From assembly GCA_020722085.1 (NCBI GenBank), contig DYLN01000005.1, positions 1-57,531 on the forward strand: a DNA stretch of 57,531 bases, given 5' to 3'. Numbering within the stretch: the first letter of the stretch is position 1; each line of letters starts with the position of its first letter. Below the pieces are notes generated by a model, which made no database searches, was not told the origin of the DNA, and worked only from the letters and a program-made list of their open reading frames with translations. The position numbers and the translations under genes are program-made. Positions 1-57,531 of the stretch are shown here, one piece after another. This stretch comes from Melioribacter roseus. Its GTDB lineage: Bacteria > Bacteroidota > Ignavibacteria > Ignavibacteriales > Melioribacteraceae.

Positions 1-158
1 CTATTACATTTGATTTCAACAAGATTTTTGCGAATATGAATTTTAATGGTGCATCGATTACTAACGGAACAATTCTGATCGATGAGACAAATAATTATAC
101 TCTGCTGCAGACTTTCGAGAATAATCTTAATAACAGTGTTGAGCTTGAATCTGAATAA
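1..158 (+). CDS. 3' end of an unknown gene (cut by window edge)
   Basis: An open frame enters from the left edge and ends in two consecutive stops, TAA at 156 and TAG at 159. About 51 residues are visible, rich in Asn, Ile and Thr (for example SITNGTILIDE), which fits the tail of a secreted or surface protein. The family cannot be named from this fragment. It is probably cotranscribed with, or just upstream of, the efflux operon, since the next coding region starts within about 50 bases. Confidence 0.5.
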   Translation, partial: ITFDFNKIFANMNFNGASITNGTILIDETNNYTLLQTFENNLNNSVELESE

Positions 159-181
159 TAGGCTTTTGAATTTATCTTTTA

Positions 182-218
182 ACATAAGAACTATCCATTT
201 ATTGGGTAGTTCTTATGT
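182..218 (+). terminator. 15-bp hairpin between the upstream gene and tolC-like gene
   Basis: ACATAAGAACTATCC (182-196) pairs with GGGTAGTTCTTATGT (204-218) across a 7-base loop, with one G:T wobble. It lies 24 bases after the upstream stop codon. There is no good T tract, so it could be a processing or attenuation hairpin as easily as a terminator. It also makes translation from the far-upstream ATG at 82 less likely. Confidence 0.4.
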
Positions 219-1533
219 AAGCATTTTAAAAACACTACGAAAAACCTATAATCTTAATAATCTTCTAACCCTTATAGCTTTTATAACTTTGTTTTCAATA
301 AACACGCAAAGCTTGCTCGCACAGAATGATCTTAATTTTTATTTAAAGAAAGCTTACGAAAATTCTCCTGCACTTAAAGAAATAAAAAATCTTGAGTCGG
401 TCGCAAAACTTCAGAATGAATTAAATTACTCTCAGAACTCTGCATTCCAGACTTATCTTTCTGCTGATTATCTGTTTGCACCGTATTTCAACAACAACGG
501 AAAAATAATTTCTGCCAATCCAGATCCTAAAGCAATTGGTTACGATGCCGGTATTACAAACGGCGGTTTGTATTCTGCGCTTGTAAATGTAGAAAAAAGT
601 ATTTTTAACGGCGGATTAACTTCTTCACTTAAAAGACAAATTGATATCCAGCAAGAGCAGAACAAATTTAATTATGATATAGAACAACGAAGCTTGAAAA
701 GGATGATAACTGAACAATACCTAAATGCGTATCAGTCACTGATGAATTTTCATCTTACCGAAGAAGTTGTAAAAAATATTGAAGCACAGCTAAAGCTTAC
801 CGGTGAGTTAGTTGAAAAGGGTTACGCTAAAAGTCAGAATTATCTTCTCCTAAAAATTGAATTGCAGTCGCAGCAAATATCGTTAAAAGAAAACTTCCAA
901 ACATATAAAAATGATTTGCTTCAGCTAAATTCTTTATGCGGAATTAAAGATACTCAAACTGTATTTATTGATTCGGTTCAGATACAAATGGATAACGGAA
1001 AAAATAAATTCAACTTTTTAGAAAAATACAAATTGGACAGTCTTGCCGCTGCAAATCAGCAAGAGCTGTTTGAAACAAAATACCAGCCGCAAGTAAAATT
1101 ATTTTTTAATACTGGATTGAATGCTGTGGACATTGAAGGCATACAAAGAAAATTTGGATTCAGCGCTGGAATTAATTTTCAGTTACCGGTTTTTGACGGT
1201 GGACAGAAAAGTATTACAAGACAGCAGAATGAAATTGCAATAAACACAATAAATAATTACAAGCACTTTACGGCAGTCAATATCGAAAACCAAAAGCAAA
1301 TTCTGATTTCAAATATTAAAATCATTGAAGATAATTTGAAAAACTTATCTGACCAATTAAAAAACTATAATGACTTAATTGCTCTTTCCAATAAGCAATT
1401 AAGAACCGGCGATATATCGATGATTGATTATCTGACTATACTCCGGAATTTTATTGAACTTCGTAAAGCCAAAATTGAAAAGGAAATCAGCTTGCAGAGA
1501 GAAATAAATAATTATAATTATTGGAATGAATAG
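202..1533 (+). CDS. TolC-family outer-membrane efflux protein
   Basis: This is the outer-membrane channel of a tripartite efflux pump. The mature protein shows the long alpha-helical, Gln/Asn-rich repeats of the OEP/TolC family, including the two-fold pattern (KAYENSPALKE near the N-terminus, the second repeat near FQLPVFDGGQ). The start is uncertain. The frame is open from an ATG at 82, but that would overlap the previous gene and run through a hairpin. A TTG at 202 gives about 443 residues with a basic n-region, a hydrophobic core (LLTLIAFITLF) and a likely cleavage after SLLAQ. The stop overlaps the next gene by 8 bases, so the membrane-fusion gene is translationally coupled. The substrate is unknown. 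Confidence 0.85.
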   Translation: MGSSYVSILKTLRKTYNLNNLLTLIAFITLFSINTQSLLAQNDLNFYLKKAYENSPALKEIKNLESVAKLQNELNYSQNSAFQTYLSADYLFAPYFNNNGKIISANPDPKAIGYDAGITNGGLYSALVNVEKSIFNGGLTSSLKRQIDIQQEQNKFNYDIEQRSLKRMITEQYLNAYQSLMNFHLTEEVVKNIEAQLKLTGELVEKGYAKSQNYLLLKIELQSQQISLKENFQTYKNDLLQLNSLCGIKDTQTVFIDSVQIQMDNGKNKFNFLEKYKLDSLAAANQQELFETKYQPQVKLFFNTGLNAVDIEGIQRKFGFSAGINFQLPVFDGGQKSITRQQNEIAINTINNYKHFTAVNIENQKQILISNIKIIEDNLKNLSDQLKNYNDLIALSNKQLRTGDISMIDYLTILRNFIELRKAKIEKEISLQREINNYNYWNE

Positions 1534-2452
1534 AATGAATTCGATTTACAAAATATATCTGCTTGTTTTAATGATTACATCAATGCTGTTTATTTCTTGT
1601 GGTTCTAAGAACGACAGTCCGCCGCAAGCAAGCGGCACGCCGGTTAAAATAACTCAGCCGCACAAAACGAACTTGACTGAGTACATAACACTTAATGCCC
1701 ATACGGTTTTTCTGAAGAAAGAAATTGTAAGGGCAACGTTTCAAGGATTTATTGAAAAGATTTACAAAAACATCGGTGATAATATTTCAAGCGGCGATGT
1801 TTTGATGACTATAAAGACAAAAGAATCTGCTGCCGATGATAATCTTCAAGTGCCGCTCGGCGATGAAATATTTAAAGGAACAGTGCAAGTAAAAGCTAAA
1901 TCGAACGGAGTATTAACAGAACTAAATTATAATGCCGGCGATTTCGTTTCTGACGGCGAACAGATTGCTGTTATTTCGAATCCGTCTTCATTAAGAGTTA
2001 ATCTCGATGTTCCCTATAAATATACAAATGAAATTCATATTAACACTCCATGCAGAATATTTTTACCGGACGGGAAATCTGTAAGCGCATTTATTGACAA
2101 GATTATTCCAAAAGTAGATCTGACGGCACAAACGCAAACATATATTCTTGAGATGAGGAGATCAGAAAATTTCCCGGAGAATTTAAATGTAAACGCAAGA
2201 ATTCCAATTCGCACTGTTAAAGATGTAGTTGTAGTTCCGCAAAGCGCTGTTCTGTCGAATGAGACACTGGATAAATTCTGGATTATGAAATTAATAAATG
2301 ATACAACTGCTGTGCGCATAAATATTGTAAAAGGAGTTGAGAATGATTCCCTGGTGCAGATTATTAAACCGGAGTTGAAATTAACAGACAATGTAATTTC
2401 AGATGGTGCTTTCGGGCTGCCGGATACTGCAAAGGTTGCAATCGAGAAGTAA
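1526..2452 (+). CDS. RND efflux membrane-fusion (periplasmic adaptor) lipoprotein
   Basis: HlyD/AcrA-type adaptor that bridges the inner-membrane RND pump and the TolC-like channel. The N-terminus is a lipoprotein signal with lipobox LFISC (Cys25). A biotinyl/lipoyl-like hairpin domain follows, split around a short coiled region (IEKIYKNIGDNISSGDVLM, then GVLTELNYNAGDFVSDGEQ), then the beta-barrel domain (VNLDVPYKY). At 308 residues it is short for the family. It overlaps the tolC-like stop and precedes the RND gene by 198 bases that contain two REP-like palindromes. Confidence 0.88.
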   Translation: MNRMNSIYKIYLLVLMITSMLFISCGSKNDSPPQASGTPVKITQPHKTNLTEYITLNAHTVFLKKEIVRATFQGFIEKIYKNIGDNISSGDVLMTIKTKESAADDNLQVPLGDEIFKGTVQVKAKSNGVLTELNYNAGDFVSDGEQIAVISNPSSLRVNLDVPYKYTNEIHINTPCRIFLPDGKSVSAFIDKIIPKVDLTAQTQTYILEMRRSENFPENLNVNARIPIRTVKDVVVVPQSAVLSNETLDKFWIMKLINDTTAVRINIVKGVENDSLVQIIKPELKLTDNVISDGAFGLPDTAKVAIEK

Positions 2453-2454
2453 TC

Positions 2455-2490
2455 AACTCATCCTAATCCTTCTCTTAAAAAGAGAAAGGC
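2455..2490 (+). repeat. REP-like palindrome, copy 1
   Basis: AACTCATCCTAATCC followed by the hairpin CTTCTCTTAAAAAGAGAAAG, just after the adaptor stop codon. The same pattern recurs in inverted orientation at 2575-2613 and again at 10911-10943, so this is one member of a dispersed family. Confidence 0.55.
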
Positions 2491-2574
2491 TTATTTGCAG
2501 TGATAACTAAAAATGTTTCGTTTTGACTGAATATAAAATGATAGAATAAAAAAATATAAGGTAATTACTGATAA

Positions 2575-2613
2575 CAAGTCTCTCCTTTTAAGGGAGAGAT
2601 TAGAGAGAGTTAG
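2575..2613 (-). repeat. REP-like palindrome, copy 2 (inverted)
   Basis: Read on the minus strand it begins AACTCTCTCTAATCTC and continues into a hairpin of TCTCCC and GGAGA with a TTAAAA loop. It aligns base for base with copy 1 at 2455-2490. Together they form an inverted pair like the BIMEs of enterobacteria in the adaptor/RND intergenic space. Confidence 0.55.
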
Positions 2614-2650
2614 ATTACCAATTAGCGAGAATTAAAAATCAAACAAAATT

Positions 2651-5600
2651 ATGAACGCCTTCTACACAAAATTTAAAAGTCCGATTGCTGCAATACTTGT
2701 TTTTATTCTGCTCGGCGGAAGTTACTCTCTGCTGAATATAAAAAGCGGTTTGTTCCCGGACATAACTTTTCCCAAAATAAAAATTATTGCAGACAACGGC
2801 GAACAGCCCGTTAATAAAATGATGGCGACAGTAACTATACCGTTGGAGAATGCAATTAAGCGCGTTCAGAATTTAAAAATTCTGCGAAGCACTACAAGCC
2901 GCGGCAGCTGTGAAATATCCGCGTTCTTATCGTGGGGAAGCGATATCGATCTTGGCAAGCAAAGAATTGAAGCACGAATAAATGAAATCAAACAAAATCT
3001 ACCCGCCGGTGTAAACATAACGGTTGAAAAGATGAATCCTTCAATTCTACCGATTATGGGATTTTCTTTGGAAGGGGAAGATCAAAATCCAATTGAACTT
3101 CGGCTAATTGCTGAATACACAATCAAACCAATTCTTTCACGTATCAATGGTATTGCTGATGTTGCTGTAATCGGCGGAAAGGTTAAAGAATACCACATTA
3201 TACTTGATCCGATGAAGATGAGTAATCTCAGAATTACTCCGGCTTATATTGCAGATGTTTTGGCTAAGTCAAACTTCATTTCTTCTAACGGGTTTATGGT
3301 TGATGACAACCGCCTTTATCTTAATTTAACCGATGCAGCAATTGAAAATAAAAACGAGCTTGAAAACACAGTAATTCTTAATTCACCTAAAAATAAAATT
3401 CTTCTTAGGGATCTTGCGGAAATTCAAATTGCGGCAAGAAGAGACTTCATTAAAATTAATGCAAACGGAAAAAATGTTCCGCTGATTGCAGTTGTCAAGC
3501 AGCCAAATGCAAATCTGATTGATGTTTCCAATGCTGTGCAGAAACAGCTTCGAGAAATAAAAAACATACTTCCGCAAGGAGTAACATTAAAACCGTTTTA
3601 TAATCAAGCTGATTTTGTTGGTGATTCCATCAGCAGTTTGAAGGATGTTTTATGGATAGGGCTTCTGCTTGCGATTTTTGTAACGATAATTTTTTTGCGC
3701 TCTTTAAAAGCAAGCTCCGTCATTTTAATAACAATTCCAATTACGCTTAGCCTTACTCTTATAATTTTATATGCGCTCAATTACACATTCAACATAATGA
3801 CAATAGGAGCAATTGCAGCGGCAATAGGATTAATTATTGATGACGCTATTGTTGTTGTCGAACAAATTCACCGCATACACGAAGAACATCCGGATGAAAG
3901 CAGTTTTGTACTGGTAAATAAAGCTGTAAAATATCTCTTCCCGGCAATGGTTGGTTCATCTCTCAGCACAATAGTAATTTTTCTCCCGTTTGTTTTGATG
4001 AGTGGAGTTGCCGGTGCTTATTTCAAAGTAATGACTGATACGATGATAATTACTCTTGTCTCTTCATTTTTGATAACGTGGATTGGTCTGCCGGTAATTT
4101 ATATTCTATTCTCAAAAGAAAAGCATTCCATTAAAAGTTCTGAAAAATCATTTAAACAGAAAAACTGGATTTATTTTTTTATAAGAAAGCCGTGGATATC
4201 TGCAGTATTTGTTTTTCTGCTGGCTGCTTCTGCAATTTTTATAATTCCAAAACTGCCTTCGGGATTTTTACCGGATATGGATGAAGGCTCCATTGTTCTT
4301 GATTATGCAAGTCCGAATGGTTCTTCACTTGATGCAACTGATAAAATGTTAAAAGTAGTTGATCAGATTTTGAAGAAGACACCGGAAGTGGAGTCTTTTT
4401 CCCGAAGAACGGGAACACAAATGGGATTTTTTATTACCGAGCCAAACCGCGGTGATTATTTAATTCAACTCAAGAAAAAAAGAAACAAAACTACAGATGA
4501 AGTTTCAAATGAGATTAGAAAACAGATTGAAGCAAAACTTCCCGCATTGCGTGTGGATTTCGGACAGGTGATAAGCGATATGCTTGGCGATCTGATGGCT
4601 TCTGTACAGCCCGTTGAAATAAAAATTTACGGCGATGATCCAAAAATACTTTCCGAGCTTGCAGATACTACTGCAAATTTAATTTCAAATATTAATGGAA
4701 TTGCAGATGCTTTCAATGGAATTACTATTGCCGGTCCTTCCATAAATCTTAAACCAAAAGTAGCTACACTTGCACAATACGGATTAACGCCGGATGATTT
4801 TCAATTTCAGATGCAGACAAAAGTTGAAGGAAGGGTTGTCGGGAATATCCTTGAAAAAAACCGGCTTGTCAATATCCGTATGCTCGAAGCACCCGGGCAG
4901 GTTTCTTACAACAGCTTAAAGAAAAATTTTATATTTCTGCCGGACGGCAAAATAAAACCAATTGATGAATTTGCAAATATAAATGTAACCAAAGGTGTGG
5001 CAGAAATTGACAGAGAAAATTTAAAAGAGATGGTTGCCGTAACTGCACGTTTAAATAATATTGATCTCGGCACCGCGCTGACAGAAATTCAAAACACACT
5101 TCAGAAAAAACTTGTTCTGCCTAAAGGATACCAAATAATTTACGGAGGCGCTTATGCCGAACAGCAGCAAGCATTTAAAGAATTATTAATGATTTTGTTT
5201 TCCGCTGTGCTGCTTGTTTTTACAGTAATTTTATTTTTATTCAGAAAGATAAAAATCTCGCTTGCAATTATCTTTATAGCCGTTCTTGGAATTGCCGGAA
5301 GCGTTTTAGCTTTGTTTATAACCGGCACTCCGCTTAATGTTGGCAGTTATACCGGCATTGTAATGATTGTTGGTATCATTGGTGAGAATGCTATATTCAC
5401 TTATCTGCAATTTACAGAAGCAATCAAAAACCAAATGAAAAAAGATGATGCAATTGTTTATTCGGTTTCAAGAAGACTTCGCCCAAATCTTATGACTGCA
5501 CTTGGAGCAATCACAGCATTATTTCCGCTTGCATTAGGAATTGGAACCGGAGCGCAGATGCATCAGCCGCTTGCAATTGCTATCATCGGTGGATTTATAA

Positions 5601-5659
5601 TTGTTATTCCTTTATTGATAATTGTGCTGCCAACAATTTTAACTTTTATTAAAGAATAA
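2651..5659 (+). CDS. RND-family efflux transporter permease
   Basis: Inner-membrane, proton-driven pump of the AcrB/MexB/CusA superfamily, 1002 residues, so full length. A TM1 near residues 12-30 is followed by a large periplasmic loop, then TM2-6 with the paired aspartates Asp397-Asp398 in LIIDDAIVVVEQ (TM4, proton relay), a second periplasmic loop and TM8-12 at the C-terminus. It forms an operon with the channel and adaptor upstream. The substrate cannot be read from sequence; drug or organic solute (HAE-like) and metal (HME-like) are both open. Bases 5435-5592 are identical to a decayed RND copy at 9552-9709, although flanking sequence differs widely. Confidence 0.93.
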   Translation: MNAFYTKFKSPIAAILVFILLGGSYSLLNIKSGLFPDITFPKIKIIADNGEQPVNKMMATVTIPLENAIKRVQNLKILRSTTSRGSCEISAFLSWGSDIDLGKQRIEARINEIKQNLPAGVNITVEKMNPSILPIMGFSLEGEDQNPIELRLIAEYTIKPILSRINGIADVAVIGGKVKEYHIILDPMKMSNLRITPAYIADVLAKSNFISSNGFMVDDNRLYLNLTDAAIENKNELENTVILNSPKNKILLRDLAEIQIAARRDFIKINANGKNVPLIAVVKQPNANLIDVSNAVQKQLREIKNILPQGVTLKPFYNQADFVGDSISSLKDVLWIGLLLAIFVTIIFLRSLKASSVILITIPITLSLTLIILYALNYTFNIMTIGAIAAAIGLIIDDAIVVVEQIHRIHEEHPDESSFVLVNKAVKYLFPAMVGSSLSTIVIFLPFVLMSGVAGAYFKVMTDTMIITLVSSFLITWIGLPVIYILFSKEKHSIKSSEKSFKQKNWIYFFIRKPWISAVFVFLLAASAIFIIPKLPSGFLPDMDEGSIVLDYASPNGSSLDATDKMLKVVDQILKKTPEVESFSRRTGTQMGFFITEPNRGDYLIQLKKKRNKTTDEVSNEIRKQIEAKLPALRVDFGQVISDMLGDLMASVQPVEIKIYGDDPKILSELADTTANLISNINGIADAFNGITIAGPSINLKPKVATLAQYGLTPDDFQFQMQTKVEGRVVGNILEKNRLVNIRMLEAPGQVSYNSLKKNFIFLPDGKIKPIDEFANINVTKGVAEIDRENLKEMVAVTARLNNIDLGTALTEIQNTLQKKLVLPKGYQIIYGGAYAEQQQAFKELLMILFSAVLLVFTVILFLFRKIKISLAIIFIAVLGIAGSVLALFITGTPLNVGSYTGIVMIVGIIGENAIFTYLQFTEAIKNQMKKDDAIVYSVSRRLRPNLMTALGAITALFPLALGIGTGAQMHQPLAIAIIGGFIIVIPLLIIVLPTILTFIKE

Positions 5660-5698
5660 TTCTATTCGGTCGCAAATTTGTTTGTGCATTCAACAAAA

Positions 5699-6664
5699 AT
5701 GAATAATGTGAAAGAAATCAGAGTGAAAATAAAATTAACTTTATGCACAGTAATAATATTCCCTTATCTCGGATTTGCTCAACCAGTGCAAGAAAGAAAT
5801 GAAATGAATTTGTTTTCTGAGCTTAATAAAATTGGAAATCTAAATTCATTAGAAAACCATAAATCCTTATCAAATCCGAAAGAAAGCAATTATCCCGGTT
5901 TTTATCATGTGATTACAGACGTTCCAACGGACTTTTTAGATTTTGGGAGTTCGATTTTTTGTAAAGAGAGCATTGCGCCAGTCGTATTGTTAACAACTGT
6001 TACTGCAGGCTTAATAGTTACTGATCATAAAACTTATTTAGGCACAAAAGGAGTAGTTAATCGATCTAATTCATTAAATTCATTTACACGCACTTTTGTT
6101 GAAACGGGAGATGCAAAGTGGCATCTCGGTTTATCAGGGGCTGCTTTGATGTTTGGGTATTTAACTGATAATACACGCTTACAAAATACAGCTTTCCAAA
6201 CTGCAGAAGCTGTTATTGCTTCAGGACTTTTTGTTCAACTTCTTAAAAGAATCAGCGGAAGAGAAAGTCCAGCTGTTTTTACAAAACCGGGGGGCTACTG
6301 GGATTTGTTTCCGGATTTAGGGGAATACCAACACAGACAACCGGAGTATTATGCTTTCCCATCCGGTCATATTACAAGTGCAACAGCTTTCTTAACCGTT
6401 ATAACAGAAAATTATTCTGAAGTAAAATGGCTTAAGCCGGTTTCGTATGGGATTCTTGGTTTGTTGGGAATAAGTCTTGTTGCACGCGACATGCATTGGT
6501 ATAGTGATCTTCCACTTGGAATTGCAATAGGTTATTCTTTTGGAAAAATTGTTTCAAAAAGATATTCGGTTGAGGATGAAAATGTTTTAAGCAAAAAAAA
6601 CATTTCTATAATGCCGTCTATTGCAAATGGAAATTACTCTATTTCCGTTTCTTACAGTTTTTAG
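5699..6664 (+). CDS. PAP2-superfamily phosphatase, secreted
   Basis: Type 2 phosphatidic acid phosphatase / acid phosphatase fold. All three motifs are visible: KRISGRESP from Lys183, PSGH at 221-224, and ARDMHWYSDLP with His266 and Asp270. These are the phosphate-binding and catalytic residues. The N-terminus is a signal peptide (LCTVIIFPYLGFAQ), followed by about 60 residues with no known domain. The start is the ATG at 5699 rather than the TTG at 5678, because it gives a clean signal peptide. Likely substrates are lipid phosphates such as undecaprenyl pyrophosphate or phosphatidylglycerol phosphate. It lies 39 bases after the RND gene. Confidence 0.85.
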   Translation: MNNVKEIRVKIKLTLCTVIIFPYLGFAQPVQERNEMNLFSELNKIGNLNSLENHKSLSNPKESNYPGFYHVITDVPTDFLDFGSSIFCKESIAPVVLLTTVTAGLIVTDHKTYLGTKGVVNRSNSLNSFTRTFVETGDAKWHLGLSGAALMFGYLTDNTRLQNTAFQTAEAVIASGLFVQLLKRISGRESPAVFTKPGGYWDLFPDLGEYQHRQPEYYAFPSGHITSATAFLTVITENYSEVKWLKPVSYGILGLLGISLVARDMHWYSDLPLGIAIGYSFGKIVSKRYSVEDENVLSKKNISIMPSIANGNYSISVSYSF

Positions 6665-6792
6665 TCAACCTTTTCAACAAAGCATTCAATTCTCACACTC
6701 CAACATTTCTCCAGAATTGTTTTTTAGCTTTAGGTGTAAATCTTAGGGGTTGAGTGACAAATAAAAAGGTACCACCCTTTTAGTGTTAAAAT

Positions 6793-6801
6793 TGGTATAA
6801 T
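6793..6801 (+). promoter_or_regulatory. Extended -10 promoter inside the insertion sequence
   Basis: TTGGTATAAT carries a TG-n-TATAAT extended -10 element near the left end of the element, upstream of the transposase. Downstream, CATAGAAA (6825-6832) and TTTCTATG (6857-6864) are an inverted pair that could hide a start site in the mRNA. Confidence 0.35.
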
Positions 6802-6974
6802 TGTTCATTGACATAATAGCGATTCATAGAAAGCGTACGTCATCACAGAATGAGTGTTTCTATGCGTAAATGGAACTCAATGATTCTCCGACAAAGAGTG
6901 CATGAGCTATTTTTTTCTCTAAGCTCTCCAAGCGAGCAATAGCACGCCAAGAACACGTTTCCCGGAACTTCGTT

Positions 6975-8051
6975 ATGGCATGGACAAAATCACAGGATCA
7001 AGACCTATCCACTGATGCCAGAGGCTGGAAAAAGCAACAGCTTAGACAATACACGCTACGTGATGAACAGCGCATTCTGAAGATACACCGGCAATTGGAC
7101 AAAGACTCTTCGGTGTATTTTTCCGGTGCTTCAGCAATACTGCAAGAGTATCAGAAGCTGTATCCAGGCGCAAAATCAATCACCCTTCGATTCATCGGTC
7201 GAACGCTTGCAAAACACGGATTATCAACAAAGCCAAAAGTCCGGGTCAAAGGCGCATCCAAATATCTTCACTACCCAAAAGCCTTGATCGAAAATCTTGG
7301 CGGCAGCATCCTCGAACTGGATTTTATCGGCAAGAAGTTCATCGACAACCGCACAGAGCCTATAAACTTCATTGGGTTCTCGCTCACAAAGCCGCGTAAA
7401 CTCAAGTATTTTCAGCGTGCCCAGTCTGAGACCGCTGCTGAAGCCATAAAACACTGTCAGCGCTTCTTTGACACGTTTGAAAAGCCGGAAGTGGTCAAAG
7501 TCGATAATGGCTTTGCCTTTGCCGGTGCTGGACCTCAAGCACGGACCTTGAACTCATTCACACTGTTCTTGTTGAAGAAGAAAATCATCCCGGTTTTTAC
7601 AGCTCCTCGTAAACCGTGGAACCAGGCATCGATCGAAGGATCGAACAGTATCTTCTCCAGAAAGTTTTGGCACCATGAACGATACACCAGTGTTGAGATG
7701 ATAGATCGGAAATTACCTTTGTTCAACAAATCATACCAACAGTATCATGGATATAAATCACCGGCACAAGGAACGCGAAGAAAAACACCCTTTGTTCCGA
7801 CGGTATACTTCATCCGAAAAGTCTATCAGGATGAACAATCGAAAAAAGCGTTCATCGAGATCCTGAAGGAGAAAGTGATACTGCCGAAATCATACATTGG
7901 AATGTTCGTCTTGGCTCAATGGAATCTCAACAGTGACAAACTTACCGTGCTTTATGAATCTGATCAACAAGCTATTATTGTCAAAGAACAAAACTTTAAA
8001 CTTAATCCTAGAACTAGAGAAATAGGTGGCTCACTTTCATTTGTCACATAA
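6975..8051 (+). CDS. IS transposase, rve / DDE integrase family
   Basis: 358-residue transposase of the retroviral-integrase superfamily. The catalytic triad can be placed at Asp116 (LELDFIGKKF), Asp177 (VVKVDNGFAF) and Glu221 (NQASIEGSNSIF). The N-terminal about 90 residues are basic and probably carry the helix-turn-helix DNA-binding part. The start is the ATG at 6975. A 31-codon frame upstream (about 6849-6943) ends before it and is not obviously joined to it. The stop codon is within the right terminal repeat. The IS family is not certain; IS481-like architecture is my best guess. Confidence 0.85.
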   Translation: MAWTKSQDQDLSTDARGWKKQQLRQYTLRDEQRILKIHRQLDKDSSVYFSGASAILQEYQKLYPGAKSITLRFIGRTLAKHGLSTKPKVRVKGASKYLHYPKALIENLGGSILELDFIGKKFIDNRTEPINFIGFSLTKPRKLKYFQRAQSETAAEAIKHCQRFFDTFEKPEVVKVDNGFAFAGAGPQARTLNSFTLFLLKKKIIPVFTAPRKPWNQASIEGSNSIFSRKFWHHERYTSVEMIDRKLPLFNKSYQQYHGYKSPAQGTRRKTPFVPTVYFIRKVYQDEQSKKAFIEILKEKVILPKSYIGMFVLAQWNLNSDKLTVLYESDQQAIIVKEQNFKLNPRTREIGGSLSFVT

Positions 8052-8078
8052 CCTTTTAGGACATAAGGAGTATTCACC

Positions 8079-8780
8079 ATGAAAAGTAAAATTTTATTAG
8101 CAGTCGTCCTCACATTATCTATATATGTTGGTTTAGCCGGGCAAGAACATTCCGGCAAATTTTTCATAAAAAATTTTAGTGTTGATAAAACAAATTTTAC
8201 TTCTGAAGATTCTAATAAATATTTCATTCTAAAACCAGGTTATCAATTAAAATTGGTGAGTATAGAAGAAGGTAACAGCATAGTTTTATTTATCACAGTT
8301 CTTAATGAAACAAAATTAGTTGATGGCGTTGAAACAAGTATAGTAGAAGAAAAAGAATTTCATGATGATTCACTTGTTGAGATCTCCAGAAATTATTTTG
8401 CACTAGACAAAACCGACAATAGCATTTTTTACTTTGGCGAAGAAGTTGACGTATATAAGAACAATGCTATCGTTGGACATGGAGGCTCCTGGCAAGCTGG
8501 TGTGCACAGGGCAAAATTTGGATTAGCAATACCCGGAGTTTTCTCGTTAGGTGCAAAATATTATCAAGAAGTAGCCCCTGGCACCGCCATGGATCGAGCT
8601 GAAATAATTTCTGTGAATGATTCTTTAAAAACTTCTGCCGGTTTCTTCCAATATTGCTTAAAAACTGAAGAGACGACACCGTTGGAAAAAGGAGTAAAGG
8701 AGTATAAAATATATGCACCAGGTATTGGCTTGATTAAAGATGGCACTTTAAAATTAGCAGAATATAAGTATCTCAGATAA
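8079..8780 (+). CDS. Secreted protein of unknown function
   Basis: 233 residues with a signal peptide (KILLAVVLTLSIYVGLAG). An AAGGAG ribosome site lies 8 bases before the ATG. The body looks like a beta-rich secreted family I have seen without a settled name: a YFILKPGYQL segment, VDGVETSIVEEKEF, NSIFYFGEEVD, and a C-terminal YAPGIGLIKDGTLKL. I cannot name a Pfam domain or function. The insertion sequence sits directly upstream, probably separating it from its own promoter. The stop lies about 25 bases before the point where the RND pseudogene homology starts, so this gene occupies the place of the missing 5' part of that pump gene. Confidence 0.65.
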   Translation: MKSKILLAVVLTLSIYVGLAGQEHSGKFFIKNFSVDKTNFTSEDSNKYFILKPGYQLKLVSIEEGNSIVLFITVLNETKLVDGVETSIVEEKEFHDDSLVEISRNYFALDKTDNSIFYFGEEVDVYKNNAIVGHGGSWQAGVHRAKFGLAIPGVFSLGAKYYQEVAPGTAMDRAEIISVNDSLKTSAGFFQYCLKTEETTPLEKGVKEYKIYAPGIGLIKDGTLKLAEYKYLR

Positions 8781-8803
8781 ATTTCGAAAAAAGATTCAAG
8801 AAA

Positions 8804-9776
8804 AATATAAATGGAACCGCGGATGCTTTTAATGGAATTATTATTGCAGGGCCTGAAATAAAATTTGAACCAAACATTGCTAACCTTTCGCAATATCAAT
8901 TATCAACAAGTGATTTCCAGTTCCAGATGTAGACAAAGATTGAGGGTTCAGTTGTCGGATCCATTCTTGAAAAAAAAACAGATAGTTGATATCAGAATGA
9001 TGGAAAATCCAAACTCAGTATCTATAAATAAACTAAAACACGATTTTATTTTTCTTAATGACGGTAAATTAAAACCAATAGATGAATTTTTAGATTTAGT
9101 TGTTAATGAAGGTGTGGCTGAAATTGACCGTGATAATTTAAAACAAATGATTGCTGTTACTGCAAGATTAAACAATCGTGACCTTGGCAGCACTCTTGCT
9201 GATATTCAAAAAAATATTTCAGCAAAAATTTCCTTACCACAAGGGTATCAAATTGTTTATGGCGGTTCTTATGCAGATCAACAGCAGGCTTTCAAAGAGT
9301 TAATTACTATTTTATTACTTGCAGTCTTATTGGTTTTTACTGTTATACTCTTTTTGTTCAGAAAAGTGCGAATTGGCTTTGCAATTATTTTTCTTGCTGT
9401 TCTTGGTATTAGTGGCAGTGTACTTGCATTGTTTTTAACTGGCACACCTTTAAATGTAGGAAGTTATATTGGACTGATTATGATTGTCGGCATTATCGGT
9501 GAAAATTCTATTTTTACTTACCTACAATTTTCAGATGCTAAACAAAACGGAATGAAAAAAGATGATGCAATTGTTTATTCGGTTTCAAGAAGACTTCGCC
9601 CAAATCTTATGACTGCACTTGGAGCAATCACAGCATTATTTCCGCTTGCATTAGGAATTGGAACCGGAGCGCAGATGCATCAGCCGCTTGCAATTGCTAT
9701 CATCGGTGGGTTTATAATTGTTATTCCCTTATTGATAATTGTGCTGCCAACTATCTTAATGAAAATTAAAGAATAG
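8804..9776 (+). pseudogene. Decayed RND efflux permease, C-terminal third only
   Basis: Homologous to the last about 320 residues of the intact RND pump at 2651-5659. Three lesions are visible. The 5' two thirds are missing. An in-frame TAG at 8930 replaces the CAG of the intact copy. An A-run at 8970-8978 has nine A where eight would keep the frame. After the frameshift the frame is open to 9776 and keeps TM8-12. Most of the copy has diverged strongly from the intact gene, but 9552-9709 is identical to 5435-5592, pointing to recent gene conversion. The homopolymer lesion alone could be a sequencing error; the other two could not. Confidence 0.85.
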
Positions 9777-9785
9777 AAAGTGAAA

Positions 9786-9817
9786 CCTCTCGTTCCCAAT
9801 GTCCTCATTGGGAACGC
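9786..9817. repeat. CTCGTTCCCAA-type palindrome, copy A
   Basis: CGTTCCCAATG and CATTGGGAACG form a perfect 11-bp stem around a TCCT loop, directly after the RND pseudogene. The outer arm CTCGTTCCCAA is shared with the longer palindrome at 53938-54002, so both belong to one dispersed family. Confidence 0.5.
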
Positions 9818-9913
9818 AAAATTTCAGATTCATCTTCAAAATTTCTTTAGAATTACTTTTTAAGTTTACGATGTAACAAAAACAATCGTCAACAATATAA
9901 AAGGAGTTCAAAA

Positions 9914-10387
9914 ATGAAAGCACGATATTTTTTAATCCCGTTGTTACTTGTATCTTTTACAACATTTGCACAACAAGTTAATATTCCTAAAACTGCAAAA
10001 GATTCATTCACAAAACATTATCCCAAAGCAGCAGAAGTTAAATGGGATAAGGAAAATGGAGATTATGAAGCCAGTTTCAAATTTAACGGAAAAGATATGT
10101 CGGTTATATTTGATAAAGACGGAAAAACTCTAGAAACAGAAACAGCAATAGAAATTTCTCAGCTTCCAAACGGAATTGAGAAATATGTAAGGGATAATTA
10201 CAAAGGCTTTCAAATAACCGGCGCTGCTGAAATCATTAAATCGAATGGAGAAAAATTATATGAAGCTGAAGTAACAAAAGGAAACAACAAGAAAGATTTG
10301 TTCTTTGATAAAAATGGGAAACCCGAAAAAAAGGATTTGAATAAAGAGAACGAAAAAGAAAATGAAGAAGAAGACGAAGAGGATTAA
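9914..10387 (+). CDS. PepSY-like (BLIP-fold) periplasmic protein
   Basis: 157 residues with signal peptide (FLIPLLLVSFTTFAQ) and two PepSY-like / DUF2874 repeats of the beta-lactamase-inhibitor fold: FTKHYPKAAEVKWDKENGDYEASF and, in the second half, YVRDNYKGFQITGAAEI with YEAEVTKG. The C-terminus is a very acidic Glu/Asp tail of about 15 residues, which may bind cations. The role is unknown; such proteins are secreted and common in Bacteroidota. An AAAGGAG site precedes the ATG by 9 bases. It lies between the efflux remnants and a copper-type regulator, but no direct link is shown. Confidence 0.75.
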   Translation: MKARYFLIPLLLVSFTTFAQQVNIPKTAKDSFTKHYPKAAEVKWDKENGDYEASFKFNGKDMSVIFDKDGKTLETETAIEISQLPNGIEKYVRDNYKGFQITGAAEIIKSNGEKLYEAEVTKGNNKKDLFFDKNGKPEKKDLNKENEKENEEEDEED

Positions 10388-10497
10388 ACGATAGAAAGAT
10401 TTAAAAGTGAATCCTTTAGACAAACCCTTTCTGTTCAAAAGAACTCTGCTTTTCTTAGCATTTAAACGTCCCTACAAATAAACTGATTTCAGTGGTA

Positions 10498-10520
10498 GTC
10501 CGACAGTTGAACTGTCGGAC
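10498..10520. repeat. Near-perfect 23-bp palindrome
   Basis: GTCCGACAGTT and AACTGTCGGAC are exact inverted arms around a single G. A smaller hairpin (GCAGT-TAT-ACTGC) follows at about 10530-10544. It lies in the 253-base gap before the CsoR gene and could be a terminator for the PepSY-like gene, or part of a dispersed repeat. No long T tract follows. Confidence 0.5.
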
Positions 10521-10571
10521 AACCCTTTTAGCAGTTATACTGCGAAATTTTCAGATAAGCTGCTTTCTAAC

Positions 10572-10600
10572 TTGAAATGGATGAAAGCATTTCATATATT
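10572..10600 (+). promoter_or_regulatory. Promoter of the csoR / P-type ATPase unit
   Basis: TTGAAA at 10572-10577 and TATATT at 10595-10600 are separated by exactly 17 bases, a good sigma-70-type promoter. Transcription would start in the adjacent inverted repeat at 10601-10617, which fits repression by CsoR. Confidence 0.6.
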
Positions 10601-10617
10601 ATACCCCAGTATGGTAT
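10601..10617. promoter_or_regulatory. Candidate CsoR operator
   Basis: ATACC and GGTAT are inverted arms of ATACCCCAGTATGGTAT. CsoR-family operators are typically such AT-flanked C/G-tract dyads. The site touches the -10 box and covers the likely start site. The match to the family pattern is by eye. Confidence 0.5.
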
Positions 10618-10640
10618 CTATTTAAGTTAAGGAATCTTTT

Positions 10641-10910
10641 ATGCACCACAAACTAAAAAAAGAAGATATTGAAAAGAGATTAAACAGAGCTATTGGGCAG
10701 CTCAACGGCATAAAAAAAATGATTGACGACGACCGTGAATGCCCTGATGTATTGATTCAAATTGCGGCGGTTCGTTCTGCTCTTGCAGCACTTGGTTTAT
10801 TGATCACAGAAGATCATATTGAGCATTGTGTAACAGATGCTTTTAAGAAAGGTACAGGTGAGCAATCAATTGAATCATTAAGCAAAGCTTTAAAGCAAAT
10901 GTTGAAGTAA
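10641..10910 (+). CDS. csoR: CsoR/FrmR-family metal-sensing repressor
   Basis: 89-residue all-helical DUF156 repressor. The ligand set Cys34, His59 and Cys63 (in DRECPD and DHIEHC) has the same spacing as the Cys-His-Cys copper(I) site of CsoR, and differs from the RcnR (nickel/cobalt) and FrmR (formaldehyde) patterns at the last position. The Tyr that couples copper to DNA release in mycobacterial CsoR seems to be Glu33 here, so the allosteric network may differ. It lies upstream of a P1B-type ATPase and next to a promoter with a dyad operator, so it likely represses itself and the ATPase until metal binds. Confidence 0.85.
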   Translation: MHHKLKKEDIEKRLNRAIGQLNGIKKMIDDDRECPDVLIQIAAVRSALAALGLLITEDHIEHCVTDAFKKGTGEQSIESLSKALKQMLK

Positions 10911-10943
10911 AGCCCATCCCAACCCTTCCCAAAGGGAAGGACT
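10911..10943 (+). repeat. REP-like palindrome, copy 3
   Basis: CCCATCCCAACCCTTCCC followed by AAA and GGGAAGGAC. Same layout as the copies at 2455 and 2575. It sits between csoR and the ATPase gene and is followed by TTTTAATTTT, so it could also act as a partial terminator between the two genes. Confidence 0.5.
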
Positions 10944-10974
10944 TTTAATTTTAAATTCTTCTGAAAGGAATGAA

Positions 10975-12867
10975 ATGATAGACGTAAAAAAATATCCCGC
11001 AAAACGGAATCCCCCTCCGTGGGGTAAATCAGATTTAATTAGAATCACATTTATGATAACAGCGCTGCTGCTTAGCTGGTTTAGTGTATGGAAAGTAATT
11101 GCTTCATTCGATTTCATTGCACTTGCAGCAACATTAATCGGCGGTTATCCAATGTATGAAGAAGCTTTTGAGGCAATTCGCAGACGCAAGATGACAATGG
11201 AACTTTCTATGTCGATTGCTGTTATTGCAACTTTGTTAATAGGAAGTTTCTTCACTGGTTTGGTCATAACATTTTTTGTTTTAATTGCTGAATTGCTCGA
11301 AGACTTTACTGTTGACAGAGGCAGAAAAGTAATTGAAAAATTAGTTCAGCTTCTGCCGGATAAAATAACAGTGAGGAGAAATAATAAAGAACAAGAAATT
11401 GATTTAAGCAATTTCGGTTTAGACGATATTGTGATTGTAAAACCGGGTTCAAGAATTCCGGTTGACGGTGAAGTAATAAAAGGAAATTCTTCGGTTGACC
11501 AGTCTTCAATTACAGGTGAATCTTTACCAATTGAAAAGATTGAAGGAATGTCCGTCTTTGCCGGAACTATAAATCAAACCGGGGTTCTCGAAGTAAAACC
11601 AACTAAAATTGGTAAGGACACAACTTTCGGAAAAATTATTGAAATAATAGAAAAGGCGGAAAAATCAAAAGCGCCAATTCAAAAAACTGCGGATAAGCTG
11701 GCAGCTCGGCTTGTTTATTTTGCATTCGCCGGAGCAATTCTTACTTATATTTTTACGCAAGATATTCATTCCACAATTTCAGCATTAATTGTTGCAGGTG
11801 CTTGCGGTGTTGCTGCGGGAACTCCGCTTGCAATACTTGCCGGCATTGGCAGAACCGCTAAAGAAGGTATTATTGTTAAAGGCGGAATTTATCTTGAACA
11901 GCTTGGAAAAGTTAATACAATTGTTCTTGATAAAACCGGAACATTGACTTTAGGAATTCCAAAAGTCGTTAACATAAAAACTTTCAACGGATTTGATGAA
12001 AAAGATATGCTGAAAACAGCAGCTACGGCAGAACAGCATTCAGAGCATCCCTTGGCAGGTGCAATCATGAGCGAAGCTAAAAAAAATGGCTTAAGTGTAA
12101 ATGAATATCAGGATATAAAATATTTCCCCGGCAAAGGATTAATCTGTAACGTCCAAAGGACTCCTAACAGAGAAAATGGAAGTAGAATTCTTGTCGGTCG
12201 TTCTTCCTTCTTAAAAGAGAACTTTGTTGAGTTAAACTCTGATGTAATTAAATATCTAAGTGAAAGGAAAGAAAGTGGAGAGACAGATGTGCTAGTAGCA
12301 GAAGACAAAGTTGTCTTGGGCTCAATAGGAATAGCAGATGTTCTTAGGGAAGAAGCAATGACAGCAGTTGAAAAATTAAAAAAACTTGGGAACAAGGTAA
12401 TTCTTTTAACGGGTGATGCAGTGAACATTGCAAATAAGATTGGTGAGAGATTAAAAGTTGATGAAATTTACGGTGAATTGCTTCCGGAAGAGAAACTTGA
12501 AAAGATTAAGCAGCTAAAAAACAGCGGGAAAACAATTGCAATGGTGGGAGATGGCGTTAATGATGCACCGGCTTTGATAGAAGCCAACGTCGGAATTGCA
12601 ATGGGAACTTCAACTGCGGTTGCGCTTGAAAGTGCGGATATTGCTCTTGCAAATAATAACCTCTCAAAAATAGTTGAAGCTATCAAAATTAGCAGGCAAT
12701 GTTTAAATGTTATCTCTTTTAATTTCTGGGGAACTGTTTTAATCGATACAGGCGGGATTGCGCTTGCTTTTATGGGATATTTAACGCCTTTGCTTGCTGC
12801 GTTGATTCACGTTGTTTCTGAGTTAGTATTTATTCTAAACTCTGCAAGATTGTTTAGAAAAAGATAA
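10975..12867 (+). CDS. P1B-type metal-transporting ATPase with atypical motif
   Basis: Heavy-metal P-type ATPase, 630 residues, with no N-terminal metal-binding domain. The TGES actuator loop, the phosphorylation site DKTGTLT (Asp319), the P1B-specific SEHP (His358) and the GDGVNDAP hinge are all present. The usual CPC of the metal-transport helix is replaced by Gly275-Ala276-Cys277 in AGACGVAAGTPLA: one Cys is kept but the Pro and first Cys are lost. This predicts a metal preference or mechanism different from CopA/ZntA. It is controlled with, and 64 bases after, a CsoR repressor. Transport direction is probably export, by family. Confidence 0.85.
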   Translation: MIDVKKYPAKRNPPPWGKSDLIRITFMITALLLSWFSVWKVIASFDFIALAATLIGGYPMYEEAFEAIRRRKMTMELSMSIAVIATLLIGSFFTGLVITFFVLIAELLEDFTVDRGRKVIEKLVQLLPDKITVRRNNKEQEIDLSNFGLDDIVIVKPGSRIPVDGEVIKGNSSVDQSSITGESLPIEKIEGMSVFAGTINQTGVLEVKPTKIGKDTTFGKIIEIIEKAEKSKAPIQKTADKLAARLVYFAFAGAILTYIFTQDIHSTISALIVAGACGVAAGTPLAILAGIGRTAKEGIIVKGGIYLEQLGKVNTIVLDKTGTLTLGIPKVVNIKTFNGFDEKDMLKTAATAEQHSEHPLAGAIMSEAKKNGLSVNEYQDIKYFPGKGLICNVQRTPNRENGSRILVGRSSFLKENFVELNSDVIKYLSERKESGETDVLVAEDKVVLGSIGIADVLREEAMTAVEKLKKLGNKVILLTGDAVNIANKIGERLKVDEIYGELLPEEKLEKIKQLKNSGKTIAMVGDGVNDAPALIEANVGIAMGTSTAVALESADIALANNNLSKIVEAIKISRQCLNVISFNFWGTVLIDTGGIALAFMGYLTPLLAALIHVVSELVFILNSARLFRKR

Positions 12868-12979
12868 TGGAGCAAGGATTCTTATATGGTAATTTCTTCC
12901 GCTTCCGTTGAATTTCAGAGACCCTTGGCTTAATTTTGATTCTGAAATAATCTTAATGAAAAATCCCAGGAGAACAATT

Positions 12980-14371
12980 ATGGAATTTAGAATTGAAACA
13001 GACAGCATGGGACAAATTAAAGTCCCGGTTGACAAATATTACGGTGCTCAGACTGCAAGGTCATTGATGAATTTTAAAATCGGCGGAGAAAGATTTCCAT
13101 TTGAATTGATTCGTGCGTTAGCTATAGTAAAAAAAGCGGCAGCACTTGCCAACAAAGAATTGGGTACATTGCCGTCAGAAAAAGCCGAACTAATAGTTCA
13201 GGCAGCCGATGAGGTAATAGCCGGAAAGCTGAATGACCATTTCCCCTTAGTAGTTTGGCAGACTGGCAGTGGAACCCAAACCAATATGAATGTTAACGAA
13301 GTAATTTCCAATCGTGCTATTGAAATTGCCGGCGGACAATTGGGGAGTAAAAAGCCCATTCATCCCAATGACGATGTTAACAAAGCACAATCGACCAACG
13401 ATGCTTTCCCGACAGCTATTCATATTGCCGCAGTTGAAGAAATTCACCGCAGATTAATTCCTATGGTTACCAGATTAAGAGACGCACTCGCTGCTAAAGC
13501 AGAAGAGTTTAAGGATATTATTAAAATCGGAAGAACACACTTAATGGATGCAACACCTCTTACGCTTGGCAACGAATTTTCCGGCTATGCACAGCAGCTT
13601 ACCAACGGTCTCGAAAGAATAAATGATAGCTTAAAGAGACTTACTGAGATTCCTTTGGGAGGAACGGCTGTAGGCACAGGGCTGAATACAGTGGGTGATT
13701 ACGCAGTTAGAGTTGCAAAGAAAATTTCCGAATTGACGGGTAAAGAATTTAAAACCGCGCCAAATAAATTTGAAGCGATGGCGGGAAAAGACGCAATTGT
13801 AGAAATGCACGGCACACTGAAAACTTTAGCAGCATCGTTAACAAAAATTGCAAACGACATTCGCTGGCTTGGCTCGGGTCCTAGATGCGGAATCGGGGAA
13901 ATCAGTCTACCCGAAAACGAACCTGGAAGCTCGATTATGCCGGGTAAAGTAAATCCTACACAGGCAGAGGCAATGACGATGGTTTGTTATCAAGTTTTTG
14001 GAAATGATGTAACTGTAAACTTTGCCGGTGCAAGCGGAAATTTTGAATTGAATGTTTTCATGCCTGTTATAGCATTTAATATTTTGCAGTCGATTAAATT
14101 GCTAGCCGATGCATGCGAAAGTTTCTGCGATAACTGCGTGGTTGGAATTACAGCTAACGAAAATAACATTAAGAAGAATCTTGAAAACTCTTTGATGCTT
14201 GTTACCGCCTTAAACCCAGTAATCGGATACGATAATGCCGCGAAAGTTGCAAAGAAAGCTCATAAGGAAAATAAAACTTTGAAAGAAGCAGCATTGGAAC
14301 TTGGTCTTTTAACTGCTGAAAAATTCGATGAAGTCGTTAGACCTGAAAAAATGATAGGACCAAAAAAGTAA
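12980..14371 (+). CDS. fumC: Class II fumarate hydratase
   Basis: Interconverts fumarate and malate in the TCA cycle. The chosen ATG at 12980 has an AGGAGA site and gives 463 residues, the normal FumC length; an open frame continues upstream to 12908 but without support. Signatures: [10 protein letters not shown] near residue 97, the active-site HPNDDVN and TNDAFPTA, and the fumarase/aspartase loop [13 protein letters not shown]. The PTQ after the loop fits fumarase rather than aspartate ammonia-lyase. It needs no iron-sulfur cluster. Confidence 0.93.
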
Positions 14372-14376
14372 ACATA

Positions 14377-14759
14377 TTGATAATATTAGCTCTCGTTTTG
14401 TTAATAATTTTTACTGCGGCATTTGTCAGATCATCACTTGGTTTTGGTGATGCTGTTTTGACAATGCCGCTGTTAACTTTCCTAATCAATATCAAATTGG
14501 ATTATTTTTTCTAAAAAATGCAGCCGATTCGATTGTAAAAATTCTTTCAGGACTGATAATAATTATATACGGCACTTTCAATATTCTCCAGCCTGAAAGC
14601 TATAAGATTAAAGGTAACTTTTTTAACGTTTGTCTTTGGTTTTATTGCGGAGAGAAGTTGAGTATGTTTTTAGATAAGAAAAGATTTAAACTATTTGTAA
14701 ATATTTTTCTAATCTTTATCGGAATAGTTCTTATTATTTATTCACTTTTTCATTTATAG
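14377..14759 (+). pseudogene. Decayed TauE/SafE-type membrane protein
   Basis: The first part reads as a normal TauE/SafE N-terminus (VLLIIFTAAFVRSSLGFGDA, then VLTMPLL) but stops at TAA near 14512. A second frame then resumes with ADSIVKILSGLIIIIYGTFN, and the end (RFKLFVNIFLIFIGIVLIIY) is the last membrane helix of the family. About half the usual 250 residues are gone, with at least one internal deletion and one frame change. The family exports sulfite or organosulfonates. This stretch otherwise holds nothing, so it explains the 400-base gap after fumC. Confidence 0.7.
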
Positions 14760-14775
14760 AAAGGAGGGAAAAAGA

Positions 14776-15042
14776 ATGTTCATCGGACATTTTGGAGTCG
14801 GCTTTGCAGCGGAAAAAACAGCGCCGAAAACTTCGCTGGGTACGCTCTTTCTTGCTGCTCAATTTGTTGATTTACTCTGGCTTACTTTTCTTTTAATAGG
14901 TTTTGAGCAAGCTGAAATTTGCCAATCAAATGCATCAATCATCCCTCTTAAATTTATTAGTTACCCTTATTCGTATAGCCTGCGGATGGTTATAGTCTGG
15001 GTTATTAGGCAGATAAAAAATAGGGGAAAAACATGCCGATAA
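14776..15042 (+). pseudogene. Truncated membrane-bound metal-dependent hydrolase-like gene
   Basis: 88 residues after a perfect AAAGGAGGG ribosome site. The N-terminus MFIGHFGVGFAA and TSLGTLFLAAQFVDLLW match a family of small membrane hydrolases (DUF457/YdjM-like) that I recall as about 200 residues. Here the protein diverges and ends after YPYSYSLRMVIVW. The conserved YPxSHSL motif has Tyr in place of His. Both length and the lost His point to an inactive gene. It may still be translated because its signals are intact. The last 10 bases overlap the cupin gene. Confidence 0.6.
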
Positions 15043-15410
15043 AAATTAACTCTCCGTCTTTAATTAAATCAGCAGGAAACAAACCCAAAATAATTGAAGA
15101 GTATATAGGACTTGTGAACAGCCGGACCTCCGAAGTGAGTATTGCAAAAATGAAAAGTCCTCCTGGCTGGATTGAATCCGGTCAAAAACCTGAATTCGAT
15201 GAGTTTACTGTTGTATTAAAAGGAAAACTCTATGTGAAAACCGAAGCCGATGAAATAATAGTAATTAGCGCAGGCGAAGCTGTAATTGCAAAAAGAGGGG
15301 AGTGGGTTCAATACAGCACTCCCGACAAAGACGGTGCGGAATACATTTCTGTCTGTATGCCTGCATTTTCCCTTGAAACAGTAAATAGAGATGAGCGAAA
15401 TGATTTATAA
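15033..15410 (+). CDS. Cupin-fold protein
   Basis: 125 residues with one cupin barrel: the first half includes EFDEFTVVLKGKLYVKTEADE and the second GEAVIAKRGEWVQYST. The usual metal-binding His residues are not obvious in the first motif, so it may be a sensor or a non-metal cupin. The function is unknown. It overlaps the next gene (DinB-like) by 20 bases, so the two are cotranslated. Confidence 0.65.
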   Translation: MPIKINSPSLIKSAGNKPKIIEEYIGLVNSRTSEVSIAKMKSPPGWIESGQKPEFDEFTVVLKGKLYVKTEADEIIVISAGEAVIAKRGEWVQYSTPDKDGAEYISVCMPAFSLETVNRDERNDL

Positions 15411-15903
15411 AAATTTAACCGATGCCGCAATCAAGCATTTTAAAATCAGCAGAAGCAGAATTGAAAAATGCTTTAACGAAATTTCCAACGAGCAGTTGTG
15501 GAATGACTTTAATGATAATCTTGTTTCAATCGGCAATCTAGTACTTCACCTCAACGGAAATTTAACTCAATACGTTATCTCTGGCTTGGGAGGTGAAGAG
15601 TTCTACAGGGAAAGGGATAAGGAATTCAAAGATAAACCCCGCCTTTCAAAAAGTGAGCTGTTAAATTTATTTGGTGTAATAACGGAAAAATGCTGTGAAA
15701 TTTTTGAAGATCTTTCGGAAGAAAAAATTAAAAAATCTTATATAGTTCAGGGATTTAATTACAATGGTGCTGAAATTATTATGCATGTTACAGAACATTT
15801 AAGCTATCATGTAGGGCAGATTACCTTCGCTGTAAAACTTTTAAACAACAAGGACCTGGGCTATTACAAAGGAATCGATCTAAATAAACAAAACAAAAGA
15901 TAG
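15391..15903 (+). CDS. DinB/DUF1572-like metal-dependent four-helix protein
   Basis: 170 residues. The His pattern of DinB/YfiT-like hydrolases is present: a His in NLVLHLNGN near residue 54 and the HVTEHLSYHVGQI motif near 127-139, which supplies the other two ligands of a three-His metal site. Family members include thiol transferases and other enzymes acting on bacillithiol or mycothiol, but this gene's substrate is unknown. It overlaps the cupin gene upstream and is followed by a stem-loop. Confidence 0.7.
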   Translation: MSEMIYKNLTDAAIKHFKISRSRIEKCFNEISNEQLWNDFNDNLVSIGNLVLHLNGNLTQYVISGLGGEEFYRERDKEFKDKPRLSKSELLNLFGVITEKCCEIFEDLSEEKIKKSYIVQGFNYNGAEIIMHVTEHLSYHVGQITFAVKLLNNKDLGYYKGIDLNKQNKR

Positions 15904-15932
15904 CTAACTCGAATTCACAATCCGACAATCCC

Positions 15933-15963
15933 AAAAGATGCTCTATTCTGATCATCTTTTATT
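15933..15963 (+). terminator. Stem-loop after the DinB-like gene
   Basis: AAAAGATG (15933-15940) pairs perfectly with CATCTTTT (15953-15960), 12-base loop, followed by ATTA. Weak, AT-rich terminator 30 bases past the stop codon. Confidence 0.4.
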
Positions 15964-16029
15964 ACAAAAATTCATAATTTATATCAGTATTTGGGGATTT
16001 TTTTTGGACACAAAAGGAGTTGATTAAAT

Positions 16030-16359
16030 ATGAAAGAAACAGTTTTGAATATATTCCTGATAATTGAAAACGGCTATGTAACCGGCTTTAAAGCCAAATC
16101 ATATTTTCTTGAAGGAACTGATAATGAAAAAATAGAATACCTTAAAGAAAGAGCCAAAGAAGATTTTGAAAATGCTTTTGTTTTTGATGCACCTGTAAAC
16201 AATAAAGGCGAGTTTATGAAATATCATAAATTTGCAAAGCTGGAGGGACATGGAATGCAGTATCGTTTGTTCGAAGAAATTTTTCGGAAGTTTGAAGTAC
16301 CGCAAAATCCTTTGATTTGCGTTACCCCCATTGTAGATGGGAAAAATTTAGGGCAGTAG
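16030..16359 (+). CDS. Small protein of unknown function
   Basis: 109 residues after AAAGGAG. No signal peptide or membrane helix. It is charged and mixed alpha/beta in look, with motifs EYLKERAKEDFENAFVFDAP and CVTPIVDGKNLGQ. I do not recognise the family. It ends one base before the end of the convergent YqaA-type gene, so the two transcripts meet without an intergenic terminator. Confidence 0.5.
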   Translation: MKETVLNIFLIIENGYVTGFKAKSYFLEGTDNEKIEYLKERAKEDFENAFVFDAPVNNKGEFMKYHKFAKLEGHGMQYRLFEEIFRKFEVPQNPLICVTPIVDGKNLGQ

Positions 16360-16360
16360 A

Positions 16361-16975
16361 TTAGATAAGATATTTTATTACAACAAAACCGCCGATCAGC
16401 AAAATAGTAAATGCTACCGCAAGCCAGTTAAAATATTTGTCAATGAATAGTTTTATTTGAGGTCCGAATTTCCAGATCAGAAATGATACTAAAAAAAACC
16501 TTCCCGCTCTTCCTACAAGTGAAGCAATAATGAATGCAGCCAGATTAATTTGAAATGCACCGCTTGAAATTGTAAAAACTTTATACGGAATTGGTGTAAA
16601 TCCGGCAGTAAATATTATCCAGAAATCCCATGCTTCGTATAGTTTTTGTATATCAAAGAATATTTTTTCGGTGAATCCGGGAATATTTCGGAAGAAAAAC
16701 AGAGCAATTGCAGAAAACTGATCACCGCTGTTCCACCATAAAAAATAACCGATAGTATATCCGAGTAAAGCTCCGGATATCGAACCGATAGTACAATTCA
16801 AAGCGAATTTAAATGCTTTTGCACGTGAGCCTAAAGCCAGTGCAATTAAAAGTGCGTCCGGCGGGATAGGGAAAAAAGAAGCTTCGGCAAAGGCAAGAAT
16901 GAATAAGGCTGCAGCTCCGTATGGTGTTTCTGCCCAATGTAATACCCAATCGTAAAGATTCCGTAAGGCTCTCAT
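16361..16975 (-). CDS. YqaA/DedA-like VTT-domain membrane protein
   Basis: 204 residues with five to six hydrophobic segments and the VTT (SNARE-associated) domain. The re-entrant motifs are recognisable: EASFFPIPPDALLIALAL near residue 31 and GFTPIPYKVFTISSGAF near 124. DedA-superfamily members move undecaprenyl phosphate or other lipids between membrane leaflets; the YqaA branch is less studied. Convergent with the small gene at 16030 and divergent from the acyl-CoA synthetase. Confidence 0.8.
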   Translation of the reverse strand: MRALRNLYDWVLHWAETPYGAAALFILAFAEASFFPIPPDALLIALALGSRAKAFKFALNCTIGSISGALLGYTIGYFLWWNSGDQFSAIALFFFRNIPGFTEKIFFDIQKLYEAWDFWIIFTAGFTPIPYKVFTISSGAFQINLAAFIIASLVGRAGRFFLVSFLIWKFGPQIKLFIDKYFNWLAVAFTILLIGGFVVIKYLI

Positions 16976-17108
16976 TCATTCTCAATTTATTGAGGTGCAA
17001 TAATATGAAAAATCAAACCCATTTAGAAATTTATTTAAAGAACAACCATTCTTTTTATTGCTTTTGTTAATTGCTCAAATTAAATTGTGAAAAAATTCGG
17101 GAGCAAAA

Positions 17109-18932
17109 ATGCCAATTATTAAAGATTTTAAAACTATTCCGCAATTATTCAAAATTATTACACTTGAGTTTGGGAAAGGGAAAAAACGCCCCGCCCTAAA
17201 AACAAAGGTCGGTGAGTTTTGGAAGGAAATAACCTATGACGAGGTTTATCAAAACACAGAAGATTTGGCTTTAGGGCTGACTTCTCTAGGAGTTAGAAGA
17301 GGAGACAGAGTTGCAATAATTTCCGAAAACAGACCTGAGTGGGTTTATGCTGATATGGCAATTTTAAATTTAGGAGCTGTAGATGTTCCTCTTTATCCTA
17401 TATCTACTTCTGAAATGATTGAATACATAATTAACGATTCCGAATCCGTTGGTATTTTTGTTTCAAACAAATTTCAGTTGAATAAAATCCTAAAGGTGAT
17501 CAATAATTGTAAATCTTTGAAATTTATTATTGTCATGAATCATGAAGATAAAACCAGCGGAAAGAATGTTTACAGTTTGCAAGAAGTGCAGGAAAAAGGA
17601 AAAAGTTTTAAGTCGGAAAATCCGAATTTATTTTTAGATAATGTGGACCTTGCCGGCGAAGACGATCTCTGCACAATCATTTACACTTCCGGAACAACGG
17701 GTGAACCAAAAGGAGTAATGCTGACTCATAAAAACATTGTGTCGAATATTAAAGGCGCCCATGAAGTTTTTGATATTGATCAGAATGATGTTTTTCTGTC
17801 GTTTCTTCCTTTGTGTCATATTTTTGAAAGAATGGGCGGATATTATACAGCTTTTTCGAGTGGTGGAATTATTTGTTATGCTGAAAGCATAGAAAAAATT
17901 GCTCAGAATATGCTTGAAATAAAACCGACAATTATGACAGCAGTGCCGAGGCTTTTTGAGAGGATGTATTCCAGAATAAGAAAAAATGTTGAAACACAAT
18001 CTCCTGCGAAACAGAAAATTTTTAATTGGGCTATTGAGTTGGGTAAAGAATATCAAGCCGTCAAAAAAACCGAGCAGCATATTCCGATAGGTCTTGCATT
18101 AAAACATAAACTTGCAGACAAACTTGTTTACTCAAAACTTCGTGAACGGACTGGAGGAAAGCTGAGATTTTTTATCTCCGGCGGTGCCGCTTTGTCACGT
18201 GAACTAGGGCAATTTTTCGAAGCCGCAGGTATTATTGTTATAGAAGGTTACGGACTAACCGAATCTTCACCTGTAATTGCTGTTAATAGGCTGAACGATT
18301 ATAAATTCGGTACCGTCGGCAAACCTTTACCCGGTGTGGAAATAAAAATTGCCAAAGACGGTGAGATACTTGCTTACGGCCCCAACATAATGAAAGGATA
18401 TTTTAAGAAGAAAAAAGAAACTGAAGAGGCAATTAAAGACGGCTGGCTTCATACGGGAGATATCGGTGTTTTTGATGCCGAAGGATTCTTAATTATTACT
18501 GATAGAAAAAAGCATTTATTCAAAACTTCCGGCGGAAAATATATTGCTCCAACTCCGATTGAAAATATGTTTCTCGCAAGCAAATATATCGACCAATTTG
18601 TTTTAATAGGCGACAGAAGAATGTTCTTAAGCGCATTGATTGTACCGGATTTCGAAGCATTAAAAGAATACGCCGATGCCAACAGAATCCCGTATAAAGA
18701 TGAAAAAGAATTAGTCAAATTCAAGCAGATATATGAGCTGTTAGACAATGAGCTTAACCAATTTCAAAAGAAACTCGCTTCGTTTGAAAGAGTAAGAAAG
18801 TTTGCTATTCTCGATAAACCCTTTACAATTGAAAACGGAGAATTAACGCCGTCACTTAAAATCAAAAGAAAACTTGTAGAAGAACGATACAAGGATTTGA
18901 TTGAAGATATGTATAAAGGTTTGGAAGGCTAA
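17109..18932 (+). CDS. fadD: Long-chain acyl-CoA synthetase (AMP-forming)
   Basis: 607-residue adenylate-forming enzyme that activates fatty acids with ATP and CoA. The P-loop signature TSGTTGEPKGVMLTH is near residue 195, the core GYGLTESSPVIA near 380 and the hinge GWLHTGDIGVFDAEGFL with ITDRKKHLFKTSGGKYIAP near 440-480. The length and these motifs place it in the FadD15/long-chain group often used with exogenous lipids. It stands alone, about 75 bases before metG. The exact chain-length range cannot be read. Confidence 0.85.
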   Translation: MPIIKDFKTIPQLFKIITLEFGKGKKRPALKTKVGEFWKEITYDEVYQNTEDLALGLTSLGVRRGDRVAIISENRPEWVYADMAILNLGAVDVPLYPISTSEMIEYIINDSESVGIFVSNKFQLNKILKVINNCKSLKFIIVMNHEDKTSGKNVYSLQEVQEKGKSFKSENPNLFLDNVDLAGEDDLCTIIYTSGTTGEPKGVMLTHKNIVSNIKGAHEVFDIDQNDVFLSFLPLCHIFERMGGYYTAFSSGGIICYAESIEKIAQNMLEIKPTIMTAVPRLFERMYSRIRKNVETQSPAKQKIFNWAIELGKEYQAVKKTEQHIPIGLALKHKLADKLVYSKLRERTGGKLRFFISGGAALSRELGQFFEAAGIIVIEGYGLTESSPVIAVNRLNDYKFGTVGKPLPGVEIKIAKDGEILAYGPNIMKGYFKKKKETEEAIKDGWLHTGDIGVFDAEGFLIITDRKKHLFKTSGGKYIAPTPIENMFLASKYIDQFVLIGDRRMFLSALIVPDFEALKEYADANRIPYKDEKELVKFKQIYELLDNELNQFQKKLASFERVRKFAILDKPFTIENGELTPSLKIKRKLVEERYKDLIEDMYKGLEG

Positions 18933-19006
18933 TTCTAATTAATTTCGGGACTTATCGATTGGTGTTTTTTTGTTATATTCGAGGTCAAAATTCTTAAGGG
19001 TTTCTT

Positions 19007-21049
19007 TTGAAAAAGGAAAAGGTTTTAGTTACATCTGCACTTCCGTATGCTAATGGGAGAATTCATCTCGGTCATTTAAGTGGTGCCTATCTGCCTGCCG
19101 ATATCTATGTACGTTATAAAAGATTAAACGGCGATGAAATTATTTATGTATGTGGCTCGGATGAACACGGCGTTCCCATTACAATAACTGCCGACAAAGA
19201 AAAAGTCAGTCCAAAAATAATTATCGATCGTTATCATAATTTAAATAAAGAAGCTTTCGAAAAATTCGGGATGAGTTTTGATATTTATTCACGAACAAGT
19301 CTGCCGGTGCATCATCGGACTGCGCAGGATTTTTTTAATACTTATTACAAGCAAGGATTGTTGGTTGAGAAAAAATCGAAACAGTTTTATGACGAAAAAG
19401 CAAAGATGTTCTTGCCCGACAGATACGTCGAAGGGACCTGTCCGCGATGCGGTTACGAAGAAGCCCGCAGCGATGAATGCGAAAGGTGCGGTTCGCTTTA
19501 CGAACCATCTGAGCTGTTAAATCCCAAAAGTAAAATTACCGGGGAAACACCGGTATTAAAAGAAACATCACATTGGTATTTTCCATTAGGTAAATTTCAG
19601 CAGCGGCTGGAAAATTATGTTAAAGAAATGAATGAAAAATACGGGTGGAAAGATAATGTTCTTCAATACTGTAACGGCTGGTTTAAAGACGGATTAAAAG
19701 ACAGAGCATATACGAGAGATCTGGATTGGGGAGTGAAAGTTCCATTAAAATCTGCCGAAGGAAAAGTTTTGTATGTTTGGTTCGAGGCGGTGCTGGGATA
19801 TATATCCGCTACAAAAGAATTATCGGAAAAAAAAGGAGACCCGGATTTTTGGAGAAAATACTGGCAGAACACCGATACAAAATATATAGCTTTTATAGGC
19901 AAAGATAATATTGTCTTTCATACCATAATTTTCCCGGCGATGCTGATGGCATGGAACGACGGTAACGACGATAAGTATGTTTTGCCGCAGAATGTTCCCG
20001 CAAATGAATTTCTTAATTTCGAAGGGAAAAAATTTTCCAAATCGCGAGGCTGGGGAATTGACGTGCTCGAATTTTTGGAAATGTTTCCGGCTGACCCCCT
20101 CAGATATACTTTAGCGGCAAATTTACCGGAAAATAAGGATACCGACTTTTACTGGAAAGAATTTCAAGCACGAAATAACGGTGAACTTGCTGACATTCTC
20201 GGAAATTTTATCAACCGGACTTTTACGTTTGTACACAAACATTTTAATGGAATTGTACCGGAAAGAAAAAAAATGGAAGCGATTGATGAAGAAATGCTTT
20301 CTTTACTGGAAAAGCAAACTGCTAAGATCGCTTCTTTAATTGAAAAATATAAAATCAAAGATGCAGTTTTTGAAATGATGAATCTGGCAAGAGCAGGCAA
20401 TAAATATTTCAATGATTCCGTACCGTGGGTTACTATTAAGAAAGATTCCGGTAAATGCTCCACAACCATTAATATCTGCTTAAATACAATTTTTACTTTA
20501 GCTGAGATATTTGAACCGGTTATTCCGTTTTCAGCCAAAAAGATTTTTGAAATGCTAAACGCACAACCAACGGTGTGGCTCGAGGCAGGTAAGGAAAATT
20601 TAAAACCTGGTCACAAATTAAATCCGGCTGTAATTCTTTTCAATAAAATTGAAGATAAACAGATTGAAGAACAAATTAATAAGCTGGGCAAACTAGAAAC
20701 CGAACCGGTAAAAAAGAATGAAGAGATAACTATAGATGAATTCAAACGTGTAAAATTGAAAACAGCGAAAATAGTTTTTGCAGAAAATGTTAAAAAGAGC
20801 GATAAACTTCTTCGTCTAGAATTAGACCTTGGCTCAGAAAAACGGCAGGTGGTTGCGGGAATAGCAAAGAGTTATACACCTGAAGAATTAATAGGTAAAC
20901 AAGTTCTTATCGTTGCCAACTTAAAACCTGCTAAACTGTTCGGACTCGAATCCCAGGGAATGATTCTTGCGCTAGATTCAACTGATGATGGAAAAGTTAA
21001 AATTATTGAAGTGGACTCGTCTGTTATTCCGGGTACTGCCGCCAAATAA
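19007..21049 (+). CDS. metG: Methionyl-tRNA synthetase
   Basis: 680 residues, class I. The HIGH-type motif is in PYANGRIHLGHLSGAY, a four-Cys zinc knuckle in CPRCGYEE and CERCG near residue 145, and the KMSKS motif as KFSKSRG near 344. The last about 110 residues are a separate OB-fold tRNA-binding domain (from DEFKRVKLKTAKIVFAENV), the version found in dimeric MetG. The start is a TTG 3 bases into the frame after TTTCT, because the next residues (KKEKVLVTSALPYANG) begin the fold directly. It is monocistronic. Confidence 0.95.
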   Translation: MKKEKVLVTSALPYANGRIHLGHLSGAYLPADIYVRYKRLNGDEIIYVCGSDEHGVPITITADKEKVSPKIIIDRYHNLNKEAFEKFGMSFDIYSRTSLPVHHRTAQDFFNTYYKQGLLVEKKSKQFYDEKAKMFLPDRYVEGTCPRCGYEEARSDECERCGSLYEPSELLNPKSKITGETPVLKETSHWYFPLGKFQQRLENYVKEMNEKYGWKDNVLQYCNGWFKDGLKDRAYTRDLDWGVKVPLKSAEGKVLYVWFEAVLGYISATKELSEKKGDPDFWRKYWQNTDTKYIAFIGKDNIVFHTIIFPAMLMAWNDGNDDKYVLPQNVPANEFLNFEGKKFSKSRGWGIDVLEFLEMFPADPLRYTLAANLPENKDTDFYWKEFQARNNGELADILGNFINRTFTFVHKHFNGIVPERKKMEAIDEEMLSLLEKQTAKIASLIEKYKIKDAVFEMMNLARAGNKYFNDSVPWVTIKKDSGKCSTTINICLNTIFTLAEIFEPVIPFSAKKIFEMLNAQPTVWLEAGKENLKPGHKLNPAVILFNKIEDKQIEEQINKLGKLETEPVKKNEEITIDEFKRVKLKTAKIVFAENVKKSDKLLRLELDLGSEKRQVVAGIAKSYTPEELIGKQVLIVANLKPAKLFGLESQGMILALDSTDDGKVKIIEVDSSVIPGTAAK

Positions 21050-21092
21050 TAACATTCACAGAAATAAGAAGCTGAACTTAGCTAAACTTTGT

Positions 21093-21126
21093 GTCTTGTG
21101 GTTAAGTAAAAAATAACCGCAAAGAC
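21093..21126. repeat. Imperfect palindrome downstream of metG
   Basis: GTCTTGTGGTTA (21093-21104) and TAACCGCAAAGAC (21114-21126) are imperfect inverted arms around AGTAAAAAA. The pattern (CTTTG-CTTTGCGGTTA-type arms) is one I recall as a common dispersed palindrome. It may act as the metG terminator. Confidence 0.4.
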
Positions 21127-21182
21127 CCGACGTGAGTTTTGCAATTTCGTTTTTGTAAACTTTTTTGCTCATAGCAATATAG

Positions 21183-21207
21183 GAGGCTGCCCCAAAAAAC
21201 AGTTTAT
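21183..21207 (+). repeat. Solo transposon-end remnant
   Basis: GAGGCTGCCCCAAAAAACAG followed by TTTAT resembles the terminal repeat of the MITE at 45375 (GAGGCTGACCAAAAAGTAG...). No second arm is visible nearby, so this is a single leftover end. Confidence 0.4.
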
Positions 21208-21300
21208 CTTTTGCTCTTTCACTCAGTATTTCTTGATTTTCAAAGCATATATAGATAAAATAGCTTTTCAAATTGCAAATTATATGGAGGTTTTTTATTG

Positions 21301-23283
21301 ATGCATTCATATAGATTTTTACTGCCGCTTTTTGTAATTACAATATTTTTATCTGCATGCGCAACCCAAAATTCGGATATAATTGTTGCCCGCTTTGACA
21401 ATCAAACTATTTCTGCCAAAGAACTTGAAGATGCCTATCTCAAAAATAATCCTTCCGATTCGACAATTACTGCAGATTCATTGAATACGCTGGATAATTT
21501 TTTGAATCTTTATCTTAATTACAAAATGAAACTGCGAGACGCTTTTGTTAGAGGCTATATGCAGGATCCCGCTTTACAAAAGGAAATTAATGATTATAAA
21601 ATTAGTGTAGGTAAAACTCTTTTCCTTGAAAACAAATTTTATGAACCTAATCTCCGCAAGATGTATGAGCGCAGAAAATGGGAATTTCGTGTAAGTCACA
21701 TTTTTATACGCGTTGACACGGCAAGAACCGACAAACAAGCTTATCAGTTGGCAAAAAGTTTAATCGATTCAATTCGGCAGGGAGCTGATTTCATAGAACT
21801 GTGTAAAAAGTATTCCGATGATAACGCCACAAAAAATAACGGCGGTGATGTATATTATATTACTTCCGGTATGATTACAATTCCCGCACTTGAAAATGCA
21901 ATATATAACACGCCGGTTGGAGAGGTTTATTCCGAACCTATTAAATCGGCTTATGGCTATCACATAATAAAAACAACCGAGAAAATAAAAAGAATTCCTT
22001 CGGTTAGAGCATCGCATATATTAATCTCTTTTAAAGATAGTACGGGTAAAATGGATACTGCAGCAGCACTAAAAGAGGCTGAGGCTATTAGAGATAGTCT
22101 TTTGAACGGGGCGAATTTCAGTGAAATGGCAAAAAAATATTCGGCGGATAAAGGAAGTGCAGCTAAAGGAGGTGATCTCGGATATTTCACGAGAGGCAGA
22201 ATGGTGTTGCCTTTTGACGAAGAAGCATTTAAGCTGAAGGTCGGCGAAATCTCGCCTGTAATTGAAACCCAGTTTGGATTTCATATAATTAAAGTCGTTG
22301 ATAGAAAACCTATTCCATCTTTCGAAGAAGACAGGGATGAGTTGAAAAATCTTTTCCAGAGAACTTGGTATAAAACAGAATACAATAAACTTCGGGATTC
22401 TCTTGCATCCGAATTTAATTATCAGCTTCTGGAAAATAATGAAGGAATGATACTTTCAAACATTGATACGATTAAAATAGGTACCGATTATGATTCAAGT
22501 GCATTTAAACAAAAATACGGTAAGACACCAATTTTCAAAGTTGCGGGGAAATTCTATGACCTCGATAGCGTGCTTACATGGATGTCAAAAAACGGCTATA
22601 ACAAACAAAGACTTGTCAAAAAAAATATATTTGATACTGGAATCAGACAGTATTCTAACGAAATATTGATGAAAGAAAAAGCACTTAACTATGAGAAAGA
22701 AAATCCTGAATTTGCAAAGCTTATGAGAGAATATGCCAACGGTGTTTATTTATTTAAGATATTGGAAGAAGAAGTTTGGAACAAAATCAAAACCGATACG
22801 AACAGCCTTCGCAAGCTCTACGATTCAACACGGAATAAATATTGGACAAACGAACGCGTAAGATATTTGTACGTTACTGCCAAAAACGATTCGATAATTA
22901 ATAACTATAATAATCTTTTAAAAAGCGGTTACAGTTTTGATTCGCTTGTAGTTGACACAAATCCCCGAAAAGAAAAAGCACTTCACCCGGAATTTCAGGA
23001 TATAACAAAAGACGAAATGGCGTCAAGAGCATTTAATCTGAAAAAGGCGGGTGATGTTTCCGAGCCGTTCCATTCAAAAAACGGGTGGGCAATTGTAAAA
23101 CTTTTGGAAAAACAGCCCAAAAGGTTAAAAACCTTTGAAGAGGCTAAACCCGAACTTATAAGTCTATATCAGGAAAAAGAAAGTAAACGGCTCGAAGAAG
23201 AATACCTGAACAGACTAAGGAAATTATATCATCCGGAAATATACTATGACAAACTTAAAGAGGCTTTACTGGGTACTAAATAA
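21301..23283 (+). CDS. Parvulin-type peptidyl-prolyl isomerase lipoprotein
   Basis: 660 residues. The signal ends in a lipobox (IFLSAC), so the protein is anchored in the envelope. Two PpiC/rotamase domains follow: [14 protein letters not shown] to [11 protein letters not shown] (about residues 140-225) and [14 protein letters not shown] to [11 protein letters not shown] (about 235-340). A third, degenerate domain lies near the C-terminus ([20 protein letters not shown]). An ATG directly follows a TTG; I take the ATG. It acts with the next two genes in folding outer-membrane proteins in the periplasm. It overlaps the next gene by 38 bases. Confidence 0.85.
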
Positions 23284-24088
23284 GGGGGGATTATTTGTTA
23301 TATTAATTTTTATTTTATATGGTTGTGGCAGGGAAAAAAAAGTTGGAAAGTACGTAGCCAAAGTAGGTAAAGAATACTTGACCGAAGCCGGCTTAAATAA
23401 TTACGCCACTTCTAAAAAATACAAGAATCAGTACCGCGGAGAGATCATCAGAAATTGGGTAGAAAATGAAGTCCTCTATCAGGAAGCAACAAATAGGGGA
23501 ATTCAAAATCAAGATGAATATAAGATATTACTTTCCAGAACGACAAAAGAACTTGCAATAGCTTTATTGAAGAAACAAATATTGGAAGAATATAAAAACT
23601 CATATTCAATTCATGATCTGGAGCAATATTACGAAAAATACAAGGATGATTTTAAATTGCCCGAAGATGCATATAAATTGAATCTCATTACCTTTAGCAA
23701 CGAAGATGCAGCAATTAAATTTAGAACATTACTGATAGAAAGTGATTGGGATAGAATATTAAGTGCATACCGAAATGATCCGTCAATTATTGAAATAAAG
23801 ACACGTAAATTTTTTTACAGCCATGATATTTATCCTGTAAATATTCTTAGAAATATTGAAGGGATGCTTCCGCTTGAAGTGAGTTTAGTTATTCAAACGG
23901 AACCCTCTCAATTTACGATTGTTCAACTGGTTGAAAAATATCCGAAAAATTCTCTCCCGTCTTTTGAAAGCATTAAAGACATTGTTGAGCAGAGATATAA
24001 CGCTGTAAAACAAAAAGAATATTTGGAAAAGTACATTAGTAATTTAATCAGCAATTACAACTCGGAAATAGAATGGTATACCGAATAA
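23246..24088 (+). CDS. PpiC/SurA-like lipoprotein without a clear catalytic domain
   Basis: 280 residues with lipobox LYGC (Cys27). It resembles the N-terminal helical chaperone part of SurA-type proteins ([19 protein letters not shown]) and then a weak isomerase-like region ([19 protein letters not shown], later [14 protein letters not shown]) that lacks the usual HIL and GFHII motifs. It is therefore probably a chaperone rather than an isomerase. The ATG lies inside the upstream gene, and the end overlaps the next gene by 16 bases. This tight overlap shows the three proteins are made together. Confidence 0.7.
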
Positions 24089-25356
24089 AACGAATATCAA
24101 TCCTTTTTTTATTCTTATTGATTAACTTAAGCCATGCACAGCAGGTGCTTGATAAAATCGTTGCAGTGGTTGATAAAGATATTATATTGAAATCCGAACT
24201 TGATTTTAGAGTTAATGTTGATGCTGCTCAGAAAAATCTCAATCCAAGTGATTCAACACTTAGAAAGCAGGTATTAAATCAGCTTATTGAAGAAAAACTT
24301 CTCTATGCTCAGGCGGAATTAGATTCAATAACCGTAACCGACGATCAGGTAAAACAACAGCTCGATTATCAAATGAATTATTTTATTCAGCAATACGGCT
24401 CTAAAGAAAGACTTGAACAGGCTTACGGCATGTCTGTTGAAAAATTGAAACGATCCCTCGAAGATGATGTCCGCAAAAATTTAATGGCACAAATGCTTCA
24501 GCAAAAAAAATTTGGAGACGTAACTGTATCAAGAAAAGAGGTAGAAGAATTTTATGATTCTTTCAAAGATTCGTTAGGACTTATTCCTGAAAGATTTACC
24601 GTAGCACACATATTTATTAATCCGCAAGCCGGAGAAAGAGTAAGAAACAAAGCCAAGGCATTTGCAGAATCGCTTTTGGATTCATTAAAACACGGAGCCG
24701 ATTTTGCTGAACTGGCAAAAAAATATTCCGATGACCCGGGAAGTGCAAGCCAAGGTGGGGATTTGGGATTTGTAAAACGCGGCGTATTTTATCCTGAGTT
24801 TGAAGCCGTTGCTTTTTCACTCGCACCTAAACAAATATCCGGCGTTGTGGAAACTCCTGTAGGTTTTCACATAATTCAACTACTTGAACGACGAGGCGAT
24901 GAAATTCATGCACGCCATATTTTAATAAAAATAAAAAGTGATGAAAAAGCCGACCTCGATGCAATAAATCTTTTAACCGATTTAAGGGATAGTGTGAATA
25001 GCGGCAAAAATACTTTTGCTTATTATGCCCAGAAATACAGCGATGACAAAGAGACAGCTAAGAACGGCGGACTGCTGGGTACTTTCGAAGAAAGCCAGCT
25101 CGATAAGTCTCTTCTCGATATTATTTATAAATTAAAAGAAGGTGAAATAAGTTTCCCAAAAAGATTGGATGTTAATAAATCGACTTACGGCTATCACATT
25201 GTGAAGTTAGTTAAAAGAACACCGCAGCACAAAGCCTCGCTTGATACGGATTATGACGAGCTGAAAAAATTAGCTGAGTATTACAAGAAACAAAAGTTAT
25301 ACAACGAATGGATGGTTGAACTTAAAGACAAAATTTACTGGGAAATAAAAGGATAA
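24073..25356 (+). CDS. surA: SurA-type periplasmic chaperone / peptidyl-prolyl isomerase
   Basis: 427 residues with a cleavable signal peptide (ILFLFLLINLSHAQQ). The SurA N-domain follows (VDKIVAVVDKDIILKSELDFR), then two rotamase domains: VAHIFINPQAGERV to VGFHIIQLLERR, and ARHILIKIKSDEKA to YGYHIVKLVKRT. This is the standard SurA arrangement. It delivers unfolded beta-barrel proteins to the BAM complex in the outer membrane. Last of three overlapping chaperone genes; the MoxR gene follows after 4 bases. Confidence 0.88.
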   Translation: MVYRIKRISILFLFLLINLSHAQQVLDKIVAVVDKDIILKSELDFRVNVDAAQKNLNPSDSTLRKQVLNQLIEEKLLYAQAELDSITVTDDQVKQQLDYQMNYFIQQYGSKERLEQAYGMSVEKLKRSLEDDVRKNLMAQMLQQKKFGDVTVSRKEVEEFYDSFKDSLGLIPERFTVAHIFINPQAGERVRNKAKAFAESLLDSLKHGADFAELAKKYSDDPGSASQGGDLGFVKRGVFYPEFEAVAFSLAPKQISGVVETPVGFHIIQLLERRGDEIHARHILIKIKSDEKADLDAINLLTDLRDSVNSGKNTFAYYAQKYSDDKETAKNGGLLGTFEESQLDKSLLDIIYKLKEGEISFPKRLDVNKSTYGYHIVKLVKRTPQHKASLDTDYDELKKLAEYYKKQKLYNEWMVELKDKIYWEIKG

Positions 25357-25360
25357 AATA

Positions 25361-26356
25361 TTGGAACAAATAAAATCATCAGTAAATGATGTTGAAGCTG
25401 TCGAGAGATTAAGCGAGACTGTTGGCAGAATTAAACAGGAAATCGGTAAGGTAATTATTGGGCAGCATCAAATAATAGATGATCTTCTTGTAAGTCTTTT
25501 TGCACGCGGACATTGTCTTTTAATTGGTGTCCCGGGTCTTGCAAAAACACTTCTTATTAAAACTCTTGCCGAGGTTTTAGACCTTTCTTTTAACCGGATT
25601 CAATTTACTCCAGATCTTATGCCAGGCGATATTACAGGCACGGAAATTATCGATGAAGATCAGGCAACTAAGAAACGATATTTTAGGTTTGTGAAGGGAC
25701 CTATATTTGCCAACATAATTTTAGCCGATGAGATAAACAGAACACCGCCCAAAACTCAAGCTGCTCTTCTTGAAGCAATGCAGGAATATAAAGTTACGGC
25801 AGCAGGAGAAATTTACAAACTCGACCAGCCGTTCTTTGTTCTTGCTACACAAAATCCTATTGAACAGGAAGGAACTTATCCTTTGCCCGAAGCCCAGCTT
25901 GACCGTTTCATGTTTAATCTTTGGTTGGATTATCCTTCGGTTAATGAAGAGATTCAGATTATAAAATCAACAACAAGTGATTATACACCCAGCTTAAAGA
26001 AAGTATTAACAAAGGAAGATTTGTCTGCATTTCAAAATTTAATTCGAAGAGTACCCGCTGCCCAGAATGTGATTGAATATGCAGTTAATTTTGTTAATTC
26101 CACCAGATACGGAACAAACTCTTCAAAAGTTAATATGAAAGAATTAATTAGCTGGGGCGCGGGACCACGTGCTTCTCAATATTTGATCTTGGCTGCAAAA
26201 ACTAAAGCTGTTATGGAAGGTAGATTCACTCCTTCAATTGATGATGTAAAACGTTTTTTAATTCCCGTGCTACGCCATAGAATTATTCCAAGCTTTAACG
26301 CCTTAGCGGACGGCATTGATTCTGTTTCAATAATAAATCGATTGACAGAAAATTAA
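25361..26356 (+). CDS. MoxR-family AAA+ ATPase
   Basis: 331 residues, TTG start. Walker A is GVPGLAKT near residue 59, Walker B ILADEINRTPPKTQAALLEAM near 122, and the sensor I region ATQNPIEQEGTYPLPEAQLDRF near 168. MoxR proteins work as chaperones that insert metal cofactors or assemble complexes, usually with a von Willebrand partner, which is not next to this gene. Four bases after surA, so part of the same operon. Confidence 0.9.
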   Translation: MEQIKSSVNDVEAVERLSETVGRIKQEIGKVIIGQHQIIDDLLVSLFARGHCLLIGVPGLAKTLLIKTLAEVLDLSFNRIQFTPDLMPGDITGTEIIDEDQATKKRYFRFVKGPIFANIILADEINRTPPKTQAALLEAMQEYKVTAAGEIYKLDQPFFVLATQNPIEQEGTYPLPEAQLDRFMFNLWLDYPSVNEEIQIIKSTTSDYTPSLKKVLTKEDLSAFQNLIRRVPAAQNVIEYAVNFVNSTRYGTNSSKVNMKELISWGAGPRASQYLILAAKTKAVMEGRFTPSIDDVKRFLIPVLRHRIIPSFNALADGIDSVSIINRLTEN

Positions 26357-26377
26357 ATTATTATTCTTTTTCTCAAT

Positions 26378-26384
26378 AAGGAGG
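26378..26384 (+). promoter_or_regulatory. Perfect ribosome-binding site that points to a non-AUG start
   Basis: AAGGAGG lies 5 bases before ATC at 26390 (2 bases before ATT at 26387). Neither ATG, GTG nor TTG occurs in the correct frame until 26534, which would remove the signal peptide. Confidence 0.6.
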
Positions 26385-26389
26385 TCATT

Positions 26390-27664
26390 ATCGAAACGGG
26401 AAAATCCTTTAAAGCAATTTCTGCCTTTTTTTTAATTACAATCCTCTCAGCATGCAGCAGTAATAATCAAAATAAAGTTGTTCAAAAACCAGTTCAGCAT
26501 AAGATTAGTCCATTCGGTTTTGTAATAGATTCATTGGTGGAAGAAAGAGGAGTCATCGGGAATAACGAAACTTTGACCGATCTTCTTTTACCGTATAATG
26601 TTCCGTTTGAAAAAATTTTCGACATAGCAAAAAAATCCAAAGATATTTTCTATGTGAGAAAATTTAAGATCGGCGATAATTATGTTGTTTACAAAACAGA
26701 TGATACAATAGGAACAATTCAATATTTTGTTTATCAGAAAGATCCCGTTAATTACATTGTTTTTGATTTGAGGGATTCGATAAATATTTACGAAGGGAAA
26801 AAGAAAGTCGACGTACAGCAGCAATTCGCACATGGTATAATTAACAGTTCATTGTACGAGACATTTATAAATAATAATCTTGAAATAAATTTAGCATTAA
26901 AACTTGCGGATATTTATGCATGGCAGGTAGATTTTTACCACATCCGGAAGGGCGATGAGTTCAAAGTTTTCTACGAAGAAGAATATATAGATGGTAAGCC
27001 TGTTGGGGTTGGAAAAATTCTTGCGGCTGAATTTCTATCCGGCGGCGAAAATTATTATGCTTTCAGATTTGAACAGAACGGCTCGGATGTTTATTTCGAT
27101 GAAAAAGGTAACAGTCTAAGGAAAGCATTTCTCAAATCACCGTTAAAATTTGGCAGGCTCACATCACGTTATTCTTTGCGAAGGTATCATCCTGTTTTAC
27201 ACAGGATTAAAGCGCATTTGGGAACCGATTATGCCGCTCCAACCGGAACACCCATTTTAAGCGTTGGAAATGGAGTTGTTGCAGAGGCAACTTATAAAAG
27301 ATTTAACGGAAATTATATTAAGATTAGACACAACTCAACTTACACCACACAATATTTGCACATGTCAAAAATTGCCAAAGGAATCCGTCCCGGTGTTCAT
27401 GTAAAACAAGGACAGGTAATCGGATATGTCGGCAGCACTGGTCTTGCGACTGGTCCTCATGTTTGCTTCAGGTTCTGGAAAAACGGAAAACAGGTTGACC
27501 CGTTCAAACAAAAGATTCCACCCTCTAAACCAGTCGATAAGAAAAATAAAGAAGCTTTCTTTGCTTTACGCAGCGAATGGATGAACAAACTCGAGCCCAA
27601 TACTTCAAAACAGGATTCAACTTTGGCTTCAGCTGGTTCTGTGGAATTTGATGGAAGCAGGTAA
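26390..27664 (+). CDS. M23-family (LytM-type) peptidase lipoprotein, probable AUC/AUU start
   Basis: Cell-wall endopeptidase-type domain at the C-terminus: HLGTDYAAPTGTPI supplies the first His and Asp zinc ligands. The second motif is GPHVCF, with Cys where most M23 enzymes have the second His of HxH. I recall this variant in Bacteroidota. The frame is open from right after the moxR stop. Between an AAGGAGG site and TTG 26534 it encodes a lipoprotein signal (KSFKAISAFFLITILSAC), so the real start must be the ATC at 26390 or ATT at 26387. A TTG start at 26534 would give 376 residues with no export signal. Confidence 0.8.
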   Translation: METGKSFKAISAFFLITILSACSSNNQNKVVQKPVQHKISPFGFVIDSLVEERGVIGNNETLTDLLLPYNVPFEKIFDIAKKSKDIFYVRKFKIGDNYVVYKTDDTIGTIQYFVYQKDPVNYIVFDLRDSINIYEGKKKVDVQQQFAHGIINSSLYETFINNNLEINLALKLADIYAWQVDFYHIRKGDEFKVFYEEEYIDGKPVGVGKILAAEFLSGGENYYAFRFEQNGSDVYFDEKGNSLRKAFLKSPLKFGRLTSRYSLRRYHPVLHRIKAHLGTDYAAPTGTPILSVGNGVVAEATYKRFNGNYIKIRHNSTYTTQYLHMSKIAKGIRPGVHVKQGQVIGYVGSTGLATGPHVCFRFWKNGKQVDPFKQKIPPSKPVDKKNKEAFFALRSEWMNKLEPNTSKQDSTLASAGSVEFDGSR

Positions 27665-27669
27665 CTTTT

Positions 27670-30600
27670 TTACTCAAACGCTTTCTTAATCAATTCTTCC
27701 TGAGATTTTAAATATTGTTTGGTTGAGCCGGAAGCCGGACTCGGACTTTCAGGTCTGCCGGCATATTTTAATTTATTCACATCCAGTCCCATCTCGATAA
27801 ATTGTTGAATTATAAAATTCCATGCACCCATATTCTTGGGTTCTTCTTGGACCCATTTTATTTTTTCCGCTTTCGAATATGATTGAATTATAGACTCTAC
27901 CTGTTCTTTTGGAAACGGGTAATATTGTTCCACTCTAACAATAGCAGTATCAAACTTTTTAGCGGATTCTTTTTCTGCAATTAATTCATAGTAAACTTTC
28001 CCGCTGGTAAAGATTAAATTCTTAATTTCATCTTTTGCATTTACAATGGGGTCATCAATTACTTCCCAAAATTTTCCTTCTGTAAATTCATTTATTCTTG
28101 AGCGGGCTGCCGGCAGTCTTAATAAGCTTTTTGGAGTTAAAACCACTAAAGGCTTTTCTTCTCCAACTTTGCTGCTGTGGACTTGGCGACGCAGCAAGTG
28201 GAAATATTGTGCAGGGGTGGTTGGGTTACAAACCGACATATTGTTTTCCGCACAGAGAATTAAAAATCTTTCCAGCCTTGCACTGCTATGTTCGGGTCCC
28301 TGTCCTTCCTGACCATGTGGGAGCAACAAGACGAGATTATTTGGGAGCTGCCATTTTGTAAACGAACTGGAAATAAAATTATCGATTATAGGTTGTGCAC
28401 CGTTTGCGAAATCGCCGAATTGAGCTTCCCACAAAACAAGTGCAAGCGGATCGGCGACGCTGTATCCAAACTCAAAACCAAGCACTGCTGCTTCGGAAAG
28501 GAGACTATCGAGAGCTTCTAAATTTGTTTGTCTGCCGGAGATATTATTGTGTGGAATGATTTCCTCACCGGTATTCATATCTGTTAGAATTAAATGCCGT
28601 TGGCTAAAAGTTCCGCGCGCGCTGTCCTGCCCGCTTAATCTAACAGGTCTTCCTTCCATCAGAAGTGTTCCAAAAGCCAACGCTTCTCCAAACGCCCAGT
28701 CAATTCTTGCATTTCCGGTTAACAGCTCTTTTCGTTTTTCAATATGCTTTTTAAGTTTTGGATTTAATGCAAAGTTTTCTGGGAATTTTGTTATTCCTTT
28801 GACGACCTGTGAGAGTATTTCAAACGGAACATTTGTTTCATTATTCCGCAGAGCAGATTCATAAAATTCATTTTCGTAAGCAAGAGGACGATCGGGTTTA
28901 AATTTTATATCACTCTTCCTTGTCAATTTTAATGCTTTTTCAAGAGTTTGATGAATATTGTTGTCTAATTCTTCGATCTCGGCGCTGGTCATTATTTTAT
29001 GCCGGATTAATTTCTCCTTATAAATTTCTTTTACCGAAGGGTGTTCCTTTATTGCCTTGTACATGATTGGCTGTGTGTAAACCGGGTCATCACCTTCATT
29101 GTGTCCGTGTCTTCGGTAACCAATCAAATCAATTACAATATCTTTGTGAAATTTTTGTCTGTAACGGCAAGCAAGTTTTGCAATCCACAAAGCAGCTTCA
29201 GGATCATCTCCGTTAACATGAAAGATTGGTGCTTGAACCATTTTTGCTACATCGGTTGCGTAGGGAGAAGATCGTGCATCTTCCGGTGTAGTTGTAAATC
29301 CGATTTGGTTATTAATTATGATGTGAATTGTTCCGCCGGTTCGGTATCCCTTTAATTGAGAAAGGTTGAGAGTCTCGGCTACAATTCCCTGTCCGGCAAA
29401 AGCAGCATCACCGTGAATTAATAATGGTATAAATTTATTTCGTTCTGTATCGTTGTTTCTTGTTTGCTTTGCTCTCACAATTCCTTCCACGACAGGGTTT
29501 ACCCATTCGAGATGACTGGGGTTGGAAGCGACGGAAACTTTAATTTCTCTGCCGGATTTGGTTGAATATTTTCCTGAAGCCCCAAGATGATACTTCACAT
29601 CACCCGTTCCTTGTGGAGAATCGGGATCAATGTCTTCTTCGAATTCCGAAAATATTTTATCATAGCTCTTACCGATTATATTCGAAAGAACATTTAATCT
29701 TCCGCGGTGAGCCATTCCAAGGAAAATTTCTTTAACTTCATTTTGTGCGGCTTCTTCAAGAATCATATCGAGTACAGGGATTAATGTTTCGGAACCTTCG
29801 AGGGAAAATCTCTTGTGTCCGATAAATTTAGTATGGAGGAAATGCTCGAAACCTTCGGCAAGCACAAGTTTATGTATTATCCTTTTCTGCCAGTCAACGG
29901 AGAATTTATACTTGTTCATTATCGGTTCCATTTGGGATTGCAGCCAGACTTTTTCCTCGTGATTCTGAATGTGCATATATTCAACGCCGATTTTTTCGCA
30001 GTAAGTCTGATGCAGCACATCGAGAATTTGCCGGAGTGTGCCTGTTTCCATTCCCTGCAGACCGCCGGTAATGAAAGGACGGTCGTAATCCCAAATTGTG
30101 AAGCCGTAATTGGTAGGGTCCAGTTCTTCGTGATAGGCAGCTTTGTGTTCGAGAGGATTTAAATCAGCAATTAGATGTCCGCGCACGCGGTACATATTAA
30201 TTAGCTGTAAAATTCTTGCTTGTTTTTCTACCTGCTCAATGTTTTCAATTTTTCCGAAACTGATGCTTGTGGTATCAACTCCCCAGCCAACAGGTTTTTG
30301 CGGAATGTTTAAATCCCTAAAAATAGATTCGTAAAATAGTTCTTCACCGAGAAGATATTTATCAATTTGTGCAAGAAATTCACCTGACACTGCTCCCTGA
30401 ATAATTCGATGATCGTAAGTGCTGGTAATATTCATGACTTTCCCGATTCCCAAAGATGCAAGCGCAGTTTCCGACATTGCCTTAAATTCAGCCGGATATT
30501 CAATTGCACCGATTGCTACAATGCATCCCTGTCCGCTCATTAATCTGGGGATAGATGAGACGGTTCCTATTCCGCCGGGATTTGTTAAAGTGATTGTTGT

Positions 30601-31311
30601 TCCCTGAAAATCTGCCGGTTCTAATTTGGAATGTTTTGCCTTGTCGATTATATTGTTGTAAGCGTCAAAGAAAAGTTTGAAGTTCATTTGTCCGGCACGT
30701 TTAATATTTGGAACAATTAGCGAACGTGTTCCGTCTTTTTTTTGTATATCGATTGCGATTCCGAGGTTCACATAAGGCTTATTAATTATGTAAGGCTTGT
30801 TGTCGATAAATGCAAAGGAGCGGTTCATATCCGGGAATTTTTTGACAGCCTTCACAATTGCAAATGCAACGATGTGCGTGAAGGATACTTTCCCGCCGCT
30901 TGTTCTTTTAAGATGCTGATTAATAATAATTCTGTTTTCTTCAAGCAGCTTTACAGAAATAGTGCGTACAGATGTAGCAGTGGGAATGGCAAGGCTGTTG
31001 TTCATATTTTCGATAATTTTGGCGCCAATTCCGGTAACGAGCTGTGGGTCATCTTCCGGAGAAATTTCAAACGAATCAGAAAGTGTCAGTATCTGTTTTT
31101 CTGATTTAACCGAAGGCAGTTTATCAATTTTTTCTGCCGTACTTTTATTTGAGCCGTTGGATGTTAGTTTGTCAAAGTAATTTCTCCAGTATTCGGAAAC
31201 AGAATTTTTATTTTGAAAATATTTATCAAGCAGGTCAGCTACAAAGCCAAAATTATATCCGAAATGTGCAAACAATTCTTTATGGTAATTTGATGCATCT
31301 TGATTTTTCAT
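27670..31311 (-). CDS. kgd: 2-oxoglutarate dehydrogenase E1 fused to an E2-like domain
   Basis: 1213 residues. A short E1 N-terminus (VSEYWRNYFDKL) is followed by a dihydrolipoamide succinyltransferase-like catalytic domain (PTATSVRTISVKLLEENR to TYDHRIIQGAVSGEFL, about residues 100-330). The rest is the thiamine-diphosphate E1 (GMAHRGRLNVL, HLGASGKY, HGDAAFAGQGIVAETLNLSQ, GHNEGDDP). There is no lipoyl domain. This is the layout of mycobacterial Kgd / corynebacterial OdhA. The E2 motif is DHRIIQG: Gln replaces the Asp of DHRxxDG, as I recall in mycobacterial Kgd. It takes 2-oxoglutarate to succinyl-CoA. Convergent with the M23 gene, and divergent from the LysW operon. Confidence 0.92.
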   Translation of the reverse strand: MKNQDASNYHKELFAHFGYNFGFVADLLDKYFQNKNSVSEYWRNYFDKLTSNGSNKSTAEKIDKLPSVKSEKQILTLSDSFEISPEDDPQLVTGIGAKIIENMNNSLAIPTATSVRTISVKLLEENRIIINQHLKRTSGGKVSFTHIVAFAIVKAVKKFPDMNRSFAFIDNKPYIINKPYVNLGIAIDIQKKDGTRSLIVPNIKRAGQMNFKLFFDAYNNIIDKAKHSKLEPADFQGTTITLTNPGGIGTVSSIPRLMSGQGCIVAIGAIEYPAEFKAMSETALASLGIGKVMNITSTYDHRIIQGAVSGEFLAQIDKYLLGEELFYESIFRDLNIPQKPVGWGVDTTSISFGKIENIEQVEKQARILQLINMYRVRGHLIADLNPLEHKAAYHEELDPTNYGFTIWDYDRPFITGGLQGMETGTLRQILDVLHQTYCEKIGVEYMHIQNHEEKVWLQSQMEPIMNKYKFSVDWQKRIIHKLVLAEGFEHFLHTKFIGHKRFSLEGSETLIPVLDMILEEAAQNEVKEIFLGMAHRGRLNVLSNIIGKSYDKIFSEFEEDIDPDSPQGTGDVKYHLGASGKYSTKSGREIKVSVASNPSHLEWVNPVVEGIVRAKQTRNNDTERNKFIPLLIHGDAAFAGQGIVAETLNLSQLKGYRTGGTIHIIINNQIGFTTTPEDARSSPYATDVAKMVQAPIFHVNGDDPEAALWIAKLACRYRQKFHKDIVIDLIGYRRHGHNEGDDPVYTQPIMYKAIKEHPSVKEIYKEKLIRHKIMTSAEIEELDNNIHQTLEKALKLTRKSDIKFKPDRPLAYENEFYESALRNNETNVPFEILSQVVKGITKFPENFALNPKLKKHIEKRKELLTGNARIDWAFGEALAFGTLLMEGRPVRLSGQDSARGTFSQRHLILTDMNTGEEIIPHNNISGRQTNLEALDSLLSEAAVLGFEFGYSVADPLALVLWEAQFGDFANGAQPIIDNFISSSFTKWQLPNNLVLLLPHGQEGQGPEHSSARLERFLILCAENNMSVCNPTTPAQYFHLLRRQVHSSKVGEEKPLVVLTPKSLLRLPAARSRINEFTEGKFWEVIDDPIVNAKDEIKNLIFTSGKVYYELIAEKESAKKFDTAIVRVEQYYPFPKEQVESIIQSYSKAEKIKWVQEEPKNMGAWNFIIQQFIEMGLDVNKLKYAGRPESPSPASGSTKQYLKSQEELIKKAFE

Positions 31312-31427
31312 TTTTTCTTATTTCTTTCCTCTTTACGAATGAATTTTTTTTGTACATTATAAAGTTATAAAGTTGCCAGACTAAATTAAAGACAGAAAGT
31401 CTGAATAAACTAAAGAGGAAAGATAAA

Positions 31428-31496
31428 ATGTTAAAGATAATAGACCTGCCTACCGGATCATTTCGTTGTCAGACTTTGGTTGTTGGACTGCGGTGA
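31428..31496 (+). CDS. Possible 22-codon leader peptide before lysW
   Basis: A strong AGAGGAAAG site lies 5 bases before ATG at 31428. The frame begins MLKIIDLPTGSFR and ends with TGA at 31494 inside the structured element. It could be a leader peptide, or the start of a gene interrupted by the element. It contains one Lys and two Arg codons, too few to suggest attenuation by lysine or arginine supply. Confidence 0.3.
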   Translation: MLKIIDLPTGSFRCQTLVVGLR

Positions 31497-31564
31497 GTCC
31501 AATCCATCAGTCTCGGCGGTCTGATCTTTGGCTTCGTTAGTGACGAAGTGACGAGATGGTAGGC
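31448..31564 (+). ncRNA. Branched structured element upstream of the LysW operon
   Basis: Folds by eye into a closed, branched shape. P1a is GCCTAC (31448-31453) with GTAGGC (31559-31564). P1b is CATTTCGT (31459-31466) with ACGAGATG (31551-31558). P2 is TCAGAC (31469-31474) with GTCTGA (31519-31524), holding an inner stem TTGGACT / AGTCCAA. P3 is CTTCGT-TAGTG-ACGAAG (31532-31548). It may be an RNA regulator of the operon, or a palindromic mobile element. It is not a lysine riboswitch by any motif I know. Confidence 0.4.
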
Positions 31565-31658
31565 TGACGGGCGAACTCTTAAATAGTATTATTTAGTTGA
31601 TTTGCTGTGATTTATTTTTTATGTTCGCACAAATTTTTTTGTTGAAAAAGGTTAAAAA

Positions 31659-31826
31659 ATGAAGGCTGAATGCCCAATATGTGCGGCTGCTATAGAATTA
31701 TCTGAAGATACAGTACAGGGTGAACTGCTCGAATGCCCGGATTGCGGAACGGAGCTTGAAGTAGTTCAGGTAAATCCACCCGTTCTTAATGAAGCTCCAA
31801 AAGAAGAAGAAGATTGGGGTGAATGA
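31659..31826 (+). CDS. lysW: LysW amino-group carrier protein
   Basis: 55-residue carrier that holds the biosynthetic intermediate on the gamma-carboxyl of its C-terminal Glu. Two zinc knuckles are visible, CPIC at Cys5-Cys8 and CPDC at Cys26-Cys29, followed by an acidic tail ending in the hallmark EDWGE. The protein is too small for many gene finders. LysX joins alpha-aminoadipate (lysine) or glutamate (arginine) to the terminal Glu; LysZ, LysY and LysJ then act on the carried molecule. The next gene starts 3 bases after this stop. Confidence 0.95.
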   Translation: MKAECPICAAAIELSEDTVQGELLECPDCGTELEVVQVNPPVLNEAPKEEEDWGE

Positions 31827-31829
31827 GAA

Positions 31830-32996
31830 TTGGTTTCCGTACTTGACTCAACATTAAGAGAAGGCGAGCAGACTCCTGGCGTATATTTCGATAAGCATAT
31901 CAAACTTGCCATAGCTAATCTATTAGACCAGGTTGGTGTAGATATTATAGAAGCCGGTCACCCAATGGTTACCTCCGAAATCCGCGAGGCGGTTGAAGCG
32001 ATTGCAAGAAAAGGTTATAAAGCTGTTGTCGGTGCACATTCAAGATCTCTGAAAAGTGATGTCGATCTTGCATTAGAATGCGGCGTTGGTTTTATAGGAA
32101 TTTTTTACTGCGTATCTGAAGAAAGATTAACCAACGTCTTCAAAAAAGATTTGAACGCAGCTATCCAACAGATAGCCGCTGTAATTGATTATGCTAAGAC
32201 TCAGAAGCCAGATCTTTTAATCAGATATACTCCCGAAGATACCGTACGCTCTCAGTTTGAAAATGTTGTTACCGCATCGTCTGCCGCTGTTGAAGCCGGA
32301 GCGGATATAATCAGCGTGGCGGATACAACAGGCTATATGGTCCCAGGCACTAAAAGAAGTATGTACGATTATATTTCAAGACTTAAAGACGAGCTTGGTA
32401 AAAAAGGATTGAACCCTAAAATTGCAGTACATTGCCATAACGACCGTGGATTTGCACTTGCAAATGCACTCGATGCTTATAGAGCTGGAGCCGACATTAT
32501 TGATGCATCTGTACTTGGTCTGGGTGAAAGAGCAGGTATTGTAGATCTTGCTGAACTGCTTGTAGTTTTAACTTCCGATTTCGGCGAAAGCAGATGGAAC
32601 CTGTTAAAACTGAACGAACTTTATCATCTTGTCAGCAAGCATTCCGGCATCCCTATCCCTGCAAACTATCCGATAATGGGAGCTAATGCATTTACTCATT
32701 GTGCCGGCGTTCATACTCACGCCGCTTCAATTAATCCAATGCATTATGAAAGTTTAAGCCCAGAATTGGTTGGAAGAGAAAGACATTTTGCACTCGACCA
32801 CATGTCAGGCATTGCATCTTTAAGATATGCCTTAAAATTAATAGGAGAAGGCGAGCTTGAAGATGATCTGCAAACAGATGTTTTAAAAGAAGTTAAGTCT
32901 GTCGGACAAAGAGGAAGAACAGTAGACCTCGTCGAATTAAAGCACATCGTAGATTCCTGCAAACACAATAAAACCTATAAACAAGAGAGCAAGTAA
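31830..32996 (+). CDS. Homocitrate synthase-like enzyme (DRE-TIM metallolyase)
   Basis: 388-residue Claisen-condensing TIM-barrel enzyme. The signature DSTLREGEQTPGVYF opens the protein, and the metal site is HCHNDRGFALANALDAYRAGAD. It is related to isopropylmalate and citramalate synthases, but the operon strongly suggests homocitrate synthase, the first step of lysine synthesis through alpha-aminoadipate (2-oxoglutarate plus acetyl-CoA). It starts with TTG three bases after the lysW stop, so translation is coupled. Homoaconitase and homoisocitrate dehydrogenase genes are not in this window. Isopropylmalate synthase cannot be fully excluded. Confidence 0.8.
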   Translation: MVSVLDSTLREGEQTPGVYFDKHIKLAIANLLDQVGVDIIEAGHPMVTSEIREAVEAIARKGYKAVVGAHSRSLKSDVDLALECGVGFIGIFYCVSEERLTNVFKKDLNAAIQQIAAVIDYAKTQKPDLLIRYTPEDTVRSQFENVVTASSAAVEAGADIISVADTTGYMVPGTKRSMYDYISRLKDELGKKGLNPKIAVHCHNDRGFALANALDAYRAGADIIDASVLGLGERAGIVDLAELLVVLTSDFGESRWNLLKLNELYHLVSKHSGIPIPANYPIMGANAFTHCAGVHTHAASINPMHYESLSPELVGRERHFALDHMSGIASLRYALKLIGEGELEDDLQTDVLKEVKSVGQRGRTVDLVELKHIVDSCKHNKTYKQESK

Positions 32997-33056
32997 TTTG
33001 CTCCTATATGTTTTCGAATATTTTAATAATTTGAAATTAATTGGGAGAAAAAGAAA

Positions 33057-33902
33057 ATGAAGATTGGATTGCTTCATTCACTGATTAGAAAAGATGAGAA
33101 ATTTTTGCTTGACGAATTTGAAAAAATAAAAGGCGTCGAACTTGTGATGATCGATGACAGAAAAATTACATTTAATCTGTTGGAAGATAATTTCAATCTC
33201 GATATTGTGGTGGAAAGATGTATTAACCACTCACGTGCGCTGCATGCTCTAAAATTATTTGAAACTGCTGGAGTAAAATGTGTAAATACATCTAAAGTTG
33301 CTACAATCTGCGGCGATAAATTGTTGACTTCAATTGCACTTAAAGAAAATAAGGTTCCGCAGCCTGAGGTAAGAGTTGCTTTCACTGAAGAATCAGCTCT
33401 TGAGGCAATTGAAGAAATGGGCTATCCGGTTGTGTTAAAACCTGCTGTTGGTTCGTGGGGAAGATTGTTATCGAAAATAAATGACAGAGACGCTGCCGAA
33501 GCTATCTTGGAACATAAAACTGTGCTGGGCTCTTATCATCATTCTATTTTTTACATCCAAAAATATGTTGAAAAAAAAGGAAGGGATATAAGAAGTTTTG
33601 TAGTGGGTGATAAATGTATAGGCGCAATTTATAGAACTTCCCCTCACTGGATTACAAATACAGCCCGCGGTGGTCTTGCAACAAATTGTCCCGTTACCGA
33701 TGAATTGAATGATCTTTCCGTTCGTGCCGCAAAAGCTGTCGGAGGTGGAATAGTTGCTATCGATGTTTTTGAAACCGAGCAGGGACTTGTGGTTAACGAA
33801 GTTAATTATACAATGGAATACAAAAACAGTATTACTACTACCGGCGTAAATATTCCTAAGCTGATGGTAGAATATATTTTAAAAGTTGCCGAGGGGATGT
33901 AA
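33057..33902 (+). CDS. lysX: LysX: ligase that attaches amino acid to LysW
   Basis: 281-residue ATP-grasp enzyme of the RimK group, the normal LysX length. It joins the alpha-amino group of alpha-aminoadipate (or Glu) to the C-terminal Glu of LysW with ATP. The ATP-grasp core includes [20 protein letters not shown] and the C-terminal [20 protein letters not shown], a pattern recalled from Thermus LysX. Which amino acid it prefers cannot be settled by eye. It shares its last base with the next gene's ATG. Confidence 0.9.
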
Positions 33903-34948
33903 TGGAAAAAATAAAAGTATCTGTTGCCGGCGGTTCGGGCTATACCGGCGGCGAGCTTTTAAGACTGCTTCTTTTCCATCCGCATATTGAGGTAAAACAG
34001 GTTACTTCTGAAAGTTATACTGGTAAATTTATTTATAAAGTTCACCCAAATCTGAGGAAAGCAACACAGTTAAAGTTTTCTTCGCTGAGTGAATTGGAAA
34101 TGTGTGACCTTTTGTTTTTGTGCCTGCCACACGGAAGCTCAATGACTAAAATTAACGAGTTTAAAAAAATAGCTCCTAAAATTATTGATTTAAGCGGCGA
34201 CTTTAGATTGAAAGACCCTAAAGATTATGATAAATGGTATGGTCATCCTCATTCAAATCCAGCATTGTTAAAAGACTTTGTTTATGGTATTCCTGAGCTG
34301 CATAGGAATGAAATGAAAAATTCGAATTTTATTTCGAGTGCAGGCTGCAATGCAACCACTTCGATTCTTGCATTGTATCCTCTCTATAAAAATAATTTGG
34401 TTGAGCTCGATAAAACTGTTATTGAAGTTAAAGTTGGTTCGAGTGAAGGAGGAAATAAAGCTTCGGATGCGTCGCATCATCCCGAACGAAGCGGTTCTGT
34501 GCGCTCTTATATGCCAACCAAACATCGCCATACGGCAGAGATTTTGCAGGAGTTAAATTTCGGACAAAGAATAAATATACACTTCTCTGCTACTTCGATT
34601 GATATGGTGAGAGGTGTGCTGGCTACATGCCATGTTTTTCTTAAAGATAATCTGGAAGAAAAAGATATCTGGAAAATCTACAAACAGGAATATGCCAATG
34701 AACCGTTTATAAGAATTGTAAAAGAAAACGAAGGAATATATCGTTTCCCGGAACCGAAACTTTTAATCGGGACAAATTATTGTGATATCGGTTTTAAGAA
34801 AGACGAATTCTCCAACAGACTCGTTGTTATCGCTTCTATAGATAATTTAATGAAGGGTGCTGCCGGACAAGCACTCCAAGCATTTAATATAATGCACGGT
34901 TTTGAAGAAACACTTGGTCTGGAATTTCCGGGACTTCATCCGGTATAA
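33902..34948 (+). CDS. argC: LysY / ArgC-type reductase for LysW-bound phosphate
   Basis: 348-residue NADPH-dependent reductase. The Rossmann motif VAGGSGYTGGELLRLL opens the protein, and the catalytic Cys149 is in SSAGCNATTSILALYPL. The GCNAT form fits LysY-type enzymes rather than standard ArgC (usually GCYPT). HFSATSIDMVRGVLAT is the family's C-terminal motif. It reduces the acyl phosphate made by LysZ to the semialdehyde. Its ATG overlaps the lysX stop. A 106-base gap with a stem-loop separates it from the next gene. Confidence 0.9.
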   Translation: MEKIKVSVAGGSGYTGGELLRLLLFHPHIEVKQVTSESYTGKFIYKVHPNLRKATQLKFSSLSELEMCDLLFLCLPHGSSMTKINEFKKIAPKIIDLSGDFRLKDPKDYDKWYGHPHSNPALLKDFVYGIPELHRNEMKNSNFISSAGCNATTSILALYPLYKNNLVELDKTVIEVKVGSSEGGNKASDASHHPERSGSVRSYMPTKHRHTAEILQELNFGQRINIHFSATSIDMVRGVLATCHVFLKDNLEEKDIWKIYKQEYANEPFIRIVKENEGIYRFPEPKLLIGTNYCDIGFKKDEFSNRLVVIASIDNLMKGAAGQALQAFNIMHGFEETLGLEFPGLHPV

Positions 34949-34990
34949 TTCTGAATCCCAGCTTCTGATCAAAAGTGAAGAAGGCGGTGA

Positions 34991-35030
34991 AGAATCTTCC
35001 ACTGAGTGTGAATAAAGATTCTTTGTTTAT
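34991..35030 (+). promoter_or_regulatory. Stem-loop inside the LysW operon, terminator/attenuator-like
   Basis: AGAATCTT (34991-34998) pairs exactly with AAGATTCT (35015-35022), followed by the T-rich TTGTTTATT. It lies between lysY and the amidotransferase-like gene and could reduce transcription into the last three genes. Confidence 0.45.
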
Positions 35031-35054
35031 TACGCAACTCAGAATGAAAGAGAA

Positions 35055-35690
35055 ATGTGCAGATTACTTTATATCGATTCAACGAATGAGTTTTCCATTA
35101 AAGAGTATCTTGTAAAATTTGCCGAGATTTCCAAAAACAGCAAAGAATATCAAGGGCACGGATGGGGATGTGCTTTTTGGGAAAACGGGAAATGGAATTA
35201 TTATAAAAATATAAAACCAGTTTGGGAAGATTCATTCGATAAATTCGGAAAAACTACACGCCTGATTGCTCATGCAAGAAGTGCTTTTCAGGACAAAGGA
35301 ATTGCGGTAGAAAATAATATGCCGTTTTATGATGAGAAATATGTTTTTATTTTTAATGGTGAACTTTCTGGTGTAAGAATTAAAGAAGAAGGACGAATAG
35401 GTGCAGAAAAAATTTTTAACTTCATCAAAAGATTTGATAAAGAAAATATAAAAGATGCTCTGGCAAAAGGGACAGATGCAATTAAGAAACTTACAAGCTA
35501 CATCCGTGCAATGAACATAATAATTGCAGACAAAAGTAAAGCTTACGTCTATTCTTATTTCAACGAAGAGCCGGATTATTTTACAATGAACTTTGTAAAA
35601 AATGATAGAGTAACAATAGTTTGCTCCGAGAAACTGCCGGGTATTAACGGATGGATGAAAATTGAAAACAATTCGCTTACCGAATTTTGA
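35055..35690 (+). CDS. Class II glutamine-amidotransferase-like Ntn hydrolase in the LysW operon
   Basis: 211-residue stand-alone Ntn-type hydrolase of the YafJ/EgtC group. Cys2 becomes the N-terminal nucleophile after Met removal. GHGWG (34-38), HARSA with Arg75, and FNGEL with Asn101-Gly102 (oxyanion hole) match class II glutaminase sites. The His of the usual HPF motif is Met89. Enzymes of this fold cleave gamma-glutamyl amide bonds; EgtC does so on a small-molecule intermediate. The final LysW step is hydrolysis of just such a bond, normally done by LysK, which is absent here. I infer a role in product release. Plain ammonia supply, or an unrelated job, remain possible. Confidence 0.75.
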   Translation: MCRLLYIDSTNEFSIKEYLVKFAEISKNSKEYQGHGWGCAFWENGKWNYYKNIKPVWEDSFDKFGKTTRLIAHARSAFQDKGIAVENNMPFYDEKYVFIFNGELSGVRIKEEGRIGAEKIFNFIKRFDKENIKDALAKGTDAIKKLTSYIRAMNIIIADKSKAYVYSYFNEEPDYFTMNFVKNDRVTIVCSEKLPGINGWMKIENNSLTEF

Positions 35691-35708
35691 GAATGGGACT
35701 AAAACAAA

Positions 35709-36500
35709 ATGATAATAGTAAAAATTGGCGGCGGAAAAGAAATTAATTTAAAAAGCATAATCAACGGTCTGAAGTCTGTTAATGACAAATTTATAATTGT
35801 TCATGGTGCGAATGCTTTAAGAGACGAGATTGCCGAAAAACTTTCTTTTCAGAAAAAAGTTATTACTTCTCAATCCGGCTACACCAGTGTATTTTCGGAC
35901 GAACAGACAATCGATTTGATGATGATGGCTTATGCTGGATTAAAAAACAAAAGAATAGTTGAACTTTGCCAGCAGAACGGTATTAATGCCGTAGGTTTAT
36001 CTGGTTTGGATGGAAAAATTATTCAAGGGAAAAGAAATACCGGAATACGGGTTAGGGAAGAAGGTAAAACAAAAATTGTGCGGGATTTTTCTGGTAAACC
36101 GCAGAACATAAATATCAATCTAATTAATCTGCTGCTGAACAATGGTTATACTCCCGTGCTGTGTGTTCCTATAATTGACGAAGACAATTTTGCTATCAAC
36201 TCGGAGAATGACGATATAGTAGCGCTTTTGCATTCACAGCTAAAGGCTGAAAAAATTTTGCAGTTAATAGAAGCGCCCGGCTATTTAAAAGATAAAAACG
36301 ATTCAGCTTCGCTTATTAAATTTATTCCGAAAGAAAATCTGGAAAAGGTAGAAAGCGAAGTTGAAGGAAGAATGAAACGGAAAATTCATGCTTTAAAAAA
36401 GTTATTGGGAGCCGGCAGTACAACCGTTATAATAAGTGACGGTAGAATTGAAAATCCTATTCAAAATGCATTAAACGAAAACGGGACGGTGATAAAATGA
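35709..36500 (+). CDS. lysZ: LysZ: LysW-bound aminoadipate/glutamate kinase
   Basis: 263-residue amino-acid kinase of the ArgB/NAGK fold that phosphorylates the side-chain carboxyl of the LysW-bound substrate. MIIVKIGGGKEINLK is the ATP-site start, the central VGLSGLDGKII is the substrate loop, and DNFAINSENDDIVALL and MKRKIHALKKLLGAGSTTVIISDG are the C-terminal ATP-binding part. It lies 18 bases after the Ntn hydrolase and overlaps lysJ by 4 bases. The Lys- versus Arg-pathway preference is not certain. Confidence 0.88.
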   Translation: MIIVKIGGGKEINLKSIINGLKSVNDKFIIVHGANALRDEIAEKLSFQKKVITSQSGYTSVFSDEQTIDLMMMAYAGLKNKRIVELCQQNGINAVGLSGLDGKIIQGKRNTGIRVREEGKTKIVRDFSGKPQNININLINLLLNNGYTPVLCVPIIDEDNFAINSENDDIVALLHSQLKAEKILQLIEAPGYLKDKNDSASLIKFIPKENLEKVESEVEGRMKRKIHALKKLLGAGSTTVIISDGRIENPIQNALNENGTVIK

Positions 36501-37651
36501 GAGATTACATATCACTTCAGCAAAAATATGAATTTGATGTCTTCCCGAAAAGGGATGTTGTATTAGTAAAAGGCAAAGGGGCAAAGCTATGGGATGATAA
36601 AGGAAATGAATATATTGATTGCGCTGCAGGTATTGGGGTTGCCAGTATTGGGCACGCTAATGAAAAATTAGTAGAAGCAATAAAAGCTCAAGCCGAAAAG
36701 CTGATAACCTGTCCCGGTATATTTTATAATGATACTAAATCGTTGTTTCTTGAAAAATTAATTAGTGTTACCCCCTCTAACCTGACGAAAGCATACCTTG
36801 CCAATTCGGGCACAGAAGCAGTAGAAGCCGCAATTAAGTTTGCAAGGTTTACTACTAAAAAGAAAAATTTTATTGCCGCAATGCGCGGATTTCACGGCAG
36901 AACATACGGTGCATTAAGCGCAACGTTTAAAAAAGAGTACCGCGAAGATTTTGAACCGCTTGTCCCTGGATTTACTTTTGTACCGTATAACAATTTTGAA
37001 AAACTTTCTGAAGCAGCAGATGAAAATACAGCCGGCATTATTTTAGAACCCGTTCAGGGAGAGGGTGGAATTAATGTCGGAGATAAAGATTATTTCCGGG
37101 CGGTTAGGAAATTATGTGATGAAAAAAATATTATCTTAATCTTAGATGAAATACAAACAGGGTTTTGCCGGACCGGAAAAATGTTTGCATGTGAGCATTT
37201 TAATATTCAGCCGGATATTTTAACGGTTGCAAAAGCAATAGCCGGTGGTATGCCTTTGGGTGCTGCAGTATGTTCCGACAAAATTCAAATACCTGTTGGG
37301 AAGCACGGAACAACCTTCGGCGGCAATCCGCTTGTATGTGCTGCGGGAATTGCAGCAATCGATTTTATGCTGGAAAATAATTTAGCTGAACAAGCCGAAG
37401 CGAAGGGGAAATATTTTAGAGAAAAAATTTACGGCTACGAATTGAGCAAAGTTAGGGAAATAAGAAATCTTGGATTGATGATCGGCATCGAACTAAAAGA
37501 AAAAGTACAGCCCCTTTTAATAGAATTAATGAAACAAGGGGTTATCGCTTTGCCTGCAGGCGCAACCGTACTACGCATGCTGCCGCCTCTGGTAATTGAT
37601 TATAAAGATTTGGATAAAGTTGTTGAAAAATTATTTGAAATCCTAAAATAG
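36497..37651 (+). CDS. lysJ: LysJ / ArgD-type aminotransferase for LysW-bound semialdehyde
   Basis: 384-residue class III PLP aminotransferase (acetylornithine aminotransferase family). [18 protein letters not shown] and the PLP-linking Lys in [13 protein letters not shown] near residue 245 are clear. [13 protein letters not shown] and [12 protein letters not shown] are family markers. It aminates the LysW-bound semialdehyde to LysW-gamma-lysine or LysW-gamma-ornithine. It is the last gene of the operon here. The next step, release from LysW, has no LysK gene in this window. Confidence 0.9.
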
Positions 37652-37745
37652 TTTTTGAGAGTTATTTTTCAAGAATTCAATTTTATTATTTTTTGTATGT
37701 TAATATTTATTTCGTAATTAAGCCCATCCAAAAATTTCGTTTAAA

Positions 37746-37774
37746 TTGACTTTAGAATCATTTTTAGATATTTT
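37746..37774 (+). promoter_or_regulatory. Promoter for nuoA operon
   Basis: TTGACT (37746-37751) and TATTTT (37769-37774) with exactly 17 bases between, about 26 bases before the nuoA start. This gives complex I genes their own transcript, independent of the LysW operon. Confidence 0.55.
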
Positions 37775-37800
37775 GATGTATTAAAAAAGTTCAAAAACAA

Positions 37801-38169
37801 GTGGTAACTAATTACATTCCTATATTTTTGGTCTTACTTGCAGCATCAATTTTTGGGGCTGCGGTTGTGTTTTCTTCTAGAATCTTCGGTCCGCTACGAC
37901 CAAATAAAGTTAAAATAATGCCCTATGAAAGCGGTAAAGACCCGATTGGAACTACAAACGAAAGAATCTCTATTAAATATTATCTGGTCGCAATGCTTTT
38001 CATTGTTTTTGATATAGAAGTTATTTACGTTTATCCGTGGGCAGTAGAATTCAAAAAATTATTTGCTCAATATGGACTTTTTGCGTTCGTTCCGATGTTT
38101 ATTTTTCTTGTTGTTCTCGAATTAGGCTTTGTCTATATTTTTATGAAAGGAGGACTGAGATGGGATTAG
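37801..38169 (+). CDS. nuoA: NADH-quinone oxidoreductase subunit A
   Basis: 122-residue membrane subunit with three helices. The family motif [41 protein letters not shown] starts near residue 40. The start is GTG at 37801. It overlaps nuoB by 10 bases. Confidence 0.92.
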
Positions 38170-38678
38170 AAGCAAAATTAGCAAGTGACGGATACATAAC
38201 CACAAAGCTGGATGCATTAATGGCATGGGCAAGAAGTAACTCTGTCTGGCCGATGCCGATGGGGATTTCTTGCTGCGCAATCGAAATGATTTCTGCTGCT
38301 GATCCGAAGTATGATATTGCAAGATTCGGTTCTGAAGTAATGCGATTTACACCGCGCCAGTGCGATTTAATGATTGTTGCCGGCACTGTAACTTACAAGA
38401 TGGCACAGGTCGTAAGAAGAATTTACGATCAAATGCCTGATCCCAAATGGGTTATTGCAATGGGTGCTTGCACCTCTTCCGGTGGAATGTACCGCTCTTA
38501 CAATGTGGTTCAGGGTATCGATCAGTTTTTACCGGTTGATGTTTACACAGCCGGCTGCCCGCCGCGTCCCGAAAATTTATTGAATGCTCTTATTACCATT
38601 CAAAATAAAATAAAGAAAACACGAGCAAGAGATTTCCAAGATAAATTGATGCCGGAATTAGAATTGAGTAAAAACTGA
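38160..38678 (+). CDS. nuoB: NADH-quinone oxidoreductase subunit B
   Basis: 172-residue subunit that carries the N2 iron-sulfur cluster next to the quinone. The cluster ligands are in [16 protein letters not shown] with GACTSSGG, and AGCPPRPE. The ATG at 38160 has an AGGAGG-like site within nuoA. A longer open frame from 38037 lies inside nuoA and is not supported. Confidence 0.93.
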
Positions 38679-38679
38679 C

Positions 38680-39174
38680 ATGGATTTTAAAAATCTTCTT
38701 ATCGAAAAAACAAAAAATATATTTGGAAATTCATTAGAAGAAGTAACTGATTTTAGGAATGATCTTTGCTTTGTCTTTGACTCTGAGAAAATTTTTGAAC
38801 TGGCAAAATTTCTCAAAGAAGACCCCGAATTAAGTTTTGAAATGTGCAAAGATGTGACAGCTATAGATTGGGCAACAAGAAAAAATAGATTTACCGTAGT
38901 TTACCAGCTTTATTCTTTCAAGAACAATTTTAATCTGAGAGTAAAAGCAAACCTCAAAAACGATCCGCCGGCAATTGAATCGGTCACTTCTTTATGGAAA
39001 AGTGCCGACTGGTACGAGCGGGAAACCTTTGATATGTACGGAATTAATTTTAAGAATCATCCCGATTTAAGAAGAATGTATATGCCAGAAGGATTTGAAT
39101 ATTACCCTCTAAGAAAAGAATTCCCTGTAATGGGTATCCCTGGCTCACTGCCGCTGCCGGAGAAAAACGACTAA
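38680..39174 (+). CDS. nuoC: NADH-quinone oxidoreductase subunit C
   Basis: 164-residue 30-kDa subunit. The signature ERETFDMYGINFKNHPDLRRMYMPEGFEYYPLRKEFP closes the protein. Spaced 1 base from nuoB and 1 base from nuoD. Separate from NuoD, unlike the NuoCD fusions of enterobacteria. Confidence 0.92.
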   Translation: MDFKNLLIEKTKNIFGNSLEEVTDFRNDLCFVFDSEKIFELAKFLKEDPELSFEMCKDVTAIDWATRKNRFTVVYQLYSFKNNFNLRVKANLKNDPPAIESVTSLWKSADWYERETFDMYGINFKNHPDLRRMYMPEGFEYYPLRKEFPVMGIPGSLPLPEKND

Positions 39175-39175
39175 G

Positions 39176-40429
39176 ATGGAAAAAGCAAAAAATATTTATA
39201 CCGATGAAAAATTATTGAAATCTTTATTAGCCGATAAAGATGTTACAATAGAAGAAGATGCTCTCGAACATGAGATGGTGATTAATATGGGTCCGCAGCA
39301 CCCGGCTACTCACGGTGTTCTGAGACTTGTATTAAGGCTTGACGGTGAAACAGTTGTAAAAGTTGTTCCCGAACTTGGCTATCTGCACCGCGGTTATGAA
39401 AAGATGGCTGAGAATATGAGTTATTACGAGTATATCCCTCATACCGATCGTCTCGATTATACTGCAACAATGTGCAACAATGTTGCTTATGTTCTTGCCG
39501 TTGAAAAACTCGCTGGCATTGAAGCGCCCAAAAGGGCACAGTACATACGGATGATAATTGCCGAGTTATCGCGCATTGCAGCCCACATGGTTGCGATTGG
39601 AACTTATGCAATGGATGTTGGCGCTGTAACTATGGTAATGTGGACATTCAAAGAACGTGAAAAAATTCAAAATGTATTTGACAGAATTGCCGGTGCACGG
39701 TTTACAACAAGTTATACAAGAATAGGCGGCGTTGCCTCGGATATGGATGATGAAGCAATTGCTATGACAAAAAAATTCCTCGATGAGTTAGAACCGGCTC
39801 TTGTTGATATGGATAAACTTCTTCTCGGCAACAGAATTTTTATTGACAGGCTTGAGGGTGTTGGGGTCTTAAAAAAAGAAGATGCAATTAATTACGGAGT
39901 CACCGGACCGAATCTGCGGGCAACCGGAGTTGAGTACGATGTAAGAAGAGCAAAGCCGTACCTTTTTTATAACGAAATTGATTTTAAGATCCCAACTTAC
40001 ACCGAGGGTGATGCTCTATCGCGTTATTTCATCCGCGGCGATGAAGTTAAAGAGAGTGCCAAAATTTTACGCCAGTGTTTGGAGAAAATGCCCGGAGGTG
40101 AGGTAATGGCTAACGACCCGAAAAGAGTGCTGCCTCATAAAGATGAGATTTATACGAAAATGGAAGAATTAATTTATGATTTTATGATTGTCAATTTCGG
40201 CATAAATCCACCTGTTGGAGATGTTTATTTCTCGGCAGAAAATCCAAAAGGTGAACTTGGTTTTTATATTGTAAGTAATGGTTCTGGACAACCATGGAAA
40301 TTGAAAATTCACTCTCCTTCCTTTTGCAATCTTCAGGTTTTGCCTTTGATTTGTAAAGGACAAATGGTATCCGATGTAATTGCAATAATTGGAAGTCTTG
40401 ACCCCGTAATGGGTGAGGCAGATAAGTGA
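39176..40429 (+). CDS. nuoD: NADH-quinone oxidoreductase subunit D
   Basis: 417-residue 49-kDa subunit that forms the quinone pocket with NuoB. NMGPQHPATHGVLRLVLRLDGE near residue 30 is the family signature, and the C-terminus ends in IIGSLDPVMGEADK, with Asp in place of the usual final Arg after the motif. It is full length. Confidence 0.93.
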   Translation: MEKAKNIYTDEKLLKSLLADKDVTIEEDALEHEMVINMGPQHPATHGVLRLVLRLDGETVVKVVPELGYLHRGYEKMAENMSYYEYIPHTDRLDYTATMCNNVAYVLAVEKLAGIEAPKRAQYIRMIIAELSRIAAHMVAIGTYAMDVGAVTMVMWTFKEREKIQNVFDRIAGARFTTSYTRIGGVASDMDDEAIAMTKKFLDELEPALVDMDKLLLGNRIFIDRLEGVGVLKKEDAINYGVTGPNLRATGVEYDVRRAKPYLFYNEIDFKIPTYTEGDALSRYFIRGDEVKESAKILRQCLEKMPGGEVMANDPKRVLPHKDEIYTKMEELIYDFMIVNFGINPPVGDVYFSAENPKGELGFYIVSNGSGQPWKLKIHSPSFCNLQVLPLICKGQMVSDVIAIIGSLDPVMGEADK

Positions 40430-40475
40430 AATCTTTTGATAAACAATTACTTGTAGACCTATTAGTCAATAACCA

Positions 40476-40976
40476 ATGACTAATAACAAATTTCTGAAGA
40501 GTATGTCTTTCAAGTTTACAGAAGAAAACCTAAAAAGAATTGAACAAGCAAGGAAAAAGTATCCAACCTCGTTAGCTGCTGTAATGGATACAATCTATAT
40601 TGCACAGGAACAAAACAAATATGTTACTCATGAAGTAATGCAGGAAATTGCGAATGTTCTTAATGTTGATCCTGTAGATGTTCTTGGTGTGGTTCATTTT
40701 TATACGATGTATTTTTCCAAACCTATGGGCAAATATCATATTCAGGTTTGTACAAATGTTTCCTGTATGCTTCGCGGTGCTTATGAAATCTGGGATAAAG
40801 TAAAGGATAAGCTTGGTATAGATAATCTTGGAGTTACTAAAGATGGGAAGTTTTCGCTTGAGGAAGTTGAATGCATGGGAGCCTGTGGCTATGCACCGAT
40901 GATTTCTGTCAATGGAAATTATTATGAAAATCTTACAAAAGAAAAAGTTATAGAAATTTTGGATTCCTTACAGTAA
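40476..40976 (+). CDS. nuoE: NADH-quinone oxidoreductase subunit E
   Basis: 166-residue 24-kDa subunit with a [2Fe-2S] cluster: CTNVSC and later VECMGACGYAP give the four Cys. An alternative ATG at 40503 would begin MSFKFTEENLKRIEQ. The stop and the nuoF ATG overlap by one base. Confidence 0.9.
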   Translation: MTNNKFLKSMSFKFTEENLKRIEQARKKYPTSLAAVMDTIYIAQEQNKYVTHEVMQEIANVLNVDPVDVLGVVHFYTMYFSKPMGKYHIQVCTNVSCMLRGAYEIWDKVKDKLGIDNLGVTKDGKFSLEEVECMGACGYAPMISVNGNYYENLTKEKVIEILDSLQ

Positions 40977-42304
40977 TGGAAAATGTAAAAATAGTTCTGC
41001 CGGATATTAATAATCTCAATCAATGGGATGTTTACCTATCCAGCGGAGGCTTTGAAGGAGCTAAAAAAGCTTTCTCAAAAACTTCGGATGAAATTATAGA
41101 TATCGTAAAAAAATCTGGCTTGAGAGGACGCGGCGGCGCTGCATTCTTGACCGGTTTGAAATGGAGCTTCATGCCGAAAACAACCGATAAACCGAAATAT
41201 TTGTGCGTTAACGGCGACGAAAGCGAGCCTGGCTCATTTAAAGACCGGCAAATTTTTGAATATAATCCTTTCCAGTTAATAGAAGGAATAATAATAACAT
41301 GCTATGCAATAGGGGCTAAGGTTGCCTACCTTTATATCCGCGGCGAGTATCATAAATGGATTAATCTGATGCAGAAGGCACTAGATGAAACTTATGCGAA
41401 AGGTTATGTCGGCGATAAAATGAAGGCAGTTTTTGGTACTGATTTTTCATGTGATATATTTATTCACAAAGGTGCCGGCGCATACATTTGCGGTGAGGAA
41501 TCGTCGTTGATGAATTCAATAGAAGGAAAACGTCCTTATCCAAGAGTAAAACCTCCTTTCCCTGCGCAAAACGGTTTGTGGGGAAATCCTACTACCATTA
41601 ATAATGTGGAAACTATTACCAATGTTCCCGCTATTATAAATAAAGGATGGGAGTGGTATTCTGCAATAGGTGCACAAAAACATCCCGGCACATTATTGTT
41701 TGGTTTAAGTGGTCATGTTAACAAACCGGGTGTTTATGAGCTTCCCACCGGAATACTTTTAACTGATCTGATAAATAATTTCGGAGGCGGGGTACCGGGC
41801 GGAAAAAAAATTAAATGTGTTATACCGGGCGGCTCTTCCATGCCTCCTTTAAGAGGGGATAAACTCGAAGGTGTAAAGATGGATGCGGAATCGCTCAAAG
41901 AAGCTGGTTCTGCAATCGGTACCGGTGGCGTGATTGTGATGGATGAAGATACAAATCTGGCAAAAGTTTTGGCGCGGATAACTAAATTTTATTATCATGA
42001 AAGCTGTGGTCAATGCACACCCTGCCGCGAAGGAACCGGCTGGATGCTTAAAACCCTCAATAGAATTATCCGCGGCGAGGCTACATCACCGGATCTCGAC
42101 CTTTTAATTAATGTTGCAAGTAATATTGAAGGTAATACTGTTTGTGCTCTTGGAGATGCTGCAGCCTGGCCTGTTAAATTTATGATTGAAAGATTCCGTG
42201 ATGAATTTGAAAAATATGTAAAGAGCAGCGTTGTAATTCCCGTTCCGAATAAAGTTCATTCTATGAGAAAAACAGCCGTACCACTCGAAGGTATCCGCAA
42301 ATAA
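40976..42304 (+). CDS. nuoF: NADH-quinone oxidoreductase subunit F
   Basis: 442-residue NADH- and FMN-binding subunit. The NADH site is RGRGGAAFLTGLKWSF near residue 50, FMN site GAGAYICGEESSLMNSIEG near 160, and the [4Fe-4S] ligands are in HESCGQCTPCREGT near 340 with a fourth Cys near 388. It is the last gene of this nuo block: a hairpin with T tract follows, and nuoG-N are not present. Confidence 0.93.
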   Translation: MENVKIVLPDINNLNQWDVYLSSGGFEGAKKAFSKTSDEIIDIVKKSGLRGRGGAAFLTGLKWSFMPKTTDKPKYLCVNGDESEPGSFKDRQIFEYNPFQLIEGIIITCYAIGAKVAYLYIRGEYHKWINLMQKALDETYAKGYVGDKMKAVFGTDFSCDIFIHKGAGAYICGEESSLMNSIEGKRPYPRVKPPFPAQNGLWGNPTTINNVETITNVPAIINKGWEWYSAIGAQKHPGTLLFGLSGHVNKPGVYELPTGILLTDLINNFGGGVPGGKKIKCVIPGGSSMPPLRGDKLEGVKMDAESLKEAGSAIGTGGVIVMDEDTNLAKVLARITKFYYHESCGQCTPCREGTGWMLKTLNRIIRGEATSPDLDLLINVASNIEGNTVCALGDAAAWPVKFMIERFRDEFEKYVKSSVVIPVPNKVHSMRKTAVPLEGIRK

Positions 42305-42323
42305 CCGGATATATGTTTATATT

Positions 42324-42355
42324 AATGGCGGCTGATTTGATCGCCATTTTATTCT
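42324..42355 (+). terminator. Terminator after nuoF
   Basis: AATGGCG (42324-42330) and CGCCATT (42342-42348), loop of 11, then TTATTCTTT. It lies 20 bases after the stop and ends the nuoA-F operon. Confidence 0.65.
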
Positions 42356-42417
42356 TTAAATTTGTCCAGGTTTTTTTATTTTTTTTATCTTTTATTTAAT
42401 AATAAACCGAACAGAAT

Positions 42418-45366
42418 ATGGATCTAAAAACAAGCAGAAGAATTTTGGGAGCGATTGTTTTCTTTGCTTCACTTATAACATATTATTTAACCGTCCAGCC
42501 TTCTGTTTCTTTCTGGGACTGCGGTGAATACCTTGCTACCGCATACAGACTTCAAATTCCACATCCACCGGGAGCACCATTGTTCCTTTTAATTGCCAGA
42601 CTATTTTCAATGTTTCCTATTGCGGAAAACATAGCTTTCCGTATGAATTTGATTTCTGTGCTGACAAGCGCAGGTGCAGTTTTAATGCTTTATTGGGTAA
42701 TTATAAAAGTTATTGAAAATTACCGCGGTAAAGAATACAAAACTTTCGCTGACGCTGTCGTAGTTTATCTTTCAGCTGCAATTGGTTCTCTTGCTTTTGC
42801 TTTTGCCTACATAACATGGTGGAATGCAGTTGAAACGGAAGTATACGCTACCAACACTTTCGTTTTTGCTGCTATTGTTTATCTTATGCTTATCTGGAAT
42901 GAAAGAGCAGACGAAATAGACAGTGAAAAATTCATATTGTTTATTGCATACCTTGTCGGTTTGTCCACAAGTTTAAGATTAATGGGTGCACTAACAACAA
43001 TTTCAATTGTAATGCTCATTATGTACCGCAAGTATGTTACCGATTATAATGAATTGAGGAAGTCAATTAATTACTTGCTTGTTCATCTCGGAATTTTGCT
43101 TTTGTTAGGTCTTATTTTATGGGGAAGTCAGACCCAAACAACGCCGCCATATCAGGAAGATTACAAAGCCTTTGACACAAGATTTGCTATGTTTATGCTT
43201 GCGGCTTCTGCTGTTTTTATAGCTGCATTCTGGAAGAAATTGATTCACCGCAATTCAATTTACGTAATTTTATTTGCCGGCAGTGTCTTGCTTACCTTAA
43301 TCTATCCTGGTATAGTAAGGTATCTTCCTAATTTAATTTCCAACCTTTCCGGAGGAACGAATAATTTAACTGCTATTGTTTGGATTGCAGTATTTCTTGC
43401 ACTTTTAATTTACGGTGTCTATTACAGTGCCAAAAATGATAAGAGAACATTAGGGTTAATTCTAAAATCCTTTCTGCTGATATTTCTAGGATTTATGTCA
43501 TACGGGGTAATAATTATCCGCTCAAATCTTAATCCTCCCATTAACGAAAATGCACCGAGTACTTTTAAAGAACTTGTTACTTACTTAAATAGAGAGCAGT
43601 ACGGTGAATGGCCTGTGTTTCAGAGAAGGTATACTACCGATGATAATCAGCGTGGTGTCTATACCAACTATTCAAGTGATTTGGATTTTCTGTGGAACTA
43701 CCAGATGAACCACATGATGACCCGTTATATTCTCTGGAATTTTGCCGGAAGAGAATCATGGGATCAGGACTCAGGAGTTAATGTCTGGCCATTTAACAGT
43801 GTTGCAAATCTAGTCGGGAAATTATTCGGCTTGCGTTTTGCCGGACCTGCTTCTAAATCATATTTCGGAATTCCATTTCTCATTGGCTTGATCGGTTTGT
43901 TTTATCATTTCCGGCGTGACTGGAAGATGGCATCGGTGTTTTTAGTTCTCTTTCTTATGATTACTTACATTACTGCTTATTATCAAAATCAACAAGAGCC
44001 GCAGCCGCGGGAAAGAATTAAATTTTACGGCACAATGTGTTTTATGTTTAGTATCTGGATATCTATCGGGCTGCACAGCATTATCGGATTGCTTCGGGAA
44101 AAAGTTAAGGTTAACTCTCTTCAAAAATTTGCACCAGTAATTGTTCTCGGATTAGGCTTTCTTCTTATACCATTTAGAATGTTTACTTCCAACTATTTTG
44201 AACAGGACAGATCAAAAGATTGGGTCCCGTGGGACTATGCATATAACTTATTGCAGAGTGTTGCACCAAATGCAGTTCTTTTCACCAACGGCGATAACGA
44301 TACATTCCCTCTCTGGTATTTGCAGGAAGTTGAAGGCGTAAGACGGGATGTGAGAGTAGCCTGCTTGAGTTTAATAAATACACCATGGTATATCAAGCAA
44401 TTGAAATATGAATCCCCTCACGGTTCTATGAAAGTTGATATGCAGATTACAGATAGGGAAATTGATAATATTGGCCCGGTAAGATGGGATCCTCAAACAA
44501 TAGAAATACCTGTTACGCCTGAGGATTATAAAAAATTCGGGGTTACAGATACTTCTATAACGAACAAAGGGAAAATTTCCTTTACGATGAAGAACACTTT
44601 AACATTTGGAGATATTAAAGCAATTAGAAATCAAGATATTGCCGTTCTTGCTGTTGTTAAAGGAACACAGTGGAGCCGACCGATATATTTTGCTACTACG
44701 TGCAGCGATGACAGCAGGATTGGTTTGGACGATTATTTAAAATTGGAGGGAATGGCGTATAGATTAGTCCCGTATAAGAGTAAATCCAGAGGAGATTTTA
44801 TTGATGACAATCTGATGTGGAAAAATATGGTAGAAGAAAATCCTAGTTACAGCAAAACTTACCATCCCGGTTTCAAATACCGCGGATTGAACGACAGTAC
44901 AATTTATTACGATGATAATCATTTGAGGATGCTGCAAAATTACAGAACTTTGTTTTTGAGACTTGCTTATGATTATCTTGATAAGAATGAAAAGCAGAAA
45001 GCAATTAAAGTGTTAGATACCATGCAGGAAAAAATGCCGGTCAATGTTATCCCTATGGATTACAGATTAATGTTCGACATGTCTAATTTTTACCTTGAAG
45101 CCGGTGATACTGTAAAATATAAACAAGCAGCCTTGAAAGTTGAAAAGAGTGCTCTCGAAGCGATGGAAAGAAATCCGAGAGATGTAGCTTCTTATTATAG
45201 TCCATACAGTATATTATTGCGTGTCTATGATAACCTGAAAGAATACGAAAAAGCAAAAGGTATCTTGCTGAAACTTGAGACGCTGTATCCCGGAGATAAC
45301 AGCATTAAAAATTTAATAACTCATTTCGACAGCTTAAGTACGGAACAGAAAAATAAATTGAAGTGA
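42418..45366 (+). CDS. DUF2723 membrane protein (glycosyltransferase-like)
   Basis: 982 residues. The N-terminal DUF2723 domain has the acidic loop SFWDCGEYLATAYRLQIPHPPGAPLFLL in the first external loop, followed by about ten membrane helices, like GT-C mannosyltransferases and human TMEM260. After residue about 600 a soluble periplasmic part follows with NGDNDTFPLWYLQEVEGVRRDV, ending in TPR-like repeats. In Bacteroidota such proteins may glycosylate exported proteins; that role is by family only. A terminator and a MITE follow. Confidence 0.85.
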   Translation: MDLKTSRRILGAIVFFASLITYYLTVQPSVSFWDCGEYLATAYRLQIPHPPGAPLFLLIARLFSMFPIAENIAFRMNLISVLTSAGAVLMLYWVIIKVIENYRGKEYKTFADAVVVYLSAAIGSLAFAFAYITWWNAVETEVYATNTFVFAAIVYLMLIWNERADEIDSEKFILFIAYLVGLSTSLRLMGALTTISIVMLIMYRKYVTDYNELRKSINYLLVHLGILLLLGLILWGSQTQTTPPYQEDYKAFDTRFAMFMLAASAVFIAAFWKKLIHRNSIYVILFAGSVLLTLIYPGIVRYLPNLISNLSGGTNNLTAIVWIAVFLALLIYGVYYSAKNDKRTLGLILKSFLLIFLGFMSYGVIIIRSNLNPPINENAPSTFKELVTYLNREQYGEWPVFQRRYTTDDNQRGVYTNYSSDLDFLWNYQMNHMMTRYILWNFAGRESWDQDSGVNVWPFNSVANLVGKLFGLRFAGPASKSYFGIPFLIGLIGLFYHFRRDWKMASVFLVLFLMITYITAYYQNQQEPQPRERIKFYGTMCFMFSIWISIGLHSIIGLLREKVKVNSLQKFAPVIVLGLGFLLIPFRMFTSNYFEQDRSKDWVPWDYAYNLLQSVAPNAVLFTNGDNDTFPLWYLQEVEGVRRDVRVACLSLINTPWYIKQLKYESPHGSMKVDMQITDREIDNIGPVRWDPQTIEIPVTPEDYKKFGVTDTSITNKGKISFTMKNTLTFGDIKAIRNQDIAVLAVVKGTQWSRPIYFATTCSDDSRIGLDDYLKLEGMAYRLVPYKSKSRGDFIDDNLMWKNMVEENPSYSKTYHPGFKYRGLNDSTIYYDDNHLRMLQNYRTLFLRLAYDYLDKNEKQKAIKVLDTMQEKMPVNVIPMDYRLMFDMSNFYLEAGDTVKYKQAALKVEKSALEAMERNPRDVASYYSPYSILLRVYDNLKEYEKAKGILLKLETLYPGDNSIKNLITHFDSLSTEQKNKLK

Positions 45367-45374
45367 TAATGTAC

Positions 45375-45495
45375 GAGGCTGACCAAAAAGTAGTTTTTTA
45401 TAGAACAATACCGCTAATAGCGCAGCTTGTCCCGTGTATTTTACGGGGAATTTTCTCGAATTATTTTTATTGATTTTTACTTTTTAGTCAGCCTC
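45375..45495. mobile_element. MITE, 121 bp with 18-bp terminal repeats
   Basis: GAGGCTGACCAAAAAGTA at 45375-45392 and its inverse at 45478-45495 (GAGGCTGACTAAAAAGTA read inward) differ at one position. The core is AT-rich with a CCCGT / ACGGG hairpin (45431-45447). No coding content. It sits between the DUF2723 stop and that gene's terminator. No clear target duplication is visible. Confidence 0.65.
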
Positions 45496-45498
45496 ATG

Positions 45499-45522
45499 GG
45501 GAAACTCTGTTTCCAGTTTTTT
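45499..45522 (+). terminator. Terminator of the DUF2723 gene
   Basis: GGAAAC-TCT-GTTTCC (45500-45514) followed by AG and TTTTTT. The MITE lies between this terminator and the gene. Confidence 0.6.
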
Positions 45523-45590
45523 AACCGAAGTAGAGCTTTATTTTTCAAGTCTCACTAAAGTCGACCGTTGCAATTTTTGTTCGCCCTCTG

Positions 45591-47387
45591 CTATTTTGCC
45601 TGCAGCTCAAGTTTTAATTTTAGCTTTTTACCGTCTCTTAGAACTGTTACGTCGACAGAATCGCCGGGGTTATATTTGCCTATAGCGTACATGAAATCAT
45701 AAATATTTCCGATATCTTTATTACCGAATTTAACAATGATATCGCCGGCTTTCATACCGCCTTTTTGGGCTGCTCCTCCTTCTGTTACGCCGGAAATTTT
45801 GTACCCTGTACCGTTATATCCAAATTCCGGAATTGTGCCGACTGAAACTTTTGAACTTCCGCCTCCTCTCATCTTTGGTTCTTCAACTTTTACAAAGTCG
45901 GGACGAGTGTTTTCGTTATCAATTGCATAGGCGATATTATAGACATAATTAACTACCTGTTCTTCGCCGATTAAATTTATTTTTTCTGCGTCATCCGAAG
46001 GTTTATGATAATCGGGATGCATGCCTGTGAAAAAGAAAAGTACTGGAATATTTTTGTTTGTAAATGCCTGATGATCGCTGCCGCCGGTTCCGGCATCGCT
46101 GAACTTTAATTCAAAATTATATTTGTTGTTTTCGTTTAATAAATCTTTCCAGCGTGAGGATGTTCCCGTGCCAATTACGGTCAGCTCATTTTTATCGCTT
46201 AGTCTTCCTATCATATCCATATTGAGCATTGCCACAATTTTATTAGTAGGCACTGGTGGATTATTAACGAAATATGTTGAGCCGAGTATCCCAAGTTCCT
46301 CGCCGGAAAAAGTTATAAAAATAATGCTTCTTTTTAGCTGCTGCTTTTGTGAAGCAAACTTTTCAGCGAGTTCAAGTACACCTGTAGTGCCTGAAGCATT
46401 ATCATCGGCGCCGTTGTGTATTTTGGGTGTTCTGCCTTTATACATGGATGCATATTTCATTTGATCAATACCAAGATGGTCGTAATGTCCGCCAATAATA
46501 ATGTACTCATCTTTTAAGAGCGGATCATTTCCTTCGAGGTATCCGGCAACATTCCTTCCAAAATTTTCTACTTCATGAACTTCGGTTTTAATTACTGCTT
46601 TTAGATTATCGTTAAAAGTAAACGAAGCCGGTTTTTTCTCGTTGTCTATTTTTTCCTGATAACGGGCAAAATCTAAACCTTGTTTTTTAAAGAGTTCATC
46701 AATTACGGATTTTTTTACGTTTAGGGCTGCGAAATCTTTAATTGCCGGTGCACCGTCGTATCTTAATTCCATTAATTCATCTGCATCGTTTTTAGGGGAG
46801 TGCCCGTTTACAAAAATGATTCCCACTGCGCCTTTATCTTTTGCAGTTGCCGCCTTTTGTCTGAAGGATGAATACATATCAAATTCTGTTGTAGAACTGT
46901 CATGTTCGGGATTGTAGCGCATGACGATTACAATTTTTCCTTTCACATTTAGTCCGGCATAATCGTCGTAATTCAATTTCGGGGCTGAAATTCCGTATCC
47001 TCCAAAAACGAGTCCCGCAGTTAAATTTGTTTTGCCGGAAAAAGGGGCGGTAATGTAGTCACTGTGTAATTTGTAATTTTTTATACCGGTAATAGAAAAA
47101 GAGTTGTGTGCAGTTATATTTAATTTTTCAATAAAAGGAAACTTCTGGAAATAGCTTCCTTCAAAAAGCGGTTTTAGACCGTAGGATTCGAACTGATCTT
47201 TTATGTATTCACTGACTTTTCGTATTTCACGGGAGCCTGTAAATCTTCCTTTAAATTGATCCGAGGCAATGTAAAATATCTGTGCCTTAATATCTTTGGC
47301 TGTTATTTGAGGATCTGACCATGTCTTTTGTGCTGTAGTGTAAGATGAGGCAAAAACAAGGAGTAATAAAACCATTAACTTTTTCAT
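45591..47387 (-). CDS. Secreted M28 metallopeptidase with PA and PDZ domains
   Basis: 598 residues, signal peptide (MVLLLLVFASSYTTAQ). A PA-type insert is seen near residues 120-215 (VKGKIVIVMRYN, GAVGIIFVNGHSP). The M28 peptidase follows with zinc ligands in GGHYDHLG, NGADDNASGTTGV, GEELGILGS, MLNMDMIGR and GGSDHQAF. The C-terminal about 90 residues are a PDZ domain (GYKISGVTEGGAAQKGGMKAGDIIV). It degrades peptides in the periplasm or outside. It is secreted, so it is not the missing LysK, which acts in the cytosol. Confidence 0.9.
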   Translation of the reverse strand: MKKLMVLLLLVFASSYTTAQKTWSDPQITAKDIKAQIFYIASDQFKGRFTGSREIRKVSEYIKDQFESYGLKPLFEGSYFQKFPFIEKLNITAHNSFSITGIKNYKLHSDYITAPFSGKTNLTAGLVFGGYGISAPKLNYDDYAGLNVKGKIVIVMRYNPEHDSSTTEFDMYSSFRQKAATAKDKGAVGIIFVNGHSPKNDADELMELRYDGAPAIKDFAALNVKKSVIDELFKKQGLDFARYQEKIDNEKKPASFTFNDNLKAVIKTEVHEVENFGRNVAGYLEGNDPLLKDEYIIIGGHYDHLGIDQMKYASMYKGRTPKIHNGADDNASGTTGVLELAEKFASQKQQLKRSIIFITFSGEELGILGSTYFVNNPPVPTNKIVAMLNMDMIGRLSDKNELTVIGTGTSSRWKDLLNENNKYNFELKFSDAGTGGSDHQAFTNKNIPVLFFFTGMHPDYHKPSDDAEKINLIGEEQVVNYVYNIAYAIDNENTRPDFVKVEEPKMRGGGSSKVSVGTIPEFGYNGTGYKISGVTEGGAAQKGGMKAGDIIVKFGNKDIGNIYDFMYAIGKYNPGDSVDVTVLRDGKKLKLKLELQAK

Positions 47388-47431
47388 AGAAAACCCCAGT
47401 TGCTTAAATCAATGATACAGCAAAAATAAAT

Positions 47432-48163
47432 TTATTCTGGCAAATGAACCAAGAAATATTTTTTTGCTGTTTTGCCTATTTGAATTGCCTGAGCAATAGT
47501 CATGTGAAGATCGGTTTTTTCTTCATCTTCTGCGCCGGCTTCAATAATTGCGAGGTCGGAATCCTTAGCAAATTTCGCAAGGTTATCACAATAAGCTGTA
47601 TCTCCGCCGTAGCAGATTGATTTATTATCATAAAAGAATTTGTATCCTATTGAGGGTACTGCCACCGATGACGAACCGTCGTCTCCCGGCTCTCTGTGGT
47701 TAACTTTGAACGGTTTTATTCGAACGGATTTTCTCGTAAAAGAACTTTGTTTGTCAATTTTTATTAATTGGATTTTGTATGTCAACTCTTTTGAGTAAAC
47801 ATCTAAAAATGCTTTATAAATGCTTTCAATTTCAATACAGCCTTTCGGGAAATAAATCCTAAGAGATTCCTTTCTTTTCAAAACAGACATATAGGTAAGG
47901 AGCGACCAAATTCCGCCGATGTGATCATGATGACCATGACTGATAAAAATATCGGAAATTTTCATTATTGAATTTGCGCCGACATCTTTGTTGAGATCGC
48001 GGAGTATTCCGTCGCCGGGGTCAATAACAAATGTGGAGTTGTTTGTTGTAAGCAAAATTCCGGTTGCAACGTTGGGAGTCGAACTATATATTTTTATATA
48101 AAAGTCGTCCTGCTGCCATATCAGCGGGTACTGGTTTTTAAAGTAATATTTGTCCTTTTTCAT
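47432..48163 (-). CDS. MBL-fold (RNase Z-like) metallohydrolase
   Basis: 243 residues from the ATG at 48163. An open frame runs further to 48232 inside feoB but adds a region with no homology to the fold. The metal-binding HGHHDHIGG is near residue 78, and a final His is in DLHMTIAQAI near 223. The fold resembles RNase Z and beta-CASP-free lactamases; the substrate is unknown. It follows feoB by 10 bases on the same strand, so it is likely cotranscribed with the iron genes. Confidence 0.8.
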   Translation of the reverse strand: MKKDKYYFKNQYPLIWQQDDFYIKIYSSTPNVATGILLTTNNSTFVIDPGDGILRDLNKDVGANSIMKISDIFISHGHHDHIGGIWSLLTYMSVLKRKESLRIYFPKGCIEIESIYKAFLDVYSKELTYKIQLIKIDKQSSFTRKSVRIKPFKVNHREPGDDGSSSVAVPSIGYKFFYDNKSICYGGDTAYCDNLAKFAKDSDLAIIEAGAEDEEKTDLHMTIAQAIQIGKTAKKYFLVHLPE

Positions 48164-48173
48164 AAAAAATAAA

Positions 48174-50204
48174 TTAGATAAGAATTTGTGCAACAATACC
48201 ACCGACAAGAAAAGCAACAATCCATGTTCCAAACCAAATGCTCAAACCTTCTTTCCAGCCTCTTTCTTTTAACATAATCACAAACGATGCAATACATGGC
48301 ACAAATAATGTGATTGTTATAATAGCTACAGTAATTTGATTTATTGTTAATTTCATATCGAATAAACCGGCAGCACCAAAATCCCTTCTTACAATTCCCA
48401 TAACAAAAGCGTTAGCTGCTTCTCTTGGGAGTTTTAGCCATGCGGTTGTTAAGGGTGCTAAAATATCCTGCCATACAGTAAGCAGACCAGTTATCTGCAT
48501 AATTCCTACCGCAAGAGCGCCAACAAAAAACCAGAAGCCGGCTTCTTTCATAAAACCAATGGTTCTGTAATAAGTCTTTTTCAAAATGTTTTTTGCTCTA
48601 GGGAATTGCATTACCGGTAAATCAATCAGCAACGGTGAGCTTTCTCCCGGGAGCATTTTATTTAAAATTGTCGACAAAGCAACAAGCACACTAAAAATAA
48701 CAGAGACATAAATAAGAAGCGGAGCCAAGCCTGCTCCGGTTAAAAGAATAGTAATAACAGCAAGCTGTGCAGAACACGGAATAACAAACTGAAGTATAGC
48801 AGTAACAATTGTTTTTTCTCTATTAGTTCCGAGAATTCTTGTAGTAATATTTGCCATTGTAACGCAGCCGAAACCAAGCATGATCGGAATAACTGCTTTT
48901 CCGTTTAATCCAAGTTTGTTGAATGTTCGGTCTAACATTGTTGCCAGCCGCGGCAGATAACCGCTGTCTTCCAAAAATGCCATAACAAGATAAAATGCAG
49001 TTACAAGCGGAAGCAAAAGAAAAATCAAATAAGTTGTAGTCATTGTTACTACGCCGAACTCACCGAAAAATAATTTTACAATTGGATTCTGAAAATGAAA
49101 TGTGGTAATGGCTTCGGGCTGTCTGGAAACGATCTCAAATTCTTTTTTTAATGTCGGGAGTTTATTCATTCCTTCTGGGAAACTGAAGTCTTTTTGTGTA
49201 GTAATATTTTGTGCGGCATCTGGGACCTCAACATTAATTTCTACCGGAGTTAAATCGGCGACAAACGATTTAACATAATATTCGAATACACCTTTGCCTA
49301 AAGTATTTTCAGTATAATTAGTAAGTGTTTGAGAGACAAAATCACCAATAAAGAAATAGACAAGAACGAGCATGAATAAAAGAATCGGGATTCCGGTCAG
49401 CGGATTTAAGGATAGCCTGCCAAGCTTGTTAAAAAATTCACCTTTTTTAGAATCTTCATATTCAACTTGGTCAACAATTTCGTTGACTTTATTTCTTCTG
49501 CTGATATATAGTTTTTCTCTTTCATTGGCAGTGCCTGCCGGGATATTGTTTATTCGTGCAATTTCTTCATCGCCTTCGAGAACTAACAGTGCTTCGGCTC
49601 GCGAATTTGTTTTTTCAACAGCCTCTTCTATCATGAAACTGATATCAAGCTGCTGGTGTCCGGTTCGTGCATTTTCAATGGCGTAATCAAGTTTGTCAAA
49701 TCCCAAGTTATTAATTGCTGCCGTTTCAATAACTTCAACCCCCAATAACCCGCTCAATTTTTGTACATCTATTTTGATTTTTCTTTTCTTAACCTCATCT
49801 GAAAAGTTTAACAGCACGGAAATCTTTTTTCCCATTTCAATTAACTGCATTGTGAGAAAGAGATCTCTTTCCAGATGAAGTGAATTGACAACATTTAAAA
49901 TTCTGTCTGCAGAAAGAATTATATCACGGGCTACTTTTTCTTCTTCATTGAAAGAGCCAACACCGTAAACTCCCGGCGTATCGTAAATTTCCCTGCCTTT
50001 ATAATGGCTTTTCGTAATTGAAACGGTAGTGCCCGGAAAGTTTGAAACATCGACATACATTCCGCTAAGGTGATTGAAAAAACATGATTTGCCAACATTT
50101 GGATTTCCAACAAGAACTACTTTTTCGGTCTTTACCAGTAGGGATGATAGATCAATACTGTTTATTTTATTCTGCCTGTCAACAATTAAATTATCAGTCT
50201 TCAT
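48174..50204 (-). CDS. feoB: Ferrous iron transporter FeoB
   Basis: 676 residues. The N-terminal GTPase has G1 GNPNVGKS near residue 32, G2 and G3 in NFPGTTVSIT and YDTPGVYG, and a helical GDI-like part. The membrane part has Gate and core motifs such as GFGCVTMANITTR, CSAQLAVI and FVPCIAS. It imports ferrous iron across the inner membrane. It lies 7 bases after feoA and belongs to a fur-feoA-feoB operon. Confidence 0.93.
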   Translation of the reverse strand: MKTDNLIVDRQNKINSIDLSSLLVKTEKVVLVGNPNVGKSCFFNHLSGMYVDVSNFPGTTVSITKSHYKGREIYDTPGVYGVGSFNEEEKVARDIILSADRILNVVNSLHLERDLFLTMQLIEMGKKISVLLNFSDEVKKRKIKIDVQKLSGLLGVEVIETAAINNLGFDKLDYAIENARTGHQQLDISFMIEEAVEKTNSRAEALLVLEGDEEIARINNIPAGTANEREKLYISRRNKVNEIVDQVEYEDSKKGEFFNKLGRLSLNPLTGIPILLFMLVLVYFFIGDFVSQTLTNYTENTLGKGVFEYYVKSFVADLTPVEINVEVPDAAQNITTQKDFSFPEGMNKLPTLKKEFEIVSRQPEAITTFHFQNPIVKLFFGEFGVVTMTTTYLIFLLLPLVTAFYLVMAFLEDSGYLPRLATMLDRTFNKLGLNGKAVIPIMLGFGCVTMANITTRILGTNREKTIVTAILQFVIPCSAQLAVITILLTGAGLAPLLIYVSVIFSVLVALSTILNKMLPGESSPLLIDLPVMQFPRAKNILKKTYYRTIGFMKEAGFWFFVGALAVGIMQITGLLTVWQDILAPLTTAWLKLPREAANAFVMGIVRRDFGAAGLFDMKLTINQITVAIITITLFVPCIASFVIMLKERGWKEGLSIWFGTWIVAFLVGGIVAQILI

Positions 50205-50211
50205 GTTAACC

Positions 50212-50442
50212 TTATTTAAGAGATATCTTTATTTTTTTTGCCAGTTCCACACCAATAGCAATTTCCTGTCTGTTCTTTTGAACTATAACGGTTCCGCCGG
50301 GTAATCTTTCAATGCATTTAACTACATCCCCTTCGGTAATTCCCAGCCTGATAAGCTGGGCTTTAGTTTCTCCTGAAGGCAGCGAAATAACAATTAATGC
50401 AGAACCTTTTTTTGCTTTATCTAATGTTATGTTTTGTGTCAA
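50212..50442 (-). CDS. feoA: FeoA, SH3-like partner of FeoB
   Basis: 76 residues with TTG start. The SH3-like fold is seen in LIRLGITEGDVVKCIERLPGG and EIAIGVELAKKIKI. It supports FeoB function. The start lies inside the end of the fur gene (26-base overlap). Confidence 0.9.
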   Translation of the reverse strand: MTQNITLDKAKKGSALIVISLPSGETKAQLIRLGITEGDVVKCIERLPGGTVIVQKNRQEIAIGVELAKKIKISLK

Positions 50443-50887
50443 GTTTGTTTTTACACGTATCTGATTTTAAACAATTGCCGAAAATATTGAACGAATATCC
50501 TGATACTTCGAAGCCGAGTTCTCTGGATATCTCGTCAACTATTTTTGCGATCTTCGAATTTGTGAATTCCTTTATTGCGCCGCAGTTTGTGCAAATTAAA
50601 TGATCGTGGTTCTTTCTTCCGTAATTAGATTCATATCTGCTTTTATGTTCGCCAAAATTTCTTTTTGATAAAAGGTCACATTGGGCGAGCAGTTCCAGTG
50701 TGTTATAAACTGTTGCACGGGAAATATTAGAGTGCTCACTTTTCATCTTTACATATAATTCATCGGCGCCAAAATGTCCGTCGTAACCCAATGCATAATC
50801 CATTACTTCGAATCTTTCAGGAGTTATTCTGTGTTTTTCCTTTTTAAGGAATTTTTCGAATTCCTCTCTTGCCTTTTGATTTTTCAA
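50417..50887 (-). CDS. fur: Fur-family iron/peroxide regulator
   Basis: 156 residues with TTG start. The winged helix is near residues 20-80 (RITPERFEVMDYAL, ISRATVYNTLELL); the metal sites are HDHLICTNCG and the second Cys pair near the C-terminus (NCLKSDTCKN). Whether it senses iron (Fur) or peroxide (PerR) is not clear: it is cotranscribed with feoAB but divergent from two peroxiredoxin genes. A dyad operator-like sequence lies 22 bases upstream. Confidence 0.88.
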   Translation of the reverse strand: MKNQKAREEFEKFLKKEKHRITPERFEVMDYALGYDGHFGADELYVKMKSEHSNISRATVYNTLELLAQCDLLSKRNFGEHKSRYESNYGRKNHDHLICTNCGAIKEFTNSKIAKIVDEISRELGFEVSGYSFNIFGNCLKSDTCKNKLDTKHNIR

Positions 50888-50908
50888 AGCTTTTTTTTAT
50901 ATAATTAT

Positions 50909-50923
50909 TTAGATTTAGTCTAC
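50909..50923. promoter_or_regulatory. Candidate Fur/PerR-family operator
   Basis: TTAGATT-T-AGTCTAC is a 7-1-7 imperfect dyad (5 of 7 positions match) in the fur/peroxiredoxin divergent region, 22 bases before the fur start. Fur-family boxes have this symmetry. The assignment is by shape only. Confidence 0.35.
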
Positions 50924-51153
50924 ATAAAATTAGAAATGTGCAGCATCAAAAGCAAATCTGCATGTCCTTTTTTAGTCTATGGTCAAAAATATGCATATTT
51001 TGATTTCTTTAATTTCTTTATAAAATAGGGTATTTTTTCATTAAGATTTTTAGTAAAGTAAATATTTGATAACGTAAGAATTTAATTTAAGGTAAAAATT
51101 CATCATCATTTAAAAAAATGAACTGAAACCATAATTATAGAAAGGAGTAATTT

Positions 51154-51636
51154 ATGCAGTTGAAAGTTGGAGATATAGCACCCGATTTTACATTAAAAAA
51201 CTACAATCACGAACCGGTTTCTTTAAGCCAATTTAAGGGAAAAAGTAATGTTGTTCTGTTGTTCTTCCCAGCTGTAGGAAGTTCCGTTTGTGAAAAAGAA
51301 CTTTGCACAACAAGAGACAGCATGAAAGATTACGATAATCTTAATGCTGCAGTTTTAGCTGTTAGTGTTGACAGTCCCTTTGCTCAAAAGTTGTGGGCTA
51401 ACATACATAAATTTAATTTTACAATTCTAAGTGATTTTAATAAACAAGTAGCACCGGCTTACGGAGCTTTTTACGATGTATGGCTTCCCGACAAAGCTAA
51501 CTTGAAAGGAGTTGCAAAAAGAGCTGCATTTGTAATAGATAAAAATGGCGTTATTCAATATGCCGAAGTGCTGGAAGTTGCCGGTAATGAGCCGAACTAT
51601 AATGCAATACAAGAAACATTAAAAAAACTGAACTAG
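51154..51636 (+). CDS. Peroxiredoxin (AhpC/TSA superfamily)
   Basis: 160-residue thiol peroxidase. The peroxidatic Cys46 is in FFPAVGSSVCEKELC and Cys51 may resolve it, as in Bcp/PrxQ enzymes. The Arg near residue 123 (KRAAFVIDKNGVIQYAEV) completes the active site. It reduces hydrogen peroxide or organic peroxides with thioredoxin-type donors. Divergent from fur, with an AAAGGAG site. Followed after 65 bases by a second peroxiredoxin. Confidence 0.88.
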   Translation: MQLKVGDIAPDFTLKNYNHEPVSLSQFKGKSNVVLLFFPAVGSSVCEKELCTTRDSMKDYDNLNAAVLAVSVDSPFAQKLWANIHKFNFTILSDFNKQVAPAYGAFYDVWLPDKANLKGVAKRAAFVIDKNGVIQYAEVLEVAGNEPNYNAIQETLKKLN

Positions 51637-51701
51637 AACACCTATTTTTCGAAGGGGATGTCTTAACATTTAGCTGCCCCTTATTTCTTAAAGGAGAATA
51701 A

Positions 51702-52163
51702 ATGATTGAAGAAAGCAAAAAAGCACCTTCGTTTACTTTAATCGATGATAATGGGAAAAGAGTTTCGTTAAAAGATTATGCAGGCAAAAAAATAGTTCTT
51801 TATTTTTATCCCAAAGATATGACTTCCGGCTGCACAAAAGAAGCTTGTGATTTCCGCGACTCATTTCCGAACTTCAAAAAAATCAATGCTGTGATTTTAG
51901 GTGTTAGCCCGGATTCCGCAGTTTCACATAAAAAATTTAAACAAAAATATAATCTGCCGTTTACTCTCTTAAGTGATGAATCGAAAAAGGTTTTGCAAAA
52001 CTATGGTGTCTGGAAAGAAAAAAGCATGTATGGAAAAAAATATATGGGAGTAGAAAGAACCACTGTCATAATTGATGAGAAAGGCGTAGTACGAAAAATC
52101 TTTGAGAAAGTTAAAGTGCCCGGACATGTTGAGGAAGTTATAGAAGCATTAGAAGAAAAATAA
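51702..52163 (+). CDS. bcp: Thioredoxin-dependent thiol peroxidase (Bcp/PrxQ)
   Basis: 153 residues. YPKDMTSGCTKEACDFRD gives the peroxidatic Cys44 and resolving Cys49. ERTTVIIDEKGVVRKIFEKV is the C-terminal family motif. Cotranscribed with the pterin genes that follow after 3 bases. Confidence 0.9.
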   Translation: MIEESKKAPSFTLIDDNGKRVSLKDYAGKKIVLYFYPKDMTSGCTKEACDFRDSFPNFKKINAVILGVSPDSAVSHKKFKQKYNLPFTLLSDESKKVLQNYGVWKEKSMYGKKYMGVERTTVIIDEKGVVRKIFEKVKVPGHVEEVIEALEEK

Positions 52164-52166
52164 ACC

Positions 52167-52577
52167 ATGGTTATTTACGTAAGCCGTAAAGAAACATTCA
52201 GTGCTTCCCACAGACTTTTTAACAAAAATCTTTCTGATGAGGAAAATCAGAAAATTTTCGGGAAGTGCAGTAATCCGAACGGGCATGGACACAACTACGT
52301 CCTTGAAGTAATTATTCAGGGCGAGCCTGATCCCAGCACCGGCTATGTTATTGACTTAAAACTGCTGAAAACTATCATTAGAGAAAATGTAATAAATAAA
52401 GTTGACCACAAAAACTTGAATCTTGATGTAGATTTTTTGAAAGATATAATACCAACAACCGAAAATATCGCTGCCGGGATCTGGAAGCAGCTTAAAGATA
52501 AAATTCCAAGCGGCAGGTTATATTCAGTTAAACTATATGAAACGGAAAAAAATTTTGTTGAATACAAAGGAGAATAA
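52167..52577 (+). CDS. 6-pyruvoyl-tetrahydropterin synthase-like (PTPS/QueD family)
   Basis: 136 residues. Zinc ligands are His15, His40 and His42, with Cys34 as catalytic residue. [23 protein letters not shown] and the C-terminal [13 protein letters not shown] follow the animal PTPS pattern closely. The typical bacterial QueD motif is shorter around the Cys and lacks NPNGHGHNY. The reaction is therefore likely conversion of dihydroneopterin triphosphate to 6-pyruvoyl-tetrahydropterin, although queuosine-pathway QueD activity remains possible. It sits just upstream of folE and an SDR. Confidence 0.85.
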
Positions 52578-52579
52578 CA

Positions 52580-53146
52580 TTGAATCTAGATTTATTTGCT
52601 AAATCTGTACAGACTATTTTAGAACAAATAGGCGAAGATTTGAATCGCCCAGGATTAATAAAAACACCCAAGAGAGTAGCAAAAGCTTATGAATTTTTAA
52701 TGCAGGGATACAAAAAAAATATCGAGGATGTTTTAAATGGAGCTATATTCGAAGAAAAGTACGATGAAATGGTAATTGTAAAGGATATTGATTTTTACTC
52801 AATGTGTGAACATCATTTGCTCCCTTTCTACGGGAAAGTTCATGTGGCTTATATTCCGAACGGTAAAATTGTTGGCATTAGTAAAATCCCCAGACTAGTC
52901 GATGTATTTGCCCGCAGACTTCAAGTACAGGAACGAATGACGCAGCAGATTTGTGATACACTCGAAGAATACCTTTCTCCACAGGGAACAGGAGTTGTTG
53001 TTGAAGCATATCACATGTGCATGATGATGCGCGGCGTTGAGAAACAAAATTCAATTACAACCACAAGTGCAATGCACGGTGTTTTCAAGGAGAACGAAAG
53101 TACCCGGAACGAATTCTTAAAGCTTATCCAGTTGAAAAGAGTATGA
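52580..53146 (+). CDS. folE: GTP cyclohydrolase I
   Basis: 188 residues with TTG start directly after the PTPS gene. The zinc Cys and His are in [21 protein letters not shown] near residue 74 and in [21 protein letters not shown] near 144. It makes 7,8-dihydroneopterin triphosphate from GTP, which feeds folate, queuosine or tetrahydropterin pathways. The gene overlaps the SDR by 4 bases. Confidence 0.95.
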
Positions 53147-53856
53147 CGGCAAAGACTAAAGTAATTTGGCTGACAGGTGCAGGCTCCGGAATCGGTAAGT
53201 CGATCGCAGAAATATTTGTAAGAAAAAATCATAATGTAATTTGCTGCTCGAGAGATGCAGAAAAACTGAAGAGGCTTAAGACAGAATTGAATGACAAAGC
53301 CGGTTTAGTTGATATATATAAACTGGATGTCACTAATCATTCTGAGATTTCCAAAGTTTACAATGAAATTAAGAAAGGTAAGGAGATTGACTGCTTAATC
53401 AATAATGCGGGTATAACTTCATTTAACTTAGCTGCTGATGATACAATGGAGGAAATTCGAAAAATTATTGAAACTAATCTGCTAGGTTCAATTTTTACAA
53501 TTAAGACGGTACTCCCCGACTTTATAAAAAGAAAGAAGGGAACTATCATAAATATACTTTCTGTCGTTACAAAAAAGGTGTTCACTAAAAGCAGTATTTA
53601 CTCTGCTTCCAAACACGGTCTGCTTGCATATACAAATGTACTAAGAGAAGAAGTGCGTGAACATAACATTCGTATAATTAACGTAATACCAGGGGCAACC
53701 AAAACACCCATGTGGTCAAATAAAGTTCTTGAAAAACATTCCGACAGAATGATAACACCTTCCGATATCGGGAAAATAGTTTTCGATGTTTTTACATTGG
53801 AAACAAATATGGTAGCTGAAGAAATTGTACTAAGACCAATAAAGGGGGACCTTTAA
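53143..53856 (+). CDS. Short-chain dehydrogenase/reductase in pterin cluster
   Basis: 237-residue classical SDR. The NAD(P) loop is TGAGSGIG (11-18), NNAG near residue 87 and the catalytic Tyr-Lys in YSASKHG near 150. Its 4-base overlap with folE and its position after a PTPS gene suggest sepiapterin-reductase-like activity, the last step of tetrahydrobiopterin synthesis. By sequence alone it is only a general SDR. Confidence 0.75.
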
Positions 53857-53907
53857 TTACTGATAATTTGATTTCATTCAATGGATTAAAATTAGACTGA
53901 CAAACCC

Positions 53908-53931
53908 AAAAAAGCCGGTGCTACCCGGCTT
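53908..53931 (-). terminator. Terminator of the minus-strand Spy-like gene
   Basis: Read on the minus strand: AAGCCGG-GTAGCA-CCGGCTT followed by TTTTGGG. The 7-bp stem with a T tract is oriented for the gene at 54041-54535. It lies about 110 bases past that gene's stop. Confidence 0.6.
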
Positions 53932-53937
53932 AAAGAC

Positions 53938-54002
53938 TCGTTCCCAACGTCTCGCTCGCTGAGTCAGACGGACTCTGCGAGCGGACAGGTTGGGGACGAA
54001 AC
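53938..54002. repeat. CTCGTTCCCAA-type palindrome, copy B
   Basis: Outer arms CGTTCCCAAC and GTTGGGGACG form a stem with one wobble. The interior CGCTCGC-T-GAGTC-AGACG-GACTC-T-GCGAGCG is a second strong stem. The outer arm matches copy A at 9786-9817. Confidence 0.5.
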
Positions 54003-54040
54003 CTTACATTTTGTTCACCATTTATTTAATTATTTCCTGA

Positions 54041-54535
54041 TTAATACATCATTCGATTACGCATCATTGGACGCGAGCCAAAATTATCCTTTAACCTATT
54101 TATCCGTTCGCGCATAAATCCGCGTGCATTTCCCATCCTGCCGAAATTTTTGGACCACAATTCTTTTTGTTCGGGGGTGAGTATTTTATAAACAGCAAGC
54201 CATGATTTTATCCTTTCAGATTTCAGTTCTGCCTGTAATTTGCTGTTTGCATCGGTTAAACTCAGAATCTTTCCTTCATCGATATTATTATCGCGAATCA
54301 TTTTCTGGATTTCGATTCTATTTTTTTCTATATCTGCCCGGATATCAACAGCTTTTAGTCTTTGGTTATACATGATATCGCTGAATTGTTTTTGCTGGTC
54401 GGCAGTCAGGTTAAGCATTTTATAGATCCCACCGTTATTTTGGAAAATTGGACGGTTGGGTTTATTGGGTTGAGCATTTACTAATCCTATGCTCATAAAT
54501 GTAACAGCGGCGAGAAGAACAACGATCTTTTTCAT
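54041..54535 (-). CDS. Spy/CpxP-like periplasmic protein
   Basis: 164 residues from the ATG at 54535, which has a perfect AAGGAGG site. A longer frame to 54583 exists. Signal peptide (VVLLAAVTFMSIGLVNAQ), then the Spy-like helical fold with two LTxxQ-type motifs: LTADQQKQF near residue 42 and LTPEQKELW near 121. The C-terminus is rich in Arg and Met (MRNRMMY). Such proteins bind unfolded periplasmic proteins or metals. It is divergent from the ECF sigma gene with mirrored promoters. Confidence 0.8.
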   Translation of the reverse strand: MKKIVVLLAAVTFMSIGLVNAQPNKPNRPIFQNNGGIYKMLNLTADQQKQFSDIMYNQRLKAVDIRADIEKNRIEIQKMIRDNNIDEGKILSLTDANSKLQAELKSERIKSWLAVYKILTPEQKELWSKNFGRMGNARGFMRERINRLKDNFGSRPMMRNRMMY

Positions 54536-54567
54536 TTTTACCTCCTTGGTAATAAGTTTTTTATTCA

Positions 54568-54654
54568 TTCGATAATTTGACATAATTACACCTTCAACGG
54601 TTTAAAAAAGATGATTTAAACCAGAGTTTGTATTATTTTGTCAAAGTTATCGAA
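54568..54654. promoter_or_regulatory. Mirror-image divergent promoters of the envelope-stress module
   Basis: Two nearly identical promoters face opposite ways. Plus: TTCGATAA (54568-54575), TTGACA (54577-54582), 18 bases, TTTAAA (54601-54606). Minus, on the opposite strand: TTCGATAA (54654-54647), TTGACA (54644-54639), 18 bases, TTTAAA (54620-54615). The -10 boxes are part of a perfect inverted repeat GGTTTAAA-N8-TTTAAACC (54599-54622). The 87-bp dyad likely lets one sigma factor or regulator control both directions. Confidence 0.65.
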
Positions 54655-54667
54655 CTTAAATGTGTTT

Positions 54668-55222
54668 ATGGCAGATCCAAATAACGATTTTGAATTAGTG
54701 AAAAGCTTTAATGAAGGGAATGAAAATGCTTTTAACATTATTATCAGAAAATATCAGCAAAAAATTTATTGGCATGCAAGAAGAATGCTTGGAAATCATC
54801 TGGATGCTGATGAAGTTACTCAACAGGTAATAATTGTTCTTTATAATAAGCTTAAGACTTTCAGTTTTAAATCTAGTCTCTATACATGGATTTATAAAAT
54901 TGTTAATACGAGAAGTCTTAACCAGATAAAAAAAAATCAGGTAAAGAGGTTTTTTAGTTTTGAAGATGTACGTGAAAATGAGCTGTCCGGTTCGAATGAT
55001 ATTATTGAAGATATTTCTAACAAACAAATAATTGATAAAGTACAAAAACTGCTGCAGAAACTGCCCTTGAAGCAGAGAGAAGTTTTTATTATGAGAAACT
55101 TTGATGAACTAACGTATGAAGAAATTTCTAAGATAACCGGCAAAAGCGTCGGCGGGTTGAAAGCAAATTATTTTCATGCTTTAAAAAAGTTAACGGAGAT
55201 GATGAAATATGAAGATCAATGA
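54668..55222 (+). CDS. ECF-subfamily RNA polymerase sigma factor
   Basis: 184 residues from ATG 54668. A TTG at 54638 in the same frame lacks a ribosome site. Sigma region 2 is FNIIIRKYQQKIYWHARRMLGNHLDADEVTQ (residues 28-58), and region 4 is KLPLKQREVFIMRNFDELTYEEISKITGKSVGGLKANYFHALKKL. No other domain. It is followed by an anti-sigma-like gene overlapping by 14 bases and by a Spy-like gene, which suggests an envelope-stress circuit. It may drive the mirrored promoters in front of it. Confidence 0.88.
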   Translation: MADPNNDFELVKSFNEGNENAFNIIIRKYQQKIYWHARRMLGNHLDADEVTQQVIIVLYNKLKTFSFKSSLYTWIYKIVNTRSLNQIKKNQVKRFFSFEDVRENELSGSNDIIEDISNKQIIDKVQKLLQKLPLKQREVFIMRNFDELTYEEISKITGKSVGGLKANYFHALKKLTEMMKYEDQ

Positions 55223-55808
55223 AAAGATATTAAGGCACCTCAGCGGACTGATGGGCGAGGAAGAAAAAACAATCTTCGAAAAAGAACTGAGTGAATCACA
55301 CCAACTCTTAGCTGAGTATAATAAAATAAAATTATATCTAGATAATATTTCCAGTGTGAAAGAAATCTCGGGCGATCCTGCGTATTTCGTTAATCTGCTG
55401 CCGAGAGTAAGAGAAAAAATTCAAGCGAAAAAGAAAAACCAGTTCTCTAAAAAAATTGTATATGCAATTCCCGCTCTTTCTGCGGCTTTGATAATATTTT
55501 TGATCTATTCGCCTGCAAATAAAAATGTTACTGTGGATGACCTTGTTAACGAAATTATAGCCAATGCAGACCAAAGAGAAATTTCAGATAGATATGTTAA
55601 TCTTAGCAACGACATAGATGATTACGGGTTTTATGAAGAATCTGTTCCTGATACAGTTATGATACCGGCAGAGTGGCAAAAGGGTGCAGAAGCTTATTAT
55701 ATTACAAATCGTCAGTTTAGAAATGGTGATGATTTTAGCCTGCTTGAAAACCTAAGCGAAAAAGAACTGGAAGAAGTTTATAAAGATTTATCGAAAATTA
55801 ATATTTAA
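55209..55808 (+). CDS. Anti-sigma factor-like single-span membrane protein
   Basis: 199 residues. The N-terminal cytoplasmic part starts ILRHLSGLMGEEEKTIFEKELSES, like zinc-free anti-sigma N-domains. One hydrophobic span lies near residues 79-97 (VYAIPALSAALIIFLIY), leaving about 100 residues outside. The pairing and 14-base overlap with the ECF sigma gene are the main evidence. Confidence 0.7.
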   Translation: MKINEKILRHLSGLMGEEEKTIFEKELSESHQLLAEYNKIKLYLDNISSVKEISGDPAYFVNLLPRVREKIQAKKKNQFSKKIVYAIPALSAALIIFLIYSPANKNVTVDDLVNEIIANADQREISDRYVNLSNDIDDYGFYEESVPDTVMIPAEWQKGAEAYYITNRQFRNGDDFSLLENLSEKELEEVYKDLSKINI

Positions 55809-55820
55809 AAAGGTGAAGCA

Positions 55821-56285
55821 ATGAAAAGAATATTGTCAACAATTTTGCTTTTACTTTTTACTGTAGTATTAACAGCACAAGAGGGTCCCGGGAAAAATGT
55901 GAGAATGAAACTACGAAAAATAGAGCAGCTTGAAAAAGCCAAGTTAATTGAAGCATTGAATTTAAGTGAAGATACGGCAGTGAGATTTTTTGCCAGAAGG
56001 AATGAAAATCAAGAAAAGATAAAAAGTTTATTTGAAGAGCGGGATAAGATACTTGCTGGGATCGAGGATAATTTTAAGTCGAACACCAAAAATCCGGACG
56101 ATTATTGTAAAAAGACAGTTGATAAACTGCGAAATATTGATGAACAAATTATAAATGAGAAATATTCATTTATTAATTCACTGAAAGATATTTTTACTGC
56201 TGAACAGATAATAAAATATCTAGCATTTGAATATAGTTTTAGAAAAGAAATCAGAGAATCTATAATGCGCCACAGGCAAAGATAA
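55821..56285 (+). CDS. Spy-like periplasmic protein, second copy
   Basis: 154 residues, signal peptide (STILLLLFTVVLTAQ). It is all-helical, highly charged, with one LTxxQ-like motif near the end (FTAEQIIKYL) and the LNLSEDTAVRFF element. It lies 12 bases after the anti-sigma gene. A likely regulon member and possible sensor of misfolded envelope protein. Confidence 0.7.
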   Translation: MKRILSTILLLLFTVVLTAQEGPGKNVRMKLRKIEQLEKAKLIEALNLSEDTAVRFFARRNENQEKIKSLFEERDKILAGIEDNFKSNTKNPDDYCKKTVDKLRNIDEQIINEKYSFINSLKDIFTAEQIIKYLAFEYSFRKEIRESIMRHRQR

Positions 56286-56387
56286 AGGAAACCTTTTATA
56301 CCTGTAAACGGAAATATAAACTTTTTGATGGCTGCCTTACGGTATTGCATTTTTTAATCTTCAATCCTATTTTGTGACACATTTTTT

Positions 56388-56474
56388 GCGGAAGTGGTGA
56401 AATTGGTATACACGCTACTTTGAGGGGGTAGTGCCCGTTAGGGCGTGCGGGTTCGAGTCCCGCCTTCCGCACCA
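56388..56474 (+). tRNA. tRNA-Leu (anticodon GAG)
   Basis: 87 bases. The acceptor arms GCGGAAG and CTTCCGC pair perfectly. The anticodon stem-loop is CTACT-TTGAGGG-GGTAG with GAG in the centre. A long variable arm (TGCCCGTTAGGGCG) and GGTTCGAGTCC follow, and CCA is encoded. This is a type II tRNA that reads CUC/CUU. Confidence 0.95.
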
Positions 56475-56506
56475 GCTTCAACCAATAACTAAAAAAAGGA
56501 AGTATC

Positions 56507-57274
56507 ATGAAAAGATCCGCATCTTTTATGTTCACTTTATTTTTCCTCTTTGTTGGATTTGAATTGTATGCACAAAAAGCCGAGATGGACCCCGAGGCTG
56601 CAAAAGCTTATAATGAGGGGAACAGTCTGCTTAAAGCCGGAAATTACGAAGGTGCCGTTAAGCAGTATGATATTGCATTAAAAACGTCTAACGACTATCG
56701 TATATATTATCAAAAGGGGATTGCACAAAAAAAACAAGGCAAGTTAAAAGAAGCTGAAGATACTTTTAACAAGTCAGTAAAAAGCAATCCCAATTTTGAT
56801 ATCACATATAACGGCCTTGGCGGTGTTTATTATGAAGAAGGCAAATATCTTGAAGCAGCCGAGGCTTTTAAAAAATTCGGCGAGCTGACTAAAAATAAAG
56901 CTAATAAAGAAAAAGCAGATGAGTATACTGCCAGGTCTTATGCCAAACTTGCCGAAGAAGAAAAAAGAGACGGTAAGCTTGATAAAGCTGCCGAACATTT
57001 AAATGAAGCCCTTAAATATTACAGTCTTGATGCTGCTTATATTACTCTGGCTGCAGTGGAAATCGATAACGGCAATTTTCAAAAAGCAATCGACGCTACT
57101 AATGCGGTAATAGCTATGAAAAACACCACCTTCAAAGGCGCTGCTTATTATTATAAAGGATTGGCATACAAAAAAATGGACGACGCCGCAAAAGCAAAAG
57201 AGAATTTCGAACTTGCCAAAAGAGATCCTCAGTATAAAAAACTGAGCGATTATGAATTAAATGGTATGAAATAA
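56507..57274 (+). CDS. Secreted TPR-repeat protein
   Basis: 255 residues with a signal peptide (MFTLFFLFVGFELYAQ). Five or so TPR-like repeats follow, among them AKAYNEGNSLLKAGNYEGAV, IYYQKGIAQKKQGKLKEAEDTF and YYYKGLAYKKMDDAAKAKENF. It is likely a scaffold in the periplasm or outer membrane. A strong terminator follows. Confidence 0.85.
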   Translation: MKRSASFMFTLFFLFVGFELYAQKAEMDPEAAKAYNEGNSLLKAGNYEGAVKQYDIALKTSNDYRIYYQKGIAQKKQGKLKEAEDTFNKSVKSNPNFDITYNGLGGVYYEEGKYLEAAEAFKKFGELTKNKANKEKADEYTARSYAKLAEEEKRDGKLDKAAEHLNEALKYYSLDAAYITLAAVEIDNGNFQKAIDATNAVIAMKNTTFKGAAYYYKGLAYKKMDDAAKAKENFELAKRDPQYKKLSDYELNGMK

Positions 57275-57286
57275 TTTTTTTAGTGT

Positions 57287-57317
57287 AAGCCTCCTAATTG
57301 GGGGCTTTTTCTTTTTG
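57287..57317 (+). terminator. Terminator after the TPR gene
   Basis: AAGCCTCC-TAATT-GGGGGCTT with a following T tract (TTTCTTTTT). Eight base pairs with one wobble, 12 bases past the stop. Confidence 0.75.
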
Positions 57318-57346
57318 TTATCTAAAAATTAGTCGCTATTGTTTCA

Positions 57347-57531
57347 TTATGCAGTTTGATGTTTTTTATATGGGTGAATTTTCCCCCTCTTAAGTTTTTT
57401 CTGTCTATTCATAATTTTATGTGCACATTCCATTATTGCCCAAAGCAGGTCTTCATAGAATGAGATATTAATTCTTATCATATCTGTCCAAAATAAACAT
57501 TTAGGGATACGGCGCACATTAAAAGAAATTC
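57347..57531 (-). CDS. 3' end of a minus-strand reading frame (cut by window edge)
   Basis: An open frame of 60 codons enters from the right edge and ends at a TAA at 57347-57349. It contains FYEDLLWAIMECAHKIMNR and a basic tail (KKLKRGKIHPYKKHQTA). No family recognised. A chance open frame is possible in this AT-rich DNA. The stretch 57318-57346 holds nothing else. Confidence 0.35.
   Translation of the reverse strand, partial: ISFNVRRIPKCLFWTDMIRINISFYEDLLWAIMECAHKIMNRQKKLKRGKIHPYKKHQTA

What the first reader, a model, noticed from the sequence alone, without database searches (positions are those of the whole stretch)
54568..54654. Mirror-image promoters between a Spy-like gene and an ECF sigma operon
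Both directions carry TTCGATAA, TTTGACA, 18 bases, GGTTTAAA in nearly the same form, around a perfect 8-8 inverted repeat. The arms have drifted between the -35 and -10 but not in the boxes, so selection keeps both. The simplest reading is an autoregulated ECF sigma factor that drives its own operon and a chaperone gene at once, with an unusual promoter sequence.
Basis: partly seen in the sequence, partly recalled or inferred. Interest (0 to 1): 0.65.

Follow-up and report, generated by a model that had tools for sequence, protein, structure and literature searches.

The report
Back-to-back promoters of one ECF sigma
The mirror-image motif is two outward-facing copies of the DNA signal for one stress-response sigma factor, which switches on its own operon, a neighbouring periplasmic chaperone gene and probably a few other envelope genes; the layout is kept across a whole bacterial order, but this way of working is well known.

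Summary
The mirror-image motif is real and conserved. Read outward, each arm is an ordinary ECF-type promoter: -35 TTTAAACC, 16 bp, -10 TGTCAAA. The left arm points at the Spy-like gene. The right arm points at the sigma, anti-sigma and third-ORF operon. Of 110 distinct orthologous loci, all keep the sigma-proximal arm about 49 bp from the sigma start, and 108 keep an outward arm, nearly always in front of a Spy-like gene. The gap between the arms varies from 0 to 393 bp. Three results fix the direction. More distant relatives keep only the sigma-proximal arm (24 of 37 forward, 2 of 37 reverse). Of 42 single sites elsewhere in relatives, 34 have a gene start just downstream in the outward direction and 4 in the inward direction. 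Genomes without the sigma gene essentially lack the motif. The other sites precede OMP_b-brl_3 outer-membrane proteins, MacA-type fusion proteins, TolC, small Spy-like proteins and a lipoprotein family; in this genome one heads a Spy-MacAB-TolC operon. The anti-sigma resembles RsiW, RslA and RskA. The outer octamer repeat is peculiar to this genome. New member of a known kind; no expression data.

The parts
54041..54535 (-). Spy-like periplasmic protein gene (164 aa, signal peptide by inspection), target of the left promoter
   Evidence: Pfam Metal_resist 3.7e-13 and LTXXQ 4.3e-09, both above cut-off; NCBIfam Spy model 4.7e-12 but below its equivalog cut-off
54540..54547 (-). Shine-Dalgarno sequence AAGGAGGT of the Spy-like gene
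   Evidence: direct reading
54568..54575 (.). left copy of the outer octamer TTCGATAA; spans the inferred start of the Spy transcript (about 54570)
   Evidence: the TATCGAA form follows the -10 in 1 of 108 left arms, so it is not conserved
54576..54582 (-). -10 element TGTCAAA of the Spy promoter
   Evidence: TGTC in 108/110 loci on this side; consensus TGTCAAA
54599..54606 (-). -35 element TTTAAACC of the Spy promoter
   Evidence: TTAAAC in 108/110 loci, 16-bp spacer in 95, 17 in 13
54615..54622 (+). -35 element TTTAAACC of the sigma operon promoter
   Evidence: TTAAAC in 110/110 loci, 16-bp spacer in 106
54639..54645 (+). -10 element TGTCAAA of the sigma operon promoter
   Evidence: TGTC in 110/110 loci; also in most distant relatives that keep an arm
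54647..54654 (.). right copy of the outer octamer TTATCGAA; spans the inferred start of the sigma transcript (about 54651)
   Evidence: the TATCGAA form follows the -10 in 1 of 110 right arms
54668..55222 (+). [quoted passage not shown]
   Evidence: PF04542 3.7e-12, PF08281 1e-15; TIGR02937 4.5e-26 above cut-off
55209..55808 (+). anti-sigma factor (199 aa), one transmembrane segment at residues 83-101, start overlaps the sigma stop
   Evidence: position kept in 110 loci, TM-like segment in 108, no HxxxCxxC; model resembles RsiW, RskA, RslA; no Pfam match
55821..56285 (+). third operon gene: secreted helical protein (154 aa), unnamed conserved family, possible regulator of the anti-sigma
   Evidence: conserved third gene; model pLDDT 93; weak likeness to CnrX and ZraP

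Best explanation
The element is a pair of back-to-back promoters, both read by the ECF sigma factor encoded at 54668-55222. Each has -35 TTTAAACC, a 16-bp spacer and -10 TGTCAAA. The right promoter drives sigma, anti-sigma and the third ORF (positive autoregulation with a built-in brake). The left one drives the divergent Spy-like periplasmic chaperone. Inferred mechanism: the anti-sigma, held in the inner membrane by one helix, keeps the sigma bound through its N-terminal cytoplasmic domain. Envelope damage, sensed by its periplasmic part and possibly by the secreted third protein, releases the sigma. The holoenzyme then fires both promoters and a few unlinked ones, in this genome probably a small Spy-MacA-MacB-TolC operon and a lipoprotein gene. 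Shown by sequence: motif, its direction, conservation, link to the sigma gene, gene families. Inferred: that this sigma is what binds, the transcript starts, the signal and the release step.
For: All 110 distinct orthologous loci have the sigma-proximal arm, 49 +/- 3 bp before the sigma start; the other arm lies 72-466 bp away. 108/110 have the outward arm, median 43 bp from the ATG of a divergent gene; 106 of those proteins carry an LTxxQ-like motif. The gap between arms runs from 0 to 393 bp while each arm keeps its inner geometry. In class- and phylum-level relatives 24/37 keep the sigma-facing arm (chance 1.4%) and 2/37 show a reverse one. In 58 genomes the strict motif has 106 hits in 54 genomes with the sigma, [0,0,0,1] in 4 without it, and 13 hits for the reversed control. 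Of 42 single sites elsewhere, 34 have an ORF start 5-75 bp downstream outward and 4 inward. These ORFs fall into recurrent envelope families: 10 OMP_b-brl_3, 5 small Spy-like (one in this genome), 3 MFPs plus the one in the own-genome operon, 3 of one lipoprotein family (one in this genome). ECF factors typically recognise AAC at -35 and CGT at -10, are co-transcribed with an anti-sigma and are autoregulated (PMC8103513). The anti-sigma model's best PDB matches are RsiW, RskA and RslA.
Against: No transcript or binding data. The -10 is TGTC, not the textbook CGTC. Other ECF factors of the genome were not tested for the same specificity. The anti-sigma match is weak (Foldseek E 0.39, VIA Z 6.9) and its periplasmic half is poorly modelled. 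Two loci (L101, L137) lack the left arm. 13 of 37 distant loci show no clear arm. The two unlinked sites in this genome have two mismatches to the full pattern and are not commoner than chance as a class; they are believed because of the genes behind them.
Confidence: 0.92

Rival explanations
1. One reading: two inward-facing, overlapping promoters with -35 TTTGACA and -10 GGTTTAAA; the left arm drives the sigma operon and the right arm drives the Spy-like gene.
For: TTGACA is the textbook sigma-70 -35 hexamer; the geometry is possible at this one locus.
Against: Loci with only one arm keep the arm that would then face away from the sigma gene (distant loci). With gaps up to 393 bp the transcripts would have to cross the other arm and a long leader. 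Single sites elsewhere have genes downstream outward 34:4.
Confidence: 0.02
2. The palindrome is the operator of a dimeric transcription factor that sits between two ordinary promoters.
For: Dyad symmetry at this locus.
Against: Half-site spacing varies from 0 to 393 bp with no convincing helical phasing; single half-sites occur before other genes; presence follows the sigma gene.
Confidence: 0.02
3. The promoters are real and outward-facing but are read mainly by another ECF factor of the cell, so the operon is a target and not autoregulated.
For: Several other ECF-like genes occur per genome; their promoter sequences were not determined.
Against: Of the four genomes that lack this sigma but keep other ECF genes, three have no motif and one has a single hit inside a coding frame; the motif lies before this sigma's own gene in all 110 order-level loci and most distant ones.
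Confidence: 0.04

Closest known systems
RpoE-like and SigW-like ECF sigma/class I anti-sigma systems (E. coli sigmaE-RseA, B. subtilis SigW-RsiW)
   Same: Two-domain sigma, neighbouring single-pass anti-sigma with a class-I-like N-terminal domain, autoregulated AAC-type promoter, envelope targets including periplasmic chaperones.
   Different: -35 TTTAAACC and -10 TGTCWAA; third gene encodes an unnamed secreted helical protein; no zinc motif in the anti-sigma; fixed divergent Spy partner.
CnrYXH of Cupriavidus metallidurans (ECF CnrH, anti-sigma CnrY, periplasmic sensor CnrX)
   Same: Three-gene logic of sigma, membrane anti-sigma and periplasmic alpha-helical protein; targets include tripartite export. 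The third protein's model has a weak CnrX match.
   Different: The anti-sigma resembles class I domains (CnrY is described as class II, PMC8103513); the third protein has no conserved His, Cys or internal Met for metal binding; gene order and divergent Spy gene differ.
Spy/CpxP/LTXXQ periplasmic proteins
   Same: The divergent gene is an LTXXQ/Metal_resist family member.
   Different: In E. coli spy is controlled by the Cpx and Bae systems (own knowledge); here it sits under an ECF-type promoter.
Bacteroidota sigma/anti-sigma/'sensor of ECF-type sigma factor' operons (lead from memory)
   Same: Same three-gene order in class- and phylum-level relatives, many with the sigma-facing arm.
   Different: Those relatives lack the mirror arm and divergent Spy gene; no paper found under that phrase.

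Membership tests
[quoted passage not shown]
   PF04542 at 26-91, PF08281 at 123-175, about 31 residues between
ECF (group IV) sigma factor | promoter with AAC in the -35 and CGT in the -10 (PMC8103513) | tested here: inconclusive
   AAC met (TTTAAACC); the -10 is TGTC, so GT is present but not the leading C
ECF (group IV) sigma factor | co-transcribed with an anti-sigma factor | tested here: inconclusive
   overlapping neighbour gene with one TM segment in 108/110 loci and class-I-like fold; co-transcription and binding not tested
ECF (group IV) sigma factor | positive autoregulation | tested here: inconclusive
   conserved motif before its own gene in 110/110 loci; no expression data
class I anti-sigma domain | N-terminal three- to four-helix domain as in RsiW, RseA, RskA | tested here: inconclusive
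   RsiW VIA Z 6.9 over 68 residues, rmsd 5.0; RslA Z 6.1; Foldseek E 0.39
CnrYXH-type metal-sensing ECF system | periplasmic sensor with conserved metal ligands (His/Met) | tested here: not met
   no column with His, Cys or Met above 50% in the third protein except the start Met
LTXXQ/Spy family (divergent gene) | match to PF07813 or PF13801 above curated cut-off | tested here: met
   37.4 vs 24.3 bits and 50.1 vs 29.2 bits
LTXXQ/Spy family (divergent gene) | chaperone activity | not testable with these tools
   none

The most novel reading that the evidence does not exclude
The third operon protein, a conserved secreted helical family with a weak likeness to CnrX and ZraP, is the actual stress sensor: it holds or releases the anti-sigma and competes with unfolded proteins, while the divergent Spy-like protein closes a chaperone-titration feedback loop. 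This would be an ECF envelope-stress circuit specific to this part of Bacteroidota, with a sensing mode unlike the protease cascades of sigmaE and SigW.
Probability: 0.15. Interest if true: 0.6.

Novelty: new member of a known kind. Interest (0 to 1): 0.38.

Why it matters
It gives a well-supported promoter code (TTAAACC-N16-TGTCWAA) and a partial regulon for an ECF factor found in nearly every sampled genome of an order with almost no published transcription work, and it ties Spy-like proteins, MacAB-TolC export and large outer-membrane barrel proteins to one predicted envelope-stress response. It also shows how an order fixed a divergent chaperone gene onto an older single autoregulated promoter. 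The kind of circuit is well known.

Tried and rejected
Inward promoters and a dimer operator: rejected (see rivals). Helical phasing of the arm-to-arm gap: weak (vector length 0.33 at best for 29 distinct values, about 0.3-0.4 without the 8-12 bp cluster), not claimed. Copying of one arm to make the other: spacer and flank identity within a locus is hardly above that between loci. The outer octamer as a functional repeat: not conserved. Pfam and NCBIfam for anti-sigma and third ORF: nothing useful; PDB sequence search: best E 0.005 to a VirG-like protein for the third ORF, nothing for the anti-sigma. The long VIA list for the third ORF is mostly helical-hairpin background. Literature: no paper linking ECF sigma with Ignavibacteria, none using the 'sensor of ECF-type sigma' phrase; the 2021 ECF classification paper is not held, so no ECF group number is assigned. 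Three family searches failed on a wrong frame; the first two were repeated correctly.

Full report
Observation. The stated 18-bp spacer is 16 bp for the boxes as written. The outer octamers are exact but set one base differently from the boxes on the two sides. The 31-base pattern occurs without mismatch nowhere else in the 3.64-Mb genome.

Direction. TTTAAACC-N16-TGTCAAA read outward has the layout of an ECF promoter, an AAC-type -35 and a GT-containing -10 (PMC8103513). Orthologues of the sigma were collected from 97 related genomes and a GTDB scan, and stretches were fetched; 110 are distinct. All 110 have a sigma-proximal arm pointing at the sigma gene, spacer 16 in 106, 49 +/- 3 bp before the sigma start, whereas the other arm lies 72-466 bp from it. 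108 have the outward left arm, median 43 bp from the ATG of a divergent gene, and 106 of these proteins carry an LTxxQ-like motif. The gap between arms varies from 0 to 393 bp, so the arms are independent units.

Two further tests agree. In 37 class- and phylum-level relatives, 24 keep the sigma-facing arm with at most one mismatch (chance 1.4%), while 2 show a reverse arm. And of 42 strict sites outside the sigma locus in relatives, 34 have an ORF start 5-75 bp downstream outward, 4 inward. The inward reading would predict the opposite in both. The mirror arm and the divergent Spy gene therefore look like an addition made within this order to an older autoregulated promoter (inference).

Link to this sigma. 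Over 58 genomes the strict motif has 106 hits in the 54 with the orthologue and [0,0,0,1] in the four without; the reversed control has 13 in all. The single hit in a genome without the sigma lies inside a coding frame (L201). Arms of the same locus are hardly more alike in spacer (4.8 vs 4.5 of 16) or flank (3.7 vs 3.7 of 10) than arms of different loci, so common recognition explains the mirror likeness.

Genes. [quoted passage not shown] The anti-sigma overlaps it, has one TM segment, no zinc motif and no Pfam match; its model's first 70 residues match RsiW, RslA and RskA best, weakly but specifically. The third gene is conserved, secreted by its N-terminus and helical, with weak matches to CnrX and ZraP and no conserved metal ligands. 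The divergent gene is an LTXXQ/Metal_resist protein. One survey found that only 6% of Bacteroidetes ECF factors have a class I anti-sigma domain protein nearby (PMC7406223), so this pairing is a minority arrangement there.

Regulon. Unlinked sites in relatives precede OMP_b-brl_3 outer-membrane proteins (10), small Spy-like proteins (4), HlyD/MacA-type fusion proteins (3), a TolC, and a lipoprotein family (2). In this genome two looser sites stand before members of the same families: C34:23402, heading small Spy-like, MacA, MacB ATPase, MacB permease, TolC (L218); and C95:2137, before the lipoprotein (L219). As a class such looser sites are not above chance, so these two rest on the shared gene families.

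Mechanism. Best supported: an autoregulated ECF envelope-stress factor held by a membrane anti-sigma, firing its own operon and Spy from back-to-back promoters plus a small export and outer-membrane regulon. The promoter anatomy is shown by comparison; the binding, signal and release steps are inferred. The start sites (about 54570 and 54651) are inferred from the usual distance to the -10.

Novelty. The circuit type is well known; the promoter code, the divergent Spy arrangement fixed in an order, and the third-gene family appear undescribed in the held literature, which is incomplete.

Noticed in passing
L218:1103-6220 (this genome, contig C34 from about 23402): A motif site heads a small Spy-like gene followed by MacA, MacB ATPase, MacB permease and TolC genes: a chaperone packaged with a tripartite exporter.
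   Followed up: partly
L219:1320-2114 (-), also L194 and L209: A lipoprotein family without any Pfam match recurs behind the motif in three genomes.
   Followed up: partly
L239-L276: In class- and phylum-level relatives the sigma, anti-sigma, third-gene order persists, and many of the class-level loci have a gene resembling a cysteine desulfurase (by eye) right after it.
   Followed up: no
left arms of 108 loci, 5-9 bases after TGTCAAA: Spy-side promoters share a CAAAA-like stretch at the inferred start site that sigma-side promoters lack.
   Followed up: no
window 56388-56474: tRNA-Leu (GAG) just downstream of the sigma operon.
   Followed up: yes
L229:434-5595: In one relative the motif precedes a Spy-like gene, a response regulator, a histidine kinase and an OMP_b-brl-like gene, suggesting cross-talk with a two-component system.
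   Followed up: no
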